DNA of 64,000 bases, taken from positions 62,001-126,000 of the forward strand of contig NZ_PNFP01000004.1 of the NCBI RefSeq assembly GCF_002940685.1, read 5' to 3'. Below are positions 1 through 64,000 of the stretch, piece by piece. Under the pieces are notes generated by a model, which did no database searches, was not told the origin of the DNA, and saw only the letters and a program-made list of their open reading frames with translations. The number at the start of each line of letters is the position of its first letter. Within the stretch, counting starts at the first letter, position 1. This stretch comes from Ensifer adhaerens (lineage in GTDB: Bacteria; Pseudomonadota; Alphaproteobacteria; Rhizobiales; Rhizobiaceae). Position numbers and translations under genes: made by a program.

Positions 1-10
1 GCAGCGACAT
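1..10 (-). CDS. Possible 5' end of a gene running off the left edge
   Basis: Only the first three codons are inside the window (Met-Ser-Leu, start codon at 8-10). A GGAG sits seven bases upstream of this ATG on the minus strand, which makes it a believable start. In rhizobia the CinA-like gene is, as I recall, followed by a xanthine phosphoribosyltransferase gene (gpt) whose product begins MSLP, which fits. Three residues cannot prove this. A longer alternative start at 83 in another frame is also open to the edge. Confidence 0.25.
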
Positions 11-139
11 GGGTGGGCTCCGGCTTGTCTGAACGAAGGTAAGGCGAAGCGTCCGGCAGATCGGGCAGGCGGGAACGCGTCATCCTGATTTGCCGACATG
101 CAATAACGGCATTGAGGCCCCGAGTGCAAGGGCTTCGCG

Positions 140-895
140 CTATCCCTTTGCCCGCGCCTCGGCGATTGCCTGGATCATCGCCTCGACGTCCGTCTCCGCC
201 GCGGCGAGCGCCTCGGGGTCGCGGGCGCGCACGACGATATCGGTCGAGAAGGTCTTGCCGTCGAACTTCGGGTAGGAGCCGATGCTCGTTTCCGGGTGGT
301 TTTTCTGCACCTCCGTCAGCGGGCTGCCGATATCGCCTTCGCCGAAGGGCGAGCGCACGGTGCGCGAAAGGAGGGGCGAGCCGACCTTGAGTCCTGGCAG
401 CAGCGCATCGAGCATGGCCTGGAAGACCTGCGGCACGCCGGCCATGACATGCACGTTGCCGATGGCGAAACCCGGCGCCGTCGATACCGGGTTCGGAATG
501 TGGCGCGCGCCAAGCGGCATGCGCGCCATGCGCTTGCGCGCGTCGGTAAACTCCATGCCACGGCGCTCGTACATGGCGCCAAGCAGCGCCATTGCCTCCG
601 GCTCATAGATGCACTCGACGCCGAAGGCGCGAGACACGGCATCGGCGGTGATGTCGTCATGCGTCGGGCCGATGCCGCCCGAGGTGAACACGTAATCATA
701 ACGGCTGCGCACCGCATTGATCGCCTCGACGATGGCCGCCTCGTCGTCGGCGACGATACGTACTTCCTTAAGGTCGATGCCGGCCATGGTCATCATGTCG
801 GCGAGATGGCCGATGTTCTTGTCCTTCGTTCGGCCTGACAGAAGTTCGTCGCCGATGGCGACCATGGCGGCGGTGACGATTGTTGTGCTGCTCAT
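140..895 (-). CDS. CinA-type competence/damage-inducible protein, MoCF-binding domain only
   Basis: A 251-residue protein of the MoaB/Mog fold (probable molybdopterin-binding domain). The loop IGDELLSGRTKDKN lies at about residues 14-27 and the second signature, TSGGIGPTHDD, at about 73-83; both are typical of the CinA N-terminal domain. The C-terminal nicotinamide-mononucleotide deamidase domain of full-length CinA is absent, so this is the short form common in alphaproteobacteria. The start at MSSTT is preferred over an ATG four codons upstream because the domain begins immediately after it. Exact substrate unknown; a nucleotide or cofactor pyrophosphatase role is known for relatives. Confidence 0.85.
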   Translation of the reverse strand: MSSTTIVTAAMVAIGDELLSGRTKDKNIGHLADMMTMAGIDLKEVRIVADDEAAIVEAINAVRSRYDYVFTSGGIGPTHDDITADAVSRAFGVECIYEPEAMALLGAMYERRGMEFTDARKRMARMPLGARHIPNPVSTAPGFAIGNVHVMAGVPQVFQAMLDALLPGLKVGSPLLSRTVRSPFGEGDIGSPLTEVQKNHPETSIGSYPKFDGKTFSTDIVVRARDPEALAAAETDVEAMIQAIAEARAKG

Positions 896-1060
896 CGGTA
901 ATTCCATCTATTTAAGTCTATCGTTTAACAGTGATTTGTGATTGTTCGAAAGTTGAGAACAGTCTGTTTCCCGGATAGCTCCTGGCAGGCGGCCGCATTT
1001 TGATAAATCTTCCCGGCGGCGGTGATCAAGTGGGATCGCTTGAATCCAAAGGAGCATTTC

Positions 1061-1660
1061 ATGGCCAAGGTTCTTGTTCTCTATTATTCGGCGTATGGAC
1101 ACATCGAAACTATGGCCTATGCCGTGGCCGAGGGTGCGAAATCGGCTGGCGCCGAAGTGGACGTGAAGCGCGTTCCGGAACTGGTGCCGGACGAAGTCGC
1201 CAAGGCATCGTATTTCAAGCTCGACCAGGCTGCACCCGTCGCCAATGTTGAAGAGCTTGCCCAATACGATGCGATCATCTTCGGCGCCGGCACGCGCTTC
1301 GGCACGGTTGCCTCGCAGATGCGCAACTTCATCGACCAGACCGGCAGCCTGTGGGCCAAGGGTAAGCTCGTCGGCAAGGTCGGCTCGGTCTTCACGTCCT
1401 CTGCGACCCAGCACGGCGGTCAGGAATCCACCATCCTCGGCTTCATCCCGACGCTGATGCATCACGGCATGGTCGTCGTTGGTCTTCCCTATGCCTTCCA
1501 GGGCCAGATGGGCATCGACGAAATCAAGGGCGGCTCGCCCTACGGCGCCTCGACGATCACCGGTGGCGATGGCGCACGCCAGCCGTCAGAGGTTGAACTC
1601 GAAGCCGCGCGCTTCCAGGGCGCGCATGTCGCCACGATCGCGGCCAAGCTTTCGGCCTGA
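1061..1660 (+). CDS. wrbA: NAD(P)H:quinone oxidoreductase, WrbA family
   Basis: A 199-residue flavodoxin-like protein that reduces quinones by two electrons using NAD(P)H and FMN, limiting semiquinone and superoxide formation. The FMN phosphate loop SAYGHIET lies at residues 10-17, and [19 protein letters not shown] is the classic second WrbA signature. Length matches the family. The start at 1061 is fixed by AAAGGAG at 1048-1054; the open frame reaches further upstream but has no comparable site. Cytosolic and tetrameric in relatives. Followed by a hairpin terminator, so it is probably monocistronic. Confidence 0.93.
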
Positions 1661-1694
1661 TCGATCGGCTCACGGCAATTGTTTCAAGAGGTTA

Positions 1695-1725
1695 GGCGGC
1701 GCTGGAAGGGGCCGCCTTTTTCTTT
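1695..1725 (+). terminator. Rho-independent terminator of wrbA
   Basis: GGCGGC at 1695-1700 pairs with GCCGCC at 1711-1716 and is followed directly by a T-rich run (TTTTTCTTTT). It sits 35 bases past the wrbA stop codon. Confidence 0.8.
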
Positions 1726-1893
1726 TGCGGCTAGCCTTTCCGGGTGATTCGCGAATGTGGCAATTCGTACCACACTTGTGCTAATATCCGCCGCGTTCGG
1801 CATTGAGTATGCCTTTGACGAGGAGGAATGCGGGGCTGTGCGGCAACGGCCCGCCGATGACGGGAACGTCTTTCGGATTACTGGGAGGGAAGC

Positions 1894-2136
1894 ATGGCGC
1901 GGATTACTTACACCATCGTTCCTCATGACGGCGGATGGGCCTACAAGGCCGCCGACGCATTTTCGGAACCCTTTCCCAACCGCGAAATGGCGCTTGCCGC
2001 CGCCAAGGCAGCCGCCGCCGAACAACAGGTCGGCGGCGACGACGAAGAGATCAGCTTCCAGGACGAACTGGGCCACTGGCACTTCGAACACACGGATGGC
2101 GGCGATCGGCCCGAAGCAACCGTCGAGGACGGCTGA
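1894..2136 (+). CDS. Small DUF2188-like protein
   Basis: An 80-residue acidic protein. Its first half (ITYTIVPHDGGWAYK, then a helical stretch with the NREMALAAAKAAA pattern) resembles DUF2188, a small fold of unknown function that often has a conserved Gly-Trp and an alanine-rich helix. No signal peptide or membrane segment. GGGAGGGA just upstream of the ATG is a strong ribosome-binding site. Function not known. Confidence 0.7.
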   Translation: MARITYTIVPHDGGWAYKAADAFSEPFPNREMALAAAKAAAAEQQVGGDDEEISFQDELGHWHFEHTDGGDRPEATVEDG

Positions 2137-2217
2137 AAGCGGTCAAGGCGACCAACTCACTGCGAACACATAGCGTTTGGTATTGCGTGTACACCACTTC
2201 TCCATGGAGGGTATTCG

Positions 2218-2436
2218 ATGCACTACAGCGTTCAGATCTTCACCTGGACCCCGCGGCAGGGAGTCCACCAGGTCGGATCGGCAATCGAGGTGGACGCCCC
2301 CAATTCGAAGGCGGCAGCAGTCTCCCTTCTCGGCCTCAGGCTTGAGAACGAGGGATGTGCAACGAAGCTCGCGGTCCGCGTATGGCACGACGATGCCTAC
2401 CAGGCGGAATGCGATTGCTACTACTATAACAATTAG
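2218..2436 (+). CDS. Hypothetical small protein
   Basis: A 72-residue soluble protein beginning MHYSVQIFTWTPRQG and ending in a Tyr/Asn-rich tail (CDCYYYNN) with two cysteines two residues apart. GGAGGG lies six to seven bases before the ATG, which supports translation. I do not recognise a family. It follows the DUF2188-like gene by about 80 bases and could be co-transcribed with it. Confidence 0.6.
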   Translation: MHYSVQIFTWTPRQGVHQVGSAIEVDAPNSKAAAVSLLGLRLENEGCATKLAVRVWHDDAYQAECDCYYYNN

Positions 2437-2519
2437 GCCGTCGCTCTTGGCGCCGTATCGATCGCCGCTCGGCGAGCGGTAGTTCCATGCCAAAAATACG
2501 GGCTTGAAAGGCGTTTGCC

Positions 2520-2604
2520 TGGTGCGGGCGGCGGGGATCGAACCCGCACAGCCAAGGCCGAGGGATTTTAAGTCCCTTGCGTCTACCAGTTTCGCCACGC
2601 CCGC
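2520..2604 (-). tRNA. tRNA-Leu (anticodon TAA)
   Basis: On the minus strand the molecule begins GCGGGCG at 2604 and pairs with CGCCCGC near the 3' end. The anticodon loop CTTAAAA gives TAA, reading UUA. The long variable arm of class II tRNAs is present, and CCA is encoded at 2520-2522. Total 85 nt including CCA. Confidence 0.96.
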
Positions 2605-2675
2605 TTGTGGCCCCTAGATCGAACACTCGCGGGAAACAGTCAAGTGCATCAGTCAGGCGAAAGGTAGATTGGCGC

Positions 2676-2933
2676 CTAGGCGGCCTGTTGTCTCGACTTC
2701 AGAAAATAGAAGATGACGGCGGCGATGAGGGCAGCAATGCCATAGGGGATAAGCGCCGCGACGTAAGGCACGCCAGAGTTGACGGAGTAGATCGCCGGAG
2801 CCACGAACGCCATAACGACCAGGCCTGCCAGCCGAGATGAAAACACGCTGAGAGCGGACATCTTGGGCAGCAACCAGCCGAACAGGACGCCGATCAGCAC
2901 CATGACAATTGTCGCACCGAATATTTGAGCCAT
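2676..2933 (-). CDS. Small integral membrane protein, hypothetical
   Basis: An 85-residue hydrophobic protein with about three predicted membrane spans: residues 5-23, 33-52 and 60-78. It ends in a short basic tail (FLKSRQQAA). There is no recognised family and no informative neighbour; tRNA-Leu lies downstream and a HAD-hydrolase gene upstream. Length and composition fit a real small membrane protein, but the function is unknown. Confidence 0.6.
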   Translation of the reverse strand: MAQIFGATIVMVLIGVLFGWLLPKMSALSVFSSRLAGLVVMAFVAPAIYSVNSGVPYVAALIPYGIAALIAAVIFYFLKSRQQAA

Positions 2934-3099
2934 TGTCTTCCTCCCGCGGCTGGCGAATTCGCGGCATCACGATCGCTCTGATTCGGGTGCGGTGAATAGA
3001 GGGAACAACTGGTGGTGTGCAATTCCATGTCGGCCGCTCACGACCGCCTGCGCTCCCCCTGGCGGATGGCGGGACTACAGAACCAAAATCGCCGCGTCT

Positions 3100-3804
3100 C
3101 TAGAGTGGCAATCGTTCCAGGATCGGCGGCAATCCGCTGAGATCGTCGATCTCGCGGAACCGCGGGTGCCCCTCCGGTTTGTCATGGTGTTCGAACGACC
3201 AGGTCAGCGCATGCGGGACGTAGACGCCCCAGCTGCCGGCATCGAGCGCGGGCACGATATCGGACTTCAGCGAATTGCCGACCATCAGGCTCTTCGCCGC
3301 GCCGTCGCCATGATGGCGGAAGATGCGGTCGTAGGTGGCGACGGTCTTGTCGCTGACGATCTCGACGGCGTCGAAGTAGTCGCCAAGGCCCGAGGCGGCG
3401 AGCTTGCGCTCCTGGTCGAAGAGGTCGCCCTTGGTGATCATGACAAGGCGGAACTGGCCATGAAGCGCCTCAAGGGTTTCCTTGACATGCGGCAGCGGTT
3501 CGACCGGATGCACGAGCATGTCGCGTCCGGCGGCGAGGATCTCGGCAATGACCGAGGAGGGGACCTTGCCGTCGGTAACGTCGACGGCGGTTTCGACCAT
3601 GGAGAGCACGAAGCCCTTGATGCCGAAGCCGTAGAGGCCGAGGTTGCGCTTTTCCGCGGCAAGCAGCCGGTCGGAGAGGTGTTCGGTATCCGTGTGGGCG
3701 CTCAGAAGCTCGGAAAAACGCGCTTCCGTCAGCCGGAAGAACTGCTCGTTCTGCCAGAGTGTATCGTCGGCATCGAAGCCGACGGTCGTTACTGCATGGG
3801 GCAT
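3100..3804 (-). CDS. HAD-family hydrolase
   Basis: A 234-residue haloacid-dehalogenase-like phosphatase. Motif I, GFDADDTLW, lies at residues 9-17 with nucleophile D11 and acid/base D13. Motif II is MITKGD, and motif IV is GNSLKSDIVPALDAG, which supplies the Mg2+ carboxylates. A cap region lies between motifs I and II. The start at MPHAV places motif I at the usual distance from the N terminus; the longer open frame upstream overlaps the neighbouring gene. The stop of that upstream gene is four bases away, so the two are probably one operon. Substrate not predictable from sequence. Confidence 0.85.
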   Translation of the reverse strand: MPHAVTTVGFDADDTLWQNEQFFRLTEARFSELLSAHTDTEHLSDRLLAAEKRNLGLYGFGIKGFVLSMVETAVDVTDGKVPSSVIAEILAAGRDMLVHPVEPLPHVKETLEALHGQFRLVMITKGDLFDQERKLAASGLGDYFDAVEIVSDKTVATYDRIFRHHGDGAAKSLMVGNSLKSDIVPALDAGSWGVYVPHALTWSFEHHDKPEGHPRFREIDDLSGLPPILERLPL

Positions 3805-3808
3805 GGTG

Positions 3809-4399
3809 TTACGGTCCGGCAATCTTGAACGGTTGGTCGACACTGGCGCTTTTGCCGCTGTTGACGTCATTGAAATGGAAGCGCAGCACATAGTCGCCGG
3901 CGGGCGCGCCGGAAACGTCGATGGTCAGCGTCGAATAGATTTCCTGGTTTCTGAGATGGCCGGTGAAGGTGAAATCACCAAACGCCTTCTGACCGGCGAG
4001 AACGTCGCCCTTGGGGTTGAGAATATCGAAGTCCACGGTGAAGTGGCTTTCGAGCTGGCCCTTCGTTGCCGACTCCTTCCAGGTGAGCCCGATCGGCTCG
4101 ATATAGGAGATCAGCGACTCGCCTTCCTTGAAGACCGATCCCTCACGCGGGTCGTACATGGCGTAGCCTGCCGGCGCCTTGGTCACGAACACCGCCTTGG
4201 CGATTGCAAGCGGCAACGTCTGCGAGAAATCGCTCATCGCCTGGCGCAGCAGGTCGTGGGCCTTCGCCGCGTCGCCGGAGGCTGCAAGTTTCTCGGCTTG
4301 GGCGGCCGCTTCGGCAAGCGGGCCTGCCTGTGCGGCGAGACCGGTCGAAAGCGTGGCTGCGGCGGTCAGAAGCGCCAGAAGCCCCATATGTTTCACCAT
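3809..4399 (-). CDS. Exported protein of unknown function
   Basis: A 196-residue protein with a Sec signal peptide (MVKHMGLLALLTAAATLSTGLAAQA) and probable cleavage after AQA. The rest is mostly beta-strand with a C-terminal stretch (PAGDYVLRFHFNDVNSGKSA) that looks immunoglobulin-like, suggesting a periplasmic beta-sandwich. The chosen start has GGGGAA at good spacing. It is immediately upstream of the HAD gene in the same direction. I do not recognise a named family. Confidence 0.7.
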   Translation of the reverse strand: MVKHMGLLALLTAAATLSTGLAAQAGPLAEAAAQAEKLAASGDAAKAHDLLRQAMSDFSQTLPLAIAKAVFVTKAPAGYAMYDPREGSVFKEGESLISYIEPIGLTWKESATKGQLESHFTVDFDILNPKGDVLAGQKAFGDFTFTGHLRNQEIYSTLTIDVSGAPAGDYVLRFHFNDVNSGKSASVDQPFKIAGP

Positions 4400-4480
4400 G
4401 ACGTTCCCCCATCGCCCGTTCCGACCGACTTTCGGCATCTGTTGCACCAAGTCAAGACGATAGGGCCGGCGCGCGAATGG

Positions 4481-5935
4481 TCAATGCTTCCAGAAGACCG
4501 GCGTCAGGATTACCAGCACGGTCAGCACTTCGAGACGACCGAGCAGCATCATCATCGACAGGAGATAGAGTTCGGGATCGCCGAGTGTCGAGAAATTTCC
4601 GGCCGGACCGATGATCGGCCCGAGGCCCGGGCCGACATTGGAGAGGCAGGTGATGACCGCCGAAGTCGCGGTGACCAGATCGTAGCCGAGCGCGCCCATG
4701 GCGAGACTGCCGAGCACCCACAGCAGGATATAGGTGATGAAGAACAGGAAGATGGAGCGTTGCGTGTCCGCATCGACGGTGTTGCCGCCATAGCGAACCG
4801 CATAGATCGCATTGGGGTAGACGAGCTTGTTCAGCCCCGACCGGATCGCGTTGAAGAGCACGATGAAGCGGTAGGCCTTGATGCCGCCGGCGGTCGATCC
4901 GGAACAACCGCCCATGAAGGTGGCGATGAAGGCGGCGATGACGACGAACGGTCCCCAGAGCGTGTAGTCCTGGCTGGCATAGCCGCTGGTCGACAGGATC
5001 GAGGTGATGTTGAAGAAGGAATGCGCCAGAGCCAGGTGGAACTCCACGCCGTTGACAAGCCGGTGATAGACGGCAACGGCGATCGAGAAGGCCGAGAGAT
5101 AGCCGAGGAACACGAGGATTTGCGGGTCGCGCAGCGCGTCGAGCCTGCCACGGGCGACGAGCACGATTAGGATCGAGAAGGGCAGGCTGCAAAGCGCCAT
5201 GAAGAACGTGGCGGTCCACAAAAGCGGTATGCTGCCGAAATAGGCGAAGGAGGCGTCGTGGGTCGAGAAGCCGCCGGTCGCAACCGTCGACATCGCATGA
5301 TTGATCGCATCGAAGCGGTTCATGCCGGTGAGGAAATAGCCGATCGTGCAGAGAAGCGTGATGACGATGTAGATCGCCAGGAAGGCGCGGCTGAAGCTCG
5401 CGAGCCGGGCAAAGGGTTTGTCGCCGGTGTCGGAGGACTCCATCTTGAAGAACGACATGCCGCCGACCCGGAGATACGGGATGATGAACAGGCCGAGCAC
5501 GACGATGCCGATGCCGCCGAGCCAGCACAGCAGCGACCGCCAGACGAGAAGCCCGGGTGGCGCATCGTCGAGACCGACGATCACGGTCGCGCCCGTGGTG
5601 GTGATCGCCGAGACGGATTCGAACAGCGCCTGGGCAAAGTCGAGCTTCATGGACGACAGCCAGAGCGGGATCGCGCCGACCACGGAGAACACGGCCCAGA
5701 GCATGTTGACGAGGACGAAGCCGAATTTTTTTGAAAACGGCGGCGGGCCCATGCGCGTGGCCGCGAAGGTTGCCAGAGAAAGGCCGCCGACCATGAAGGA
5801 TGAGGCGGCAAAAATCTGCCAGTCCGGGTGTCCGTAATAGAGGTCGACCATCGCCGGCACCAGCATGGCGCAGGCAAGGTAGATGCCGAGGATCGCCGAG
5901 ATGTGCACGGCATGCCGGATCAGGGTTGCGTTCAA
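4481..5935 (-). CDS. trkH: Trk-type potassium uptake protein TrkH
   Basis: A 484-residue inner-membrane protein of the Trk/Ktr/HKT superfamily and the K+-translocating subunit of the Trk system. Glycine-containing selectivity-filter segments of the repeated M1-P-M2 units are visible: TTTGATV, STVATGGFS, GCSGSTAGGIK and CLSNVGPGLG. TrkH works with the NAD-binding gate TrkA, which is not encoded in this window. Divergent from ilvA, with about 150 bases between the start codons serving as a shared promoter region. Confidence 0.93.
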   Translation of the reverse strand: MNATLIRHAVHISAILGIYLACAMLVPAMVDLYYGHPDWQIFAASSFMVGGLSLATFAATRMGPPPFSKKFGFVLVNMLWAVFSVVGAIPLWLSSMKLDFAQALFESVSAITTTGATVIVGLDDAPPGLLVWRSLLCWLGGIGIVVLGLFIIPYLRVGGMSFFKMESSDTGDKPFARLASFSRAFLAIYIVITLLCTIGYFLTGMNRFDAINHAMSTVATGGFSTHDASFAYFGSIPLLWTATFFMALCSLPFSILIVLVARGRLDALRDPQILVFLGYLSAFSIAVAVYHRLVNGVEFHLALAHSFFNITSILSTSGYASQDYTLWGPFVVIAAFIATFMGGCSGSTAGGIKAYRFIVLFNAIRSGLNKLVYPNAIYAVRYGGNTVDADTQRSIFLFFITYILLWVLGSLAMGALGYDLVTATSAVITCLSNVGPGLGPIIGPAGNFSTLGDPELYLLSMMMLLGRLEVLTVLVILTPVFWKH

Positions 5936-6088
5936 ACGTTCATTTCCCGGAAAAACAATGTGGCATACCGGCCGGACAGGTGCGGCCCATTTTCAACGTC
6001 GGCCCGATTCGAGTCAAAGCCATGGCTTCGGGCGTTGCGATGTGCAATAGCGACGGCCAGCGACCAACTCAACGGAAGACCGCACGTG

Positions 6089-7336
6089 ATGAAGCAGGAT
6101 GTCGAAACCGCAACCGAAGCCTTGCGGGAGATCTTCCCGCCGACGCCGCTGCAGCTCAACGAGCACTTGAGCGCACGCTACGGCGCCAACATCTACCTGA
6201 AGCGCGAGGATCTTTCGCCGGTTCGCTCCTACAAGATCCGCGGCGCCTTCAACTTCTTCCGCAAGGCGATCGGTGCCGGCGCGTCGGGAAAAACCTTCGT
6301 CTGCGCCTCGGCCGGCAACCATGCCCAGGGATTTGCCTTCGTCTGCCGCCATTTCGGCGTGCCGGGTGTCGTCTTCATGCCGGTGACGACGCCGCAGCAG
6401 AAGATCGACAAGACCAGAATGTTCGGCGGCGAGTTCATCACCATCAAGCTGGTCGGCGATATCTTCGATCAATGCTACAAGGCGGCCCGCGACCACGTGG
6501 ATGCGATTGGCGGCGTGATGGTGCCGCCTTTCGACCACGTCGACATCATCGAGGGGCAGGCAAGCGTCGCGGCGGAAATTGCCTGGCAGCTTCCGGAAGG
6601 CGTGGCTCCTGATCTCGTCGTACTGCCGGTCGGCGGTGGCGGCCTTGCCGCCGGCGTCACCGGCTACCTCAAGGACAAGGTCGCGGCCGATCACTTCATC
6701 TTCTGCGAGCCGTCGGGCGCGCCGAGCCTGCGGGAAAGCCTGGAAACCGGCAGCGTCGTGACCCTCGACCAGGTCGACAACTTCGTCGACGGTGCTGCGG
6801 TTGGACGCATCGGCGACCTCAATTTTGCAGCACTTCGGCGCTTCTCGCCCGACCAGGTCATGTTGCTGTCGGAGAATGCGATCTGCCAGACGATCATCGA
6901 CATGCTGAATGTCGAAGGCGTCGTGCTTGAGCCGGCTGGCGCGCTTTCGATCTCGGCGCTGGAAGCGCTGGGACCTGAGACGCTCGCCGGCAAGACGGTG
7001 GTCGCGGTCGTTTCCGGCGGCAACTTCGATTTCGAGCGCCTGCCCGACGTCAAGGAACGGGCGATGCGCCACGCCGGTCTCAAGAAGTACTTCATCCTGC
7101 GCATGGCGCAGCGGCCGGGCGCCCTTCGCGACTTCCTCAACCTGCTCGGTGACGAGGACGACATCTCGCGCTTCGAATATCTGAAGAAGTCGGCGCGCAA
7201 CTTCGGCTCCATCCTGATCGGCATCGAGACCAAACATGCGGAGAATTTCCCGGTGCTGAAGGCGCGATTCGACGCTGCAGGGCTTCGCTACCAGGACATC
7301 ACCGAGAACGAGATCCTCTCCAATCTGATCATCTGA
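6089..7336 (+). CDS. ilvA: Threonine ammonia-lyase (threonine dehydratase)
   Basis: A 416-residue PLP enzyme that converts threonine to 2-oxobutanoate and ammonia, the first committed step of isoleucine synthesis. The PLP lysine lies in VRSYKIRGAFNF, the substrate loop is ASAGNHAQG, and the PLP phosphate-binding loop is PVGGGGLAAG. The C-terminal 85 residues (KKYFILRMAQRPGALRDFLNLL onward) form one ACT-like regulatory domain, matching short-form IlvA. The open frame extends upstream, but homologous sequence begins at MKQDVE and GGAAG precedes it; translation from 6089 is therefore preferred. Confidence 0.93.
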   Translation: MKQDVETATEALREIFPPTPLQLNEHLSARYGANIYLKREDLSPVRSYKIRGAFNFFRKAIGAGASGKTFVCASAGNHAQGFAFVCRHFGVPGVVFMPVTTPQQKIDKTRMFGGEFITIKLVGDIFDQCYKAARDHVDAIGGVMVPPFDHVDIIEGQASVAAEIAWQLPEGVAPDLVVLPVGGGGLAAGVTGYLKDKVAADHFIFCEPSGAPSLRESLETGSVVTLDQVDNFVDGAAVGRIGDLNFAALRRFSPDQVMLLSENAICQTIIDMLNVEGVVLEPAGALSISALEALGPETLAGKTVVAVVSGGNFDFERLPDVKERAMRHAGLKKYFILRMAQRPGALRDFLNLLGDEDDISRFEYLKKSARNFGSILIGIETKHAENFPVLKARFDAAGLRYQDITENEILSNLII

Positions 7337-7412
7337 TGGATATGAGGACGTCGCGGTCGATTATAGGCACTTAAGCTTTGACAGTGTCGGCCGCGGCGTC
7401 TAAGTCTTGGGC

Positions 7413-7733
7413 ATGGCATCGTTTTTCTCGAAATTGTTCGGCCGTTCCGGCAACTCCGAAGACCAGGCGCAGGCAGCACCGGGAAAATCCGAGGCCTATG
7501 CGGATTGCACCATCCGCGCAACGCCGATGCGCGAGGGCTCGCAGTTTCGTCTGGCGGGTAATATCGAGAAGGTCTCGGCCGAAGGCGGGGCCAAAATCCG
7601 CAGCTTCATCCGCGCCGATCTCTTCACGTCCGAGCAGGACGCAATCGACGCGGCGCTGCGCAAGGGGCGCCAGATCATCGATCAGACCGGCCCGTCGCTG
7701 TTTTCAGACGACGCTCCCTCGCGCCAGGTCTGA
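7413..7733 (+). CDS. HlyU-family protein
   Basis: A 106-residue protein matching the small HlyU/PF10115 type: a short N-terminal helix MASFFSKLFG, then a domain with the pattern CTIRATPMREGSQFRLAGNIEK, an RSFIRADLF segment, and the terminal ALRKGRQIIDQTG helix. The name comes from a haemolysin activator of Vibrio, but most alphaproteobacterial members are uncharacterised. An in-frame TTG two codons upstream is an alternative start. About 75 bases downstream of ilvA in the same direction. Confidence 0.75.
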   Translation: MASFFSKLFGRSGNSEDQAQAAPGKSEAYADCTIRATPMREGSQFRLAGNIEKVSAEGGAKIRSFIRADLFTSEQDAIDAALRKGRQIIDQTGPSLFSDDAPSRQV

Positions 7734-7904
7734 GCTGCCGCCGGATTTCAAACTAATTTAGAATAAACAGATGCTTGTCGGGCGTCTCTGATGTTCTTCA
7801 TCATCGTGCGGCAGATTTTTTGCCGGTGGCGTCGCTCGACTGTGGCGATCTTGGCAGGCGTATGGGCCGCCATAACCGGCAGCCCACACTCGATCGGTTG
7901 CGGC

Positions 7905-9887
7905 TCAGAGCTTGATGCGGAAGCGCGCAAAACCCTCTGCGGCGTCGCCGGCGTCCTCGATCGTCACGCCCTTGACCTGCGCCAGGAACTGCCGGGCCTT
8001 CGGACCGCTGTCGAAGGTGACGCTCGTGCCGGAGAGCGGCACGAAGGTCCAGTTGGCGTCGGCCGACGGGTTGATCGTGCCCTGATCGATGATGTAGCGC
8101 ACGACGACGTCGCGGTTGGTGTCAGGCGCCACGAAGACCACCTTGTCGGCGGTGATGTCTGGGAAGTTGCCGCCGCCGCCGGCACGGTAGTTGTTGGTAG
8201 CCACGACGAATTTCTGCGCCGGATCAATCGCTTGTCCGTTGAACTGCAGGTTCTTGATGCGGTTCGAGGCGGCGTTGATGGTGTTGCCGTCCTTGTCGAA
8301 TTTTGGCGGCACGGAAAGGTCGATCTGGTAGGTGACCCCGTCGATGACGTCGAAATTGTAGGACGGGAAGCCGCCGTTGATCAGCGGTGCGTCCGCACTC
8401 CCTGGCTTGACCTCGTTGAAGATGCCGGCTGACATTTCCAGCCAGTTGCGCACCTGCTCGCCTGATATGACCACCGCCTGGACAGTGTTCGGATAGAGAT
8501 AGAGATCGGCGACGTTCTTGATGGCGATGTCGCCGGCCGGAACGTCGGTGTAGTAATCCGCGCCGCCGCGGCCGCCGGCCTTGAAGGGGGCTGCTGCCGA
8601 AAGCACCGGCAGGTCGCGGTGCTCGGTATCCTTCAGCATGTCCTTGATGTACCAGGTCTGTGCCTGGCTGACGATCTGGACCGATGGGTCGTCTGCGACC
8701 AGGGCGAAGTAGGAATAGAGCGGTGCGCTGGTCTTGCCGACCGGTGTGCGCACATATTCCAGCGTCGCCTCGTGATCCTTCTGCGCTGCCGCCAGGACGT
8801 CCTTTCTGTCGGCGACTTCGGCGACGACCTTCTTTTCAACGCGGCGATAGATCGGCCGCGCTTCGCTCGTCGAACTGACGACGCGCCAGGCGCCGCCCTC
8901 GCGCTCGATGAGCAGGTCGATCAGACCGAGATGCGAACCCCAGAAGCCGCCCATTACGCCGGGCTTGCCGGCGATCAGCCCCTTCTTGTTGTCGACGCCG
9001 GCAAGGCCGTCGAACTTCGGCCCGGGGAAATCCAGGTGGCTGTGACCGGTGACGATCGCATCGATGCCTTCGATCGCGGCCAGCGGCACGGATGCGTTCT
9101 CTAGGTTTTCCGCATAGGCCTCCTGGCCGATACCGGAATGGGAGAGCGCCACCACGATGTCGGCACCTTCCTCCCGCATCTGCGGCACCCAGGCCTCGGC
9201 CGCCTTGACGATGTCGCGCGCGTTGGCCTTGCCCTCTAGATGCTTGGCGTCCCAGGTCATGATCTGCGGCGGGACGAAACCGATGAGGCCAATGCGGATC
9301 TCGTGCTCCTCACCGGAGCCGTCCTTCACCTTTCGGTCGAGAATGACATAGGGCTTCAGGAACAGTTCGTCCTGGCGCGCATCGGCGGCAAGTGCCCCCT
9401 TCGTCAGGTTGGCGCAGACGAGCGGGAAGTTGGCGCCGTTGAGCGCCTTGAACATGAAGTCGAGGCCGTAGTTGAACTCATGGTTGCCGAGCGTGCCACA
9501 GTCGTAGCCGAGCACGTTCATGGCGGCGATAACAGGGTGGATGTCGCCGTCTTTCATGCCGCGCTGATAGGCGACGTAGTCGCCCATCGGATTGCCCTGC
9601 AGGAAGTCGCCGTTATCCACGAGGATGGAATTCGTCGCTTCGGCGCGGATGGCATCGATGATCGAAGCGGTGCGCGCAAGGCCGACGGTGTCGTTGGGCT
9701 TGTCGCCGTAATAGTCGTAGGGAAAGACGTGGACGTGCAGGTCCGTCGTTTCCATGATCCTGAGATGCGCCTGGTTGGCGGCGGCCCGAACCGAGAATGG
9801 ATGCAACATGACGAGTGCCGAGGAGGCTGCGACCCCCGCAAGAAGCGAGCGGCGCGTGAGGTGAAGCGGGGATGTCATCGATGTCAT
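7905..9887 (-). CDS. cpdB: 2',3'-cyclic-nucleotide 2'-phosphodiesterase / 3'-nucleotidase, Tat-exported
   Basis: A 660-residue periplasmic enzyme that hydrolyses 2',3'-cyclic nucleotides and 3'-nucleotides. It has a twin-arginine signal (LTRRSLLAG, then a hydrophobic core ending SVRAAA). The metallophosphatase motifs follow in order: TTDLHVHV, DNGDFLQGN, GNHEFNYG and GHSHLD. The C-terminal half is the 5'-nucleotidase-type substrate-binding domain, with the YRAGGGGNFP signature near the end. Length equals the family norm. The start at 9887 is set by GGAGG five bases upstream. No obvious operon partner. Confidence 0.92.
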   Translation of the reverse strand: MTSMTSPLHLTRRSLLAGVAASSALVMLHPFSVRAAANQAHLRIMETTDLHVHVFPYDYYGDKPNDTVGLARTASIIDAIRAEATNSILVDNGDFLQGNPMGDYVAYQRGMKDGDIHPVIAAMNVLGYDCGTLGNHEFNYGLDFMFKALNGANFPLVCANLTKGALAADARQDELFLKPYVILDRKVKDGSGEEHEIRIGLIGFVPPQIMTWDAKHLEGKANARDIVKAAEAWVPQMREEGADIVVALSHSGIGQEAYAENLENASVPLAAIEGIDAIVTGHSHLDFPGPKFDGLAGVDNKKGLIAGKPGVMGGFWGSHLGLIDLLIEREGGAWRVVSSTSEARPIYRRVEKKVVAEVADRKDVLAAAQKDHEATLEYVRTPVGKTSAPLYSYFALVADDPSVQIVSQAQTWYIKDMLKDTEHRDLPVLSAAAPFKAGGRGGADYYTDVPAGDIAIKNVADLYLYPNTVQAVVISGEQVRNWLEMSAGIFNEVKPGSADAPLINGGFPSYNFDVIDGVTYQIDLSVPPKFDKDGNTINAASNRIKNLQFNGQAIDPAQKFVVATNNYRAGGGGNFPDITADKVVFVAPDTNRDVVVRYIIDQGTINPSADANWTFVPLSGTSVTFDSGPKARQFLAQVKGVTIEDAGDAAEGFARFRIKL

Positions 9888-10120
9888 GCGGTCCTCCATT
9901 GATCAAGAATGCGGGTCTTCATGGAAAAGGAATACAATCGGGAGTTTTGCCCGCCGGAAGGCGAGCCACGGTGGGTTGGCGCCGACTATGCCGGAAAGCC
10001 GACGTTTCCGAAAGCGGCAGATTTTCGCACCCCAAGGTCGAGCGACAGCGGACTTCCGGTAAAGTTTTCTTCAAGTTTCCTGGTTAACGGTGCTTGAGGA
10101 AACGGAACTTTCTCAAGCAC

Positions 10121-11368
10121 ATGCCAAACGCCAACCTTCTTCTTTTCGTCGGCGAGGCGCTGGTCTACGTGACGGCGATGATCGGGCTGCTGCACCTTCG
10201 CGCCCGGTTGGGGCTCGGCGTGTTCGTCGCCGCCCTCGGGGTGATGCATTTCATCGAGACCTATCTTGCGGCGGTCTTCTATGTGCAGTTGCCGTTCGGC
10301 GTGATATCGCCCGGCTCGGCGGTGCTGTTTTCCGGCAAGCTGATGATGATTCTCCTCCTCTACGTGAAGGAGGATGCGGCAACGGTGCGCCAGCCGATCT
10401 ATGGCTTGCTCGCGGGCAATTTCCTGACGGTGGCGCTGAGCCTGCTGCTGCGCCAGCACGATACGGTATCGATCGTGGCGGAGCGCTCCGCCGACCTCGC
10501 CTTCATCGACGAGATGGGATGGCTGATGGTCTGGGGAACGACGATCCTTTACTTCGATTCGCTGATGATCATTCTGCTTTACGAGCGCCTGGGGCGGTGG
10601 CTGCGTCATTTCGTGACCGTGCGCTTCCTCATTTGCGGGATCGTGGTGCTCACGTTCGACCAGGCGGCCTTCTATGCGGCGTTGCGCTGGTGGAACGGCG
10701 CGCCTGCCGAGGTGTTCTGGGGCGGATGGATGGCGAAGATGCTGGCGGCGCCCTTCTATGCCATTGCCGTCGGCCTTTATCTCAACCTCTCGCGCCATCC
10801 GTCGCTTGCCATGTCAGACCGGCTGCTCGGAGATATCTTCAACACGCTGACCTTCCGCGAACGCTATGAGGACCTCTTGTCGCGCTCCGGTCAGGACACG
10901 CTCACGGGCTCGCTCGATCGCAGCCGGTTCGAGCTCGAGGCGCCGGAAATGCTGCGTGCGGCGCGCGCTGAAAACGCCGCCGTGACGCTGATGATCATCG
11001 ACGTCGACCACTTCAAGGGCGTCAACGATCGCTTCGGCCACCTGGAAGGGGACCGGGTGCTGCAGCGGCTGGTGGAGACGGTGAAGTCGAAACTGCGACC
11101 GGTCGACAGGCTGTTTCGCTATGGCGGCGAGGAGTTCGTGATCCTGTGTCCGGCCATGGCGCATGAAGATGCGCTGAGGCGCGCCGAAGAGATCCGGATC
11201 TCGATCTCCGATCAGATCGCGACGCCGGACGGTCGGCCGGTCACGGCGAGTATCGGGCTTTCTTCGACGCCTGCCGATGGGGCCGCGGTCGAGGATCTGC
11301 TGGCGCAGGCGGACCTGAGGCTCTATGCCGCCAAGGGACGCGGACGCAATTGCGTCGTCGGCCGATAG
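10121..11368 (+). CDS. Membrane-bound diguanylate cyclase (GGDEF domain)
   Basis: A 415-residue protein with an N-terminal region of about seven membrane spans (residues 5-225) and a C-terminal GGDEF domain that makes cyclic di-GMP from two GTP. The active-site loop is GGEEF at 335-339, an active variant. The product-inhibition I-site RPVD lies at 326-329, exactly five residues before it. No EAL domain follows. The membrane part probably senses an unknown input. The start at 10121 is the first ATG; a TTG nine codons upstream is in frame but lacks support. Confidence 0.88.
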   Translation: MPNANLLLFVGEALVYVTAMIGLLHLRARLGLGVFVAALGVMHFIETYLAAVFYVQLPFGVISPGSAVLFSGKLMMILLLYVKEDAATVRQPIYGLLAGNFLTVALSLLLRQHDTVSIVAERSADLAFIDEMGWLMVWGTTILYFDSLMIILLYERLGRWLRHFVTVRFLICGIVVLTFDQAAFYAALRWWNGAPAEVFWGGWMAKMLAAPFYAIAVGLYLNLSRHPSLAMSDRLLGDIFNTLTFRERYEDLLSRSGQDTLTGSLDRSRFELEAPEMLRAARAENAAVTLMIIDVDHFKGVNDRFGHLEGDRVLQRLVETVKSKLRPVDRLFRYGGEEFVILCPAMAHEDALRRAEEIRISISDQIATPDGRPVTASIGLSSTPADGAAVEDLLAQADLRLYAAKGRGRNCVVGR

Positions 11369-11386
11369 GTCATCCCGGCGTCGCCT

Positions 11387-11848
11387 TCAGATGCCGACAT
11401 TCGGCCGGTCGATGATTTCGCGCAGCGAAAAGCTGGAATTGATCTTCACCACGTGGGGCAGGGCCGAGAGCCAGTCGCGGTGAATGCGCTCATAGTCCTG
11501 CAGATCCTTGGCCGCGACCCGTAGGATGTAGTCGTACTCTCCCGACATCAGGTAGCAGACGAGCACGTTCGGACAGAGCTTCACTGCCGCCTCGAATTCG
11601 GCGAGCGTCTTGGCGAACTGGCCGGAGAGCGAAATATGGACGATGACCATGATCTGGTAGTCGAGCGCCTTATGCGCAATGCGGGCATGATAGCCGGCGA
11701 TCGTTCCGGATTTTTCCAGGATGTCGACCCGTCGCGAACAGGCCGACGGCGAGAGCCCGACCTTCGCCGCCAGGTCGGCATTCGAGATCCGGCCGTTCTG
11801 CTGGAGAATGCGCAGAATCGTATGATCGATGGCATCGAGTTCGCCCAT
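11387..11848 (-). CDS. Lrp/AsnC-family regulator, AldR type
   Basis: A 153-residue regulator with an N-terminal winged helix-turn-helix (DHTILRILQQNGRISNADLAAKVGLS, about residues 6-31) and a C-terminal RAM/ACT-like ligand-binding domain (LVCYLMSGEYDYILRV). It diverges from the alanine dehydrogenase gene across 157 bases, the standard arrangement for AldR, which activates ald in response to alanine. GGGAGAA precedes the chosen start. The ligand is inferred from position only. Confidence 0.85.
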   Translation of the reverse strand: MGELDAIDHTILRILQQNGRISNADLAAKVGLSPSACSRRVDILEKSGTIAGYHARIAHKALDYQIMVIVHISLSGQFAKTLAEFEAAVKLCPNVLVCYLMSGEYDYILRVAAKDLQDYERIHRDWLSALPHVVKINSSFSLREIIDRPNVGI

Positions 11849-12005
11849 TCGTGATTTCTCCCGATCTTGCTCCAGTTTGCGCAATATTATTCGAAATCAA
11901 TGCGCCTTGGGTTTCGTCTTTGCAAGGACATTCGATTGTCGGCGTGTTTTGCTGATTGCCTCGTCATAAGCGGCGCAAAGCCCATAACAGGAGAGGAACG
12001 CTAGG

Positions 12006-13124
12006 ATGCGTGTCGGTTGCCCGAAGGAAATCAAAAACCATGAATATCGTGTCGGCCTGACGCCCGGCTCGGTGCGTGAATATGTTGCCCATGGCCACGA
12101 GGTAATCGTGGAAACCAAGGCCGGGGCAGGGATCGGCGCGGATGACGATGCCTACCGTGCCGCTGGCGCGAAGATTGTCGCGACGGCAAAGGATGTGTTC
12201 GAAAAGTCGGACATGATCGTCAAGGTCAAGGAGCCGCAGCCCTCCGAATGGGCGCAGCTGCGCGAAGGCCAAATTCTCTATACTTACCTGCATCTCGCGC
12301 CCGATCCTGAACAGACAAAGGGTCTGCTCAATTCCGGCGTGACGGCGATCGCCTATGAAACCGTTACCGATGATCGCGGCGGCCTGCCGCTGCTCGCGCC
12401 GATGTCCGAGGTTGCCGGGCGCCTGGCGATCCAGGCGGGTGCGACCTCGCTGCAAAAGGCCAATGGCGGCCGCGGTATCCTGCTTGGCGGCGTGCCGGGC
12501 GTGCTCCCGGCCAAGGTGACCGTCATCGGTGGCGGCGTCGTCGGCCTGCATGCGGCGCGCATGGCGGCCGGTCTCGGTGCCGATGTCTCTATCCTTGATC
12601 GCTCGATCCCGCGCCTGCGCCAGCTCGACGATCTCTTCGCCGGCCGCGTGCACACGCGCTACTCGACCATTGACGCGCTGGAGGAGGAAGTCTTTTCCGC
12701 TGACCTCGTCATCGGGGCGGTGCTCATCCCGGGTGCCGCGGCACCGAAGCTCGTCACCCGCGAAATGCTGACCGGCATGAAGAAGGGCGCGGTCATCGTC
12801 GACGTCGCCATCGACCAGGGCGGCTGCTTCGAAACCTCGCATGCCACCACGCATTCCGATCCGACCTACGAGGTCGACGGCATCGTGCACTACTGCGTTG
12901 CGAACATGCCGGGCGCGGTGCCGGTGACATCGGCGCATGCGCTGAACAACGCCACGCTGCACTATGGCCTTCAGCTTGCCGACAAGGGGCTGAAGGCGAT
13001 TGCCGAAGACCGGCATCTGCGCGCCGGCCTCAACGTACACCGCGGTCGCGTGACCAACGCGCCTGTCGCCGAAGCGCTCGGCTATGATGCCTATGCACCC
13101 GAGGCGGTGCTGAACGTCGCATGA
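12006..13124 (+). CDS. ald: Alanine dehydrogenase
   Basis: A 372-residue NAD-dependent enzyme that interconverts alanine and pyruvate plus ammonia. Catalytic K75 (VKVKEPQ) and H96 (YLHLAPD) are at the canonical positions. The NAD-binding Rossmann motif [15 protein letters not shown] starts near residue 173. Full family length. AGGAGAGGAA precedes the ATG. Probably controlled by the divergent Lrp/AsnC regulator; the AT-rich segment near 11885-11910 (AATATTATTCGAAAT) is a plausible operator. Confidence 0.95.
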
Positions 13125-13133
13125 CGGAATAAT

Positions 13134-13165
13134 CCATCGGCCCGGCAGCGATGCCGGGCCGATGG
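13134..13165. terminator. Perfect 14-bp hairpin between convergent genes
   Basis: CCATCGGCCCGGCA at 13134-13147 pairs with TGCCGGGCCGATGG at 13152-13165 around a GCGA tetraloop. There is no T-run on either side, so termination is inferred from position between ald and the convergent DUF1203 gene. Confidence 0.6.
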
Positions 13166-13176
13166 CCACGAAGGCG

Positions 13177-13644
13177 TCAGGCGGTGACGATCCGGCACTG
13201 GTAGCAGTTGTACCTGGTCGAGCGCACATGGACGGCTGAAATGTCGGATCGCGCCAGCAGTTCATTCGCTCGCGTTTCAAGCTGTTCCCTGGCGATGACG
13301 TCACCGGTCCCATAGACGATGCGTTCGTCGGGGCCGTAGCCGCGCAGGAGATAGCTGTCGCGCGAACTCAGGATCGGCGGCAAGGTTTCGCCATCATGCG
13401 CCGGGCACGCCTCGGCGTGCATGAACACCGGGCCGGTTTCCGCATAAGGCTGCGATGTCGAAAACGGTCGAAGCGCGAAAATCAAATAGGGCGCGCCGGC
13501 TTCGACATAATCCAGGCAATGACGGCAGGGCACACCACCGCCATCGGAGATCTGTCGCTCCGGCGCATTGCCATAGGCGTCCAGCCCGCCGTCTCTTATC
13601 CGGCGGGCTTCCGCGTCAGACATCGGAACATAGCGCAGCGGCAT
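13177..13644 (-). CDS. DUF1203-domain protein
   Basis: A 155-residue soluble protein. Features match DUF1203: the N-terminal CRHCLDYVEAGAPYLIFALRPF segment, a HAEACPAH motif, and a C-terminal STRYNCYQCRI motif. Several Cys/His pairs could bind a metal. GGGAGATA lies before the chosen ATG at 13644. The function of the family is not known to me. Confidence 0.75.
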   Translation of the reverse strand: MPLRYVPMSDAEARRIRDGGLDAYGNAPERQISDGGGVPCRHCLDYVEAGAPYLIFALRPFSTSQPYAETGPVFMHAEACPAHDGETLPPILSSRDSYLLRGYGPDERIVYGTGDVIAREQLETRANELLARSDISAVHVRSTRYNCYQCRIVTA

Positions 13645-13734
13645 GTGTATCTCCCTGATCGGTTTGTTTGTTCGATCAGGATAATGCGCCGGCCGCAGCC
13701 ATCGGGACACCCGGAACTTGCCGGATGGTGTTCG

Positions 13735-14298
13735 TCAGAGGTTTTTCACCAGGCTCAGAAGTTCGGCATCGGTCAAAGGCTCGACCGTCGCCTCGCGCGT
13801 CGCGACCGGCGAGAAGCCGAACTGTTGGTAGAGCTGCAGCGCGCGCGGGTGGTCGAGATTGTTGGTGGTGACCTTCAGCTTGCTCGGGCTCAGCGCCCAG
13901 GCGGCAAACAGCGTCTGCAGCAGGAACCATTTGCCAAGCCCGAGGCCGAGTGCGTGTTCCATCAACCCGAAATGCACGAGCTCGACGACGTCGTCCTCAC
14001 CCTGATGCAGTTCGAAGAAGCCGGCCGGCGCCCCGTTGACGTAAAGGACCGTCACGCTCGTCCGCTTGTCGCCAAGCGTTGCGGCCAGCTCCTCGTCGCT
14101 CATGCGCAGTCGTTCCGTCCAGTGCCAGCGGCGGCCGACGCGCAGATAGAGAAACCTGTAGTAGCCGAGCGGAATGTCGGAGACGCGCAGGATCGCGGTC
14201 TGGATATTGACCGGCATCGGCAGGCTCTGCTTCGGCGGAGCCGTCATTTCGAGTTCGGTAACGTGCGCCGTTAGCGAGGCGAGCTTGGGAGTGCGCAT
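13735..14298 (-). CDS. GNAT-family N-acetyltransferase
   Basis: A 187-residue protein. The acetyl-CoA-binding region is HFGLMEHALGLGLGKWFLLQTLF, preceded by the strand APAGFFELH and followed by the NNLDHPRALQLYQQFGF motif of small-molecule acetyltransferases. The start at 14298 lies four bases after the sseA stop codon, so it is the last gene of the cysK-alaX-sseA operon. Substrate unknown; the context hints at an amino-acid-related compound. Confidence 0.8.
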   Translation of the reverse strand: MRTPKLASLTAHVTELEMTAPPKQSLPMPVNIQTAILRVSDIPLGYYRFLYLRVGRRWHWTERLRMSDEELAATLGDKRTSVTVLYVNGAPAGFFELHQGEDDVVELVHFGLMEHALGLGLGKWFLLQTLFAAWALSPSKLKVTTNNLDHPRALQLYQQFGFSPVATREATVEPLTDAELLSLVKNL

Positions 14299-14302
14299 GG
14301 CG

Positions 14303-15157
14303 TCACTCGCGACCCGTGACGACCGTGGTGTCGGCACGTCCACCCCATTCGGACCAGGAGCCGTCATAGAGCGTGTTGTCGGTGTGGCCGAGCGATTGCA
14401 GCGCCAGCGTGATGATGGCCGCGGTTACGCCCGAACCGCAGGTCGTGACCACAGGCTTCGAAAGATCGACACCGGCGTCCTCAAAGGTCTGGCGCAGGGC
14501 GGCGAGATCCTTGAGCTTGCCGTTCTCGGAGAAGACGCCGGACGGCAGGCTGTGGGCACCCGGCATATGACCGGAGCGCAACCCGGCGCGCGGCTCGGCC
14601 TCTTCGCCGTAGAAGCGGGCAGCGCCTCGAGCGTCGGCGATCTGGATAGCGCCGTCGGCGACGATGTCCTTCATCCCGGCCAGGGACGTGACGGCCGCTG
14701 GCGTAAAGCTCGGTCTGAACGTGGCAGGGTTCGGCGAGGGCACTTCGGTCGTGACGCGGCGGCCTTCCCGGTTCCAGCCGTCCATGCCGCCATCGAGCAC
14801 ATAGACGTCTTTCGCGCCCATGATGCGCAGTTCCCACCAGACGCGTGGCGACGTCATGATGCCCGGGCCATCATAGACGACGATCGTGTCCGTCTCGCTT
14901 ACGCCGAGCGCGCCGACCGCTTCGGCGAAGGCCTCCGGGGAGGGCAGCGTATGCGGCAGGCCGCTCGTGTGGTCGGCAATGGCGTCCTGGTCGAAGAATA
15001 CGGCGCCGGGAATGTGGCCCGCTTCGTACTCGGCCTTCGCGTTGCGCTTCTGCGCCGGCAGGTACCAGGATGCGTCGAGGATCCGGATCGAGGGATCGCT
15101 GAGCCGCTCCTCAAGCCAGTCGGCGGAAACGACAAAGGCGCTCTTGTTGTTGGTCAC
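14303..15157 (-). CDS. sseA: 3-mercaptopyruvate sulfurtransferase
   Basis: A 284-residue tandem rhodanese. The inactive N-terminal rhodanese domain covers about residues 1-140 and the active domain about 165-280. The catalytic loop CGSGVTA begins at C240; CG(S/T)GVT is diagnostic for mercaptopyruvate rather than thiosulfate (CRxG) as donor. It transfers sulfane sulfur from 3-mercaptopyruvate, a cysteine degradation product. It lies between alaX and a GNAT gene, downstream of cysK, consistent with a sulfur-amino-acid operon. Confidence 0.92.
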   Translation of the reverse strand: MTNNKSAFVVSADWLEERLSDPSIRILDASWYLPAQKRNAKAEYEAGHIPGAVFFDQDAIADHTSGLPHTLPSPEAFAEAVGALGVSETDTIVVYDGPGIMTSPRVWWELRIMGAKDVYVLDGGMDGWNREGRRVTTEVPSPNPATFRPSFTPAAVTSLAGMKDIVADGAIQIADARGAARFYGEEAEPRAGLRSGHMPGAHSLPSGVFSENGKLKDLAALRQTFEDAGVDLSKPVVTTCGSGVTAAIITLALQSLGHTDNTLYDGSWSEWGGRADTTVVTGRE

Positions 15158-15173
15158 GGTCGCAACTCCTTAC

Positions 15174-15923
15174 TCAAACTGATGCGCGGTCTTCGGGGGT
15201 GCCGAAGCGGATACGGAACCGGCGGTTCTCCTTACCCTTCTTCTCGATCTTGGCGATGTGAATGGCGCCGACTTCCTGCGTCTCCGACACATGCGTGCCG
15301 CCGCAGGGCTGGCTGTCGACCGCCGAGTTCTCGCCGATGCAGACAAGGCTGACGCGCCCGAGGCCCATTGGCGGCCGCACGTTCTTCGACTTGACGATGC
15401 CGGGATTGGCGGCGAGCTCGTCGTCGGTGATCCACTGGACGTAAACGGGATGGTTTTCTTCGACGAGCTTCATCAGCGCCGCCGTGACGTCGTCCCGGTC
15501 GATCGTCTCGCTCATGTCGAAATCGACACGGCTCTCGTCCTCACCGACGGACGCGCCGGTGATCGGGAAGGGACAGACGACCGAAAGCAGGTGGCAGGCG
15601 GTGTGCATGCGCATCAGGCGGTAGCGACGCGGCCAGTCGATATGGAGAACGAGCTTCTCGCCGATTTCGGGCACCGGCTGCTCTGCGGCCGGCACATGGA
15701 CGATGATGTCCTTGGTTTCGCCGTGACGCGCGACCGCGATATCGATTCGGCTGCCGTCGGCGCGCTCCAGAAAACCGGTGTCGCCGGGTTGGCCGCCGGA
15801 CGTGGCATAAAAGCAGGTCTGATCCAGTTCGATCCCGCCATCTTCGAGGATTCCGGTGACGCTGGCCTCGCAGGTCGAGAGGTAGAAATCGTCACGGAAG
15901 AGGGCGGTCACGGTCCTGGTCAT
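15174..15923 (-). CDS. Alanyl-tRNA editing protein (AlaX type)
   Basis: A 249-residue free-standing editing domain that deacylates mischarged Ser- or Gly-tRNA(Ala). The zinc ligands are all present: H107 and H111 in HTACH, C207 and H211 in CGGTH. The family SGGQPGDTG loop is at about residues 42-50, so this is the longer AlaX form with the N-terminal glycine-rich region. AGGAATG precedes the start. It is seven bases downstream of cysK and followed by sseA, an unusual pairing of tRNA quality control with cysteine metabolism. Confidence 0.9.
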   Translation of the reverse strand: MTRTVTALFRDDFYLSTCEASVTGILEDGGIELDQTCFYATSGGQPGDTGFLERADGSRIDIAVARHGETKDIIVHVPAAEQPVPEIGEKLVLHIDWPRRYRLMRMHTACHLLSVVCPFPITGASVGEDESRVDFDMSETIDRDDVTAALMKLVEENHPVYVQWITDDELAANPGIVKSKNVRPPMGLGRVSLVCIGENSAVDSQPCGGTHVSETQEVGAIHIAKIEKKGKENRRFRIRFGTPEDRASV

Positions 15924-15930
15924 CGCATTC

Positions 15931-16971
15931 CTATCCAACTGATTCGTATGGCACTGCAATGTTGGAAGCCGTCTTCAACCATGTGGGCACCGGCAGCCCC
16001 TTGGAGGCGAGGAAGTCCGGATTGAAGAGCTTCGATTGATAGCGGTTACCATAGTCGCACAGGATCGTCACGATCGTATGTCCCGGTCCGAGATCCTTGG
16101 CGAGCCGCACCGCACCGGCAATGTTGATGCCAGTCGAGCCACCGACGCAAATGCCTTCCTGTTCGATCAGGTCAAAGACGTAAGGCACGGCTTCCGAATC
16201 CGGAATCTGATAGGAGAAGTCGGGCGTGAAGCCTTCGAGATTGGCGGTGATTCGGCCCTGGCCGATGCCTTCCGTGATCGAGCTCCCCTCGGATTTCAGT
16301 TCGCCGTTGGTGTAGAAATTGTAGAGCGCCGCCCCTTGCGGATCCGCAAGGCCGATCTTGATCGCGGGATTCTTCGCCTTCAGGCCTTGCGCGACGCCGG
16401 CCAGCGTTCCGCCCGAGCCGACGGCGCAGATGAAGCCGTCGACCTTGCCGTCCGTGTCGCGCCAGATTTCCGGCGCCGTCGTTTCCACATGGGCGTCGCG
16501 GTTGGCGACGTTGTCGAACTGGTTCGCCCAGATGGCGCCGTTCGGCTCGGTCCTGGCCAGTTGCTCGGCAAGGCGGCCGGAGATCTTCACGTAGTTGTTG
16601 GGGTTCTTGTAGGGAACGGCGGGCACTTCGACGAGCTCGGCGCCGAGCAGCCGCAAGGCGTCTTTCTTCTCCTGGCTCTGGGTCTCCGGGATGACGATGA
16701 CGGTTCGGTATCCGAGCGCCTGGCCGACGAGCGCCAGACCGATGCCGGTGTTGCCGGCCGTGCCTTCGACGATGACGCCGCCCGGCCGCAGCTGACCGGT
16801 ACGTTCCGCATGGCGAATGATCGAGAGCGCCGCACGGTCCTTCACCGATTGTCCGGGGTTCAGAAACTCGGCCTTCCCGAGGATCGTGCAGCCTGTCGCC
16901 TCGGACACGGACTTCAGCCGGATCAGAGGCGTGTTTCCGATAGCTTCGAGCACGGACGGTAGAATGGCCAT
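15931..16971 (-). CDS. cysK: Cysteine synthase A (O-acetylserine sulfhydrylase)
   Basis: A 346-residue PLP enzyme that makes cysteine from O-acetylserine and sulfide. The PLP lysine is K44 in NPGQSVKDRA, the substrate loop is GTAGNTGIGLA (with GTAGN where E. coli CysK has PTSGN), and the phosphate-binding loop is GSGGTLAG. It is longer than E. coli CysK (323). The start at 16971 is supported by a GAGG eight bases upstream; the upstream open frame is not CysK-like. First gene of an operon with alaX, sseA and a GNAT gene. Confidence 0.92.
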   Translation of the reverse strand: MAILPSVLEAIGNTPLIRLKSVSEATGCTILGKAEFLNPGQSVKDRAALSIIRHAERTGQLRPGGVIVEGTAGNTGIGLALVGQALGYRTVIVIPETQSQEKKDALRLLGAELVEVPAVPYKNPNNYVKISGRLAEQLARTEPNGAIWANQFDNVANRDAHVETTAPEIWRDTDGKVDGFICAVGSGGTLAGVAQGLKAKNPAIKIGLADPQGAALYNFYTNGELKSEGSSITEGIGQGRITANLEGFTPDFSYQIPDSEAVPYVFDLIEQEGICVGGSTGINIAGAVRLAKDLGPGHTIVTILCDYGNRYQSKLFNPDFLASKGLPVPTWLKTASNIAVPYESVG

Positions 16972-17279
16972 TTGCAGAACCTCGTGTTTGAGGACAGGCA
17001 CCGCGGCAAGGCGGCACGTACCAGGTAAAAAACGAACGGCGGCCGGCGAATGTCGACAACGTTTCCGGACCGCCGAAATGTTGGCGTGTTTTCGGCTCAG
17101 CCTGCACTTCAGGCAAGAAATAGCGTTTCGCCGCCGCTCTGTCCCGAACAAAAATCGTCTCCAGGGCATGTGAGAGCCAGCGACGAAGACCGTTGCCGCG
17201 ATGAAGGGCCGGGCAAGTCATTTTTCGCCCACAGAAGGAGATGCGTGCGTGTTTCCCGGCGCGTGCCGAGGAGTGAGTG
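16972..17279. other. Intergenic region between cysK and the SDR gene
   Basis: A divergent promoter region of 308 bases. I looked for a SAM or other riboswitch upstream of cysK and saw no convincing conserved elements. No tRNA or strong hairpin with a T-run was seen. Confidence 0.5.
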
Positions 17280-18119
17280 ATGAGTATCCAATCTACGAAA
17301 TCGGAACGGAAACTGGCTTGGGTTACGGGCGCAAGCTCGGGAACCGGACGGGCGCTCGCGCTCGCGCTCGTGCGCGAGGGCTATGCCGTCGTGGTGACGG
17401 CAAGAAACCACGACAGGCTCGTGGATCTTCAGCACGAAGCGGCGAGCGAAGGCCGCATCACCGTGCTCGACGGCGACGTCACTGACCCCGCGGATATGGA
17501 GCGGGTGATAGCGGCGATCGAATACGATCATGGGCATCTTTCGCTCGTGGTGCTGAACGCCGGTGTCGCGCTACCGGTCCGGGGAGACGAACTCCACCGC
17601 GAGGCCTTCGAGAAGAGTTTTGCCGTCAACTTGAATGGCGTCGTCAACTGTCTCTTGCCGGCCGTCGCTCACATGAAGGCGCAAGGACGCGGCCACATAG
17701 CCATCGTATCGTCCGTCGCCGGCTATGGCGGGTTGCCGAGCAGTGCTGCCTATGGCGCCACAAAGGCCGCGCTGATCAACATGGCGGAGAGCCTGAAGTT
17801 CGATCTCGACCGGATTGGCATCCGGTTGCAGATCATAAGTCCTGGCTTTGTCGATACGCCTGGGACCGCGCGTATTCGCTTCCCGCGGCCGACCCCAGTG
17901 ACGAGCGAAGAGGCCGCAAGCCGCATTCTCGCCGGTCTGAAATCGCGCCGTTTCGAAATCGCCTTCCCGCGTCGCTTTGCCTACGCGGTGAAGCTCATCG
18001 ATCTCCTGCCCTACAGCCTCTACTTCAGTCTGTTGAACTGGCTGACCCGCGGCAAGGCGGAAGCCATGGAAGGCAAGAAACAAGCCGGGCCCCGCGGGCG
18101 TCCGCGTCAGGCGGTGTGA
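17280..18119 (+). CDS. Short-chain dehydrogenase/reductase
   Basis: A 279-residue classical SDR. The cofactor motif GASSGTGRALA is near residue 17, NAG near 92, and the catalytic serine and YGATKAA motif follow. The C terminus is extended with a hydrophobic segment (LIDLLPYSLYFSLLNWL) and a basic tail, suggesting membrane association as in lipid-acting SDRs. GAGGAG precedes the ATG. The last 13 bases overlap the convergent SMR gene. Substrate unknown. Confidence 0.83.
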   Translation: MSIQSTKSERKLAWVTGASSGTGRALALALVREGYAVVVTARNHDRLVDLQHEAASEGRITVLDGDVTDPADMERVIAAIEYDHGHLSLVVLNAGVALPVRGDELHREAFEKSFAVNLNGVVNCLLPAVAHMKAQGRGHIAIVSSVAGYGGLPSSAAYGATKAALINMAESLKFDLDRIGIRLQIISPGFVDTPGTARIRFPRPTPVTSEEAASRILAGLKSRRFEIAFPRRFAYAVKLIDLLPYSLYFSLLNWLTRGKAEAMEGKKQAGPRGRPRQAV

Positions 18120-18433
18120 AGCACCAGCACCGCGCCGAAGATGAGCGCGAGCCCGGCCCAGCCGATCGGTTTCAGCTTCTGGCCGAACAGAACACGGCCG
18201 CAGATGGCTGTCCCGAAAATCCCCGTTGCGCCGAGCACGGCATAGGCGATGGCAAGCTCCATGCCCTTGATGGCTTCGGCGAGGAAGGCAAAGGCGGCGA
18301 GCACCAGCAGGATCGAAAGCATACCCCAGCCGCGGCGCGCGAAACCTTCCGATTTCGTCGAGGCGAGGTTGGCCGCAACATCGAGGATGCCGGCGATGAC
18401 CGCAAGAATGAAGTAGATGCTAGGCGCGCTCAT
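18107..18433 (-). CDS. Small multidrug resistance family transporter, MdtI-like subunit
   Basis: A 108-residue protein with four membrane spans of the SMR type. It resembles E. coli MdtI (spermidine export), for example in the RVLFGQKLKPIGWAGLALIF segment. Its start overlaps the end of the upstream SMR gene by 14 bases, a translational-coupling arrangement typical of heterodimeric SMR pairs. Substrate is inferred from family only (spermidine or small cations). Confidence 0.8.
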   Translation of the reverse strand: MSAPSIYFILAVIAGILDVAANLASTKSEGFARRGWGMLSILLVLAAFAFLAEAIKGMELAIAYAVLGATGIFGTAICGRVLFGQKLKPIGWAGLALIFGAVLVLHTA

Positions 18434-18791
18434 TGGCCGCTCCCTCGCTCGCCGCTTCATCCTCGTCGTGATACTCGCCGGCATTCACAAGCAGGATGCC
18501 GACGATCGCCATCGAAAGGCCGAGCATTTCGCGTCCGGTCAGCACATGGCCGAAGACGAAAACCGAAACCAGCGTGATGATGGCAACGCCCGAACCTTCC
18601 CAGATCGCGTAGGCGACGCCGACCGATATCGTCTTTACCGCCTTCGCCAGGAAGACGTAGGAGAGGGCGATCGAGACATACATGACGGTGTGGCCGAGAT
18701 AGGAGCCGCTTTCGGAAGCGGCCTTCATCACCGTCAGCCCCACCACTTCGGTCGCGATGGCGAGCGCGAGGAAAAACCATGCAAGACGCAT
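18420..18791 (-). CDS. Small multidrug resistance family transporter, MdtJ-like subunit
   Basis: A 123-residue four-span SMR protein. The first helix has the SMR active-site glutamate (ALAIATEVVGLTVMKAAS), and the AYAIWEGSGV motif matches MdtJ. The hydrophilic tail is acidic (GEYHDEDEAASEG). It is the upstream partner of the MdtI-like gene, with overlapping reading frames. The gap of 79 bases before cfa holds no guanidine-riboswitch motif that I could see. Confidence 0.82.
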   Translation of the reverse strand: MRLAWFFLALAIATEVVGLTVMKAASESGSYLGHTVMYVSIALSYVFLAKAVKTISVGVAYAIWEGSGVAIITLVSVFVFGHVLTGREMLGLSMAIVGILLVNAGEYHDEDEAASEGAANERA

Positions 18792-18870
18792 GCAGTACCT
18801 TCGAAGAGAGATTTGGATCAACCGCCTCTTAAGCGCTACGGGTGACGCGGTAAAGCCGTGCCGCGTGCGC

Positions 18871-20124
18871 TTACTCGAAGACGATCTGCCGGACGTCGAT
18901 GTTGCGGGCGCGGAACCCGGCCTCGCAGTAGTAGAAGTAGAACTCCCACAGCCGCTTGAAGCGCAGGTCGAAGCCGAGCGGCTCTAGCCGGTTCCAGACC
19001 GACCAGAACCGTTCCCGCCATTCGCCAAGCGTGCGGGCATAGTCGCCACCGAAGCCGAAGTCGTTGATCATGCGCAAGCCGACGTTGCGGCCAAGTTCGA
19101 CCAGATGCTCGCGCGTCGGCAGCATGCCGCCCGGAAAGACATATTTCTGGATGAAATCGGGGTTGGAGCGGTACTCCTCGTAGGCTTCGGGCTTGATGGT
19201 GATGATCTGCAGACCGGCCTTGCCGCCCGGCTTCAGGCATCGCTTCAGCTGCGAGAAATAGGTCGCCCAGAATTTTTCGCCGACGGCCTCGAACATCTCG
19301 ATCGAGACGATGCGGTCGTAGGTACCTTTTTCCTCGCGATAGTCCTGGAACTTCAGTTCGACGCGGTCGGCAAGGCCCGCACGCTGCATGCGCTCGCGCG
19401 CGAAGGCCAGCTGTTCGCGGCTGATCGTCAGGCCGGTGACCCTGCAGCCGATTTCCGTTGCCGCGAACTCGGCAAAACCGCCCCAGCCACAGCCGATCTC
19501 AAGCACATGATCGCCAGTGCGCAGGTTCGTCGCCTCGGCGAGCGCGCGGTATTTGGCCCTCTGCGCCGAGCGGAGATCGTTGGCGCCCGTAGCGTAGAGG
19601 GCGGACGAATAGGTCATGCTCGGATCCAGCCACTCGCTGTAGAAGGCGTTGCCGAGATCGTAATGGGCCGAGATGTTGCGTCGTGCGCCCGAATGGGTGT
19701 TGGCATTGCGCCAGTGCAGGAACTTGTCGAATAGGCGCAGAAGCCCGCGCGCACGGTTCGGAAAGTTCCTGCCGATTTCGGCGTTGACGAGGAACAGTTC
19801 GAGAAAGGCGCCGACATCGGGACTGTCCCAGTCGCCGTCGATATAGCTTTCCGCAGCCCCGATCGTGCCGCCTGAGATGGCGCGCTGTGGCAGGTTCCAG
19901 TTGTTGAGGTTGAGTATGGCGCGGGGGCCGACCCTGGTACCGTTGATGATCAGTTTGCGGCCGTCGGGCGTGGAGAGCATCAGCGTCCCCACCTGAAGGT
20001 GCACCAAGGCGCCAAGCACCAGCCGCGCCTTGAGCGGAAAGTCCCGCACGGCCGTCGCCAGATTGTCGGAGGAGAGCTCCACCGCACCCTCGAATGCGGC
20101 AAAATCGGCTTCCAGGTTACGCAT
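18871..20124 (-). CDS. cfa: Cyclopropane-fatty-acyl-phospholipid synthase
   Basis: A 417-residue SAM-dependent enzyme that methylenates unsaturated acyl chains in membrane phospholipids. The N-terminal lipid-binding region is followed by the catalytic domain, with the SAM motif EIGCGWGGFAEFAA, then VTGLTISREQLAFA and EMFEAVGEKFW. The C-terminal segment ends ARNIDVRQIVFE. The start at 20124 follows a GGGGTGG; an ATG eight codons upstream is an alternative. The much longer open frame upstream is only a shadow of the photolyase gene. Confidence 0.92.
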   Translation of the reverse strand: MRNLEADFAAFEGAVELSSDNLATAVRDFPLKARLVLGALVHLQVGTLMLSTPDGRKLIINGTRVGPRAILNLNNWNLPQRAISGGTIGAAESYIDGDWDSPDVGAFLELFLVNAEIGRNFPNRARGLLRLFDKFLHWRNANTHSGARRNISAHYDLGNAFYSEWLDPSMTYSSALYATGANDLRSAQRAKYRALAEATNLRTGDHVLEIGCGWGGFAEFAATEIGCRVTGLTISREQLAFARERMQRAGLADRVELKFQDYREEKGTYDRIVSIEMFEAVGEKFWATYFSQLKRCLKPGGKAGLQIITIKPEAYEEYRSNPDFIQKYVFPGGMLPTREHLVELGRNVGLRMINDFGFGGDYARTLGEWRERFWSVWNRLEPLGFDLRFKRLWEFYFYYCEAGFRARNIDVRQIVFE

Positions 20125-20210
20125 ACACCACCCCCTCAGCTGTTGCATCCGTAGCGTGAGCCTAGCCGCAATCGCGCCATACGCCAACTGCGGATTTCTA
20201 CCGGAGGGCT

Positions 20211-21674
20211 CTATGTCTTCCCGGAATCTCCCGGTGCGCTTGTGATCTGCCGGAAGGCTGCCAGTGCCCGATCCCGTGCGACGGCATGGTCGACGATCGG
20301 TTTCGGATAGGTCGCGCCAAGTTCGATGCCGGCTTCGGCAAGGGCTGGGGCCGGCGCCGCAAAGGGGCGATGGACGTAGCGCGGGTGGAGGCGCTCCAGT
20401 TCCGGAACGAAGCGCTTCACATAGAGACCGTCGGGGTCGAACTTTTCGCCCTGGAGGATCGGGTTGAAGATTCGGAAGAACGGCGCGGCGTCCGCGCCTG
20501 ATCCGGCCACCCATTGCCAGCTTGCGGCATTGTTGGCCGGATCCGCGTCGACCAGCGTGTCGCGGAACCAGGCCTCTCCCTTGCGCCAATCGACCAGGAG
20601 GTCCTTGATCAGAAACGAGGCGACGATCATGCGCACGCGGTTGTGCATGTATCCGTGGCGCCAGAGCTGACGCATGCCGGCGTCGACGATCGGGTAACCG
20701 GTGAGCCCCTTGGTCCAGCGGGCGAAGTCGTCCTCGTGGTCCAGCCAATCGAGACGATCGAATCGACGATCGAGATTGCGGCGCGGCAACTCCGGGTAAT
20801 GAAACAGCAGATGATAGGAGAACTCGCGCCAGGCGAGCTCCTTGCGGAAGGTGGCCGCGCCTTCGCCGCTTTCGGCCTGGGGCCTTGCCGCCGCATGCCA
20901 GGCTTGCGCCGGCGAAATTTCTCCGAAGGCGAGGTGAGGCGAGAGCAGGGACGTGCCGTCCGCATCGGGATAGTCGCGGCGATCCTTGTAGCCGTCGAGC
21001 CTTTCGTCGACGAATTCTTCGAGGCGGGCGGTCGCACCCTCTTCGCCCGGCGTCCAGATCTCGCTGAATGTCGCCGCCCAGTCGGGATTTGTCGGCAACA
21101 GCGACCAGTCGTCGAGACGATCCGACTGCGGCCAGGTTTCCGGCGCCGCGATGCGGCGCGGCCGGTCGATCGGAGGCGCCGGCTCGCTCTTGGATCCGAG
21201 CGCGCGCCAGAACGGCGTAAACACCCGGTAGGGCCCGCCCGTCGTTGTCAGCAATCGCATCGGTTCATGCAAAAGCTGCCCGGAAAAGCTCTCGGCGATG
21301 ATGCCCCTGTCGGCGAGCGCCTTCTTGAGCACGCTATCCGTGGCAACGCCGCTCGGGTCGTAGCGCCGATTCCAGTAGACGCGCTCCGTGCCGCTCGCCC
21401 GCGTTATTTCGACGATCACGTCCAGCGGGTCGCCGGAACGAAGAATGAGCCGGGACGCATGCTGCGCGAGGCTCGTGCCCAACGCCTCGAGCGAATGGTG
21501 CAGCCACCACTGCTGTGCCGCGCCAAGCGGGCCGTTGCCGCTATCGGTGGGTTCCCGGATGTAGAGGGGGATGACAGGGGCTTCGCCCGCTGCGGCCGAC
21601 AGGGCGCGATTGTCTGCAAGGCGGAGATCCTTGCGGAACCAGACGATGATGGGCGGCGCCGCGGCCTTTGTCAT
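20211..21674 (-). CDS. phrB: Deoxyribodipyrimidine photolyase
   Basis: A 487-residue class I photolyase that splits pyrimidine dimers with blue light using FAD and an antenna chromophore. The N-terminal alpha/beta domain begins IIVWFRKDLRLADNRAL, and the FAD-binding helical domain contains WREFSYHLLFHYP, then GYPIVDAGMRQLWRHGYMHNRVRM and the ASWQWVAGSG segment. Full family length. The first start giving the domain is MTKAAAPP at 21674; the Shine-Dalgarno is weak. It lies upstream of cfa in the same direction; the 86-base gap makes co-transcription possible. Confidence 0.93.
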   Translation of the reverse strand: MTKAAAPPIIVWFRKDLRLADNRALSAAAGEAPVIPLYIREPTDSGNGPLGAAQQWWLHHSLEALGTSLAQHASRLILRSGDPLDVIVEITRASGTERVYWNRRYDPSGVATDSVLKKALADRGIIAESFSGQLLHEPMRLLTTTGGPYRVFTPFWRALGSKSEPAPPIDRPRRIAAPETWPQSDRLDDWSLLPTNPDWAATFSEIWTPGEEGATARLEEFVDERLDGYKDRRDYPDADGTSLLSPHLAFGEISPAQAWHAAARPQAESGEGAATFRKELAWREFSYHLLFHYPELPRRNLDRRFDRLDWLDHEDDFARWTKGLTGYPIVDAGMRQLWRHGYMHNRVRMIVASFLIKDLLVDWRKGEAWFRDTLVDADPANNAASWQWVAGSGADAAPFFRIFNPILQGEKFDPDGLYVKRFVPELERLHPRYVHRPFAAPAPALAEAGIELGATYPKPIVDHAVARDRALAAFRQITSAPGDSGKT

Positions 21675-21730
21675 GAAGAACCATCGGGAGGTTGGGGATT
21701 GATCACCCGGTGAACATAGGTGCAAAATGA

Positions 21731-21766
21731 AAAAGAGCCATTCGCATCGCTGCAAATGGCTCTTTT
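21731..21766 (-). terminator. Terminator of tRNA-Asn
   Basis: AAAAGAGCCATT at 21731-21742 pairs with AATGGCTCTTTT at 21755-21766. Read on the minus strand it is a stable hairpin followed by TTTTTCATTTT, directly 3' of tRNA-Asn. The symmetrical A and T runs could make it work in both directions. Confidence 0.82.
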
Positions 21767-21772
21767 CGAAAC

Positions 21773-21847
21773 TGGCTCCCCGGGCCGGATTCGAACCGGC
21801 GACCTGTCGATTAACAGTCGAATGCTCTACCGCTGAGCTACCAGGGA
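21773..21847 (-). tRNA. tRNA-Asn (anticodon GTT)
   Basis: Minus strand, beginning TCCCTGG at 21847 and pairing with CCGGGGA at the 3' end. The anticodon loop CTGTTAA gives GTT. The TTCGAAT T-loop is canonical, and CCA is encoded at 21773-21775. Confidence 0.96.
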
Positions 21848-22002
21848 TCATCCGCGCCGCTGTTGTGCTGTGCGCTTCAGAAGTGAGGCTGCTAATACGC
21901 ATGCTTTTCTGATTTGCCAAGCGATTTTTCAAAAAAAATGACAAGTTCCGTTGCGAGGCTGTGGAGAAGCCCCCAATTGTGGGAAAACACGCCGGATAGG
22001 GA

Positions 22003-22299
22003 ATGATGAATAAAAACAGGAAGCAGACGCATTTCGGCATTGATCCGCAGACACGACAGATCGTGCTGGGCAAATGGCGCATTAGCCTGCCGGAATCACC
22101 GTTGCTGCGTATTCTCTTGGGCTCGCTGCTGGTGCTCTGCGGGTTTCTCGGCTTTCTGCCGGTGCTCGGCTTCTGGATGATACCGTTGGGCCTGATCGTG
22201 CTTTCTCATGACATCCCCTCCGTTCGCCGCCGCCGCCGCCGCCTGGCCGTCTGGTGGGCGCGCTGGCGCGGGAAGGCCAATTCCTCGAAGAACTCCTGA
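22003..22299 (+). CDS. Small membrane protein, PGPGW-like
   Basis: A 98-residue protein. Two adjacent hydrophobic helices (about residues 33-67) are joined by a short Gly/Pro turn (GFLGFLPVLGFWMIPLGLIVLS), followed by a strongly basic region of consecutive arginines. The layout resembles the PGPGW family of small putative membrane proteins. GGATAGGG precedes the tandem ATG codons at 22003 and 22006. Function unknown. Confidence 0.65.
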   Translation: MMNKNRKQTHFGIDPQTRQIVLGKWRISLPESPLLRILLGSLLVLCGFLGFLPVLGFWMIPLGLIVLSHDIPSVRRRRRRLAVWWARWRGKANSSKNS

Positions 22300-22523
22300 C
22301 CACGGCACCGCCTCCGTACGGCTTCCTGCCGGGGCGTAACGCGGCAGAGTGCTCCCGAATCCCGGTGCCTCGCACTTCAATCCCGAATCTCCCGCTGGCG
22401 ATTGTGGTCCCGCGTGGCAAATGAACCGAGTTCACAGGGTCTCCCTTTCTGTTGGGGAGCTCTCGAAAACTTTTCGGCAACGCATCAAACGCATAATGCG
22501 GTCTCGAATCAGGATGAGGACCG

Positions 22524-23258
22524 ATGGCCAAAGCCACTACGAAACGTCGACGCCGCAGTTCGGGCCGCAGCAGCAGCAAACAGGGCGGAATGGCGCCGTG
22601 GTATCTGGCTGCAGCGCTGACCCTTGGCGGCGTGATGGCCTATGACCATCGTGCCGAACTCAAGCACTGGCCGGTGGTTTCCGATGTGGTGGCCTTTGCG
22701 TCGCGTTCGGAAACGAGACCGAAGCCCGCGCGCTCGGTTCCGCATGCGCAGGAGCGTGTCGCGCAGCAGGCCGACAGGCACAAGTCGAATCCGAAGCCGA
22801 ACCCGGTCACGAAGGTCGCGCTTGCCGCCCCGGTGCCGTCGGTGAATGTCGGCGTCACGCCGCCAACTCCCGTCGTGCGGCCGAACGAAGAGGTGAAGAC
22901 GGCGTCCATCCGCACCGACCAGTTCTATTTCTGCGGCATTCGCAACGACAACTGCGTGATCGACGGCGCCACCTTCGTCTTTCACGGCGAGACGATCCGC
23001 GTGGCCGACGTCGATGCACCGCGAATTCGCCAGGCGAGCTGCGACAAGGAACGTTCGCGCGGATTCTACGCCAAGCAGCGTCTGCGCGAATTGTTGAACG
23101 CGGGCGATTTCAGGCTGGTGGCCGCCGGCAACCGGCAGGATGCAAAGGCAGGCGAAAAGCTGCGCCTGGTTACCCGCGGCGATCAGTCCCTCGGGCGCGT
23201 GCTCGTTTCCGAGGGGCTTGTGCGCCCATGGGAAGGGAGGGCGACACCGTGGTGCTGA
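22524..23258 (+). CDS. Thermonuclease-like (SNase-fold) protein, membrane-anchored
   Basis: A 244-residue protein. A basic N terminus (TTKRRRRSSGR) is followed by a hydrophobic segment at about 23-38 that could anchor it or act as an uncleaved signal, then a proline-rich linker to about residue 130. The C-terminal domain is a staphylococcal-nuclease fold: FVFHGETIRVADVDAPRI, then RSRGFYAKQRLRELL and SLGRVLVSEGLVRPW. It keeps the IRVADVDAPR strand, but several catalytic positions look altered, so nuclease activity is uncertain. AGGATGAGGA precedes the ATG. Confidence 0.75.
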   Translation: MAKATTKRRRRSSGRSSSKQGGMAPWYLAAALTLGGVMAYDHRAELKHWPVVSDVVAFASRSETRPKPARSVPHAQERVAQQADRHKSNPKPNPVTKVALAAPVPSVNVGVTPPTPVVRPNEEVKTASIRTDQFYFCGIRNDNCVIDGATFVFHGETIRVADVDAPRIRQASCDKERSRGFYAKQRLRELLNAGDFRLVAAGNRQDAKAGEKLRLVTRGDQSLGRVLVSEGLVRPWEGRATPWC

Positions 23259-23410
23259 AATCAGTCGGGACACGCTCGGCCGAAATTGTCGATCGTTCTG
23301 TGGAAAGTATCTGTCTCACAAATCGGCGGCGCGTTTTTCGGAAAATGCCTCTTGCGGTTTTTCTGCAATCATTCTAAATCCGCGCCAACGCTCGGTTATC
23401 CGAGCTGTGA

Positions 23411-23484
23411 GGCCTCGTGGCGGAGTGGTGACGCAGAGGACTGCAAATCCTTGTACCCCGGTTCAATTCCGGGCGAGGCCTCCA
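23411..23484 (+). tRNA. tRNA-Cys (anticodon GCA)
   Basis: Plus strand, acceptor GGCCTCG pairing with CGAGGCC. The anticodon loop CTGCAAA gives GCA. The T-loop is TTCAATT, and CCA is encoded at 23482-23484. 74 nt. Confidence 0.95.
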
Positions 23485-23696
23485 AATAAATTCACCTCAT
23501 TTTAGTTCGGATTTGTGTTCTGCCTTCGTGCAGCGCGGTCGATGTTTGCCGCCCCACGTCCGCACAAGCCACATCTTCTATATCTCCGTCGGATCTTATC
23601 GCTTCGGTGAATTCGGTAGAGGGGGAACGATGACTCCGCTGAGATCAGCCGCGTCGGTAGCGTCCGTAAACATTAAGAACGGAGGCAATGGCATCA

Positions 23697-24029
23697 ATGA
23701 AAAAGAGACTGATCCTGACGGCGTTGGCGTGTTTCGCGGCGACCGCCGATGCCGCGCGCGCGGAAGACCTGGTATTTCAGCTGAAGAACAACACCAGCGC
23801 GGTGCTGACGAACTTCTACACCTCGCCGGTCGGGGTCAACGAGTGGGAAGACGATGTTTTCGGTCGGCAGGTTCTAAACCCCGGCGAGAGCATGGAGATC
23901 ACCATCGCTGACGGGCGGGACGTCTGCAAATACGACATGCGATTCGAGTTCGAGGAAGGCTCGGCCCTCGATACGACCGAGGACACACAGGACCTCTGCG
24001 AACTCGGCGAATACACGATCCACGAATAA
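23697..24029 (+). CDS. Small exported protein of unknown function
   Basis: A 110-residue protein with a Sec signal (MKKRLILTALACFAATADAARA) and likely cleavage before EDLVF. The mature part is acidic and beta-rich (LVFQLKNNTSAVLTNFYTSPVG) with two cysteines that could form a disulfide. A GGAGG at 23681-23685 has workable spacing to the ATG at 23697; the ATG at 23688 is too close. I do not recognise a characterised family. A strong hairpin follows the stop. Confidence 0.7.
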   Translation: MKKRLILTALACFAATADAARAEDLVFQLKNNTSAVLTNFYTSPVGVNEWEDDVFGRQVLNPGESMEITIADGRDVCKYDMRFEFEEGSALDTTEDTQDLCELGEYTIHE

Positions 24030-24060
24030 GCGGCTCGGCTTCGGATCGCCTAAAACAGAA

Positions 24061-24093
24061 AGAGCCTCGCCGCTTTCGGCGGCGAGGCTCTCT
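24061..24093. terminator. Bidirectional terminator between convergent genes
   Basis: AGAGCCTCGCCGC at 24061-24073 pairs perfectly with GCGGCGAGGCTCT at 24079-24091. CTT follows on the plus strand, and TTCTGTTTT follows when read on the minus strand. It separates the exported-protein gene from lexA. Confidence 0.8.
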
Positions 24094-24116
24094 TGATTCG
24101 GCGTTCTGCCGGAAAC

Positions 24117-24839
24117 TCAATGGTAGCGGCGGATGAGCCCGACGAGCTTGCCCTGGATCTTCACCCGGTCCGGCCCGAAGATTCTCGTCTCATAGGCGGG
24201 GTTGGCAGCCTCGAGCGCGATCGATGCGCCCTTGCGGCGGAAGCGCTTCAGCGTCGCTTCCTCGTCGTCCACCAGCGCCACGATGATATCGCCGGGATTG
24301 GCCGTGTTGCCGTTGCGGATGATCACGGTATCGCCGTCGAAGATGCCGGCCTCGATCATCGAATCGCCCTTCACCTCCAGGGCGTAATGCTCGCCGTTGC
24401 CGATCATGTCGAGCGGAATGGTAATGTCGTGGGTGTTGTTCTGGATTGCCGAGATCGGCACACCGGCGGCGATGCGCCCCATCACGGGAACCGACACGGA
24501 CGTGCTTTCGGCGACCGGCGCCGGCTTCGGCGCGGCAGGAGCGGCGGCCGGTGGCTTGCCGAGGCTGCCCTCGATCACGCTCGGCGAGAAGCCTCTGCGC
24601 GGTTGCTGCTGGCCGGCGGCGTAGGCTTCCGGAAGCTTGATGACCTCGAGCGCGCGCGCCCGGTTCGGCAGCCGGCGAATGAACCCGCGTTCCTCGAGCG
24701 CGGTGATCAAACGGTGGATGCCGGACTTCGACGCCAGGTCGAGCGCATCCTTCATTTCGTCGAATGACGGCGGGACGCCCGACTCCTTCATGCGTTCGTG
24801 AATGAACAGAAGCAATTCCTGTTGCTTGCGGGTCAGCAT
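24117..24839 (-). CDS. lexA: SOS regulator LexA
   Basis: A 240-residue repressor-protease. The N-terminal winged helix-turn-helix spans about residues 1-65, and an alanine/proline-rich linker (95-110) is longer than in E. coli, as in other alphaproteobacteria. The self-cleavage bond is A125-G126 in RIAAGVP; the catalytic dyad is S160 (KGDSMIEAG) and K198 (TLKRF). RecA-stimulated self-cleavage releases SOS genes. A LexA box lies 49-63 bases upstream of the start, so it is autoregulated. The start at MLTRKQQ matches homologues. Confidence 0.96.
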
Positions 24840-24887
24840 GGCACGTCGCTCCAGAGGCGTGAAACAAATCAAGAACAGACACTATCT

Positions 24888-24902
24888 GTTCCATATGTGT
24901 TC
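24888..24902. promoter_or_regulatory. LexA box upstream of lexA
   Basis: GTTCCATATGTGTTC is an exact match to the alphaproteobacterial SOS operator, GTTC-N7-GTTC. It overlaps by four bases a separate inverted repeat, GAACAGA-N5-TCTGTTC (24873-24891). Confidence 0.88.
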
Positions 24903-25167
24903 CGCAAGTGCCTAAAATTCCGTGAACTCTGGCAATTGACCGCTTCTATGGGCGCCGATCGGTCACTTTTGCGGGAGCAGGGCAGGTTTGGGCGGCGGTT
25001 GTGGGCCAAATGGCACCAGACGCGGCCGGTCACGCCGCGATTCGAACGAATCGCCATGCTGGTTGGGAAAGACCAAGGGCGTGCCGCGTGAAAGCGCAAA
25101 GCGGTCGCGTCAGGCTCAAATCATGAATTCAAGCGCACCGAGTAAACCTGCACGATCGCGGCGCGCT
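24903..25167. other. Intergenic region upstream of lexA
   Basis: Apart from the LexA box at its left border this stretch holds nothing I can assign. No tRNA, riboswitch or long repeat was seen. Confidence 0.4.
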
Positions 25168-25464
25168 TTAGGTCGGCTGCGAGGCGGAGCAGGCGTCTTC
25201 GAACTCCTTCACCGTCTCGGCGTCGTTGTCTTCCGGAAGCACCGCGTCGGCCGCGTCGGTCGCAACAGGCGTGTCGCCGTCATAGACGAACGACTGAATG
25301 TAGAACGCGAGCGCGCCCTTCCACACATTGCGCCCATCGATCTGATGGCACGGCACCGCCCGTTCGAAATCGGTCTGGAGTTCGTCCACCGTTGCGGCAC
25401 TGAGCTTGACGTCAGGCATATTGGGCGATGCGACTATCGAAGCGAGGAGCAGGGCGGCAAGCAC
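25168..25464 (-). CDS. Small exported hypothetical protein
   Basis: A 98-residue protein starting with GTG; an in-frame stop lies nine or ten codons upstream and no ATG intervenes. The N terminus (MLAALLLASIVAS) is a hydrophobic signal-like segment without the usual lysines. The mature part carries two cysteines and an acidic C terminus (DAETVKEFEDACSASQPT). It has a Rap1a/Tai-like look (HQIDGRNVWKGALAFYIQSF followed by an acidic tail), but I cannot confirm that. Confidence 0.55.
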   Translation of the reverse strand: MLAALLLASIVASPNMPDVKLSAATVDELQTDFERAVPCHQIDGRNVWKGALAFYIQSFVYDGDTPVATDAADAVLPEDNDAETVKEFEDACSASQPT

Positions 25465-25772
25465 GGTGATCGTCCACTTGATGAAGGGGTGGGACTACGG
25501 GTCGGTTAACGATCTGAACCGTGCTTTCGTTCCGAAGTCCAGCAAGCTTGGCGTTCACTCCGTCGTGTTCAACAGCTCTTTGCCTGCAGGCTGTGTCCGA
25601 TTTGCGCCAGCCGCTCCATTGCAAGCTCGTCGTGGCGGTTCCGCATGGGGTGCGCGAAGGATGAAGTGCCAGCGCGCTGTCGACGAGATCATCGCCGATG
25701 AAGGGCGCAAGTCCGAGGAATGAAGGCCGGCCCGGTCAATGGGCGGCGACAGGGTAGGAGATGCGGTCTTTC
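25465..25772. other. Intergenic region before tRNA-Ala
   Basis: 308 bases with no supported gene. A plus-strand open frame crosses it but has no ribosome-binding site and protein-like composition is poor. I see nothing else in it. Confidence 0.4.
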
Positions 25773-25848
25773 TGGTGGAGCCGAAGGGAGTCGAACCCTC
25801 GACCTCCGCAGTGCGATTGCGGCGCTCTCCCAACTGAGCTACGGCCCC
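25773..25848 (-). tRNA. tRNA-Ala (anticodon CGC)
   Basis: Minus strand, acceptor GGGGCCG pairing with CGGCTCC (one G-U pair). The anticodon stem CCGCA/TGCGG encloses loop ATCGCAC, giving CGC. CCA is encoded at 25773-25775. 76 nt. Confidence 0.93.
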
Positions 25849-25965
25849 ATCTCGACCAGTCAACACGACAGCCGTCGAGCCTGTCAACATTTTCCGCGCG
25901 GCAGAGAGCCGGCGTACGGCCGACGCGGTGCGTCCTCCTCTTCGGGTTCCCGCGGGCGCAAGACT

Positions 25966-26394
25966 TCAGAACCGTTTCTTCAGGAAGTATCGCGCAATCG
26001 CGCCATTTCCGCCTTCCAGTTCACCAAAGACTTCGAAGCCCAGTTTCTCGTAGAAAGGCCGCGCCTGGAACTCGAAAGTATCGAGCCAAAGGCCGATGTA
26101 GCCTCGATCCCGCGCGATCTTCTCCGCTTGCTCGATCAGGCGCCGGCCGAGGCCCTGGCCGCGGTACTCGTCGGGAACGGCGAGATAACGGATGAAGGCC
26201 CAGCCATAGCCGTCCGTCGCATAGAGCCCCCCGGTTGCAGCCTTCGTCTCGGGGTCGCGAAGAACGATCGCAAAACCGGGCAGATCGGCCATGCCGCTTT
26301 GGGCGTCGTTGTAGGCGTCGAGCGGCGCGACGATACCGCGCAGGTCCTCTCTGTTCGGGTCGTCGAGGATGATGTCCATTAGGGGAGCAGGCAT
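25966..26394 (-). CDS. GNAT-family N-acetyltransferase
   Basis: A 142-residue acetyltransferase. The acetyl-CoA motif is RYLAVPDEYRGQGLGRRLIEQAEKIA, followed by a strand (GLWLDTFEF) and the C-terminal ARPFYEKLGFEVFGEL motif. The layout matches GNATs of the YvbK/ElaA-like small type. The start is uncertain because no clear Shine-Dalgarno precedes MPAPLMD (26394) or the second ATG at 26379. Substrate unknown. Confidence 0.8.
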   Translation of the reverse strand: MPAPLMDIILDDPNREDLRGIVAPLDAYNDAQSGMADLPGFAIVLRDPETKAATGGLYATDGYGWAFIRYLAVPDEYRGQGLGRRLIEQAEKIARDRGYIGLWLDTFEFQARPFYEKLGFEVFGELEGGNGAIARYFLKKRF

Positions 26395-26873
26395 GGAGAA
26401 ACCCCTGTTCGTGTCTGACCGCTGATTGCCACACAAAGCGGAGCCTTTCGGCCGGTGTCCGCTCACTCGATGCACAAGCAGGGATGGTATTCATGTTTTG
26501 TTCCGGATGGCAAGCTGCCTCGGCGGAGGCTTGGATTTTTCCTTGTGGCCGCCAGATCTTATGCAGAACCCCGCATGTTTCTGGAGGCACCTGTGGCTTG
26601 TGCCGCCGTATGCTACAGTAGGCCACGCCCTCGCGCACGGGGAGCCATTGTCGAACCATGCCGGCGGGTTTACCCTTGCAGCTGACGGTAACGCATCCGG
26701 CCCCGCAGGATCCTTGTCGTGCGCGAGCCACGAATGACGCCCGAATGCCGGTTGCGAACATCGACGGCATCCGTGCGAGCGTACAGCATTCCGTATCCGA
26801 AACAGACGCCTGCCGGCCCACAGTCCCCCTGGGAGGCCTCTCCGTGGCCTGGCGATTTGGAGGAGGATCAGCA
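26395..26873. other. Intergenic region upstream of the adh-eutBC locus
   Basis: 479 bases with no supported gene. I looked for a cobalamin riboswitch (B12 box and pseudoknot features) because of the downstream AdoCbl enzyme and found none, and I saw no sigma-54 promoter. It probably carries the promoter of the alcohol dehydrogenase gene. Confidence 0.45.
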
Positions 26874-27899
26874 ATGGCCAAGACGATGAAGGCGGCCGTC
26901 GTTCGGCAGTTCCGCGCCCCCCTTGTGATTGAGGAAGCGGCGATGCCCACGCCGCAGGCGGGTCAGATCCTCGTCAAGTATGAAGCGACGGGCGTCTGCC
27001 ATACCGACCTTCATGCTGCCAATGGAGACTGGCCGGTGAAACCGAGCCCGCCGTTCATTCCAGGGCACGAAGGCGTTGGCTATGTCGCGGCGGTCGGTGC
27101 CGGCGTCATGCGAGTGAAGGAGGGGGACAGGGTGGGCGTTCCCTGGCTTCACAGCGCCTGTGGTTATTGCCCGCATTGTCGCACCGGTTGGGAGACACTT
27201 TGCGCGTCTCAGTCGAACACCGGATATTCGGTCAATGGAACGTTTGCCGAGTACGGATTGGCGGATCCGGACTTCGTTGGCAGCCTGCCTGACGCACTGG
27301 AGTTCGGTCCTGCTGCGCCGGTTCTGTGCGCCGGAGTAACCGTTTACAAGGGGCTGAAGGAAACGGAAGTCCGTCCCGGGGAATGGGTCGCCATCTCCGG
27401 CATCGGCGGTCTTGGCCACATGGCGGTACAGTATGCAAAGGCGATGGGCATGCATGTGGTCGCCGCCGACATCTTCGACGACAAGCTGGCGCTGGCAAGG
27501 CGGCTGGGCGCCGACATTACAGTCAACGGCAAGACGAAGGATGCCATCGAGCAGGTAACCAGAGCGACCGGCGGAGTGCACGGAGCGCTCGTAACCGCGG
27601 TTTCGCCTGCGGCGATGGAACAGGCGTTCGGATTCCTGCGATCGCGGGGAACGATGGCGCTCGTCGGCCTGCCCCCCGGGATGATCTCGATGCCGGTTTT
27701 CGAAACGGTTCTGAAGCGCATCACCGTGCGTGGATCGATCGTCGGTACCCGCCAGGACCTGGAGGAATCGCTGCAGTTTGCTGCTGAAGGCAAGGTGGCG
27801 CCGCATTTCTCATGGGACAGCCTGGAAAACATCAACGACATCTTCCACCGGATGGAAGCCGGAAAGATCGACGGTCGCATTGTAATGAGCCTGCAGTAG
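26874..27899 (+). CDS. adhP: Zinc-dependent alcohol dehydrogenase, AdhP type
   Basis: A 341-residue cytosolic medium-chain dehydrogenase that interconverts ethanol and acetaldehyde with NAD. Catalytic zinc ligands are C42 (GVCHTDLH) and H65/E66 (GHEGVGYV). The structural zinc cysteines are C96, C99, C102 and C110. The NAD-binding glycine motif is ISGIGGLGHMAVQYA. GGAGGATC precedes the ATG strongly. It lies about 200 bases before the fused ethanolamine ammonia-lyase gene in the same direction, and could process the acetaldehyde that enzyme would release. Confidence 0.92.
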   Translation: MAKTMKAAVVRQFRAPLVIEEAAMPTPQAGQILVKYEATGVCHTDLHAANGDWPVKPSPPFIPGHEGVGYVAAVGAGVMRVKEGDRVGVPWLHSACGYCPHCRTGWETLCASQSNTGYSVNGTFAEYGLADPDFVGSLPDALEFGPAAPVLCAGVTVYKGLKETEVRPGEWVAISGIGGLGHMAVQYAKAMGMHVVAADIFDDKLALARRLGADITVNGKTKDAIEQVTRATGGVHGALVTAVSPAAMEQAFGFLRSRGTMALVGLPPGMISMPVFETVLKRITVRGSIVGTRQDLEESLQFAAEGKVAPHFSWDSLENINDIFHRMEAGKIDGRIVMSLQ

Positions 27900-27905
27900 C
27901 CGGCG

Positions 27906-27921
27906 CGGACCTGCAGGTCCG
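27906..27921. repeat. 16-bp perfect palindrome
   Basis: CGGACCTGCAGGTCCG, seven bases after the adhP stop. The identical 16-mer recurs at 47101-47116 inside the epimerase gene. Here it could form a small hairpin between adhP and the next gene. Confidence 0.5.
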
Positions 27922-28103
27922 GGCGGGGAGCCGTTTCGTGCTTCAGTGGAACGGTGCCGTCTCGATCGAGGAAGCCGCGGGCCTGCGTTGACACCCTGAG
28001 TGGAGCATGTGTTGCGCGCCAGTCTGTGCGCCCTCTCAAGCAACCACCCACAACGGGGCCGTCCAGTGAATGCCAATAGACCTTCTGTAGAATGGAGATG
28101 GCA

Positions 28104-30452
28104 ATGAGCAAGGGCATGGTCCTGGATCAGCACACTCTGTCGAGACGAGATCTCCTGTTGGTGGCAGGGACTGCGGCGGCCACGCTCGCCACATACAGCC
28201 ACGCTGCCCGCGCAGCGCCGGGCGCAGGCACGCTTGTGATCGATGAAGTGAAGCAGGGCGAGGACATCTTTGCCTACGTCAGCAGGATCAAGGGCGGGTT
28301 TGACGAGACGACTTACAGACAGGTGCTGGGGTGTGCGAACGCGTTCAAGGAAGGCGATCAGACGATCGGGGTCGCCGCTGAAAATGACGCGGCGCGCGCG
28401 AATGCCCGGACCCTCCTTGCGAATACGAAGATCGGAGACCTTCACCAGCACCCGCTGCTTGAGGACGATCTGCAACGACTGATCTGGCAGACCACGGACA
28501 AGGCCCAGCATGAAAAAGTCAAGAACTGGACCATGGGCCAGCTGAAGGCATTTCTGCTGACCAAATCGGAAGAAGAGATCAAAGCGGTCATGAATGGTCT
28601 GACCAGCGATACCATCGGCTGCGTGCCGAAGCTCATGAGCAATGAGGAACTGATCTCCGTCAGCCAGAAGATCTTCAATGTCATGCCCGGCACCAAGCTG
28701 GGAGCCAAGGGGTACATGGGCGCGCGTATCCAGCCGAATTCGCCGACGGATCACCCCGAGGACATCATGTGGCAGGTCTTCGACGCGTTTTCCTATGCGA
28801 CCGGCGACATCGTCATCGGCACGAACCCGGTCGACAGCACCGTGGACAGCGTCGTTACGGTGGAGCGGGCGCTCAAGGACATTGTGGATACCTTCAAGCT
28901 GGTCGACGTCATTCCCTGGTGTGTGCTGGCCCATATCGACGTCCAGGGCGAGGTGAGCGATCGTTTCCCGGGGACGGTCGCGACCGTGTTCCAGAGCCTC
29001 GCCGGAACGGATGACTGCAACAAGATTTTCGACATCACCAATGACAAGATCCTGAAGTATGCAAGCGCGAAGGCAGGGGAAAGGTATGGTCTCTACTTCG
29101 AGACGGGGCAGGGCTCGGAGTTCACCAACGGCGTGGCAAACGGCGTCGACATGATGGTGCTCGAGTCGCGAAAGTATGGGTTCAGCAGAGCGATCGGCAT
29201 GGAGCTTGCGAAGGTGCAGCCCAAGGGCGCATGGCTCCATGTCAACGATGTTGCCGGCTTCATCGGGCCGGAGGTCTTCAAGAGCCGCGAACAGCTCGTC
29301 CGGTGCTGCCTCGAAGACATGGTCATGGGCAAGCTCCACGGGCTGACCATCGGCCTCGATATCTGCACAACCCTGCACATGACGGTCAGCCTGGACGATC
29401 TCGATTGGTGCCAGGACCAGATCATGCCGGCAAATCCCGCCTATCTGATCGCCTTGCCCACCAAGAACGACCCGATGCTGAGCTATCTCACGACCGCATT
29501 TCAGGACCACGTGCGTGTGAGGGAGAAATTCGGCTTCAAGGTCAACGATGCGATGTGGGATTTCTACAAGCGCATCGGGATCGTCGCCAGCGACAACAGC
29601 TATACGTCAAATTACGGAGACCCCCTCTGGGTCTATTACCAGTACCGCCTCGCCAAGGGTGACAAGCGGGCCAAGGACGCTGTCTATGCCGAAGGCAGGC
29701 TGATGATGGAGGCAGTCGAAGCGAGAGGCGTCGACCTGGCGACAGGACATGGAGACAAGATCTGGGATCTCAACCCGGCGCTCGCGACGAAAGTGAGGGG
29801 CCTGTATGACGACGCCAAGCAATCTCTGTGGGCCGAGCTCACACCGGAGTTTGTCGCCGCCGTACCCGGCGTCGTGCCGGTCCGCACCCTCTCCAAGGAC
29901 CGCAACGACTACATCGCGCACCCGACCACCGGAGAAACGCTGAGCCCGGAATCCGTCAGGGCGATTGACGCGATCAGGACGTCCTGGAAAGGCGATATGC
30001 CCAAGGGCCAGATCGTCATTTCAGATGGTCTGAACGCCAAGGCCATCATGGATGACGGCCATCTTTCGCCCTATCTGGAGGAAATGCGCAGGCTGCTCGG
30101 TGCTGCCGGCGTCTCGGTGAGCGACAAGAACATCCTGGTCACCAGCGGCCGAGTACGGGCCGGCTACCGGATTGGCGAGATGCTGTTTGCCGACGCCGAT
30201 CCCAACACGTTTCGAGGAATTCTCCACATCATCGGCGAACGGCCCGGAACCATGCACCACGCCTACTCGGTCTACATCACCGTAGCGAAGGGAAAGCGTT
30301 GGGCTGAGAAGGATATCGATCACGATATGACGAAGCTGGTCAGCAACGTCGCCGACACAGCACTTGCACCCAAGGAGGCGGCGAAGGAAACCTTGACCAT
30401 TATCCGGGAGATCATCGGCAAGGACGTGAACGGCAGTCGGCGATTTGGTTGA
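28104..30452 (+). CDS. eutBC: Fused ethanolamine ammonia-lyase (EutB+EutC) with a Tat signal
   Basis: A 782-residue chain. Residues 13-19 (SRRDLLL) and the following hydrophobic stretch form a twin-arginine signal, with a likely cleavage site after A37 (ARA|APG). Residues about 45-512 align with EutB: the substrate-binding residues known for the E. coli enzyme (R160, Q162, N193, E287, D362) correspond to R208, Q210, N241, E333 and D419. Residues about 590-782 align with EutC (VISDGLNAKAI, GRVRAGYRIGE, IIGERPG), but the usual N-terminal GRAGPRPRT motif of EutC is missing. The family uses adenosylcobalamin to convert ethanolamine to acetaldehyde and ammonia. GGAG six bases before 28104 decides the start. 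No eutA, permease or shell genes are nearby. Confidence 0.85.
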   Translation: MSKGMVLDQHTLSRRDLLLVAGTAAATLATYSHAARAAPGAGTLVIDEVKQGEDIFAYVSRIKGGFDETTYRQVLGCANAFKEGDQTIGVAAENDAARANARTLLANTKIGDLHQHPLLEDDLQRLIWQTTDKAQHEKVKNWTMGQLKAFLLTKSEEEIKAVMNGLTSDTIGCVPKLMSNEELISVSQKIFNVMPGTKLGAKGYMGARIQPNSPTDHPEDIMWQVFDAFSYATGDIVIGTNPVDSTVDSVVTVERALKDIVDTFKLVDVIPWCVLAHIDVQGEVSDRFPGTVATVFQSLAGTDDCNKIFDITNDKILKYASAKAGERYGLYFETGQGSEFTNGVANGVDMMVLESRKYGFSRAIGMELAKVQPKGAWLHVNDVAGFIGPEVFKSREQLVRCCLEDMVMGKLHGLTIGLDICTTLHMTVSLDDLDWCQDQIMPANPAYLIALPTKNDPMLSYLTTAFQDHVRVREKFGFKVNDAMWDFYKRIGIVASDNSYTSNYGDPLWVYYQYRLAKGDKRAKDAVYAEGRLMMEAVEARGVDLATGHGDKIWDLNPALATKVRGLYDDAKQSLWAELTPEFVAAVPGVVPVRTLSKDRNDYIAHPTTGETLSPESVRAIDAIRTSWKGDMPKGQIVISDGLNAKAIMDDGHLSPYLEEMRRLLGAAGVSVSDKNILVTSGRVRAGYRIGEMLFADADPNTFRGILHIIGERPGTMHHAYSVYITVAKGKRWAEKDIDHDMTKLVSNVADTALAPKEAAKETLTIIREIIGKDVNGSRRFG

Positions 30453-30601
30453 TCGCCCTCTCGGAACGCAGTGAACCGAAATGCCATCAGTAAATTCCCT
30501 GGCGCAAGCACCGCGCCAGGGAATTTGCCAGGCGGTCCGCATATACGCGGCCTAGTGGCATTGTAGTCGTTGCCCTATTGAGGCTTGGCAAAAGGATTCC
30601 C

Positions 30602-31264
30602 TTATGGACGGGGCGTCGGCCTCTCTGGGCCCGTAGCGGCCGGAAGACCGAGCTCGAAGCGAGCGAGCTCGCACTGCCGATCAATAAGCTCAAGCAACTT
30701 CTCACCTAAGGCAGCGGTAGGCTTGTCGGAATCTGACCAACGGTACATGGAGCCGTCTTGTAGGGATAAAACGGCGAAATCGTCAGGGCGGTTTTCAACC
30801 GGATAACGCGTCGCAACGGTAGACAGAGCCGCGAGCACGAGAGTCGCAGTGAGTGGATGCTTCGTATTCCAAACATGTACCGCAGTGCGTCGCCCGTTGA
30901 TCTCCAACAGAAAATCCGGAGTGAAGTTGACCTTGAACAAGCTTTTTGGGCTGTTGTAAATCAACCCATCGCAAGCGCTTAGGGGGCCTGGATTAACGTG
31001 CCGCCATTGGAAGAAGCGCAACAGGCCGCGCTTCGCCGACTCGCGTTCGGGTGTTTTTTTAATCTGCGTCACGGAAGCCAACGCGGCCGTCGGCGAAATT
31101 CCATCAAATGCGATTTGACGAATACGTTGCCTCAAGCTCTTGTGGTAGTCATAGCCACCTTCGCTCGGAACATACCGTTCACGAACGATGCGTCTTTGAG
31201 GCTTAGGGTTGGAGTTTATGATTTTCAGGAAGGCCGAGAAGCCGATCGTCGGAGTCTGAGACAT
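30602..31264 (-). CDS. Hypothetical protein, orphan
   Basis: A 220-residue basic, soluble protein with AAAGGA before the start. The middle (TPDFLLEINGRRTAVHVWNTK) superficially resembles a PD-(D/E)xK nuclease core: a hydrophobic strand ending in PD, then a second strand ending NTK where E-x-K would be expected. The resemblance is weak because the acidic residue is Asn. The C terminus has a helix with DRQCELARFELGL. It lies between the ethanolamine ammonia-lyase gene and nrdJ, and its base composition is lower in GC than neighbours, suggesting transfer. Function unknown. Confidence 0.6.
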   Translation of the reverse strand: MSQTPTIGFSAFLKIINSNPKPQRRIVRERYVPSEGGYDYHKSLRQRIRQIAFDGISPTAALASVTQIKKTPERESAKRGLLRFFQWRHVNPGPLSACDGLIYNSPKSLFKVNFTPDFLLEINGRRTAVHVWNTKHPLTATLVLAALSTVATRYPVENRPDDFAVLSLQDGSMYRWSDSDKPTAALGEKLLELIDRQCELARFELGLPAATGPERPTPRP

Positions 31265-31301
31265 CGCTCATCCTTTTCGTTGATAACCTCTGAAGCCCAA
31301 C

Positions 31302-31331
31302 TCGACTTTTAGATCCGACTCTCCGTATAAT
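31302..31331 (+). promoter_or_regulatory. Sigma-70-type promoter
   Basis: A consensus -10, TATAAT, at 31326-31331 and a -35-like TCGACT at 31302-31307 with 18-base spacing. It points into an intergenic region that ends in a strong terminator. Confidence 0.55.
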
Positions 31332-31337
31332 GCCTTT

Positions 31338-31437
31338 GCTACAGGGTGGAGAGCTTCTCGTCTTCGCCCCACGAGGGCCTCAGTGCTTGTTCGTGGTATC
31401 AAAAGCCGAATCCTGACAGGGGTTCGGCTTTTGTATT
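31338..31437 (+). ncRNA. Candidate small RNA of about 100 nt
   Basis: Transcription from the preceding TATAAT promoter would begin near 31338 and stop at the hairpin CAAAAGCCGAA/TTCGGCTTTTG (31400-31410 with 31423-31433). An internal stem (CTCGT with ACGAG) adds structure. No open frame of interest lies inside. It is not one I recognise by sequence. Confidence 0.45.
31400..31436 (+). terminator. Terminator of the candidate sRNA
   Basis: An 11-bp perfect stem, CAAAAGCCGAA/TTCGGCTTTTG, with a 12-base loop and TTTTG-TATTT at its 3' side. The mirrored A-run may allow termination in both directions. Confidence 0.7.
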
Positions 31438-31502
31438 TCAGATTCGTCTACCAGTCGTGTCATCGAGGACGGACTTAGTTTCCTATTTGTTCCTCAATAA
31501 CT

Positions 31503-31526
31503 TTCCGGGCAGTTGCCTGCCCGGAA
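31503..31526 (-). terminator. Hairpin downstream of nrdJ
   Basis: TTCCGGGCAG at 31503-31512 pairs with CTGCCCGGAA at 31517-31526 around a four-base loop. On the minus strand it is followed by AGTTATT, about 80 bases past the nrdJ stop. Confidence 0.6.
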
Positions 31527-31605
31527 GCGCTTGGAGCGATTTTGTCGATCTGCACCCAAACCTGCCCGTGAGCAGCGTTCGGATGGGCAGCACCACCACA
31601 AAATC

Positions 31606-34600
31606 TTAGCTGCAACCGCTCGTTGCGCCGCAGGTGTCGCACTTCTCGCAGGTGCCGTTGCGCACCATCGTGAAGTTCTGGCACTCGGTGCACATGTTGC
31701 CGGTGTAGCCCTGCATGATCGAGCGGGCGCGGCGTTCGGCTTCCACCTTCTTGGCGTCCGACTTGGCCGATGCCGCTTCGGCGGCGGCCTTGTCGGAGAA
31801 GAGGGCGGTCACTTCCTGCTCGACTTCGGTGGCGACCTCTTCGGCCAGTTCCGCAGCGCGTTCTTCATAGTCGCGCTTGAAAGCGACGATTTCCGAGGTG
31901 GCGATCGAGGTCGTCGTTTCCAGCTTGCGCACCGTGTTGCCGGCGATCGCCGTTACGGTAGAACCCGAGGAGGCGCGGGCGGGCGCTCCCGTCGACGAGC
32001 CCTTCGGCTCGCTGGAGGCCCGGTCACCGGTGCCGCCGACGATGGTCGGCTTGTAGCCGCGGGTCCAGCCGGTCGAGATCAGGTTGGTCTTGCCTTCCTG
32101 GATGCCCTTGCCGAGCGCCGTGTTGCCGAAGTCGGAGGTGTCGACATGGGCAAGGTCGTGGCGGCCGAGATAGGAGACCGCCAGTTCGCGGAAGACGTAG
32201 TCGAGGATCGACGTCGCGTTCTTGATCGCGTCGTTGCCCTGGACCATGCCGGCCGGCTCGAACTTGGTGAAGGTGAAGGCCTCCACATATTCTTCGAGCG
32301 GCACGCCATACTGCAGGCCGAGCGAGATGGCGATCGCGAAGTTGTTCATCATCGCGCGGAAGGCAGCACCTTCCTTGTGCATGTCGATGAAGATCTCGCC
32401 GAGGCGGCCGTCACCAAATTCGCCGGTGCGCAGATAGACCTTGTGGCCACCGACGACGGCCTTCTGGGTGTAGCCCTGGCGGCGGTTCGGCAGCTTTTCG
32501 CGGGCGCGGATCACCTTCTCGATGACGCGCTCGACGATCTTTTCGGTGATGGTGACGGCCTGGGCGGCGGCCGGCGCCTGGATCAGATCCTCCAGCGCAT
32601 CCTCGTCCTTGTCGTCTTCGATCAGCGAGGCGTTGAGCGGCTGCGAAAGCTTGGAGCCGTCGCGATAAAGAGCGTTCGCCTTCAGTGCCAGCTTCCAGGA
32701 GAGCATGTAGGCGTTCTTGCAATCCTCGACGGTCGCCTCGTTCGGCATGTTGATCGTCTTGGAGATCGCGCCCGAGATGAACGGCTGGGCAGCCGCCATC
32801 ATGCGGATGTGGCTTTCGACCGACAGGTAGCGCTTGCCGATCTTGCCGCAGGGGTTGGCGCAATCGAAGACCGGCAGGTGCTCGTTCTTCAGGAACGGCG
32901 CGCCTTCGAGCGTCATCGCACCGCAGACGTGGATGTTGGCCGCCTCGATGTCCTTCTTGGTGAAGCCCATGTGGTCGAGCAGGTTGAAGTCCATCGCGCC
33001 GAGCTGTTCGTCGGTGACCTTCAGCGTGCCCTTCAGGAAGTCGGCGCCAAGCGTCCACTGGTTGAAGACGAACTTGATGTCGAACGCGCTCTTCAGCGCG
33101 GCGTTGACCGCTTCCACCTTCTCGTCGGTGAAGCCCTTGGCCTTCAGCGTCGACGGGTTGATCGCCGGCGCCTGGTTCAGGTTGCCGTGGCCGACTGCGT
33201 AGGCCTCGATCTCGGCGATCTGGCTTTCGCCATAGCCGAGCGAGCGCAGCGCTTCGGGAACCGCGCGGTTGATGATCTTGAAGTAGCCGCCGCCGGCGAG
33301 CTTCTTGAACTTGACGAGCGCGAAGTCGGGCTCGATGCCGGTCGTGTCGCAGTCCATGACAAGCCCGATCGTGCCGGTCGGCGCGATAACCGTTGCCTGG
33401 GCGTTGCGGTAGCCGTGCTTTTCGCCGAGTTCCAGCGCCTTGTCCCATGCGCTCATGGCGTGGATGACGAGGTCCTGGTCCGGATTGTCGCCATGGATGA
33501 GGGCGACCGGGTTGACCGAGAGCGCCTCGTAACCGGTCGTCTCGCCATAGGCGGCGCGGCGGTGGTTGCGGATGACGCGCAGCATGTTGTCGCGGTTCGG
33601 GGCAAAGCCCGGGAACGGACCGAGCTTCTCGGCCATCTCGGCCGAGGTGGCGTAGGAGACACCGGTCATGATCGCGGTCAGCGCACCGGCGATGGCGCGG
33701 CCTTCGGCGCTGTCATAGGGGATGCCCGACGACATCAGGAGGCCGCCGATATTGGCGTAGCCGAGGCCGAGCGTACGGTATTCGTAGGAAAGTTCGGCAA
33801 TCTCGCGGGACGGGAACTGCGCCATCATGACCGAGACTTCGAGGACCATGGTCCAGAGACGGACGGCATGCTCGTAATCGGCGATGTTGATGCGCTTGGT
33901 CGCCGCATCCTTGAACGTCATCAGGTTCAGCGAGGCGAGGTTGCAGGCGGTGTCGTCGAGGAACATGTATTCCGAGCACGGGTTCGACGCGCGGATCGGG
34001 CCGGCGGCCGGGCTTGTGTGCCAGTCGTTCATCGTCGTGTTGAAGTGCAGGCCCGGATCGGCCGACGCCCAGGCGGCGTAGGAGATCGACTCCCAGAGGT
34101 CGCGGGCCTTGAGCGTCTTCAGCACGCGGCCGTCCTTGCGGGCGGTCAGGTGCCAGTCGCCATCGGCCTCGACGGCGCGCAGGAAGTCGTCCTTGATCGA
34201 GACCGAATTGTTGGAGTTCTGGCCCGAAACCGTGAGGTAGGCTTCCGAATCCCAGTCGGTGTCGTAGGTCTTGAACTCGAGGTCCTTGTAGCCCTGCTTG
34301 GCGAACTGGATGACGCGCTGGACGTAGTTTTCCGGAACCAGCGCCTGCTTGGCAGCGCGGATCTCGCGCTTCAGCGCCGGGTTCTGCTTCGGGTCATAGC
34401 AGGCGTCGTCGGTACCGTCGCAGTTGACGCAGGCCTTCATGATCGCCTTCAGGTGCTTGGCGACGACCTTGGAACCGGTGACGAGGGCTGCAACCTTCTG
34501 CTCTTCCTTGACCTTCCAGTTGATGTATTCCTCGATGTCCGGATGGTCGATGTCGACGACGACCATCTTGGCGGCGCGGCGGGTGGTGCCGCCCGACTTG

Positions 34601-35403
34601 ATTGCGCCTGCAGCGCGGTCGCCGATCTTCAGGAACGACATCAGGCCCGAGGACTTGCCGCCGCCCGAAAGCTTTTCGCCTTCGCTGCGCAGATACGAGA
34701 AGTTGGAGCCGGTGCCCGAGCCGTACTTGAACAGGCGCGCTTCACGCACCCAGAGATCCATGATCCCGCCTTCGTTGACGAGATCGTCACCGACCGACTG
34801 GATGAAGCAGGCATGCGGCTGCGGATGCTCATAGGCCGACTTGGACTTGGTCAGCTTGCCGGTAAAGGGGTCGACGTAGAAGTGGCCCTGGCCGGGACCG
34901 TCGATGCCATAGGCCCAGTGCAGGCCGGTGTTGAACCACTGCGGCGAGTTCGGGGCGACGCGCTGGGTGGCAAGCATATAGGCGAGTTCGTCCTGGAAGG
35001 CGGAGGCGTCTTCTTCGGTATCGAAGTAGCCGCCCTTCCAGCCCCAGTAGGCCCAGGTGCCGGCCAGGCGATCGAAGACCTGGCGGGCATCGGTTTCGGA
35101 ACCGTACTGCTCTTCCTTCGGCAGCGCCTTCAGCGCATCCGTGTCGGGAACCGAGCGCCAGAGGAAGGAGGGGACATCGTTCTCCTCGACGCGCTTCATC
35201 TTGGCGGGAACGCCAGCCTTGCGGAAATACTTCTGGGCGAGAATGTCGGCGGCAACCTGGCTGAACTGCGCCGGAACGTCGATATCGGCCAGGCGGAAAA
35301 CGATCGAACCATCGGGGTTCTTGATTTCACTCGTAGCCTTGCGGAATTCGATCTCCGCATAGGCGGATTGCCCGGCCTTGGTGAAACGACGTTCGATCTT
35401 CAT
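31606..35403 (-). CDS. nrdJ: Adenosylcobalamin-dependent ribonucleotide reductase (class II)
   Basis: A 1265-residue enzyme that reduces ribonucleotides using AdoCbl, giving oxygen-independent dNTP supply. The [21 protein letters not shown] segment carries the substrate-binding and catalytic residues of the barrel. The C-terminal zinc-ribbon-like tail has paired cysteines ([20 protein letters not shown]) that shuttle electrons. Length fits the large alphaproteobacterial NrdJ. The start at 35403 is supported by AGGACAAGGGA; the frame is open further upstream without homology. An NrdR-like palindrome sits about 150 bases upstream. Confidence 0.96.
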
Positions 35404-36188
35404 TGTCCCTTGTCCTTCGTGTTGCCTCGCGCCCGCGAAAGGCGCAATTGTCCCCGCCCGGTCGCGAGGGCATCCCGCAACCAGTCTCAGCTTCCGTCTT
35501 TGGAGGGAAACCCATTCCTGGGTGACCCTGTATCTTGTGAGATAGGCTGGCTGCAAATACTAAATATAGTATCAACAGCTTCTTCATGCCAGCCAAATGT
35601 TGCCCCGGTGGACCCAAAAGAGCGCACAGAAATCCTCAGGGCGACCGCATGGTGAAATCCATGACTGCCGCCTGTCAGAACCGCCGATTTGGGGAGAGGA
35701 ACCGGGACTTGAACAATCCGGTCCGCCGCCGTTGCAACGTGAAATCCATTAACCGTGAATCGTCCGGGGGCGTCAAGGGGTGGTTTGTGACGGAAGTTTG
35801 AGCCCTAGATGTTGTGTGGACGAGCTGTGGAAAACGGGGACATCGACCAACTCCATGAAAATCAGGCACTTCCGGAGGTTGCCTGTGAGACTGACGCAAC
35901 GGTCGGCGCGCAAACGAAATTTTGACGGGTAAAAACCCGCATAAAAACTGTCCGTTACGGCAAGCTTGGTTGCGTCGGCGAAAACGATATGGGGTGGGGC
36001 AGTGATTCGTTTTTTAGCGGGATCGCAAGAGTGCGGTTTGCTTCGCCAAGGGAGCCAGAATCGCGGTCTGCGGACGAACGCGATGGCCCCTGCGACCAGC
36101 CTGAATATGGTGTCGATTGGCCGTGGCACGCGATGCGGCGTGGAGGGAAGCCAGATGCGCGTCCACGCGCACCTAGCCCAGGCTGATG
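35404..36188. other. Long intergenic region upstream of nrdJ
   Basis: 785 bases. It contains the NrdR-like box at 35557-35572, a weaker palindrome TATCTTGTGAGATA at 35531-35544, and small hairpins (CGGGTAAAAACCCG near 35927; CAGGCA...TGCCTG near 35866). No cobalamin riboswitch elements were seen. A long minus-strand open frame through it lacks a start and protein-like composition. Confidence 0.5.
35557..35572. promoter_or_regulatory. NrdR-like box upstream of nrdJ
   Basis: ATACTAAATATAGTAT is near-palindromic and matches the core of the NrdR consensus (C-W-A-n-A-T-A-T-W-G). NrdR represses ribonucleotide reductase genes when dATP is high, which fits its place 154-169 bases before nrdJ. NrdR boxes usually come in pairs; the second candidate (35531-35544) is weak. 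Confidence 0.65.
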
Positions 36189-36992
36189 TCAAGCGACGCG
36201 CTTTTGCAGTTCGCGCGCGCCGTTCGGTGCATTCACCTTGCCTTCGGTAATGAAGAAGGCGAACACGTCGCGCGCTTCCTTCTTGGCCTTGCGATCGGGC
36301 GCGCTCTTTTCCAGTTCGCTCGGCTCGTCGCCCGCGGCAAAGGTCTTGGCCCGCTCGGCCCACAGGTCGAGCTTGTCGGCGGCATAGCAGGTCTTGATAT
36401 CGTCGCTGCCTTTCTGCAGGCGGAGATAGACGAAATCGGCTGTCACGTCGGCGATCATCGGATAGTCCGCATGCTCGGCGAGCACGACGGCAACCTTGTA
36501 CTTCTCCAGAAGCGAAACAAAGTCCGGCGTCTGGAAGGTCGGGTTGCGCACCTCGACCACGTGGCGAAGCGGCAAACCGTCCTGCTCTGCCGGCAGGAGC
36601 TTCAGGAAGCCTTCGAAATCCTCCGGCTCGAACTTCTTCGTCGGCGCGAACTGCCACAGGATCGGCCCGAGATGCGGCCCGAGCTCGGTCAACCCCTGCG
36701 TCAGAAAACGCTCCATGGATTCACCGGCTTCCGAGAGAACCTTGCGGTTGGTGACGAAGCGGCTCGCCTTCAGCGAAAAGATGAAATCGTCAGGGACTTC
36801 CGAGGCCCATTTGGCGAAGGTCTCCGGCTTCTGCGAGGAGTAATAGGTGCCGTTTACCTCGATCGCCCGCAGCTCCTTGCCGGCATATTCGAGCTGCCGC
36901 TTCTTCGACAGAGTCTCGGGATAGAAGGTGCCCTCCCAGGGCTCGAAGGTCCAGCCGCCGATGCCAGCGCGGATCGTTCCGGATTTTGCCAT
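36189..36992 (-). CDS. DUF72-family protein
   Basis: A 267-residue TIM-barrel-like protein. Matching features are the opening IRAGIGGWTFEPWEGTFYP, EVNGTYYSSQKPETFAKWASEVP, and RHVVEVRNPTF in the middle. GGAGGATGG precedes the start. The family is widespread and still without a firm biochemical role, though the fold suggests a nuclease or isomerase ancestry. Confidence 0.85.
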   Translation of the reverse strand: MAKSGTIRAGIGGWTFEPWEGTFYPETLSKKRQLEYAGKELRAIEVNGTYYSSQKPETFAKWASEVPDDFIFSLKASRFVTNRKVLSEAGESMERFLTQGLTELGPHLGPILWQFAPTKKFEPEDFEGFLKLLPAEQDGLPLRHVVEVRNPTFQTPDFVSLLEKYKVAVVLAEHADYPMIADVTADFVYLRLQKGSDDIKTCYAADKLDLWAERAKTFAAGDEPSELEKSAPDRKAKKEARDVFAFFITEGKVNAPNGARELQKRVA

Positions 36993-37034
36993 GCCATCCT
37001 CCTCGACAGCGACCTGCATATGGTCGCGTGCTTG

Positions 37035-37490
37035 TCAGTCCGTGATCGATTTCGTCATGTCCACGAGTGTCCACCCTGGACGATAGGGATTGGGTCGGCG
37101 ACCCGTTTCTTGAAATCCATAGGCGCGATAGAGCGCGATGTTTCGCTCCATGCGTGAATTGGTGTAGAGCCGCACCTCCGGCAAGCCCCACGCGGCCGCC
37201 TTGGCGTCGACGAAGCGCAGCAACTCGATGCCGATCCCCTGACCCTGGCAGTCAGGGGCAACGGCAAGGCTGAAGATCATCAGGTGATCGGCATGCCGCT
37301 CGAAAACGGCAAGTGCCGAGACAACCTCACTTCGCTCCCGAAGCCAGACCTCGTCGCGAAGAATGCGAGGCGCGTAGTCCTCGGTGACTGGAAGCGGCGG
37401 CCCGCCGAGCAGCGCCCGATAGGGTTCGTAAGCCGCCTCCGTCAGGCTTTGCACAGCCGCCAGATCCTCCAGGCGAGCAGGCCGCATCAT
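37035..37490 (-). CDS. GNAT-family N-acetyltransferase
   Basis: A 151-residue protein. Acetyl-CoA motif: SLAVAPDCQGQGIGIELLRFVDAKA; C-terminal motif: NSRMERNIALYRAYGFQETGRR. It has the typical GNAT length. Same direction as uvrA, 42 bases after the uvrA stop; co-transcription is possible. Substrate unknown. Confidence 0.83.
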   Translation of the reverse strand: MMRPARLEDLAAVQSLTEAAYEPYRALLGGPPLPVTEDYAPRILRDEVWLRERSEVVSALAVFERHADHLMIFSLAVAPDCQGQGIGIELLRFVDAKAAAWGLPEVRLYTNSRMERNIALYRAYGFQETGRRPNPYRPGWTLVDMTKSITD

Positions 37491-37532
37491 GCCGCGATCA
37501 CTCCCTGTGGCCGCCGAACGGCGTGAGGGCGC

Positions 37533-40454
<2,922 letters not shown>

Positions 40455-40580
40455 CGGAAGCCAGCTTTTGCATGTCGGTTGAAAGCCCCCTATGTAATGA
40501 CGCTAGCGCCCATGTCGAGGCGCAATCGGCAAATGAGGCGGCCAATTCGAGTCGGTTGACAGGATCATAGTCAAATACTA

Positions 40581-40595
40581 GAACAAATAAAGAAC
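40581..40595. promoter_or_regulatory. LexA box between uvrA and ssb
   Basis: GAACAAATAAAGAAC, the reverse complement form of GTTC-N7-GTTC, exactly matching the alphaproteobacterial SOS operator. It lies 127 bases before the uvrA start and 139 before ssb, so it could control either or both. Confidence 0.85.
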
Positions 40596-40733
40596 AAATC
40601 GTCCATAAAACGACCAAAACTGTTGTGGATTATGTGCGAGGCGGGGCGTATCGGTAGCATCAGGCCGCTAAGATGCGCGCTCTTGAAATTCGAAGCCGGG
40701 CCGATGGTCCGGTGAAACCACGGGAAAAGCAAC

Positions 40734-41291
40734 ATGGCTGGAAGCGTCAACAAGGTAATCTTGATCGGAAATGTCGGGGCAGACCCGGAAATCCGGCGCA
40801 CGCAGGACGGCCGGCCGATTGCCAACCTGCGCATCGCCACTTCCGAGACCTGGCGCGACCGCAACAGCGGCGAGCGCAAGGAAAAGACCGAGTGGCACCA
40901 GGTGGTGGTGTTTAACGAGGGTCTCTGCAAGGTCGTCGAGCAGTACGTCAAGAAGGGCGCCAAGCTCTACATCGAAGGCGCGCTGCAGACCCGCAAGTGG
41001 CAGGACCAGAACGGCAACGATCGTTATTCGACCGAAGTCGTGCTGCAGGGCTTCAACTCCACGCTGACCATGCTTGACGGTCGCGGTGAGGGCGGCGGCG
41101 TCAGCCGCGGTGGCGGCGGTGGAGCTGGCGACTTTGGCGGCGGCAACTATGGTGGCGGCGGCGGTGGCTACGACGACTACGACCAGCCGCGCCAGTCCTC
41201 CGGCGGCGGACGCTCTGGCGGTGGTCAGGGTGGTCAAGGCGGCCAGGGCGGCGGCTTCTCGCGCGACATGGACGACGATATTCCGTTCTGA
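40734..41291 (+). CDS. ssb: Single-stranded DNA-binding protein
   Basis: A 185-residue protein. The OB fold covers about residues 1-110 ([21 protein letters not shown], then [23 protein letters not shown]). A long Gly-rich linker follows, and the conserved acidic tip DDDIPF ends the protein and binds partner proteins. Divergent from uvrA. A strong terminator follows. Confidence 0.97.
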
Positions 41292-41311
41292 TCGCAATCG
41301 GATCCTTTTGA

Positions 41312-41348
41312 CGAAAACGCCCCGTCCTTGCGACGGGGCGTTTTTCGT
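41312..41348 (+). terminator. Terminator of ssb
   Basis: AACGCCCCGTC (41316-41326) pairs with GACGGGGCGTT (41332-41342), followed by TTTCGTT. It lies between ssb and the convergent marC gene. Confidence 0.85.
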
Positions 41349-41384
41349 TGCGGGTTTCCGCTGCGGTTCTGGCAGCCCGCCGTT

Positions 41385-42014
41385 CTATAGGGCCATCGCC
41401 GATTTGACCCCGTCGACGACGAACTGCACAGCAAGTGCCGCGAGGATGACGCCGAGCAGGCGGGTGAGGATGGCGCGGCCGGTGACCCCGAGGAAGCGGT
41501 CGACGCGTTCGGCGATCACCAGTGCCAGAAACAGGCTGAGCATCGACAGCGCGATGACGATCAGGAGCTGCGTGCGCTCGACGGCCGTCGGGAACGAACC
41601 CGCAAGCAGGATCGTCGCCGAAATCGCGCCCGGCCCGGCAATCAGCGGCAGGGCGAGCGGAAACACCGCGATGTTGTGGATGTGATCCTTGACCGTCGCG
41701 TTCTCGCCGGTCTTTTCCTTGCGCTCCTGCCGCTTCTCGAAAATCATCTCGAACGCGATCCAGAAGAGCAGCAGCCCGCCGGCAATGCGGAAGGCACCGA
41801 TCGAAATGCCGAGCAGGCCGAGGATGCTGTTGCCGAAGAGTGCAAAGGCCGCGAGAATGAAGAAGGCGATCAGCGAGCCGCGCGTGGCCACCTGAAAGCG
41901 TTCCTGGCGGCTGAGGCCGACCGTCAGGCTCAGGAAGATCGGCGCAAGCCCCGGCGGATCGAGCGTGACGAGAAGCGTGGTGAGTGCATTGACCAACAGG
42001 TCGACATTGAACAT
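41385..42014 (-). CDS. MarC-family integral membrane protein
   Basis: A 209-residue protein with six predicted spans, starting MFNVDLLVNALTTLLVTLDPPGLAP. Family signatures include PLALPLIAGPGAISATILL. GGAAGGGG precedes the start. The MarC family was once linked to multiple antibiotic resistance, but its transport role remains unproved. It faces ssb and lies next to gyrA. Confidence 0.88.
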   Translation of the reverse strand: MFNVDLLVNALTTLLVTLDPPGLAPIFLSLTVGLSRQERFQVATRGSLIAFFILAAFALFGNSILGLLGISIGAFRIAGGLLLFWIAFEMIFEKRQERKEKTGENATVKDHIHNIAVFPLALPLIAGPGAISATILLAGSFPTAVERTQLLIVIALSMLSLFLALVIAERVDRFLGVTGRAILTRLLGVILAALAVQFVVDGVKSAMAL

Positions 42015-42435
42015 CCGTTTCCCCTTCCGGATTTTCGCCCCGGGTTTTCCCGGTGGCATGGGGCATTGTTAGGCAAGCGGTGCGAGCTTGGGAAGAGGGC
42101 GGCAAACAAAGTCTCAGCAATGACTTAATGAGCATTTTCTTGTCGCAAGCGGGACTGAAAGCGGCGACGTCGCGGTGATTGTCGGCCGGGGCCTTCCGAT
42201 TTCCGGCGCGATGCCCTAGAAAAGCCTGCTCCGGCGGCAAAAGACTGTTCACAACTGCTGTGCGGCTCATCGGACCCGGGGCGGATTATCGAATGAATCG
42301 TGCAGCGAATCAAAGCGTTACAAGGACATCTTCACAGTCTGGCCGGCAAGCGGCGCCAAGGGCCGCAAATTGGCGCTTCCGGTGGCAATCCGCTATAAAT
42401 ATCCGACTGATTCTGAACAAAGATCGTGATCACCA
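42015..42435. other. Promoter region of gyrA and marC
   Basis: 421 bases between divergent starts. A TATAAAT sequence near 42393 could be a -10 for gyrA, but I saw no good -35. No other feature. Confidence 0.4.
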
Positions 42436-45216
42436 TTGACTGAGCAAAGCACCCCCGGCGGCGGAAAAACTCCGCCAGGCATCGAGCCGATTTCCATCAT
42501 CGAGGAAATGCAGCGGTCCTATCTCGATTACGCCATGAGCGTCATCGTCAGCCGCGCGCTTCCCGACGTGCGTGACGGTCTGAAACCCGTGCACCGCCGC
42601 ATCCTCTACGGGATGAGTGAGCTCGGCATCGACTGGAACAAGAAATACGTCAAATGCGCCCGCGTGACCGGGGACGTGATGGGTAAGTACCACCCGCACG
42701 GCAACGCCGCGATCTACGACGCGCTGGCGCGCATGGCGCAGGACTGGTCGCTCCGCCTGCCGCTGATCGACGGCCAGGGCAACTTCGGCTCCGTCGACGG
42801 CGACCCGCCGGCAGCAGAGCGCTACACCGAATGCCGCCTGCAGAAGGCAGCGCATTCGCTGCTCGACGATCTCGACAAGGAAACGGTCGACTTCCGCGAC
42901 AACTATGACGGCACCCTGCAGGAGCCGGCAGTCGTTCCCGCGAAGTTCCCGAACCTGCTCGTCAACGGCGCCGGCGGCATCGCCGTCGGTATGGCGACGA
43001 ACATCCCGCCGCACAACCTGGTCGAAGTCATCAATGGCTGTATGGCGCTGATCGACAATCCGGCGATCGAACTGCCGGAGCTGATGGAGATCATCCCGGG
43101 TCCGGACTTCCCGACCGGCGCGCTGATCCTCGGCCGCTCCGGCATCCGCTCGGCCTACGAGACCGGCCGCGGCTCGGTCATCATGCGCGGCCGCGCCCAT
43201 GTCGAGCCGATGCGCGGCGACCGCGAGCAGATCATCATCACCGAGATCCCCTTCCAGGTGAACAAGGCGACGATGATCGAGAAGATGGCCGAACTGGTGC
43301 GTGAAAAGCGCATCGAGGGCATCTCGGACCTGCGCGACGAATCGGACCGCCAGGGCTATCGCGTCGTCATCGAGCTGAAGCGCGACGCCGTTGCCGACGT
43401 TATCCTGAACCAGCTCTACCGCTACACGCCGCTGCAGACCTCGTTTGGCTGCAACATGGTTGCGCTGAACGGCGGCAAGCCCGAGCACATGACGCTGCTC
43501 GACATGCTGCGCGCCTTCGTCTCGTTCCGCGAGGAAGTCGTTAGCCGGCGCACGAAGTATCTGCTGCGTAAGGCGCGTGACCGCGCCCACGTGCTCGTTG
43601 GTCTCGCCATCGCGGTTGCCAACATCGACGAAATCATCAAGCTCATCCGCCATGCGCCCGACCCGCAGACCGCGCGCGAGCAGCTGATGGAGCGCCGATG
43701 GCCGGCGCGTGACGTCGAAAGCCTCATTCGCCTCATCGACGACCCGCGCCACCGCATCAACGAGGACGGCACCTACAATCTCTCGGAAGAGCAGGCCCGC
43801 GCCATCCTCGACCTGCGCCTGCAGCGCCTGACGGCGCTCGGTCGCGACGAAATCGGCGACGAACTCAACAAGATCGGCGAGGAAATCAAGGATTACCTCG
43901 ACATCCTGTCGTCGCGCCTGCGTATCATGAGCATCGTCAAGGACGAACTCGTCGCCATTCGTGACGAATTCGGCACCCCGCGCCGGTCCGAGATCATGGA
44001 AGGCGGCCCGGACATGGACGATGAGGACCTCATCGCCCGTGAAGACATGGTCGTGACCGTCTCGCATCTCGGCTACATCAAGCGCGTACCGCTGACGACT
44101 TACCGGGCGCAGCGCCGCGGCGGCAAGGGCCGCTCCGGCATGGCGACAAGGGACGAAGATTTCGTTACCCGGCTATTCGTCGCCAACACCCACACGCCGG
44201 TACTGTTCTTCTCCTCGCGTGGCATCGTCTACAAGGAAAAGGTCTGGCGTCTGCCGATCGGCACGCCGCAATCGCGCGGCAAGGCCCTGATCAACATGCT
44301 GCCGCTGGAGCCCGGCGAACGCATCACCACCATCATGCCGCTGCCTGAGGACGAGACGAGCTGGGAAAACCTCGACGTCATGTTCTCGACGACCCGCGGC
44401 ACGGTTCGCCGCAACAAGCTGTCGGACTTCGTCCAGGTCAACCGCAACGGCAAGATCGCGATGAAGCTCGAGGAAGAGGGCGACGAGATCCTGTCCGTCG
44501 ACACCTGCACGGAGCGTGACGACGTCATGCTGACGACGGCGCTTGGCCAGTGCATCCGCTTCCCGGTCGACGACGTGCGCGTCTTTGCTGGCCGCAACTC
44601 GATCGGCGTCCGCGGCATCAACCTCGGCGATGGCGACCGCATCATCTCGATGGCAATCCTGGGTCATGTCGACGCCGAACCATGGGAGCGTGCAGCCTAT
44701 CTCAAGCGCGCGGCCGCCGAGCGGCGCGCGACCAACGGCGACGAGGAAGAAATCGCGCTGGTGGGCGAGGAAGTCACCGACGGTGGCGAGCTGTCGAACG
44801 AGCGCTTCGACGAGCTGAAAGCGCGCGAACAGTTCGTGCTGACGGTCTCGGAAAAGGGCTTCGGCAAGCGCTCGTCGTCCTACGATTTCCGCACTTCGGG
44901 CCGCGGCGGCAAGGGCATCCGCGCCACAGACACCTCGAAGACGACGGAAATCGGCGTACTCGTCGCGGCCTTCCCGATCGAAGACAACGACCAGATCATG
45001 CTCGTCTCCGATGGCGGCCAGTTGATCCGCGTGCCGATCAATGGCGTCCGGCTTGCGAGCCGCGCCACCAAGGGCGTCACCATCTTCTCGACCGCCAAGG
45101 ACGAGAAGGTCGTTTCGGTCGAGCGTATCAGCGAGCCGGAAAGCGACGAGGAGGAAGGCGACGAAGCAGCCGTCGAAAACGGTGCGCCGGAAACGCCAGC
45201 CGAATCCGAGGGTTAA
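42436..45216 (+). CDS. gyrA: DNA gyrase subunit A
   Basis: A 926-residue type II topoisomerase subunit. The breakage-reunion domain occupies the first half, with catalytic tyrosine Y130 (AERYTE), and the C-terminal beta-pinwheel follows; the GyrA-box-like QRRGGKG lies near 557. Translation must start at TTG: an in-frame TGA lies three codons upstream and the first ATG downstream removes 24 conserved residues. In the quinolone pocket, alanine A91 occupies the position of E. coli Ser83 while Asp87 (D95) is kept. The C terminus is acidic. Confidence 0.97.
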
Positions 45217-45245
45217 GCGCTCCGCTTGAAGCGCCAAGGAAACTG

Positions 45246-45274
45246 AAAGCCCGCCGTTTTGGCGGGCTTTTTTG
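45246..45274 (+). terminator. Terminator of gyrA
   Basis: AAAGCCCGCC (45246-45255) pairs with GGCGGGCTTT (45261-45270) and is followed by TTTTG. Confidence 0.88.
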
Positions 45275-45324
45275 TGGGGCGATAGCGCTGCAACGTGGCT
45301 GGCCGGAGAGACGTTGATGCGAAA

Positions 45325-46248
45325 TCAGATCTCGGTGTTTGTGTCTACGAGCGCGGAGCCACGAATGTAGGCCCGCAGCCCCGCGGCAAGCGCATCGAAA
45401 GTGACGCGACAACGGGGCGCCGTCTTCAGGTTCTCATGCATCACCAGCCAGGTGTCGAGCTTCATTTCGAAGACGTCCGGCAGCACCGGGAGAAGGTCGG
45501 CGTCGCGCGCCGCCAGCCCGTTCTGGCAGATGCCGATGCCGAAGCCGGCGCGGATCGCGGCCAGTTGGGCGAGGTTGCTGTCCGCCTTCAAGGCAAAGCG
45601 CGCACTCGGCAGCGCGGGTGCGCGGGCGATGATCGCCCGGATCGCCGCAGTCTCGCGGTCGTAACCGATGAGGCTGTGATCGGCGAGGTCGCTCAATGCC
45701 TGCGGCATGCCGCGTCGCTCGATGTAGCGGCGATGGGCGTGAAAGCTCAAAGGGACCGCGCCGATATGGCGGGCGATCAGCGCGTCCTGGGTGGGTGCCA
45801 CCATGCGCACGGCGATATCGGCCTCCTGGCGCAACAGGTCCTCAACCGCATCCGAGGCGGAGAGTTCGATCGTCAGCTCCGGATAGGCGGCGTGCAGTTC
45901 GGCCAGGATCGGCGGCAGGACTTCGATACCGATGACCTCGCTGGCGCTGATACGCACGGTGCCACCGACCGTATCGCGTTGGCTGGAGGCCGCGCGCAGC
46001 AGTGCGGCTGAGGTCGCGGCCAGCGTTTCGGCATAGGGCTTGAGCGCCAATGCGGCATCGGTCGGCAACAGGCCGTGCGGGGAGCGTACGAAGAGCGGAT
46101 AGCCAAGTACGCCTTCCATCGCGTCCACGTGTCGGCCGACGGTCGGCTGCGTCAGGCCAAGCTCGCGGGCGGCCGCCGACAGCGATCCCTGCTGCAGCAC
46201 CGCGAGGAGCGTTCTGTAGAAGTCCCAGCTCAGATCCATCTTGCCCAT
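45325..46248 (-). CDS. LysR-family transcriptional regulator
   Basis: A 307-residue regulator. The N-terminal winged helix-turn-helix is at about residues 6-65 (YRTLLAVLQQGSLSAAARELGLTQPTVGRHVDAME); the effector domain follows. It is divergent from an NAD-dependent epimerase gene across 95 bases, the usual position for a regulator of that gene. The start codon is uncertain: ATGs at 46248 and 46239 both lack a clear ribosome-binding site, and a TATACT lies just upstream, so a leaderless message is possible. Confidence 0.85.
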   Translation of the reverse strand: MGKMDLSWDFYRTLLAVLQQGSLSAAARELGLTQPTVGRHVDAMEGVLGYPLFVRSPHGLLPTDAALALKPYAETLAATSAALLRAASSQRDTVGGTVRISASEVIGIEVLPPILAELHAAYPELTIELSASDAVEDLLRQEADIAVRMVAPTQDALIARHIGAVPLSFHAHRRYIERRGMPQALSDLADHSLIGYDRETAAIRAIIARAPALPSARFALKADSNLAQLAAIRAGFGIGICQNGLAARDADLLPVLPDVFEMKLDTWLVMHENLKTAPRCRVTFDALAAGLRAYIRGSALVDTNTEI

Positions 46249-46343
46249 ATATTTCAGTATAGCAGGGCAAGATTTTTCGGCAATTCCGTCTAGCTTGGAG
46301 ATGCGCAATCCTGTTTCCGTCAAAAACGGATGGAGCGTGTGAC

Positions 46344-47357
46344 ATGACCGACCGGCGGGAAAGAACAAGGAGCGTGCTGGTGCTCGGGGCGACGGGTGGT
46401 ATCGGCAGTGCCGTCGCGCACGGGCTCAGTAGGCGCGGCTGGCAGGTGCGCGCCCTGAACCGAAACGCGGGAGAGTGTGCGCAAACCGAGCGGACATTCG
46501 ACTGGCGGCAGGGCGATGCCATGAACGCGGGCGACGTCCGCGCTGCCGCCGAAGGTGTCGATCTGATCGTGCATGCCGTCAATCCGCCCGGTTACCGCAA
46601 CTGGGGCACCTTGGTACTGCCGATGCTCGACAGCACGATCGCTGCTGCCAAGGCCACGGGCGCATGCATCCTTTTGCCGGGTACGATCTACAATTTCGGC
46701 CGCGATGCCTTTCCTGTTCTGACGGAGGATGCGCCACAGAATCCCGATACCGACAAGGGGAGAATTCGCAAGGAAATGGAACGGCGCCTGAAGCAGGCGT
46801 CCGAAGCCGGCGTCGGGGTGATCATCGTCAGGGCAGGGGATTTCTTCGGTCCCGGCGCCGCCAACAACTGGTTCTCGCAGGGGTTGGTGAAACCGGGAAA
46901 ACCGCTGACGGCGATCTCGTATCCGGGGCGCGCAGGCATCGCGCATCAATGGGCCTATCTGCCCGATGTCGCCGAAACGATGATCCGACTGGTGGAGCGC
47001 AAGGACCAGCTGCCTCGCTTTGCCGTCTACCATATGCGCGGCTTCCTCGACCGGAATGGAACGGCAATGATCGAAGCCATAAGACGTGCGGTCGGCAAGC
47101 CGGACCTGCAGGTCCGAGCATTTCCCTGGTGGCTGATCACCTTGGCCTCGCCCTTCGTGCCGCTCTTTCGGGAACTGCGCGAGATGCGTTATCTGTGGCG
47201 CGAGCCCCTGCGCATGCCGAACGAACGACTTCTGGCTGTTCTCGGAGAAGAGCCGCAAACGCCGATCGACGAGGCCGTTGCAACAACGTTGCGAGGGCTT
47301 GGCTGCTTGGACAGCCAGCAGGCGATTATGCCTCCGCAAGCGATCGCAACGCGCTAG
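46344..47357 (+). CDS. NAD(P)-dependent epimerase/reductase, extended SDR
   Basis: A 337-residue protein. Rossmann motif GATGGIGSAVAHGL near residue 16. The active-site tyrosine region contains LPGTIYNFG, and RAGDFFGPGAAN is an atypical-SDR signature. It resembles NAD(P)H-binding isoflavone-reductase/YtfG-like proteins. GGAG lies eight bases before the ATG. Probably controlled by the divergent LysR protein. Contains the second copy of the 16-bp palindrome. Substrate unknown. Confidence 0.75.
   Translation: MTDRRERTRSVLVLGATGGIGSAVAHGLSRRGWQVRALNRNAGECAQTERTFDWRQGDAMNAGDVRAAAEGVDLIVHAVNPPGYRNWGTLVLPMLDSTIAAAKATGACILLPGTIYNFGRDAFPVLTEDAPQNPDTDKGRIRKEMERRLKQASEAGVGVIIVRAGDFFGPGAANNWFSQGLVKPGKPLTAISYPGRAGIAHQWAYLPDVAETMIRLVERKDQLPRFAVYHMRGFLDRNGTAMIEAIRRAVGKPDLQVRAFPWWLITLASPFVPLFRELREMRYLWREPLRMPNERLLAVLGEEPQTPIDEAVATTLRGLGCLDSQQAIMPPQAIATR
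47101..47116. repeat. 16-bp perfect palindrome, second copy
   Basis: CGGACCTGCAGGTCCG, identical to 27906-27921, here inside the epimerase gene, where it encodes part of PDLQVR. Confidence 0.45.
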
Positions 47358-47366
47358 CGCCCTGCC

Positions 47367-47759
47367 ATGTCCAGGATCGACTTCCGACAGGTGCTCGGTG
47401 CGGCGTTCGGCAGCAGCCTCTGCCCGCCGCTCTACTTTGAAGAGGCTTCGCCGCACGAGTGCTATGAAGTGCTCATGGATGTGCTCGGGGATGGGCTCAT
47501 GCCCGAGCAGCTATCGGCGCTGACCGATCGCGAGATCGGGGTGCTGGCCGCACGGTTCGGCGAATACTTCGAGGCCGATCCTCCATCGCAGGAGCAGACG
47601 GCGGTCCAGGGGGGCGCTCCGCCGCGGGCCCCTCAGGGTCGCTCTAGCCTCAACACCTGTCAGTTCCGGAAGACCAGGCAGGCGCCACCACTCTTGCGGA
47701 TGGTGGCGCAAAGCTTGTTGGCGTCGGTCTGGGTCTCGCGGCCGATGCGGGCGGCGTAG
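47367..47759 (+). CDS. Hypothetical protein overlapping a convergent gene
   Basis: A 130-residue open frame starting nine bases after the epimerase stop. The first 75 residues look protein-like (PPLYFEEASPHECYEVLMDVLGDGLMPEQLSALTDREIG); the last 33 run through the end of the lytic transglycosylase gene on the other strand (100-base overlap) and look non-native. The true protein may be shorter, or a frameshift may have moved the stop. No Shine-Dalgarno; translation may be coupled to the epimerase. No family recognised. Confidence 0.45.
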   Translation: MSRIDFRQVLGAAFGSSLCPPLYFEEASPHECYEVLMDVLGDGLMPEQLSALTDREIGVLAARFGEYFEADPPSQEQTAVQGGAPPRAPQGRSSLNTCQFRKTRQAPPLLRMVAQSLLASVWVSRPMRAA

Positions 47760-48622
47760 CGGATCCTCAGGCCAAAACTCGCATTGCGCTCCCGGAGCAG
47801 CAACGGTTTCTCGCTGCGGATCGACTCCGGCAGGCGCTTGACCGCGCGCACGAACAGCCGCTGTGCCACGGACTTCTGAAAGTGCGCGGCAAGCTGCACG
47901 CCCCACGGCGCCCATTCCGCCTCGTCGATCACCTCGATGCCGCGCAGCTGGCGGGTGCTAGCGAGCGCCACGCAGCCGTCGATAAAGTTCTTGTTCTTGT
48001 CGAGCGTCAGGTCGAGCACCTTCGGCGGATTGTCGCGCCAGTCCTCGACGCTATAGGCGGTGATCGCCAGCACGTAATTGCGCGTTTCGGCCGGCAGCCA
48101 ATCGACCTCGAGAAACCGCTCCAGCCCGTTTTCGCCGGCATTGTAGGCCGCGGCGGCAAAGCCGAGATTGCCGTAGCGCGACTTGAGTTCGTTGAGATAT
48201 TCGGCCGACTTGCCGAGCGCCTCGACGGCATCGAAACTGTTGTTGAGGCCGCGCATCTTCGCCGTTCCCGGCATGAACTGCGCGATGCCTTCGGCGCCCT
48301 TGGGGCTGACGGCATTCGGCCGGAACAGGCTTTCGCGCCAGATCAGGCGGGCGAAGAAGGCCGCCGGCAGGTCGTTCACCGCCGCATAGTGGTCGATGAC
48401 GCCGCAGATGTCGCGGGCGAAATTCTCCTTGCTGATGCAGAGAGCTTTCTCAGGCTCGGTGGCCGAGCGTCCGGAATAGACGCATTTCGGTTGCGGGATG
48501 AGGTCGTCGATGCGGGCCGCGGCGGGAACCGCTGCGTATGTCGGAATGCTGGCGACCAGCGCCAGCGCCACTCTCGCGACACGTGCCCAGGCGCCCGATC
48601 TCAGCATCCGTCGAAGACCCAC
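47660..48622 (-). CDS. Lytic murein transglycosylase, SLT domain
   Basis: A 320-residue exported enzyme that cleaves peptidoglycan to 1,6-anhydro products. It has a signal peptide (RVARVALALVASIPTYAAV), then the SLT domain with catalytic glutamate in FARLIWRESLFRPNAVSPKGAEGIAQFMPGTA and the NAGENGLERFL motif. The C-terminal 110 residues after the SLT domain form an unassigned region ending LVFRN. Start MGLRRML at 48622, with MLRSG at 48607 as an alternative. Confidence 0.87.
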   Translation of the reverse strand: MGLRRMLRSGAWARVARVALALVASIPTYAAVPAAARIDDLIPQPKCVYSGRSATEPEKALCISKENFARDICGVIDHYAAVNDLPAAFFARLIWRESLFRPNAVSPKGAEGIAQFMPGTAKMRGLNNSFDAVEALGKSAEYLNELKSRYGNLGFAAAAYNAGENGLERFLEVDWLPAETRNYVLAITAYSVEDWRDNPPKVLDLTLDKNKNFIDGCVALASTRQLRGIEVIDEAEWAPWGVQLAAHFQKSVAQRLFVRAVKRLPESIRSEKPLLLRERNASFGLRIRYAARIGRETQTDANKLCATIRKSGGACLVFRN

Positions 48623-48712
48623 GTTACGGTTTTTCCAGAAACAGTCCCTGCGCGTTCATAGCATCTCCGGTCGTCTCGACAAACGGCCATTGTCGAGACG
48701 GATGTCGCTGGC

Positions 48713-49222
48713 TTAGCGCGGCGAACCTGTCGGAAGCACCAGTTGCATGAAGGTCAGGTCGAGCCAGCGTCCGAACTTCGTGCCGACCTCGCGCATACGG
48801 CCGGTATCCTCGAAGCCCAGCTGGGCATGAAGGCGGATCGATGCCGTGTTTTCCGACTCGATGCCGGCGATCATCACATGCTTGCCCAGCCGTTCGGCCT
48901 CGGCGATCAGCGCGATCATGAGTTGTCGGCCAATGCCGCCTCCGCGCCGATCCCTGTGCACGTAAACGGAATGCTCGACCGTGTGGCGATAGCCGTCGAA
49001 GGCGCGCCAGTCACCAAAAGAGGCATAGCCGATGACATCGCCTTCGTCGGAGACGGCCACGAGCACCGGATAGCTGGCGTCCGTACGGGCCTTCAGCCAG
49101 GCCGCTCGATTGGCGACATCGACCAGGGTCTCGTTCCAGATGGCGGTCGTGTTCGCCACCGCGTCGTTGTAGATCTCGCAAATGACTGGCAGATCGTTCT
49201 GGATGGCCGCCCGGATCAGCAT
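48713..49222 (-). CDS. PAT-type acetyltransferase (phosphinothricin / methionine sulfoximine)
   Basis: A 169-residue GNAT. It follows the phosphinothricin acetyltransferase pattern: IRAAIQNDLPVICEIYNDAVANTTAIWNE at the N terminus, YRHTVEHSVYVHRDRRGGGIGRQLM (acetyl-CoA site), and AGIESENTASIRLHAQLGFEDTGRMREVGTKFGRWLD near the end. Relatives acetylate phosphinothricin, methionine sulfoximine or methionine sulfone. GAGGAG precedes the ATG. It is divergent from an XRE-cupin regulator across 37 bases. Confidence 0.88.
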   Translation of the reverse strand: MLIRAAIQNDLPVICEIYNDAVANTTAIWNETLVDVANRAAWLKARTDASYPVLVAVSDEGDVIGYASFGDWRAFDGYRHTVEHSVYVHRDRRGGGIGRQLMIALIAEAERLGKHVMIAGIESENTASIRLHAQLGFEDTGRMREVGTKFGRWLDLTFMQLVLPTGSPR

Positions 49223-49259
49223 GCTTGCTCCTCGTATTCGTTCACTATATGACTACGTA

Positions 49260-49829
49260 ATGAATACTAAAGTAGACAGCCTCGATCAACGGCTCAGTGA
49301 ACGAATTCGTCTCGAAAGGGAGGCGCGCGGCTGGTCCCTGAGTGAGCTTTCGGAACGTTCCGGTGTCTCGCGCGCGATGATCCACAAGGTCGAGCGCGGG
49401 GACAGCAGCCCGACGGCGACCTTGCTTGCAAAGCTTGCGGGCGCCTTCGAGCTCACCATGTCCAGCCTGATCGCGCGCGCGGAAATGAGCCAGGGCAGGC
49501 TGTCGCGGCGGCAGGATCAGGCGGTGTGGCGCGATCCGCAGACCGGTTATCTCCGGCGCCACGTCTCGCCGATGTCGGATCTGCCGCTGGAGATCGTCGA
49601 GATCGAGCTTCCGGCGGGCGCGGAAGTACCGATCCCGGCTTCCGCCTACGCGCTGCATCGGCGGTGGATTTGGGCGAAAGAGGGTAGACTGGCCTTCGTG
49701 GAAGGCCCTGAGACCCATGTGCTCAAGGCGGGGGATTGCCTGGAGCTCGGCCCGCCGCAGGATTGCGTCTTCCGCAACACCGGCAGCGAGACCTGCATTT
49801 ATGCCGTCGTGCTGTTGCGGACGGGCTGA
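49260..49829 (+). CDS. XRE-family regulator with cupin domain
   Basis: A 189-residue protein with an N-terminal HTH_3 DNA-binding domain (RLEREARGWSLSELSERSGVSRAMIHKVERG, about residues 15-46) and a C-terminal cupin (about 105-188) that may bind a small effector. The short gap to the divergent acetyltransferase (49223-49259) includes TTCACTATATGACTACGTAATGAA, a likely operator and promoter overlap. The pair forms a self-contained regulated module. Confidence 0.83.
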   Translation: MNTKVDSLDQRLSERIRLEREARGWSLSELSERSGVSRAMIHKVERGDSSPTATLLAKLAGAFELTMSSLIARAEMSQGRLSRRQDQAVWRDPQTGYLRRHVSPMSDLPLEIVEIELPAGAEVPIPASAYALHRRWIWAKEGRLAFVEGPETHVLKAGDCLELGPPQDCVFRNTGSETCIYAVVLLRTG

Positions 49830-49831
49830 GC

Positions 49832-50635
49832 TTAGCGGTCGAGCTCGGCGATTGCGATCCGGGCCATGGTGAGGTCGCTCTCGACGCCGAAATCGTCATC
49901 GTCTTCCAGGAACCAGGCCGCGGAAAGCCCGGCATAGGCCAGCACCCAGTTGAGGATACGGCGCGGGGCGAGACCGGTTTCCTCGGCGACGACGGGCAGG
50001 TGCCGTTGCAGGCGGCCCGGAGCCGTGACCACAGGCAGTTCCGGATTGCAGAAGAGATTGGCGTAGTCGTATCCGCGATCGCCGACAACTCGTTTCGGGT
50101 CGATCGCCAACCAGCCACGTTCGCCGAAATCGAGAATGTTGGCGTGATGCACGTCGCCGTGCAGCACGACGGGTGGCTCGGGATCGGCGAGCAGAGTTCG
50201 CGCCGCATCGAGTGCGCGCGCAAACAGTCCGCCTTGAGCCGGAGCAGCCGTTTCGAGGGAGGCGAACCACTTGTCGAGCGGGACGAGGTCCGCAGGAATC
50301 GGTGTCGAACGTGGCGCGTGTAGCTCTGCGACCGCGCGGCAGATGATGCGCGTTACCGCTTCGTCGCTTCCCGTCATTGCCATGTGGAACAGGTTGCGCT
50401 GGCTGTCGGTACGCTCCATCAGGACAGCGTCCGTGTCCCATTCATAAACTTTCGCCGCGCCCTGGCCGTTCCAATACACCATCGGCAGGCGACCAAACTT
50501 CTCTTCGGGATCCTGTGCGACCTTCAGCATCGCCAACTGGTTACGATAGCGAACAGGATAGAGATGGCTGGAGGGCGTGACGATAACCTCGCCATCGGCG
50601 TGCAATGACCATTTTTCGAAGTAAGGCTGAAACAT
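49832..50635 (-). CDS. APH(6)-like aminoglycoside/hydroxyurea kinase family protein
   Basis: A 267-residue kinase of the APH(6)/hydroxyurea-resistance family. The N-lobe (VTPSSHLYPVRYRNQLAMLKVA, then MVYWNGQGAAKVYEWDTDAVLMER) matches the streptomycin 6-phosphotransferase type. The catalytic loop HGDVHHANIL begins at H159, with the metal-binding IDPKRVVGDRGYD after it. Its stop lies two bases past the convergent XRE gene's stop. The start at 50635 is the first ATG of the domain; the upstream frame is not homologous. Intrinsic streptomycin tolerance is possible but unproven. Confidence 0.85.
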   Translation of the reverse strand: MFQPYFEKWSLHADGEVIVTPSSHLYPVRYRNQLAMLKVAQDPEEKFGRLPMVYWNGQGAAKVYEWDTDAVLMERTDSQRNLFHMAMTGSDEAVTRIICRAVAELHAPRSTPIPADLVPLDKWFASLETAAPAQGGLFARALDAARTLLADPEPPVVLHGDVHHANILDFGERGWLAIDPKRVVGDRGYDYANLFCNPELPVVTAPGRLQRHLPVVAEETGLAPRRILNWVLAYAGLSAAWFLEDDDDFGVESDLTMARIAIAELDR

Positions 50636-50794
50636 AGAGAGAAATTTTCCGAGGCGGGTTCCGTCGGACGACGGAGCTCTTGGCCATGTGGGTTTCACGA
50701 TGTTCCCGTTCAAGGGGCTGGAGGCGGGGGCGTGTTCACCGCACGGTTGCGCGGCGGTCGAGGTGGAAAGAACCGGGTCCGCCATGGTGCGGGC

Positions 50795-50913
50795 AAAAAA
50801 AGAGGGCCTCAAGAAAACTTGGGCCCTTGTAGTTGTGAAGGTAATGAGAACCTCCAGAGGGGAACAGCTAATGCGGTGGCGGGGAGGAGAAGCCACCAAG
50901 AATGCATCAGCTG
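50795..50913 (-). ncRNA. AbcR-type (alpha-r15) small RNA, promoter-distal copy
   Basis: Minus strand, about 119 nt. It ends in the hairpin GGGCCCAAG...CTTGAGGCCC followed by TCTTTTTTT. An unpaired CTCCTCCC anti-Shine-Dalgarno-like stretch and TTCCCCTCTGGAGGTT match the AbcR seed regions. It has its own promoter, TTGAAA-N17-CATATT (50943-50948 and 50920-50925). AbcR RNAs repress ABC-transporter mRNAs by base pairing with Hfq. Confidence 0.82.
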
Positions 50914-50919
50914 CATTTT

Positions 50920-50948
50920 AATATGGGAAGCGAAGTATCGGCTTTCAA
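50920..50948 (-). promoter_or_regulatory. Promoter of the distal AbcR copy
   Basis: On the minus strand: -35 TTGAAA at 50943-50948, 17-base spacer, -10 CATATT at 50920-50925. Transcription should begin near 50913. Confidence 0.7.
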
Positions 50949-50995
50949 TAGCCGGCTGTGATTTTCGTCACGGTTCGCCTGTATCTAACAGTAGA

Positions 50996-51116
50996 CAAAA
51001 AAAGAGGGCCACAAGATGACTTGGGCCCTTATAAGTTGTGAAGGTAATTAAACCTCCAGAGGGGAACAGCTGCTGCGGTGGCACTGGGAGGAGAAGCCAC
51101 CAAAGATGCATCAGCT
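50996..51116 (-). ncRNA. AbcR-type (alpha-r15) small RNA, promoter-proximal copy
   Basis: Minus strand, about 121 nt, tandem with the other copy and nearly the same sequence. It ends GGGCCCAAG...CTTGTGGCCC followed by TCTTTTTTT. It shares the CTCCTCCC and TTCCCCTCTGGAGG single-stranded segments and the conserved 5' AGCTGATGCAT. The two copies differ mainly in loops. In S. meliloti the tandem pair AbcR1/AbcR2 lies next to lsrB, as here; which copy is which is not decided from sequence alone. Confidence 0.85.
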
Positions 51117-51122
51117 GAGTTT

Positions 51123-51151
51123 GGTATGCTGCTTTTTTGGGCGCGCAACAA
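51123..51151 (-). promoter_or_regulatory. Promoter of the proximal AbcR copy
   Basis: On the minus strand: -35 TTGTTG at 51146-51151, 17-base spacer, -10 CATACC at 51123-51128. The adjacent LysR regulator LsrB/VtlR is known to activate an AbcR gene in relatives, so a LysR site upstream (51152-51210) is plausible. Confidence 0.65.
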
Positions 51152-51214
51152 TCATTTTCTGTGCATGACAGCCATGCCATGCGCGCATCCCTGCCTATTT
51201 CTGCATCGCACAAT

Positions 51215-51246
51215 AAAAATGCGCCGCACAACAAAGGCGGCGCATT
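51215..51246 (-). terminator. Terminator of lsrB
   Basis: AATGCGCCGC (51219-51228) pairs with GCGGCGCATT (51237-51246); on the minus strand it is followed by TTTTATT. Confidence 0.82.
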
Positions 51247-51323
51247 CGTGATATCACAGTAAAAACAGACAGTTGGTGGCTTTTCGGAGAAATGCTCAGA
51301 AAATGAGCATTCGCCAGAGTGGC

Positions 51324-52232
51324 CTAGAAGTTCCAGTTCCGGGCCTTGGCGACGATGTAGTCGCGGAAGACCTTGAGCTTGGCGGCGTTCTTCATCTCGT
51401 CCGGATAGCAGAAATAGGTATCGAACGACGGGATGTCGGCGCTGATCGGCAACTGGATGAGTCCCGGGTCGCGGCCGACGATATAGTCGGGCAGCATGGC
51501 GACGCCGATGCCGAGCAGGCAGGCGCGCTTGATCGATGTCTGGCTGTTGATCTGCAGATGCGAGATGCGCGGATTGTCGGAATCGCGGCCGGCGATTTCG
51601 AGCCAGTTCACGTCGAGCAGATAGTTCGGCGCCGGCTCGCCGAAGGTGATGATGCGGTGGTTGTCGAGGTCCTCGACCGATTGCGGCTCGCCATATTTGT
51701 TGATGTAGGAGGGCGCGGCGTAGACGTGCATGTGCACGGTAAACAGCTTGCGCTGGATGAGATCCGACTGTTGCGGCTGGCGCAGGCGGATCGCACAGTC
51801 TGCGTGGCGCATGTTCACGTCCAGTTCCTCGTTGTCGAGGATGAGCTGAACCTGCACATCCGGGTGCAGCGACATGAATTCCTGGATCTTGTCGGTGAGC
51901 CAGCCCTGGCCGAGACCGACCGTGGTGGTGATGCGCAGCTTGCCGCTCGGCTTGTCGGTGGTCTCGCTGAGCTGGACCTTGACGCTTTCGAGCTTCATCA
52001 GCACTTCATGCGCGGTGCGGTAGAGGATCTCGCCCTGTTCGGTGAGGATCAGGCCGCGCGCATGGCGGTGGAACAGCTTGATGCCGACATCCTGCTCCAG
52101 CGAGCTCACCTGCCGGCTGATCGCAGACTGCGAAAGATGAAGCTTGTCTGCCGCATGGGTGAACGACCCAGCCTCCGCCGCCGCGTGAAAGATGCGCAGT
52201 TTGTCCCAGTCCAGCGACATGAAGTCCCCCAT
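51324..52232 (-). CDS. lsrB: LysR-family regulator LsrB (VtlR)
   Basis: A 302-residue LysR regulator. HTH: LRIFHAAAEAGSFTHAADKLHLSQSAISRQVSSLEQD. In S. meliloti LsrB controls lipopolysaccharide and oxidative-stress genes, and the Brucella orthologue VtlR controls an AbcR sRNA. Cysteines at 146, 238 and 275 (numbered from MGDF) lie in the effector domain; cysteines there are reported to be redox-active in S. meliloti. The start at 52232 gives this numbering, though GGGGGA before the ATG four codons later also suits initiation. Flanked by trxB and the AbcR pair. Confidence 0.88.
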   Translation of the reverse strand: MGDFMSLDWDKLRIFHAAAEAGSFTHAADKLHLSQSAISRQVSSLEQDVGIKLFHRHARGLILTEQGEILYRTAHEVLMKLESVKVQLSETTDKPSGKLRITTTVGLGQGWLTDKIQEFMSLHPDVQVQLILDNEELDVNMRHADCAIRLRQPQQSDLIQRKLFTVHMHVYAAPSYINKYGEPQSVEDLDNHRIITFGEPAPNYLLDVNWLEIAGRDSDNPRISHLQINSQTSIKRACLLGIGVAMLPDYIVGRDPGLIQLPISADIPSFDTYFCYPDEMKNAAKLKVFRDYIVAKARNWNF

Positions 52233-52336
52233 ATGAAACCACTCCGGGAGACGGGGCTTTGTCTTCCGGGCGTGGCTGATGCATCTGTTCCCACACGGGC
52301 GAGGTGCCTGAGCGGCACCACCCCGATTCGCAGCTT

Positions 52337-53311
52337 CTATTCGGCTGCAATTGCGACGGGCATATGACCCGCCAGGTATTTCTCGGCCTCGAGCGCCGCC
52401 ATGCAGCCCATGCCGGCGGCCGTAACCGCTTGACGGTAAATGTCGTCCGTCACGTCACCTGCGGCAAAAACGCCGGGCACGTCGGTCGCCGTCGAATCGG
52501 CCGCGGTCCACAGATAGCCGTTGGACTTCTGCCGAAGCTTGCCTTTGAAAAGCTCGACCGCCGGCGCATGGCCGATCGCGACGAACACGCCGTCGGTGAC
52601 CATGTCGGAGGTTTCGCCGGTCTTGGTGTTGCGCAGCTTCACGCCGTTGACCGAAGCGGGCATCGGCGGCTTGGCCGGAGCGCCCAGATATTCGATGACC
52701 TCGTGGTCCCAGATCACCTTGACGTTCGGTTTGGCGAACAGGCGCTCCTGCAGGATCTTCTCGGCACGGAAGGAATCGCGGCGATGAACGACCGTGACCG
52801 TCTTGGCGAGATTGGCGAGGTACAGAGCCTCTTCCACGGCCGAGTTGCCGCCGCCGACGACGATCACGTCCTTGTTGCGATAGAAGAAGCCGTCGCAGGT
52901 GGCACAGGCCGAGACGCCGAAGCCCATGAAGGTCGGCTCTGTCTCGATGCCGAGCCACTTGGCCTTCGCGCCGGTGGCGATGATGAGCGCGTCCGCCGTC
53001 CAGTCCGTACCGCTATCGGTCTTGATACGGAACGGACGGACCGACAGGTCGACATCGGTGACGAGGTCGTTGACGATCTCGGCGCCGACATGGGTCGCCT
53101 GCTTCAGCATCTGTTCCATCATCCACGGGCCCTGGACCGGATCGGCATAGCCCGGGTAATTTTCGACGTCCGTGGTGATCATCAACTGGCCGCCCTGTTC
53201 CATGCCGGCAATCAGCACTGGCTCGAGCATGGCGCGCGCCGTGTAGATGGCAGCCGTATAGCCAGCCGGGCCGGAGCCGATGATCAGCACTTTCACGTGA
53301 CGGGCAGTCAT
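52337..53311 (-). CDS. trxB: Thioredoxin reductase
   Basis: A 324-residue FAD/NADPH enzyme that reduces thioredoxin. N-terminal FAD motif GSGPAGYTAAIYTARA; redox disulfide C136-A-T-C139 followed by D140 (CATCDGFFY); NADPH motif GGGNSAVEEAL; and the C-terminal AGDVTDDIYRQAVTAAGMGCMAA. Full family length. The same-strand lsrB starts about 100 bases downstream, consistent with redox control. Confidence 0.96.
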   Translation of the reverse strand: MTARHVKVLIIGSGPAGYTAAIYTARAMLEPVLIAGMEQGGQLMITTDVENYPGYADPVQGPWMMEQMLKQATHVGAEIVNDLVTDVDLSVRPFRIKTDSGTDWTADALIIATGAKAKWLGIETEPTFMGFGVSACATCDGFFYRNKDVIVVGGGNSAVEEALYLANLAKTVTVVHRRDSFRAEKILQERLFAKPNVKVIWDHEVIEYLGAPAKPPMPASVNGVKLRNTKTGETSDMVTDGVFVAIGHAPAVELFKGKLRQKSNGYLWTAADSTATDVPGVFAAGDVTDDIYRQAVTAAGMGCMAALEAEKYLAGHMPVAIAAE

Positions 53312-53948
53312 AGTCTTGTCCTTCGCTCACGGGGAGAGGAAACGCTCTCGTCCGATTCCATTGCGTCAATGGGAAATAGTTCCATAGTTTAGGTATTCCC
53401 TACCACGACTTTCAAGGGCGTCCGCCCTGATACACACAAGTGCTTGAGCGCCGAGCCCAGTTTTGCCACCAGATGACGCGTTTGTGCACCACGTTCGGCA
53501 ATCGGTTCCGTTTTGCCGAGCCACGCGCCGTAACCGTTGCCGCAGCGCCGCAGCGGGCCGCTTCTGGCGGTGGCGGATGATTTTTGCGGCCCGCTGGGCA
53601 CGGGCCATGCCATTTTCCCGCGAATAGTCGGCGGGACTGCTTGTTGTCCAGCGGGTTTGGCGATATTTCACGCGGATTCACTTTGCTGGAGAAGCATATG
53701 GGGTTGAATGCCGGCCGTGCTTGGTTCCACTGCGAACGCACTGCGCTCGGCCACGCACCGACTGGGGACGACCTTGCCCTCGAAGAGCGCGCCTTGCCGA
53801 GAATCTCGACCGAGATGATCGCGGCTGCGCCGGGATAGGGACGCATCAGTCGACGTGCCCGCCATCGGAGCAACCTCACCATCAGCAGACACAGGTTTTC
53901 GACTTTGCCCTCGCGCACAAAGTCACCACGCAAAAAGGACGAACGTTC
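53312..53948. other. Intergenic region between trxB and lrp
   Basis: 637 bases between divergent genes. It holds an 11-bp inverted repeat with a 24-base loop (CAGCGGGCCGC at 53551-53561 with GCGGCCCGCTG at 53586-53596) and a small open frame at 53698-53838. No tRNA or riboswitch was seen. Confidence 0.5.
53698..53838 (+). CDS. Possible small protein
   Basis: A 46-residue frame, MGLNAGRAWFHCERTALGHAP and onward, preceded by GGAGAAGC at good spacing. Codon use is not obviously coding, and no homologue is recognised. Listed only because of the ribosome-binding site and the long unassigned region around it. Confidence 0.28.
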   Translation: MGLNAGRAWFHCERTALGHAPTGDDLALEERALPRISTEMIAAAPG

Positions 53949-54419
53949 ATGACGAAACAAGTCGAGCTCGACGCAATCGATCTCAAGATCCTTCGCGAGC
54001 TCCAGCGTGATGGCCGGATGACCAATGTCGATCTCGCCCAAAGGGTCGGCATCTCCGCGCCGCCGTGCCTGCGCCGTGTACGCAAGCTCGAAGAGACCGG
54101 GGTCATCAAGGGCTACCACGCGCTCCTGAACGCACCGGCCCTCGGCTTCGATCTCGTCGCTTTCTGCATGGTCGGCCTGAAGCGCCAGTCGGAGGCCGAT
54201 CTCAAGGCTTTCGCGGCCGCGACCGCCGAATGGCAGATCGTCCGGCAGGCCTGGACGGTTTCCGGCGAAAGCGACTTCCTCTTGCATTGTGTCGCCGAGA
54301 ACCTGACGACTTTCCAGGATTTCGTCATCGAGGTGCTGACGGCCAACGAACGGGTCGACACGGTGCGCACGATGCTGACCATTCGCCAGGTCAAGGACAT
54401 CGGCCTCGTTCAGATCTGA
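53949..54419 (+). CDS. lrp: Lrp/AsnC-family regulator
   Basis: A 156-residue regulator. N-terminal HTH: LDAIDLKILRELQRDGRMTNVDLAQRVGIS; C-terminal RAM domain: IVRQAWTVSGESDFLLHCVAENL. It begins the operon with lpsC, whose start is nine bases past its stop; in S. meliloti the gene linked to the lps core cluster is called lrp. AAAGGAC precedes the ATG. The frame continues upstream but without homology. Confidence 0.9.
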   Translation: MTKQVELDAIDLKILRELQRDGRMTNVDLAQRVGISAPPCLRRVRKLEETGVIKGYHALLNAPALGFDLVAFCMVGLKRQSEADLKAFAAATAEWQIVRQAWTVSGESDFLLHCVAENLTTFQDFVIEVLTANERVDTVRTMLTIRQVKDIGLVQI

Positions 54420-54428
54420 GGCCCGCCC

Positions 54429-55250
54429 ATGAGCAAGCTGCCGCTGTCCGCCTTCATCATCTGCCAGAACGAAGAAGCCTATCTCGGCAATTGCATCGAG
54501 AGCCTCGAGCAATGCGCGGAAATCGTCATCGTCGATTCCGGTTCGACCGACGGGACGCCGGCGCTCGTCCAGTCCTATATCGACAAGGGCTGGCCGATCC
54601 GCTTCCTCCATGAACCCTGGCGCGGCTACGCCGGCCAGAAGCAGTTCGCCCTCGATCAGTGCACGCAGCCCTGGTGTTTCAACATCGATTCCGACGAGCG
54701 TCTCGATGAACCGCTGAAGGCATTGCTGCCGTCGTTGCTCGATGCCCCGGCGGAGACGGTCGGCTGGCGCGTTGCGCGCAGGCCCTACCTCATCGGCTAT
54801 GGCTATACGCCGGAGCGGGCGCATGAACGGCGGAACCTCCGGTTGATCCGCCAGGGCAGGGGTCGCTACGACCTCAATCAGAAGGTCCATGAGGGGATCG
54901 TGCCGGACGGCGCCGTCGGGGCGGCAGCCAAGGGAAGTCTGCTGCACTATCGGCCGCTGGTCATCGACGAGCAAATCCTCAAGGAAAACAAGTATTCGAC
55001 GCTCAAGGCCGACCAGCAGTTTGCCGCCGGCAAGTCCGCGCGCCCCTACAAGATGCTGTTCAGCCCGCCGCTCTATTTTCTGCGGCTCTACTTCCGCAAC
55101 GGCCTGTGGCGCTGCGGTTTTCCAGGTTTCATTGAGGCGATGACGGGAGCAGTGTACGCTTTCCTCACCGCCGCCAAGATCTATCAGAGGCACGCGCTGA
55201 AACGCCGTCCGAACCATGACGACATGGATCGGCGGCAGAACCAGCGGTGA
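54429..55250 (+). CDS. lpsC: Lipopolysaccharide core glycosyltransferase (GT2), LpsC type
   Basis: A 273-residue GT-A glycosyltransferase of the WaaE/KdtX-like group. Sugar-nucleotide site: IVDSGSTDGT; metal-binding DxD-like motif NIDSDERLDEP; acceptor region HERRNLRLIRQGRGRYDLNQKVHEG. A short hydrophobic segment near the C terminus may contact the membrane. It adds a sugar to the LPS core in the S. meliloti system. Same direction and tightly spaced with lrp before it and a GT4 gene after it. Confidence 0.85.
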   Translation: MSKLPLSAFIICQNEEAYLGNCIESLEQCAEIVIVDSGSTDGTPALVQSYIDKGWPIRFLHEPWRGYAGQKQFALDQCTQPWCFNIDSDERLDEPLKALLPSLLDAPAETVGWRVARRPYLIGYGYTPERAHERRNLRLIRQGRGRYDLNQKVHEGIVPDGAVGAAAKGSLLHYRPLVIDEQILKENKYSTLKADQQFAAGKSARPYKMLFSPPLYFLRLYFRNGLWRCGFPGFIEAMTGAVYAFLTAAKIYQRHALKRRPNHDDMDRRQNQR

Positions 55251-55257
55251 GATTTCC

Positions 55258-56280
55258 ATGAAAGTCATGCATTTTCACTTCGGCAAGGACGGCGGCGCAG
55301 AGCGCTTCTTCGTCCATCTTGTCAACGCGCTCGGCGAGCGCGGCGTCGAGCAGACCTCCGTCATCCGCCACGGCCGCATCTGGAAGAAGGACATCGAGGG
55401 CGCGACGCGCATCATCGAAAGCAATTTCCGCAACCTGTCGCTCGACCGGATCCTCCTGCCGATGAAAGTCAGCAGCATGGCGCGCCGCGAAAAGCCGGAC
55501 GCGCTTTTCGCGTGGATGCCGCGCGCGAGCCGGCTGCTGCCGAACTACAAGGGCTGCATCAAGATCTCGCGTCTTGGCGATTATCCGCTGCGCCTCGACT
55601 ATTTCCGCAACACCGATTGCCTTGTCTGCAACACGCCCGGCATTGCCGAGCATGTGCGCAAGATCGGCTGGACCCGCGATGTCGAAGTCATCTCGAATTT
55701 TACGGGAACCGAACGGGTCGCGCCGATCAGCCGTGCCACGCTCGACACCCCTGAGAACGCGCCGGTCGTCATGTCGATGGGACGCTTCGTTCCGCGCAAG
55801 GGCTTTCACACCTTGATCCAGGCGATCGCCAAGGTGCCGGACGCCTATCTCTGGCTGGTTGGCGACGGCGAGGAACGCGCAAACCTGGAGAAGCTCGCAG
55901 CCGATCTCGGCGTGGCCAAGCGCGTGCGTTTTGCCGGCTGGCAGAAGGATACGCGGCCTTTCCTCGCCGCCTCGGACATTTTCGTCATGGCCTCGAGCCA
56001 TGAGCCGCTCGGCAACGTCGTTCTCGAGGCCTGGGCCCAAGGGACGCCGGTGGTTTCCAGCCGTTCGGAAGGGCCGCAATGGTTCATGCGCGACGGCGAG
56101 AACGGCTTGCTGGTGGATATCGGCGACGCCGACGGCTTCGCCCAGGCGATCGACCGCATCGCCGGCGACGCGTCGCTGGGGGAACGTCTTGCCGAACGCG
56201 GCCACGAGACGCTGATGAGCCAGTTCTCCAAGCAGGCAATTACCGACGCCTACCTCAAGCTTTTCGCCTCGAAGCGCTGA
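55258..56280 (+). CDS. Lipopolysaccharide core glycosyltransferase (GT4), LpsD/LpsE type
   Basis: A 340-residue GT-B glycosyltransferase. The C-terminal donor-binding region has SMGRFVPRKGFHTLIQAI and the SSHEPLGNVVLEAWAQGTPVVSS motif typical of GT4. The start MKVMHFHFGKDGGAERFFVHL fits the family; an upstream ATG overlaps lpsC. S. meliloti has, as I recall, two such genes (lpsD and lpsE) next to lpsC; only one is present here, so which orthologue it is cannot be decided. Confidence 0.83.
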   Translation: MKVMHFHFGKDGGAERFFVHLVNALGERGVEQTSVIRHGRIWKKDIEGATRIIESNFRNLSLDRILLPMKVSSMARREKPDALFAWMPRASRLLPNYKGCIKISRLGDYPLRLDYFRNTDCLVCNTPGIAEHVRKIGWTRDVEVISNFTGTERVAPISRATLDTPENAPVVMSMGRFVPRKGFHTLIQAIAKVPDAYLWLVGDGEERANLEKLAADLGVAKRVRFAGWQKDTRPFLAASDIFVMASSHEPLGNVVLEAWAQGTPVVSSRSEGPQWFMRDGENGLLVDIGDADGFAQAIDRIAGDASLGERLAERGHETLMSQFSKQAITDAYLKLFASKR

Positions 56281-56296
56281 GGCGAGCTCGAACCTG

Positions 56297-56322
56297 CGGC
56301 TGCCATGGCTTAATGGCAGCCG
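56297..56322. terminator. Hairpin between convergent lps genes
   Basis: CGGCTGCCAT at 56297-56306 pairs with ATGGCAGCCG at 56313-56322 around a six-base loop, directly beside the lpsB stop codon. No T-run. Confidence 0.55.
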
Positions 56323-56323
56323 G

Positions 56324-57382
56324 TCAAGAGCGCATCAGGCGTTCATAGACGGCGTTGATGGCGCGAGCTTCGCCCTCGATCGCAAACGATGCGCAGGTCA
56401 GTCCCAGGCCGTTGGCGCCGGCAATTGCCCGGCGACGATCATCGTCCATGAAGCCGGCCGTCGCCTCGACCATGGCCTGCAGGTCGTTGGCGGCGATGAT
56501 CGTTCCGGTTTCCTGCTCGCCGACGACGACCAGTTCCGAAAATGCGCCGACATCGGTCGCGACAACCGGCACGCCCGTTGCCATCGCCTCGAGCGGCGTC
56601 AGGCCAAAGCCCTCCCAGCGCTGCGGCGCGATGAAGAGGTCGAGCCCGCGGTACCAGTCCGGAATATTGGTGTGTTCGCCGACGAAGCGGATGCGATCCG
56701 TCAGGCCGGCCTTGGCGACCCGCTCCTTCAGTTCGTTCTCGAACGCCACATGCGGGCCGGTCGCGCGACCGGCAACGATGGCGCTCCAGCCCGGCCGGCA
56801 TGGCAGAAGCGCGATCATGCTGTCGACGAAGAGGTCGGTACCCTTCTGCTTGCGGACCCGTCCGAAGCAGCCGACGTATTTTTGGGTAGGGTCGAGCCCG
56901 AGTGCGGCCTTGGCCGCCGCTGTATCGGCCGGCGGCTGGAAGCGCTTGGTGTCGATACCGTGCAGGATGACGGTGTTCGGTACCTCAAGATATGCGGCGG
57001 TCTTGCCGCTGGTCGCGATCACCGCATCCATCCTGGAAATCAGGAACTTGCTCCAGCCGGTATGGCGGCGCTGCGATGCGGAGGTGAAGACGATCTTCAG
57101 CTTCATGCCGATCAGATCGCGCAGCACGATCGCCGGCAGCATCTCGACATTGCGGCGCGCATGCCAGACACGGCATGGCCGACCATCCGGCGCGTTCCAC
57201 AGGTGCCAAAGGTCGCGGAAGCGGATCGAGGGCAGGGTGTCCGGCAGGCCCGGACCGAGCACGGCGATTTTTTCGCCGAGCGCGCGCTGGATCGGAATCA
57301 ACTGGATGATGGTGGACGTCACGCCCGAGAGGCGGCGCTTGAAATTGGGAGCGATGACCTCGACGTTCCGGATATCGGCCAC
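56324..57382 (-). CDS. lpsB: LPS core mannosyltransferase LpsB
   Basis: A 352-residue GT4 enzyme. N-terminal acceptor half begins VEVIAPNFKRRLSGVTSTIIQLIP; donor half has GCFGRVRKQKGTDLFVDSMIALL and the EGFGLTPLEAMATGVPVVATDVG motif. S. meliloti and Rhizobium LpsB add mannose to the inner core, and mutants are affected in symbiosis and peptide resistance. It runs opposite to the lrp-lpsC operon and downstream of greA. Confidence 0.92.
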   Translation of the reverse strand: MADIRNVEVIAPNFKRRLSGVTSTIIQLIPIQRALGEKIAVLGPGLPDTLPSIRFRDLWHLWNAPDGRPCRVWHARRNVEMLPAIVLRDLIGMKLKIVFTSASQRRHTGWSKFLISRMDAVIATSGKTAAYLEVPNTVILHGIDTKRFQPPADTAAAKAALGLDPTQKYVGCFGRVRKQKGTDLFVDSMIALLPCRPGWSAIVAGRATGPHVAFENELKERVAKAGLTDRIRFVGEHTNIPDWYRGLDLFIAPQRWEGFGLTPLEAMATGVPVVATDVGAFSELVVVGEQETGTIIAANDLQAMVEATAGFMDDDRRRAIAGANGLGLTCASFAIEGEARAINAVYERLMRS

Positions 57383-57467
57383 GACAGCGCACTCCTTGCG
57401 CGAGCAACGATCGTCTTTTGAAAAGGAGAAACGGGGCGAAGGCAGGCTTCGCCCCGGCCGGGGCTGA

Positions 57468-57944
57468 TCAGCCCCAGTTGACGGCGAGAATTTCGTAGGC
57501 CTTGGAACCGCCAGGGGCGTTCACTTCGATGGAATCGCCGACTTCCTTGCCGATCAGCGCGCGCGCGATCGGCGACGAGATCGAGATGCGGCCAGCCTTC
57601 ACGTCGGCTTCCTGGTCGCCGACGATCTGGTAGGTCTTTTCCTCTTCGGTATCTTCGTCGACGAGCTTGACCTTGGCGCCGAACTTGATCTTCGAACCGG
57701 ACATCTTCGTGAGATCAATGACTTCCGCGCGGGCGATCAAGTCTTCGAGCTCGGTGATCCGGCCCTCATTGTGGCTCTGCGCTTCCTTGGCAGCGTGGTA
57801 CTCGGCATTTTCCGACAGGTCGCCATGTGCACGGGCTTCGGCAATCGCCTCGATGATTCGCGGTCGTTCTTCCTGCTGGCGCCAGCGCAGCTCCTCCTGC
57901 AGGTTGACGAATCCGCCCTGTGTCATCGGCACTTTTTCGACCAT
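57468..57944 (-). CDS. greA: Transcription elongation factor GreA
   Basis: A 158-residue factor that rescues stalled RNA polymerase by stimulating transcript cleavage. The N-terminal coiled coil (residues 10-75) carries the acidic tip around [19 protein letters not shown]; the C-terminal FKBP-like domain includes [25 protein letters not shown]. The start at 57944 (MVEKVPM) gives the standard length; AAGGAC precedes it. 85 bases separate it from lpsB downstream. Confidence 0.95.
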
Positions 57945-58238
57945 TTCAATGTCCTTCATCAAGCACGAGGCGCCGCCCTTTGGGCGGCGCCAACGCAAAA
58001 GAAAACGGTCTCCGGCGAGCAAACGCCGGAACCGTCCGAAACTTCGAACCTTCGTTATAGCAGAAACGGAAGCGCGAAAGCCAGATATTTCGCCATCGTC
58101 CACCGAACCCTGCAAGGCGGTTACAACTTGCGGAGGAGGCGCGCGGCTGGCAATCTCGGGAGAAAGGGCTTTACCTCAACCGTGGTTGAGGTCGTAACAC
58201 AGGTGTTCCTGAAAGATGACAACGAGGGAACGTTAGGC

Positions 58239-59732
58239 ATGGTTCTGGCGAAGGACGACACCAAGGCAAGCGAAAGCAAGACCGCGCCTGAGGAGGACGG
58301 CCGCTGGAGCGAACTGCTGCGGCCGGACTATCTTGCGACGACGGCGGCCCTCTGTCTCGGGGTCGCGCTCTTTGCCTTCAACGAATTTTTCGTCGCGACG
58401 GCGCTGCCCACGGCCGTCGAAGAGATCGGCGGCGCCACAATACTTTCCTGGGCCGTCACGCTCTATCTCGTCTTCGCCATTCTCGGTGGCGCCGTCGCCG
58501 CCAATCTCAAGGCGCGGTTCGGCGCGCGCACCACGCTTATCGCTGCGGCCATCGTCTTCGTCGTCGGCACCATCATCGCGACCGCCGCCGGCAGCATGCC
58601 GCAGGTTCTCGCCGGTCGCGTGTTCCAGGGGTTCGGAGAGGGCATCATTGCCGCGATCTGCTACGCGCTCATCCCGGAGCTCTTTCCTGCCCGGCTGGTG
58701 CCGAAGGTCTTCGGAGCGGAAGCGATCGTCTGGGCCACGGCCGCCTTCGGCGGGCCGCTGGTGTCCGGCTTCCTGACGGAGCATTGGTCGTGGCGGGCTG
58801 CTTTCGCCGTCAACATCCCCGCAACGGCCATCTTCGTTGCCCTCGTGCTGGCGATCGTGCCGGCCCGCAAGGCGGCAACGACCGTCAAGCCGCGTCCAAT
58901 TCCGCTCATGCGCTTGACCGTCGTCGGCACCGGAATCCTGTTGATATCGGTGTCGAACACGGCGGGCAGCATTCCCCTGATGACCGCCGCGCTGGCGACA
59001 GCGCTGACGATCCTCTGGGCGGCCGTCGCCACCGATCGGCGGGCGGAGCATTCGATCCTGCCCGCCGGAGCGTTCGCACTGACCAAGCCACTCGGCACCG
59101 GCCTTTGGGTCGTCTTGCTGATGCCGCTCGCGCAGGCGTCCGGTTCGATCTATCTCATTTATGGCCTGCAACATGTCTGGAGCTTCAGCCCCACCGCCGC
59201 CGGCTTTGCCGGTGCGCTGATGGCGATCTCCTGGAGTTTGACCGCAATCCTCGTTGCAAGCCTGCGCTCGCACGATCTGCGCGTGAAACTGATCCCGACG
59301 GGACCTGCGCTTCTCAGCCTCGGGCTTGCCGGCCTGATGATCGCCTTCGCGATCGACGACTTCCGGCTGGTCTTCCCGAGCCAGATCGCGGTCGGGGCCG
59401 GCTTCGGCATATCCTGGGGAACGCTCAGCCAGCTGATGATGGACGTCTCATCGCGCGGCGAAAGGGACAAGACCTCGGCATTTCTGCCGACATTGCAATC
59501 GGCGGGCTACGCGATCGGTGCGGCGATCTGCGGACTGACCGCAAATCTTCGCGGGTTCGACGAAAATGCCGACATCGCGACGATGCGTGGCGCCTTGTTC
59601 ACAGTCTTCGTCGTCGCTTGCCTGATCTCGACGGCATCGCTCTATCTCGGCCTCAGAACCGTGCGGCTGGCGGCCCGCCGATCGCGGCATGATCGGGCCA
59701 GAATTGCTGCCCAGGCGTTCGCGGGAGACTAG
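58239..59732 (+). CDS. MFS transporter, DHA2-like
   Basis: A 497-residue inner-membrane protein with about 12-14 spans after a hydrophilic N terminus of about 35 residues. Motif A-like NLKARFGARTTLIAA follows span 2, and motif C-like AFGGPLVSGFLTEHWSWRAAFAVNIP marks an exporter of the drug:H+ antiporter type. GAGGGA precedes the ATG at 58239; the earlier open frame is a shadow of greA. Substrate unknown. Confidence 0.85.
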   Translation: MVLAKDDTKASESKTAPEEDGRWSELLRPDYLATTAALCLGVALFAFNEFFVATALPTAVEEIGGATILSWAVTLYLVFAILGGAVAANLKARFGARTTLIAAAIVFVVGTIIATAAGSMPQVLAGRVFQGFGEGIIAAICYALIPELFPARLVPKVFGAEAIVWATAAFGGPLVSGFLTEHWSWRAAFAVNIPATAIFVALVLAIVPARKAATTVKPRPIPLMRLTVVGTGILLISVSNTAGSIPLMTAALATALTILWAAVATDRRAEHSILPAGAFALTKPLGTGLWVVLLMPLAQASGSIYLIYGLQHVWSFSPTAAGFAGALMAISWSLTAILVASLRSHDLRVKLIPTGPALLSLGLAGLMIAFAIDDFRLVFPSQIAVGAGFGISWGTLSQLMMDVSSRGERDKTSAFLPTLQSAGYAIGAAICGLTANLRGFDENADIATMRGALFTVFVVACLISTASLYLGLRTVRLAARRSRHDRARIAAQAFAGD

Positions 59733-59788
59733 TCACGGAGCGAGCAAGCGCGCGGGAGGTTCGAGCGCTTTGCTCGGGGACGCCGCTT

Positions 59789-60064
59789 TCAGGCCGCAGC
59801 GGGGAGTGGCGCGCCAATGTGGCGGCGGCCGAGCAGCGCGCGCTGTTCGGCGCCCCGGCCGATGGAGGGCACGATTGTCGCCAGCAGCCTGCGGTTGCTG
59901 GAGCGGACCTGGACCTTCAGCGAGCCGTAGTCGGCATCGCGACCGATCTTGTCCGCGATCCGCTGACCGTAATAGAGGGCCGACCCTTCGTCGAAATGGC
60001 TGATACCGTCTTCATCGACGAAGTGCTCGTCGCCCCACAGCAGATCAAAGAAATAGAGTTGCAC
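59789..60064 (-). CDS. DUF6894-like small protein
   Basis: A 91-residue protein starting with GTG at 60064, where GGGGCAAG gives a ribosome-binding site; an ATG 20 codons upstream has none. The opening MQLYFFDLLWGDEHFVDEDGISHFDEGSALYYG resembles DUF6894, a family of short proteins (YFF...D.G..F.D...A) common in Rhizobiales. Function unknown. Confidence 0.6.
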   Translation of the reverse strand: MQLYFFDLLWGDEHFVDEDGISHFDEGSALYYGQRIADKIGRDADYGSLKVQVRSSNRRLLATIVPSIGRGAEQRALLGRRHIGAPLPAAA

Positions 60065-60224
60065 GATCTTGCCCCATGTCGCACCCGCCGGCGAAGTCGC
60101 CGTTCTCTCTGTGCGCAGGGTCATAGAAACATGTGCTGGGGGAACGCAGGCTGAACCGGCCGTTCATGCGGCGTTCAGCGGAGGGCGCCGGCTGTCGAAG
60201 CGCACGCCGGGAAAGAGGCAAGAG

Positions 60225-60251
60225 GCGGCGCGCGAGGTTTTCGCGCGCCGC
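60225..60251 (-). terminator. Hairpin downstream of carB
   Basis: GCGGCGCGCGA at 60225-60235 pairs with TCGCGCGCCGC at 60241-60251, just past the carB stop. On the minus strand CTCTTG follows, a weak T-run. Confidence 0.6.
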
Positions 60252-60259
60252 AATTGTCG

Positions 60260-63751
<3,492 letters not shown>

Positions 63752-64000
63752 GGTCGATCATCCGTTTCTAGCTGCGCGAAAAACCGGCCGAGGTGGGAGG
63801 TCACCGGCCGGGCACGCATTGATGGGTCTTTTCAGGCTAGAAGCGGCTTATAGGCAAATGTTTCTGCAAGCGAAACCCCGAAAATTCCGGAATCGACAGG
63901 AACCCGGCATATTTGCGCGCCTCTGGCCGCGTCGCGAGGCTTGCGCGCACCGCGACATTGCTTCCAACTACAGGCGCGGCCGGGGATGAGGGGCCGCGTC
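63752..64000. other. Region upstream of carB, to the right edge
   Basis: 249 bases with no supported gene. Likely contains the carB promoter; no attenuator or box recognised. Confidence 0.4.

Follow-up and report, generated by a model that had tools for sequence, protein, structure and literature searches.

A fused ethanolamine ammonia-lyase with a predicted export signal in Ensifer adhaerens and its relatives

In Ensifer adhaerens, the EutB and EutC parts of ethanolamine ammonia-lyase (EAL) are encoded as one chain that begins with a twin-arginine (Tat) signal peptide. Judging from sequence comparisons, we consider it probable that this protein is an extracytoplasmic EAL, exported by Tat here and by Sec in many relatives, which deaminates ethanolamine in the periplasm. 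EAL is a vitamin B12 radical enzyme that normally consists of two proteins and resides inside the cell. The fusion and its gene setting are already known from Pelobacter carbinolicus, as far as the available text of that study goes (PMC3543383), and the new part is the export. A literature search confined largely to openly accessible work yielded no description of an exported EAL.

Domain layout and active site

The gene occupies positions 28104..30452 on the forward strand of the window, by which we mean the whole stretch of 64,000 nucleotides that was analyzed, and its 782-aa translation contains no stop codon. An alternative in-frame ATG lies at 28092, and 28104 has the better upstream GGAG as judged by eye. 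By inspection, residues 1-37 (28104..28214, +) form a Tat signal peptide with SRRDLLL, a hydrophobic core and an A-R-A cleavage site. The EutB domain (residues 71-501; 28314..29606, +) includes R208, Q210, N241, E333, and D419 and matches PF06751 (E 1.5e-143, 479.2 bits, gathering cut-off 25) as well as the NCBIfam model NF011649 (639.6 bits, cut-off 554). It is followed by an interdomain linker, defined as the gap between the Pfam matches (residues 502-544; 29607..29735, +), and by the EutC domain (residues 545-777; 29736..30434, +), which is delimited by alignment and by PF05985 (E 1e-30, 107.3 bits, gathering cut-off 25.8) and scores below the cut-off of the NCBIfam EutC equivalog (82.3 bits, cut-off 230). 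Translation and Pfam agree with an earlier note on this DNA, which had described a single 782-aa chain carrying a Tat signal, EutB and EutC. A protein search of the 7.5-Mb genome with the window EAL returns only the query itself and no second EAL.

The EutC domain retains the motifs SDGL, GRV, and GERPG. The segment GRAGPRPRT is absent from the alignment with canonical EutC, as the earlier note had stated, and GHG..IWDLN stands at its place; in the canonical comparison, Thioclava EutC has GRSGAGLPT at this position. The placement in a separate branch of the EAL family is borne out; identity to the canonical EutB proteins of the class sample is 32-37%.

Residues R208, Q210, N241, E333, and D419 align with R160, Q162, N193, E287, and D362 of E. 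coli EutB, which we take to be the ethanolamine contacts. Their conservation, claimed from the single sequence, extends to 88/88 rows of the clade, in which S298, V383, F386, M458, and L459 are invariant as well. Across 50 compared rows, the residue aligned with E. coli E257 is I, T, or V, and in Thioclava it is G. This replacement and the loss of GRAGPRPRT count against the explanation of the protein as an extracytoplasmic EAL.

Structural comparison points to a shared fold of both domains with the EAL subunits. In a Foldseek search against the PDB, the two domains of the model match EAL structures, with hits to 2qez_A (E 2.5e-18), 3abo_A (2.4e-17), 7xrm_B (2.0e-10), and 3abo_B (6.0e-10). This comparison used the first of two structure predictions (35 and 24 alignment rows, mean pLDDT 69 each, barrel core <50), whose quality suffices for a fold match and nothing finer. 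The window protein has domain folds, substrate residues and several EutC motifs in common with the canonical enzymes of E. coli and Thioclava (PDB 3ABO, 2QEZ), but it is one chain with a signal peptide, whereas canonical EutB and EutC are two chains.

Canonical EAL genes are adjoined by eutA and eutH (E. coli) or by a permease gene (Thioclava). A tblastn search of the 64-kb window, run with one query each for EutA, EutH, and EutL of E. coli and for the Thioclava ethanolamine permease, gave no match, in line with the earlier statement that no eutA, permease or shell gene is found here. EutA also gave no match in 87 context loci (single-query tblastn), with no eutA adjoining any copy examined, and EutH gave none in the loci searched by tblastn. 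In the organism's own genome, EutA is represented by one partial PF06277 match, which covers 73 of 475 positions in a 561-aa frame and scores 26.6 bits, or 27.4 bits with its neighbours in the frame, at a cut-off of 27. Because the PF06277 search also gives matches in 5/14 control genomes, above the cut-off in 4, we read the partial match as presumably another ATPase of that fold and not EutA. The permease model TIGR00908 has two weak matches in the own genome (72 and 56.7 bits, cut-off 381.75).

Export signals and phylogeny

The N-termini were read in 88 rows representing 87 genes of the clade (L071 and L157 are one gene); Tat or Sec was assigned by motif and hydrophobicity, and cleavage sites by inspection. 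The window protein begins with LSRRDLLLVAG...ARA, and R14 and R15 are invariant in 15/15 close homologues. In 28/28 Rhizobiales rows, the RR motif precedes a hydrophobic stretch, which supports the Tat signal first noticed on the fused EAL, and the sequence around RR varies. Tabulating the fused homologues, as the earlier note had proposed, gives a second picture among the Desulfobacterota-type rows: 11/60 carry a Tat signal (10 genes), 45 a Sec-type signal and 4 are ambiguous or cut. Sec-type leaders are more hydrophobic, many end in A-x-A, and 42 lack the RR motif; the other three (L124, L170, L175) start with MRR. Identity to the window protein, where measured in these Sec-type relatives, is 58-65%. 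The Tat leader of the Geobacter-type copies, MKRRDFLKL or MERRDFLKL, is very unlike that of the Rhizobiales. As a control, 30 open frames were listed from 33 canonical EutB loci; RR lies upstream in 3/30 of these frames, which extend past the true starts, and is joined by a hydrophobic stretch in 0/30.

Outside the 28/11/45 counts are L076 and L173, whose N-terminus is cut, L176, in which TRREF is present without the usual start codon ahead, and L172, whose Sec-like signal depends on a start at an upstream ATG. The set excludes L082 (matching residues 327-399 only, 42%) and the frame-broken L033; the latter is the Ensifer canadensis copy (L033:9998-12342), in which the frame is broken within the EutC part. 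The Tat copies L031, L032, L034, and L035 and the aligned L036-L047 are not among the 88, nor are the N-termini of L142, L145, L146, L147, L135, G1664:C278, G1548, G1768, and a 130-residue piece in G1501.

The signal is apparently kept as a function and not as a sequence, with export maintained by selection and the route exchangeable. The earlier note had explained Tat as a means to export a folded, AdoCbl-loaded enzyme, and this reason is weakened by the 45 relatives with Sec-type signals. Sec threads unfolded chains. Since the Sec-type relatives carry Sec signals, they would have to bind AdoCbl outside the cytoplasm, if AdoCbl is used. Retention of export but not of its route undercuts the argument that AdoCbl is bound during export and favors an enzyme with an external site of action which, in the Sec members at any rate, would also be loaded there. 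For the Tat members, AdoCbl loading inside the cell is possible.

The phylogeny rests on the EutB part of 68 rows with leaders excluded (quick search, SH-aLRT support only); 17 Rhizobiales rows were thinned, 8/32 canonical rows were used and L194 was left out. A set of seventeen rows was entered as Sec, including L172, and L076 was labeled Tat though its N-terminus is cut. All exported rows form one clade (SH-aLRT 99), the sister of which consists of six signal-less fused enzymes (99). These Desulfobacterota-type proteins (L126, L189-L193) have the same fusion and are 34-41% identical; L126 has family-specific residues in common with the exported clade but lacks the N-terminal signal. In one Tat clade (97), the Rhizobiales lie within a deltaproteobacterial assemblage, a placement suggestive of gene transfer of the exported EAL into Rhizobiales. 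A small second Tat clade (97) sits among Sec rows, and a minimum of two Sec/Tat switches is found on the tree. A second, independent fused EAL (L127, L128, L129; frames of 705-706 aa, without signal, 28-30% identical) groups with the canonical enzymes in the tree.

Fused near-full matches occur in 13/394 genomes of the family, counting the own genome, and in 1/397 of the order (the own genome). Of 385 genomes in the class sample, 28 have a match, and in 27 of these, all except the own genome, it is a canonical-type EutB. Among 148 plasmid records with a match, 25 exceed 60% identity, nearly all from Sinorhizobium. A scan of named contigs, using search patterns derived from the close family, returned 34 fused loci (69-93% identity) in 27 Rhizobiales and 7 deltaproteobacterial assemblies. 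Rhizobiales with fused loci include Ensifer, Sinorhizobium, Rhizobium, Mesorhizobium, Phyllobacterium, Mycoplana, Bradyrhizobium, Microvirga, and others, and a canonical pair occurs beside the fused gene in 1/13 genomes re-searched (Bradyrhizobium). EAL matches at E<=1e-30 occur in 32/345 genomes of the phylum of the Geobacter-type assembly, 16 of them to the fused clade (55-73%). In the class of that assembly, a Sec-type query finds matches at E<=1e-100 in 38/277 genomes, several with two copies and six with only the signal-less sister type. Three small class-level searches of 17, 3, and 22 genomes gave 6, 3, and 8 matches.

Gene neighborhoods

Enzymes that act on acetaldehyde or acetyl phosphate, such as AdhP, phosphoketolase and aldehyde:ferredoxin oxidoreductase (AOR), are frequent neighbors of the fused lyases. 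Directly upstream of the window lyase and on the same strand lies adhP, encoding a zinc alcohol dehydrogenase (26874..27899, +; NF006940 AdhP 364 bits, cut-off 344; Pfam), which ends 204 bp before the lyase. An adhP orthologue is found nearby in 19/32 Rhizobiales rows (window included) and directly upstream (<300 bp) in 10; the 18 other orthologues are 67-94% identical to the window adhP. Either adhP or phosphoketolase is present in 25/32 rows, and the 7 rows with neither within the flank examined count against the pathway proposed below. All these neighbor counts are raw row counts that include related rows, and some flanks end early. On pSymA of S. meliloti, the order is CBS-BON protein, adhP, phosphoketolase, histidine phosphatase, GH94, glycoamylase, EAL. 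As gene order differs between lineages, the lyase and its neighbors would stay together through rearrangement. No corrinoid-type importer was found among the recurrent neighbors of the Rhizobiales copies, and no cobalamin riboswitch reaches the Rfam gathering score in the window or in 10 regions of a 19-region set.

Several further features were seen in the window and in other loci. A class II, B12-dependent ribonucleotide reductase (31606-35556, -; PF08471/PF02867) lies ~1.2 kb downstream of the lyase, and the close relative L048 has a member of this reductase gene cluster next to its lyase. The 220-aa frame in between (30602-31264, -) has no Pfam/NCBIfam match at E 0.001. The small RNA ar15 (Rfam RF02345) occurs twice in close succession on the reverse strand, at 50798-50912 and 51000-51116. 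A DUF3300 and DUF2950 pair lies near the lyase in L034, L055, L069, and L072, and L032 and L073 each have a single member of the pair; these genes were assigned by gene clusters and by Pfam on L055 and L069 only. Control of the window lyase by a low-oxygen regulon is unsupported, as no TTGA-N6-TCAA (FNR/FixK-type) box was found in a 26-kb window segment. Across the loci, 14 such sites occur in 9/39, which is about chance level (estimated without shuffles). FNR/FixK-like palindromes stand in plausible promoter spots in two loci: L065 has one ~240 bp ahead of adhP, and L031 has two ahead of its CBS-adhP cluster. For these loci, such a regulon is possible.

The Desulfobacterota-type copies have other neighbors. 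Among 23 deltaproteobacterial-type rows, which include the signal-less L126 and were grouped by clustering, an AOR cluster occurs in 9 (8.8 kb away in L111; Pfam-checked on two). Of these 23 rows, 8 have a Gcw_chp-like protein (3/4 tested have a Pfam match) and 6 a membrane protein without assigned family. In 5 rows, an ABC ATPase comes immediately after the membrane protein or the lyase, and the Peripla_BP_2 lipoprotein and the FecCD permease are each present in 3 rows. Pta and AckA lie directly upstream of the lyase in one Tat row. In the Pelobacter-kind loci (10 loci, 11 EAL genes), the membrane protein stands behind the gene in 11/11, followed by ATPase and lipoprotein in 6/11; 1 locus is cut and 4 have neither in the stretch examined. 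In NCBIfam, the ATPase and the permease come closest to corrinoid/BtuC models, below their cut-offs, and the lipoprotein to a general ABC substrate-binding model. The membrane protein behind Sec-type lyases is seen, for example, at L113:10122-10919 and L178:10875-11594, and the copies in L114 and L120 have no Pfam match.

According to the available text of the 2012 study, P. carbinolicus has two fused eutBC genes (Pcar_0491 and Pcar_0467, eutBC1/eutBC2) that are 70% identical, no eutA, and a cluster with a corrinoid-related transporter and an acetaldehyde:ferredoxin oxidoreductase, and its strains grow on ethanolamine or choline (PMC3543383). Genome G1626 matches this organism, with two EAL copies that are 70.8% identical and 26 kb apart and with corresponding neighbors. 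EutB-EutC fusion and missing eutA resemble the window as far as that text goes, and the identity between the G1626 EALs and the window protein is 59-60%. Both G1626 copies begin with a Sec-type signal, whereas the window protein has Tat, and the available text of PMC3543383 does not mention export of the fused EAL. It proposes multitransmembrane neighbors as substrate carriers (PMC3543383), a role which would not be needed if the enzyme is exported.

Proposed pathway and alternatives

In the pathway that we infer, the fused chain would be exported, its signal cleaved, and ethanolamine converted in the periplasm to acetaldehyde and ammonium by AdoCbl-dependent radical deamination. Acetaldehyde would diffuse back across the inner membrane and be handled inside by AdhP in Rhizobiales or by aldehyde:ferredoxin oxidoreductase in the Desulfobacterota type. 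As AdhP and AOR are presumably cytoplasmic, the need for the product to re-enter the cell is a point against this pathway. At an external site, an ethanolamine permease would no longer be needed and the aldehyde-releasing step would be kept out of the cytoplasm. More tentatively, and with less likelihood than export itself, a full extracytoplasmic AdoCbl cycle might exist, with uptake of AdoCbl and cleavage in the periplasm and, in the Sec type, corrinoid re-import and re-adenosylation in place of EutA. There, an adjoining Btu-like importer would return spent corrinoid for re-adenosylation, replacing the EutA reactivase. As no corrinoid importer is among the recurrent Rhizobiales neighbors, such recycling may be limited to the Sec type.

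The Peripla_BP_2 lipoprotein, FecCD permease and ABC ATPase at some Sec-type loci, the latter two closest to the corrinoid/BtuC models though below cut-offs, would also fit an exported corrinoid-binding protein, in which the EAL fold captures or stores periplasmic cobamides for import without catalysis. However, binding alone would not need contact residues that are invariant in 88/88 rows, the adhP, AOR, and Pta-AckA neighbors could handle EAL products, and the importer is not seen among recurrent Rhizobiales neighbors; we regard this explanation as very unlikely. An exported lyase for another amino alcohol, such as 2-aminopropanol or a choline-like compound, seems rather unlikely too. The low identity to canonical EutB would leave room for it, and the authors of the P. 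carbinolicus study, in its available text, suggest that the two copies may divide ethanolamine and choline (PMC3543383). Against it stand the invariant contact residues and the neighbors, which indicate acetaldehyde, the product of ethanolamine, although choline cleavage yields acetaldehyde too. The altered substrate considered in the earlier note is for these reasons unsupported, many neighbors handling acetaldehyde.

The N-terminal segment might, moreover, serve as a membrane anchor or an unused leader and leave the enzyme cytoplasmic or at the inner face. Anchoring is conceivable where a Cys lies near the end of the hydrophobic core, as seen by eye in three rows (L062, L068, L081). Yet the charged n-region, the hydrophobic core and the frequent A-x-A would place the body outside, RR is retained amid diverged context, and two signal types occur on one body, which makes this reading highly improbable.

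AdoCbl radical enzymes are treated as cytoplasmic, and we know of none outside the cytoplasm. If true, an extracytoplasmic AdoCbl cycle would make the exported EAL the first such enzyme known. EAL needs EutA for the removal of damaged cofactor, according to the available text of PMC5821096. A clade that swaps Sec and Tat yet stays exported poses the question whether an AdoCbl enzyme is loaded and renewed outside the cytoplasm. Its hosts include cultured P. carbinolicus and the genetically tractable Sinorhizobium meliloti, in which loss of tat may be lethal, going by the title of a work cited in PMC3305326. Export of the fused EAL offers an explanation for how ethanolamine might be used without permease, shell or eutA.
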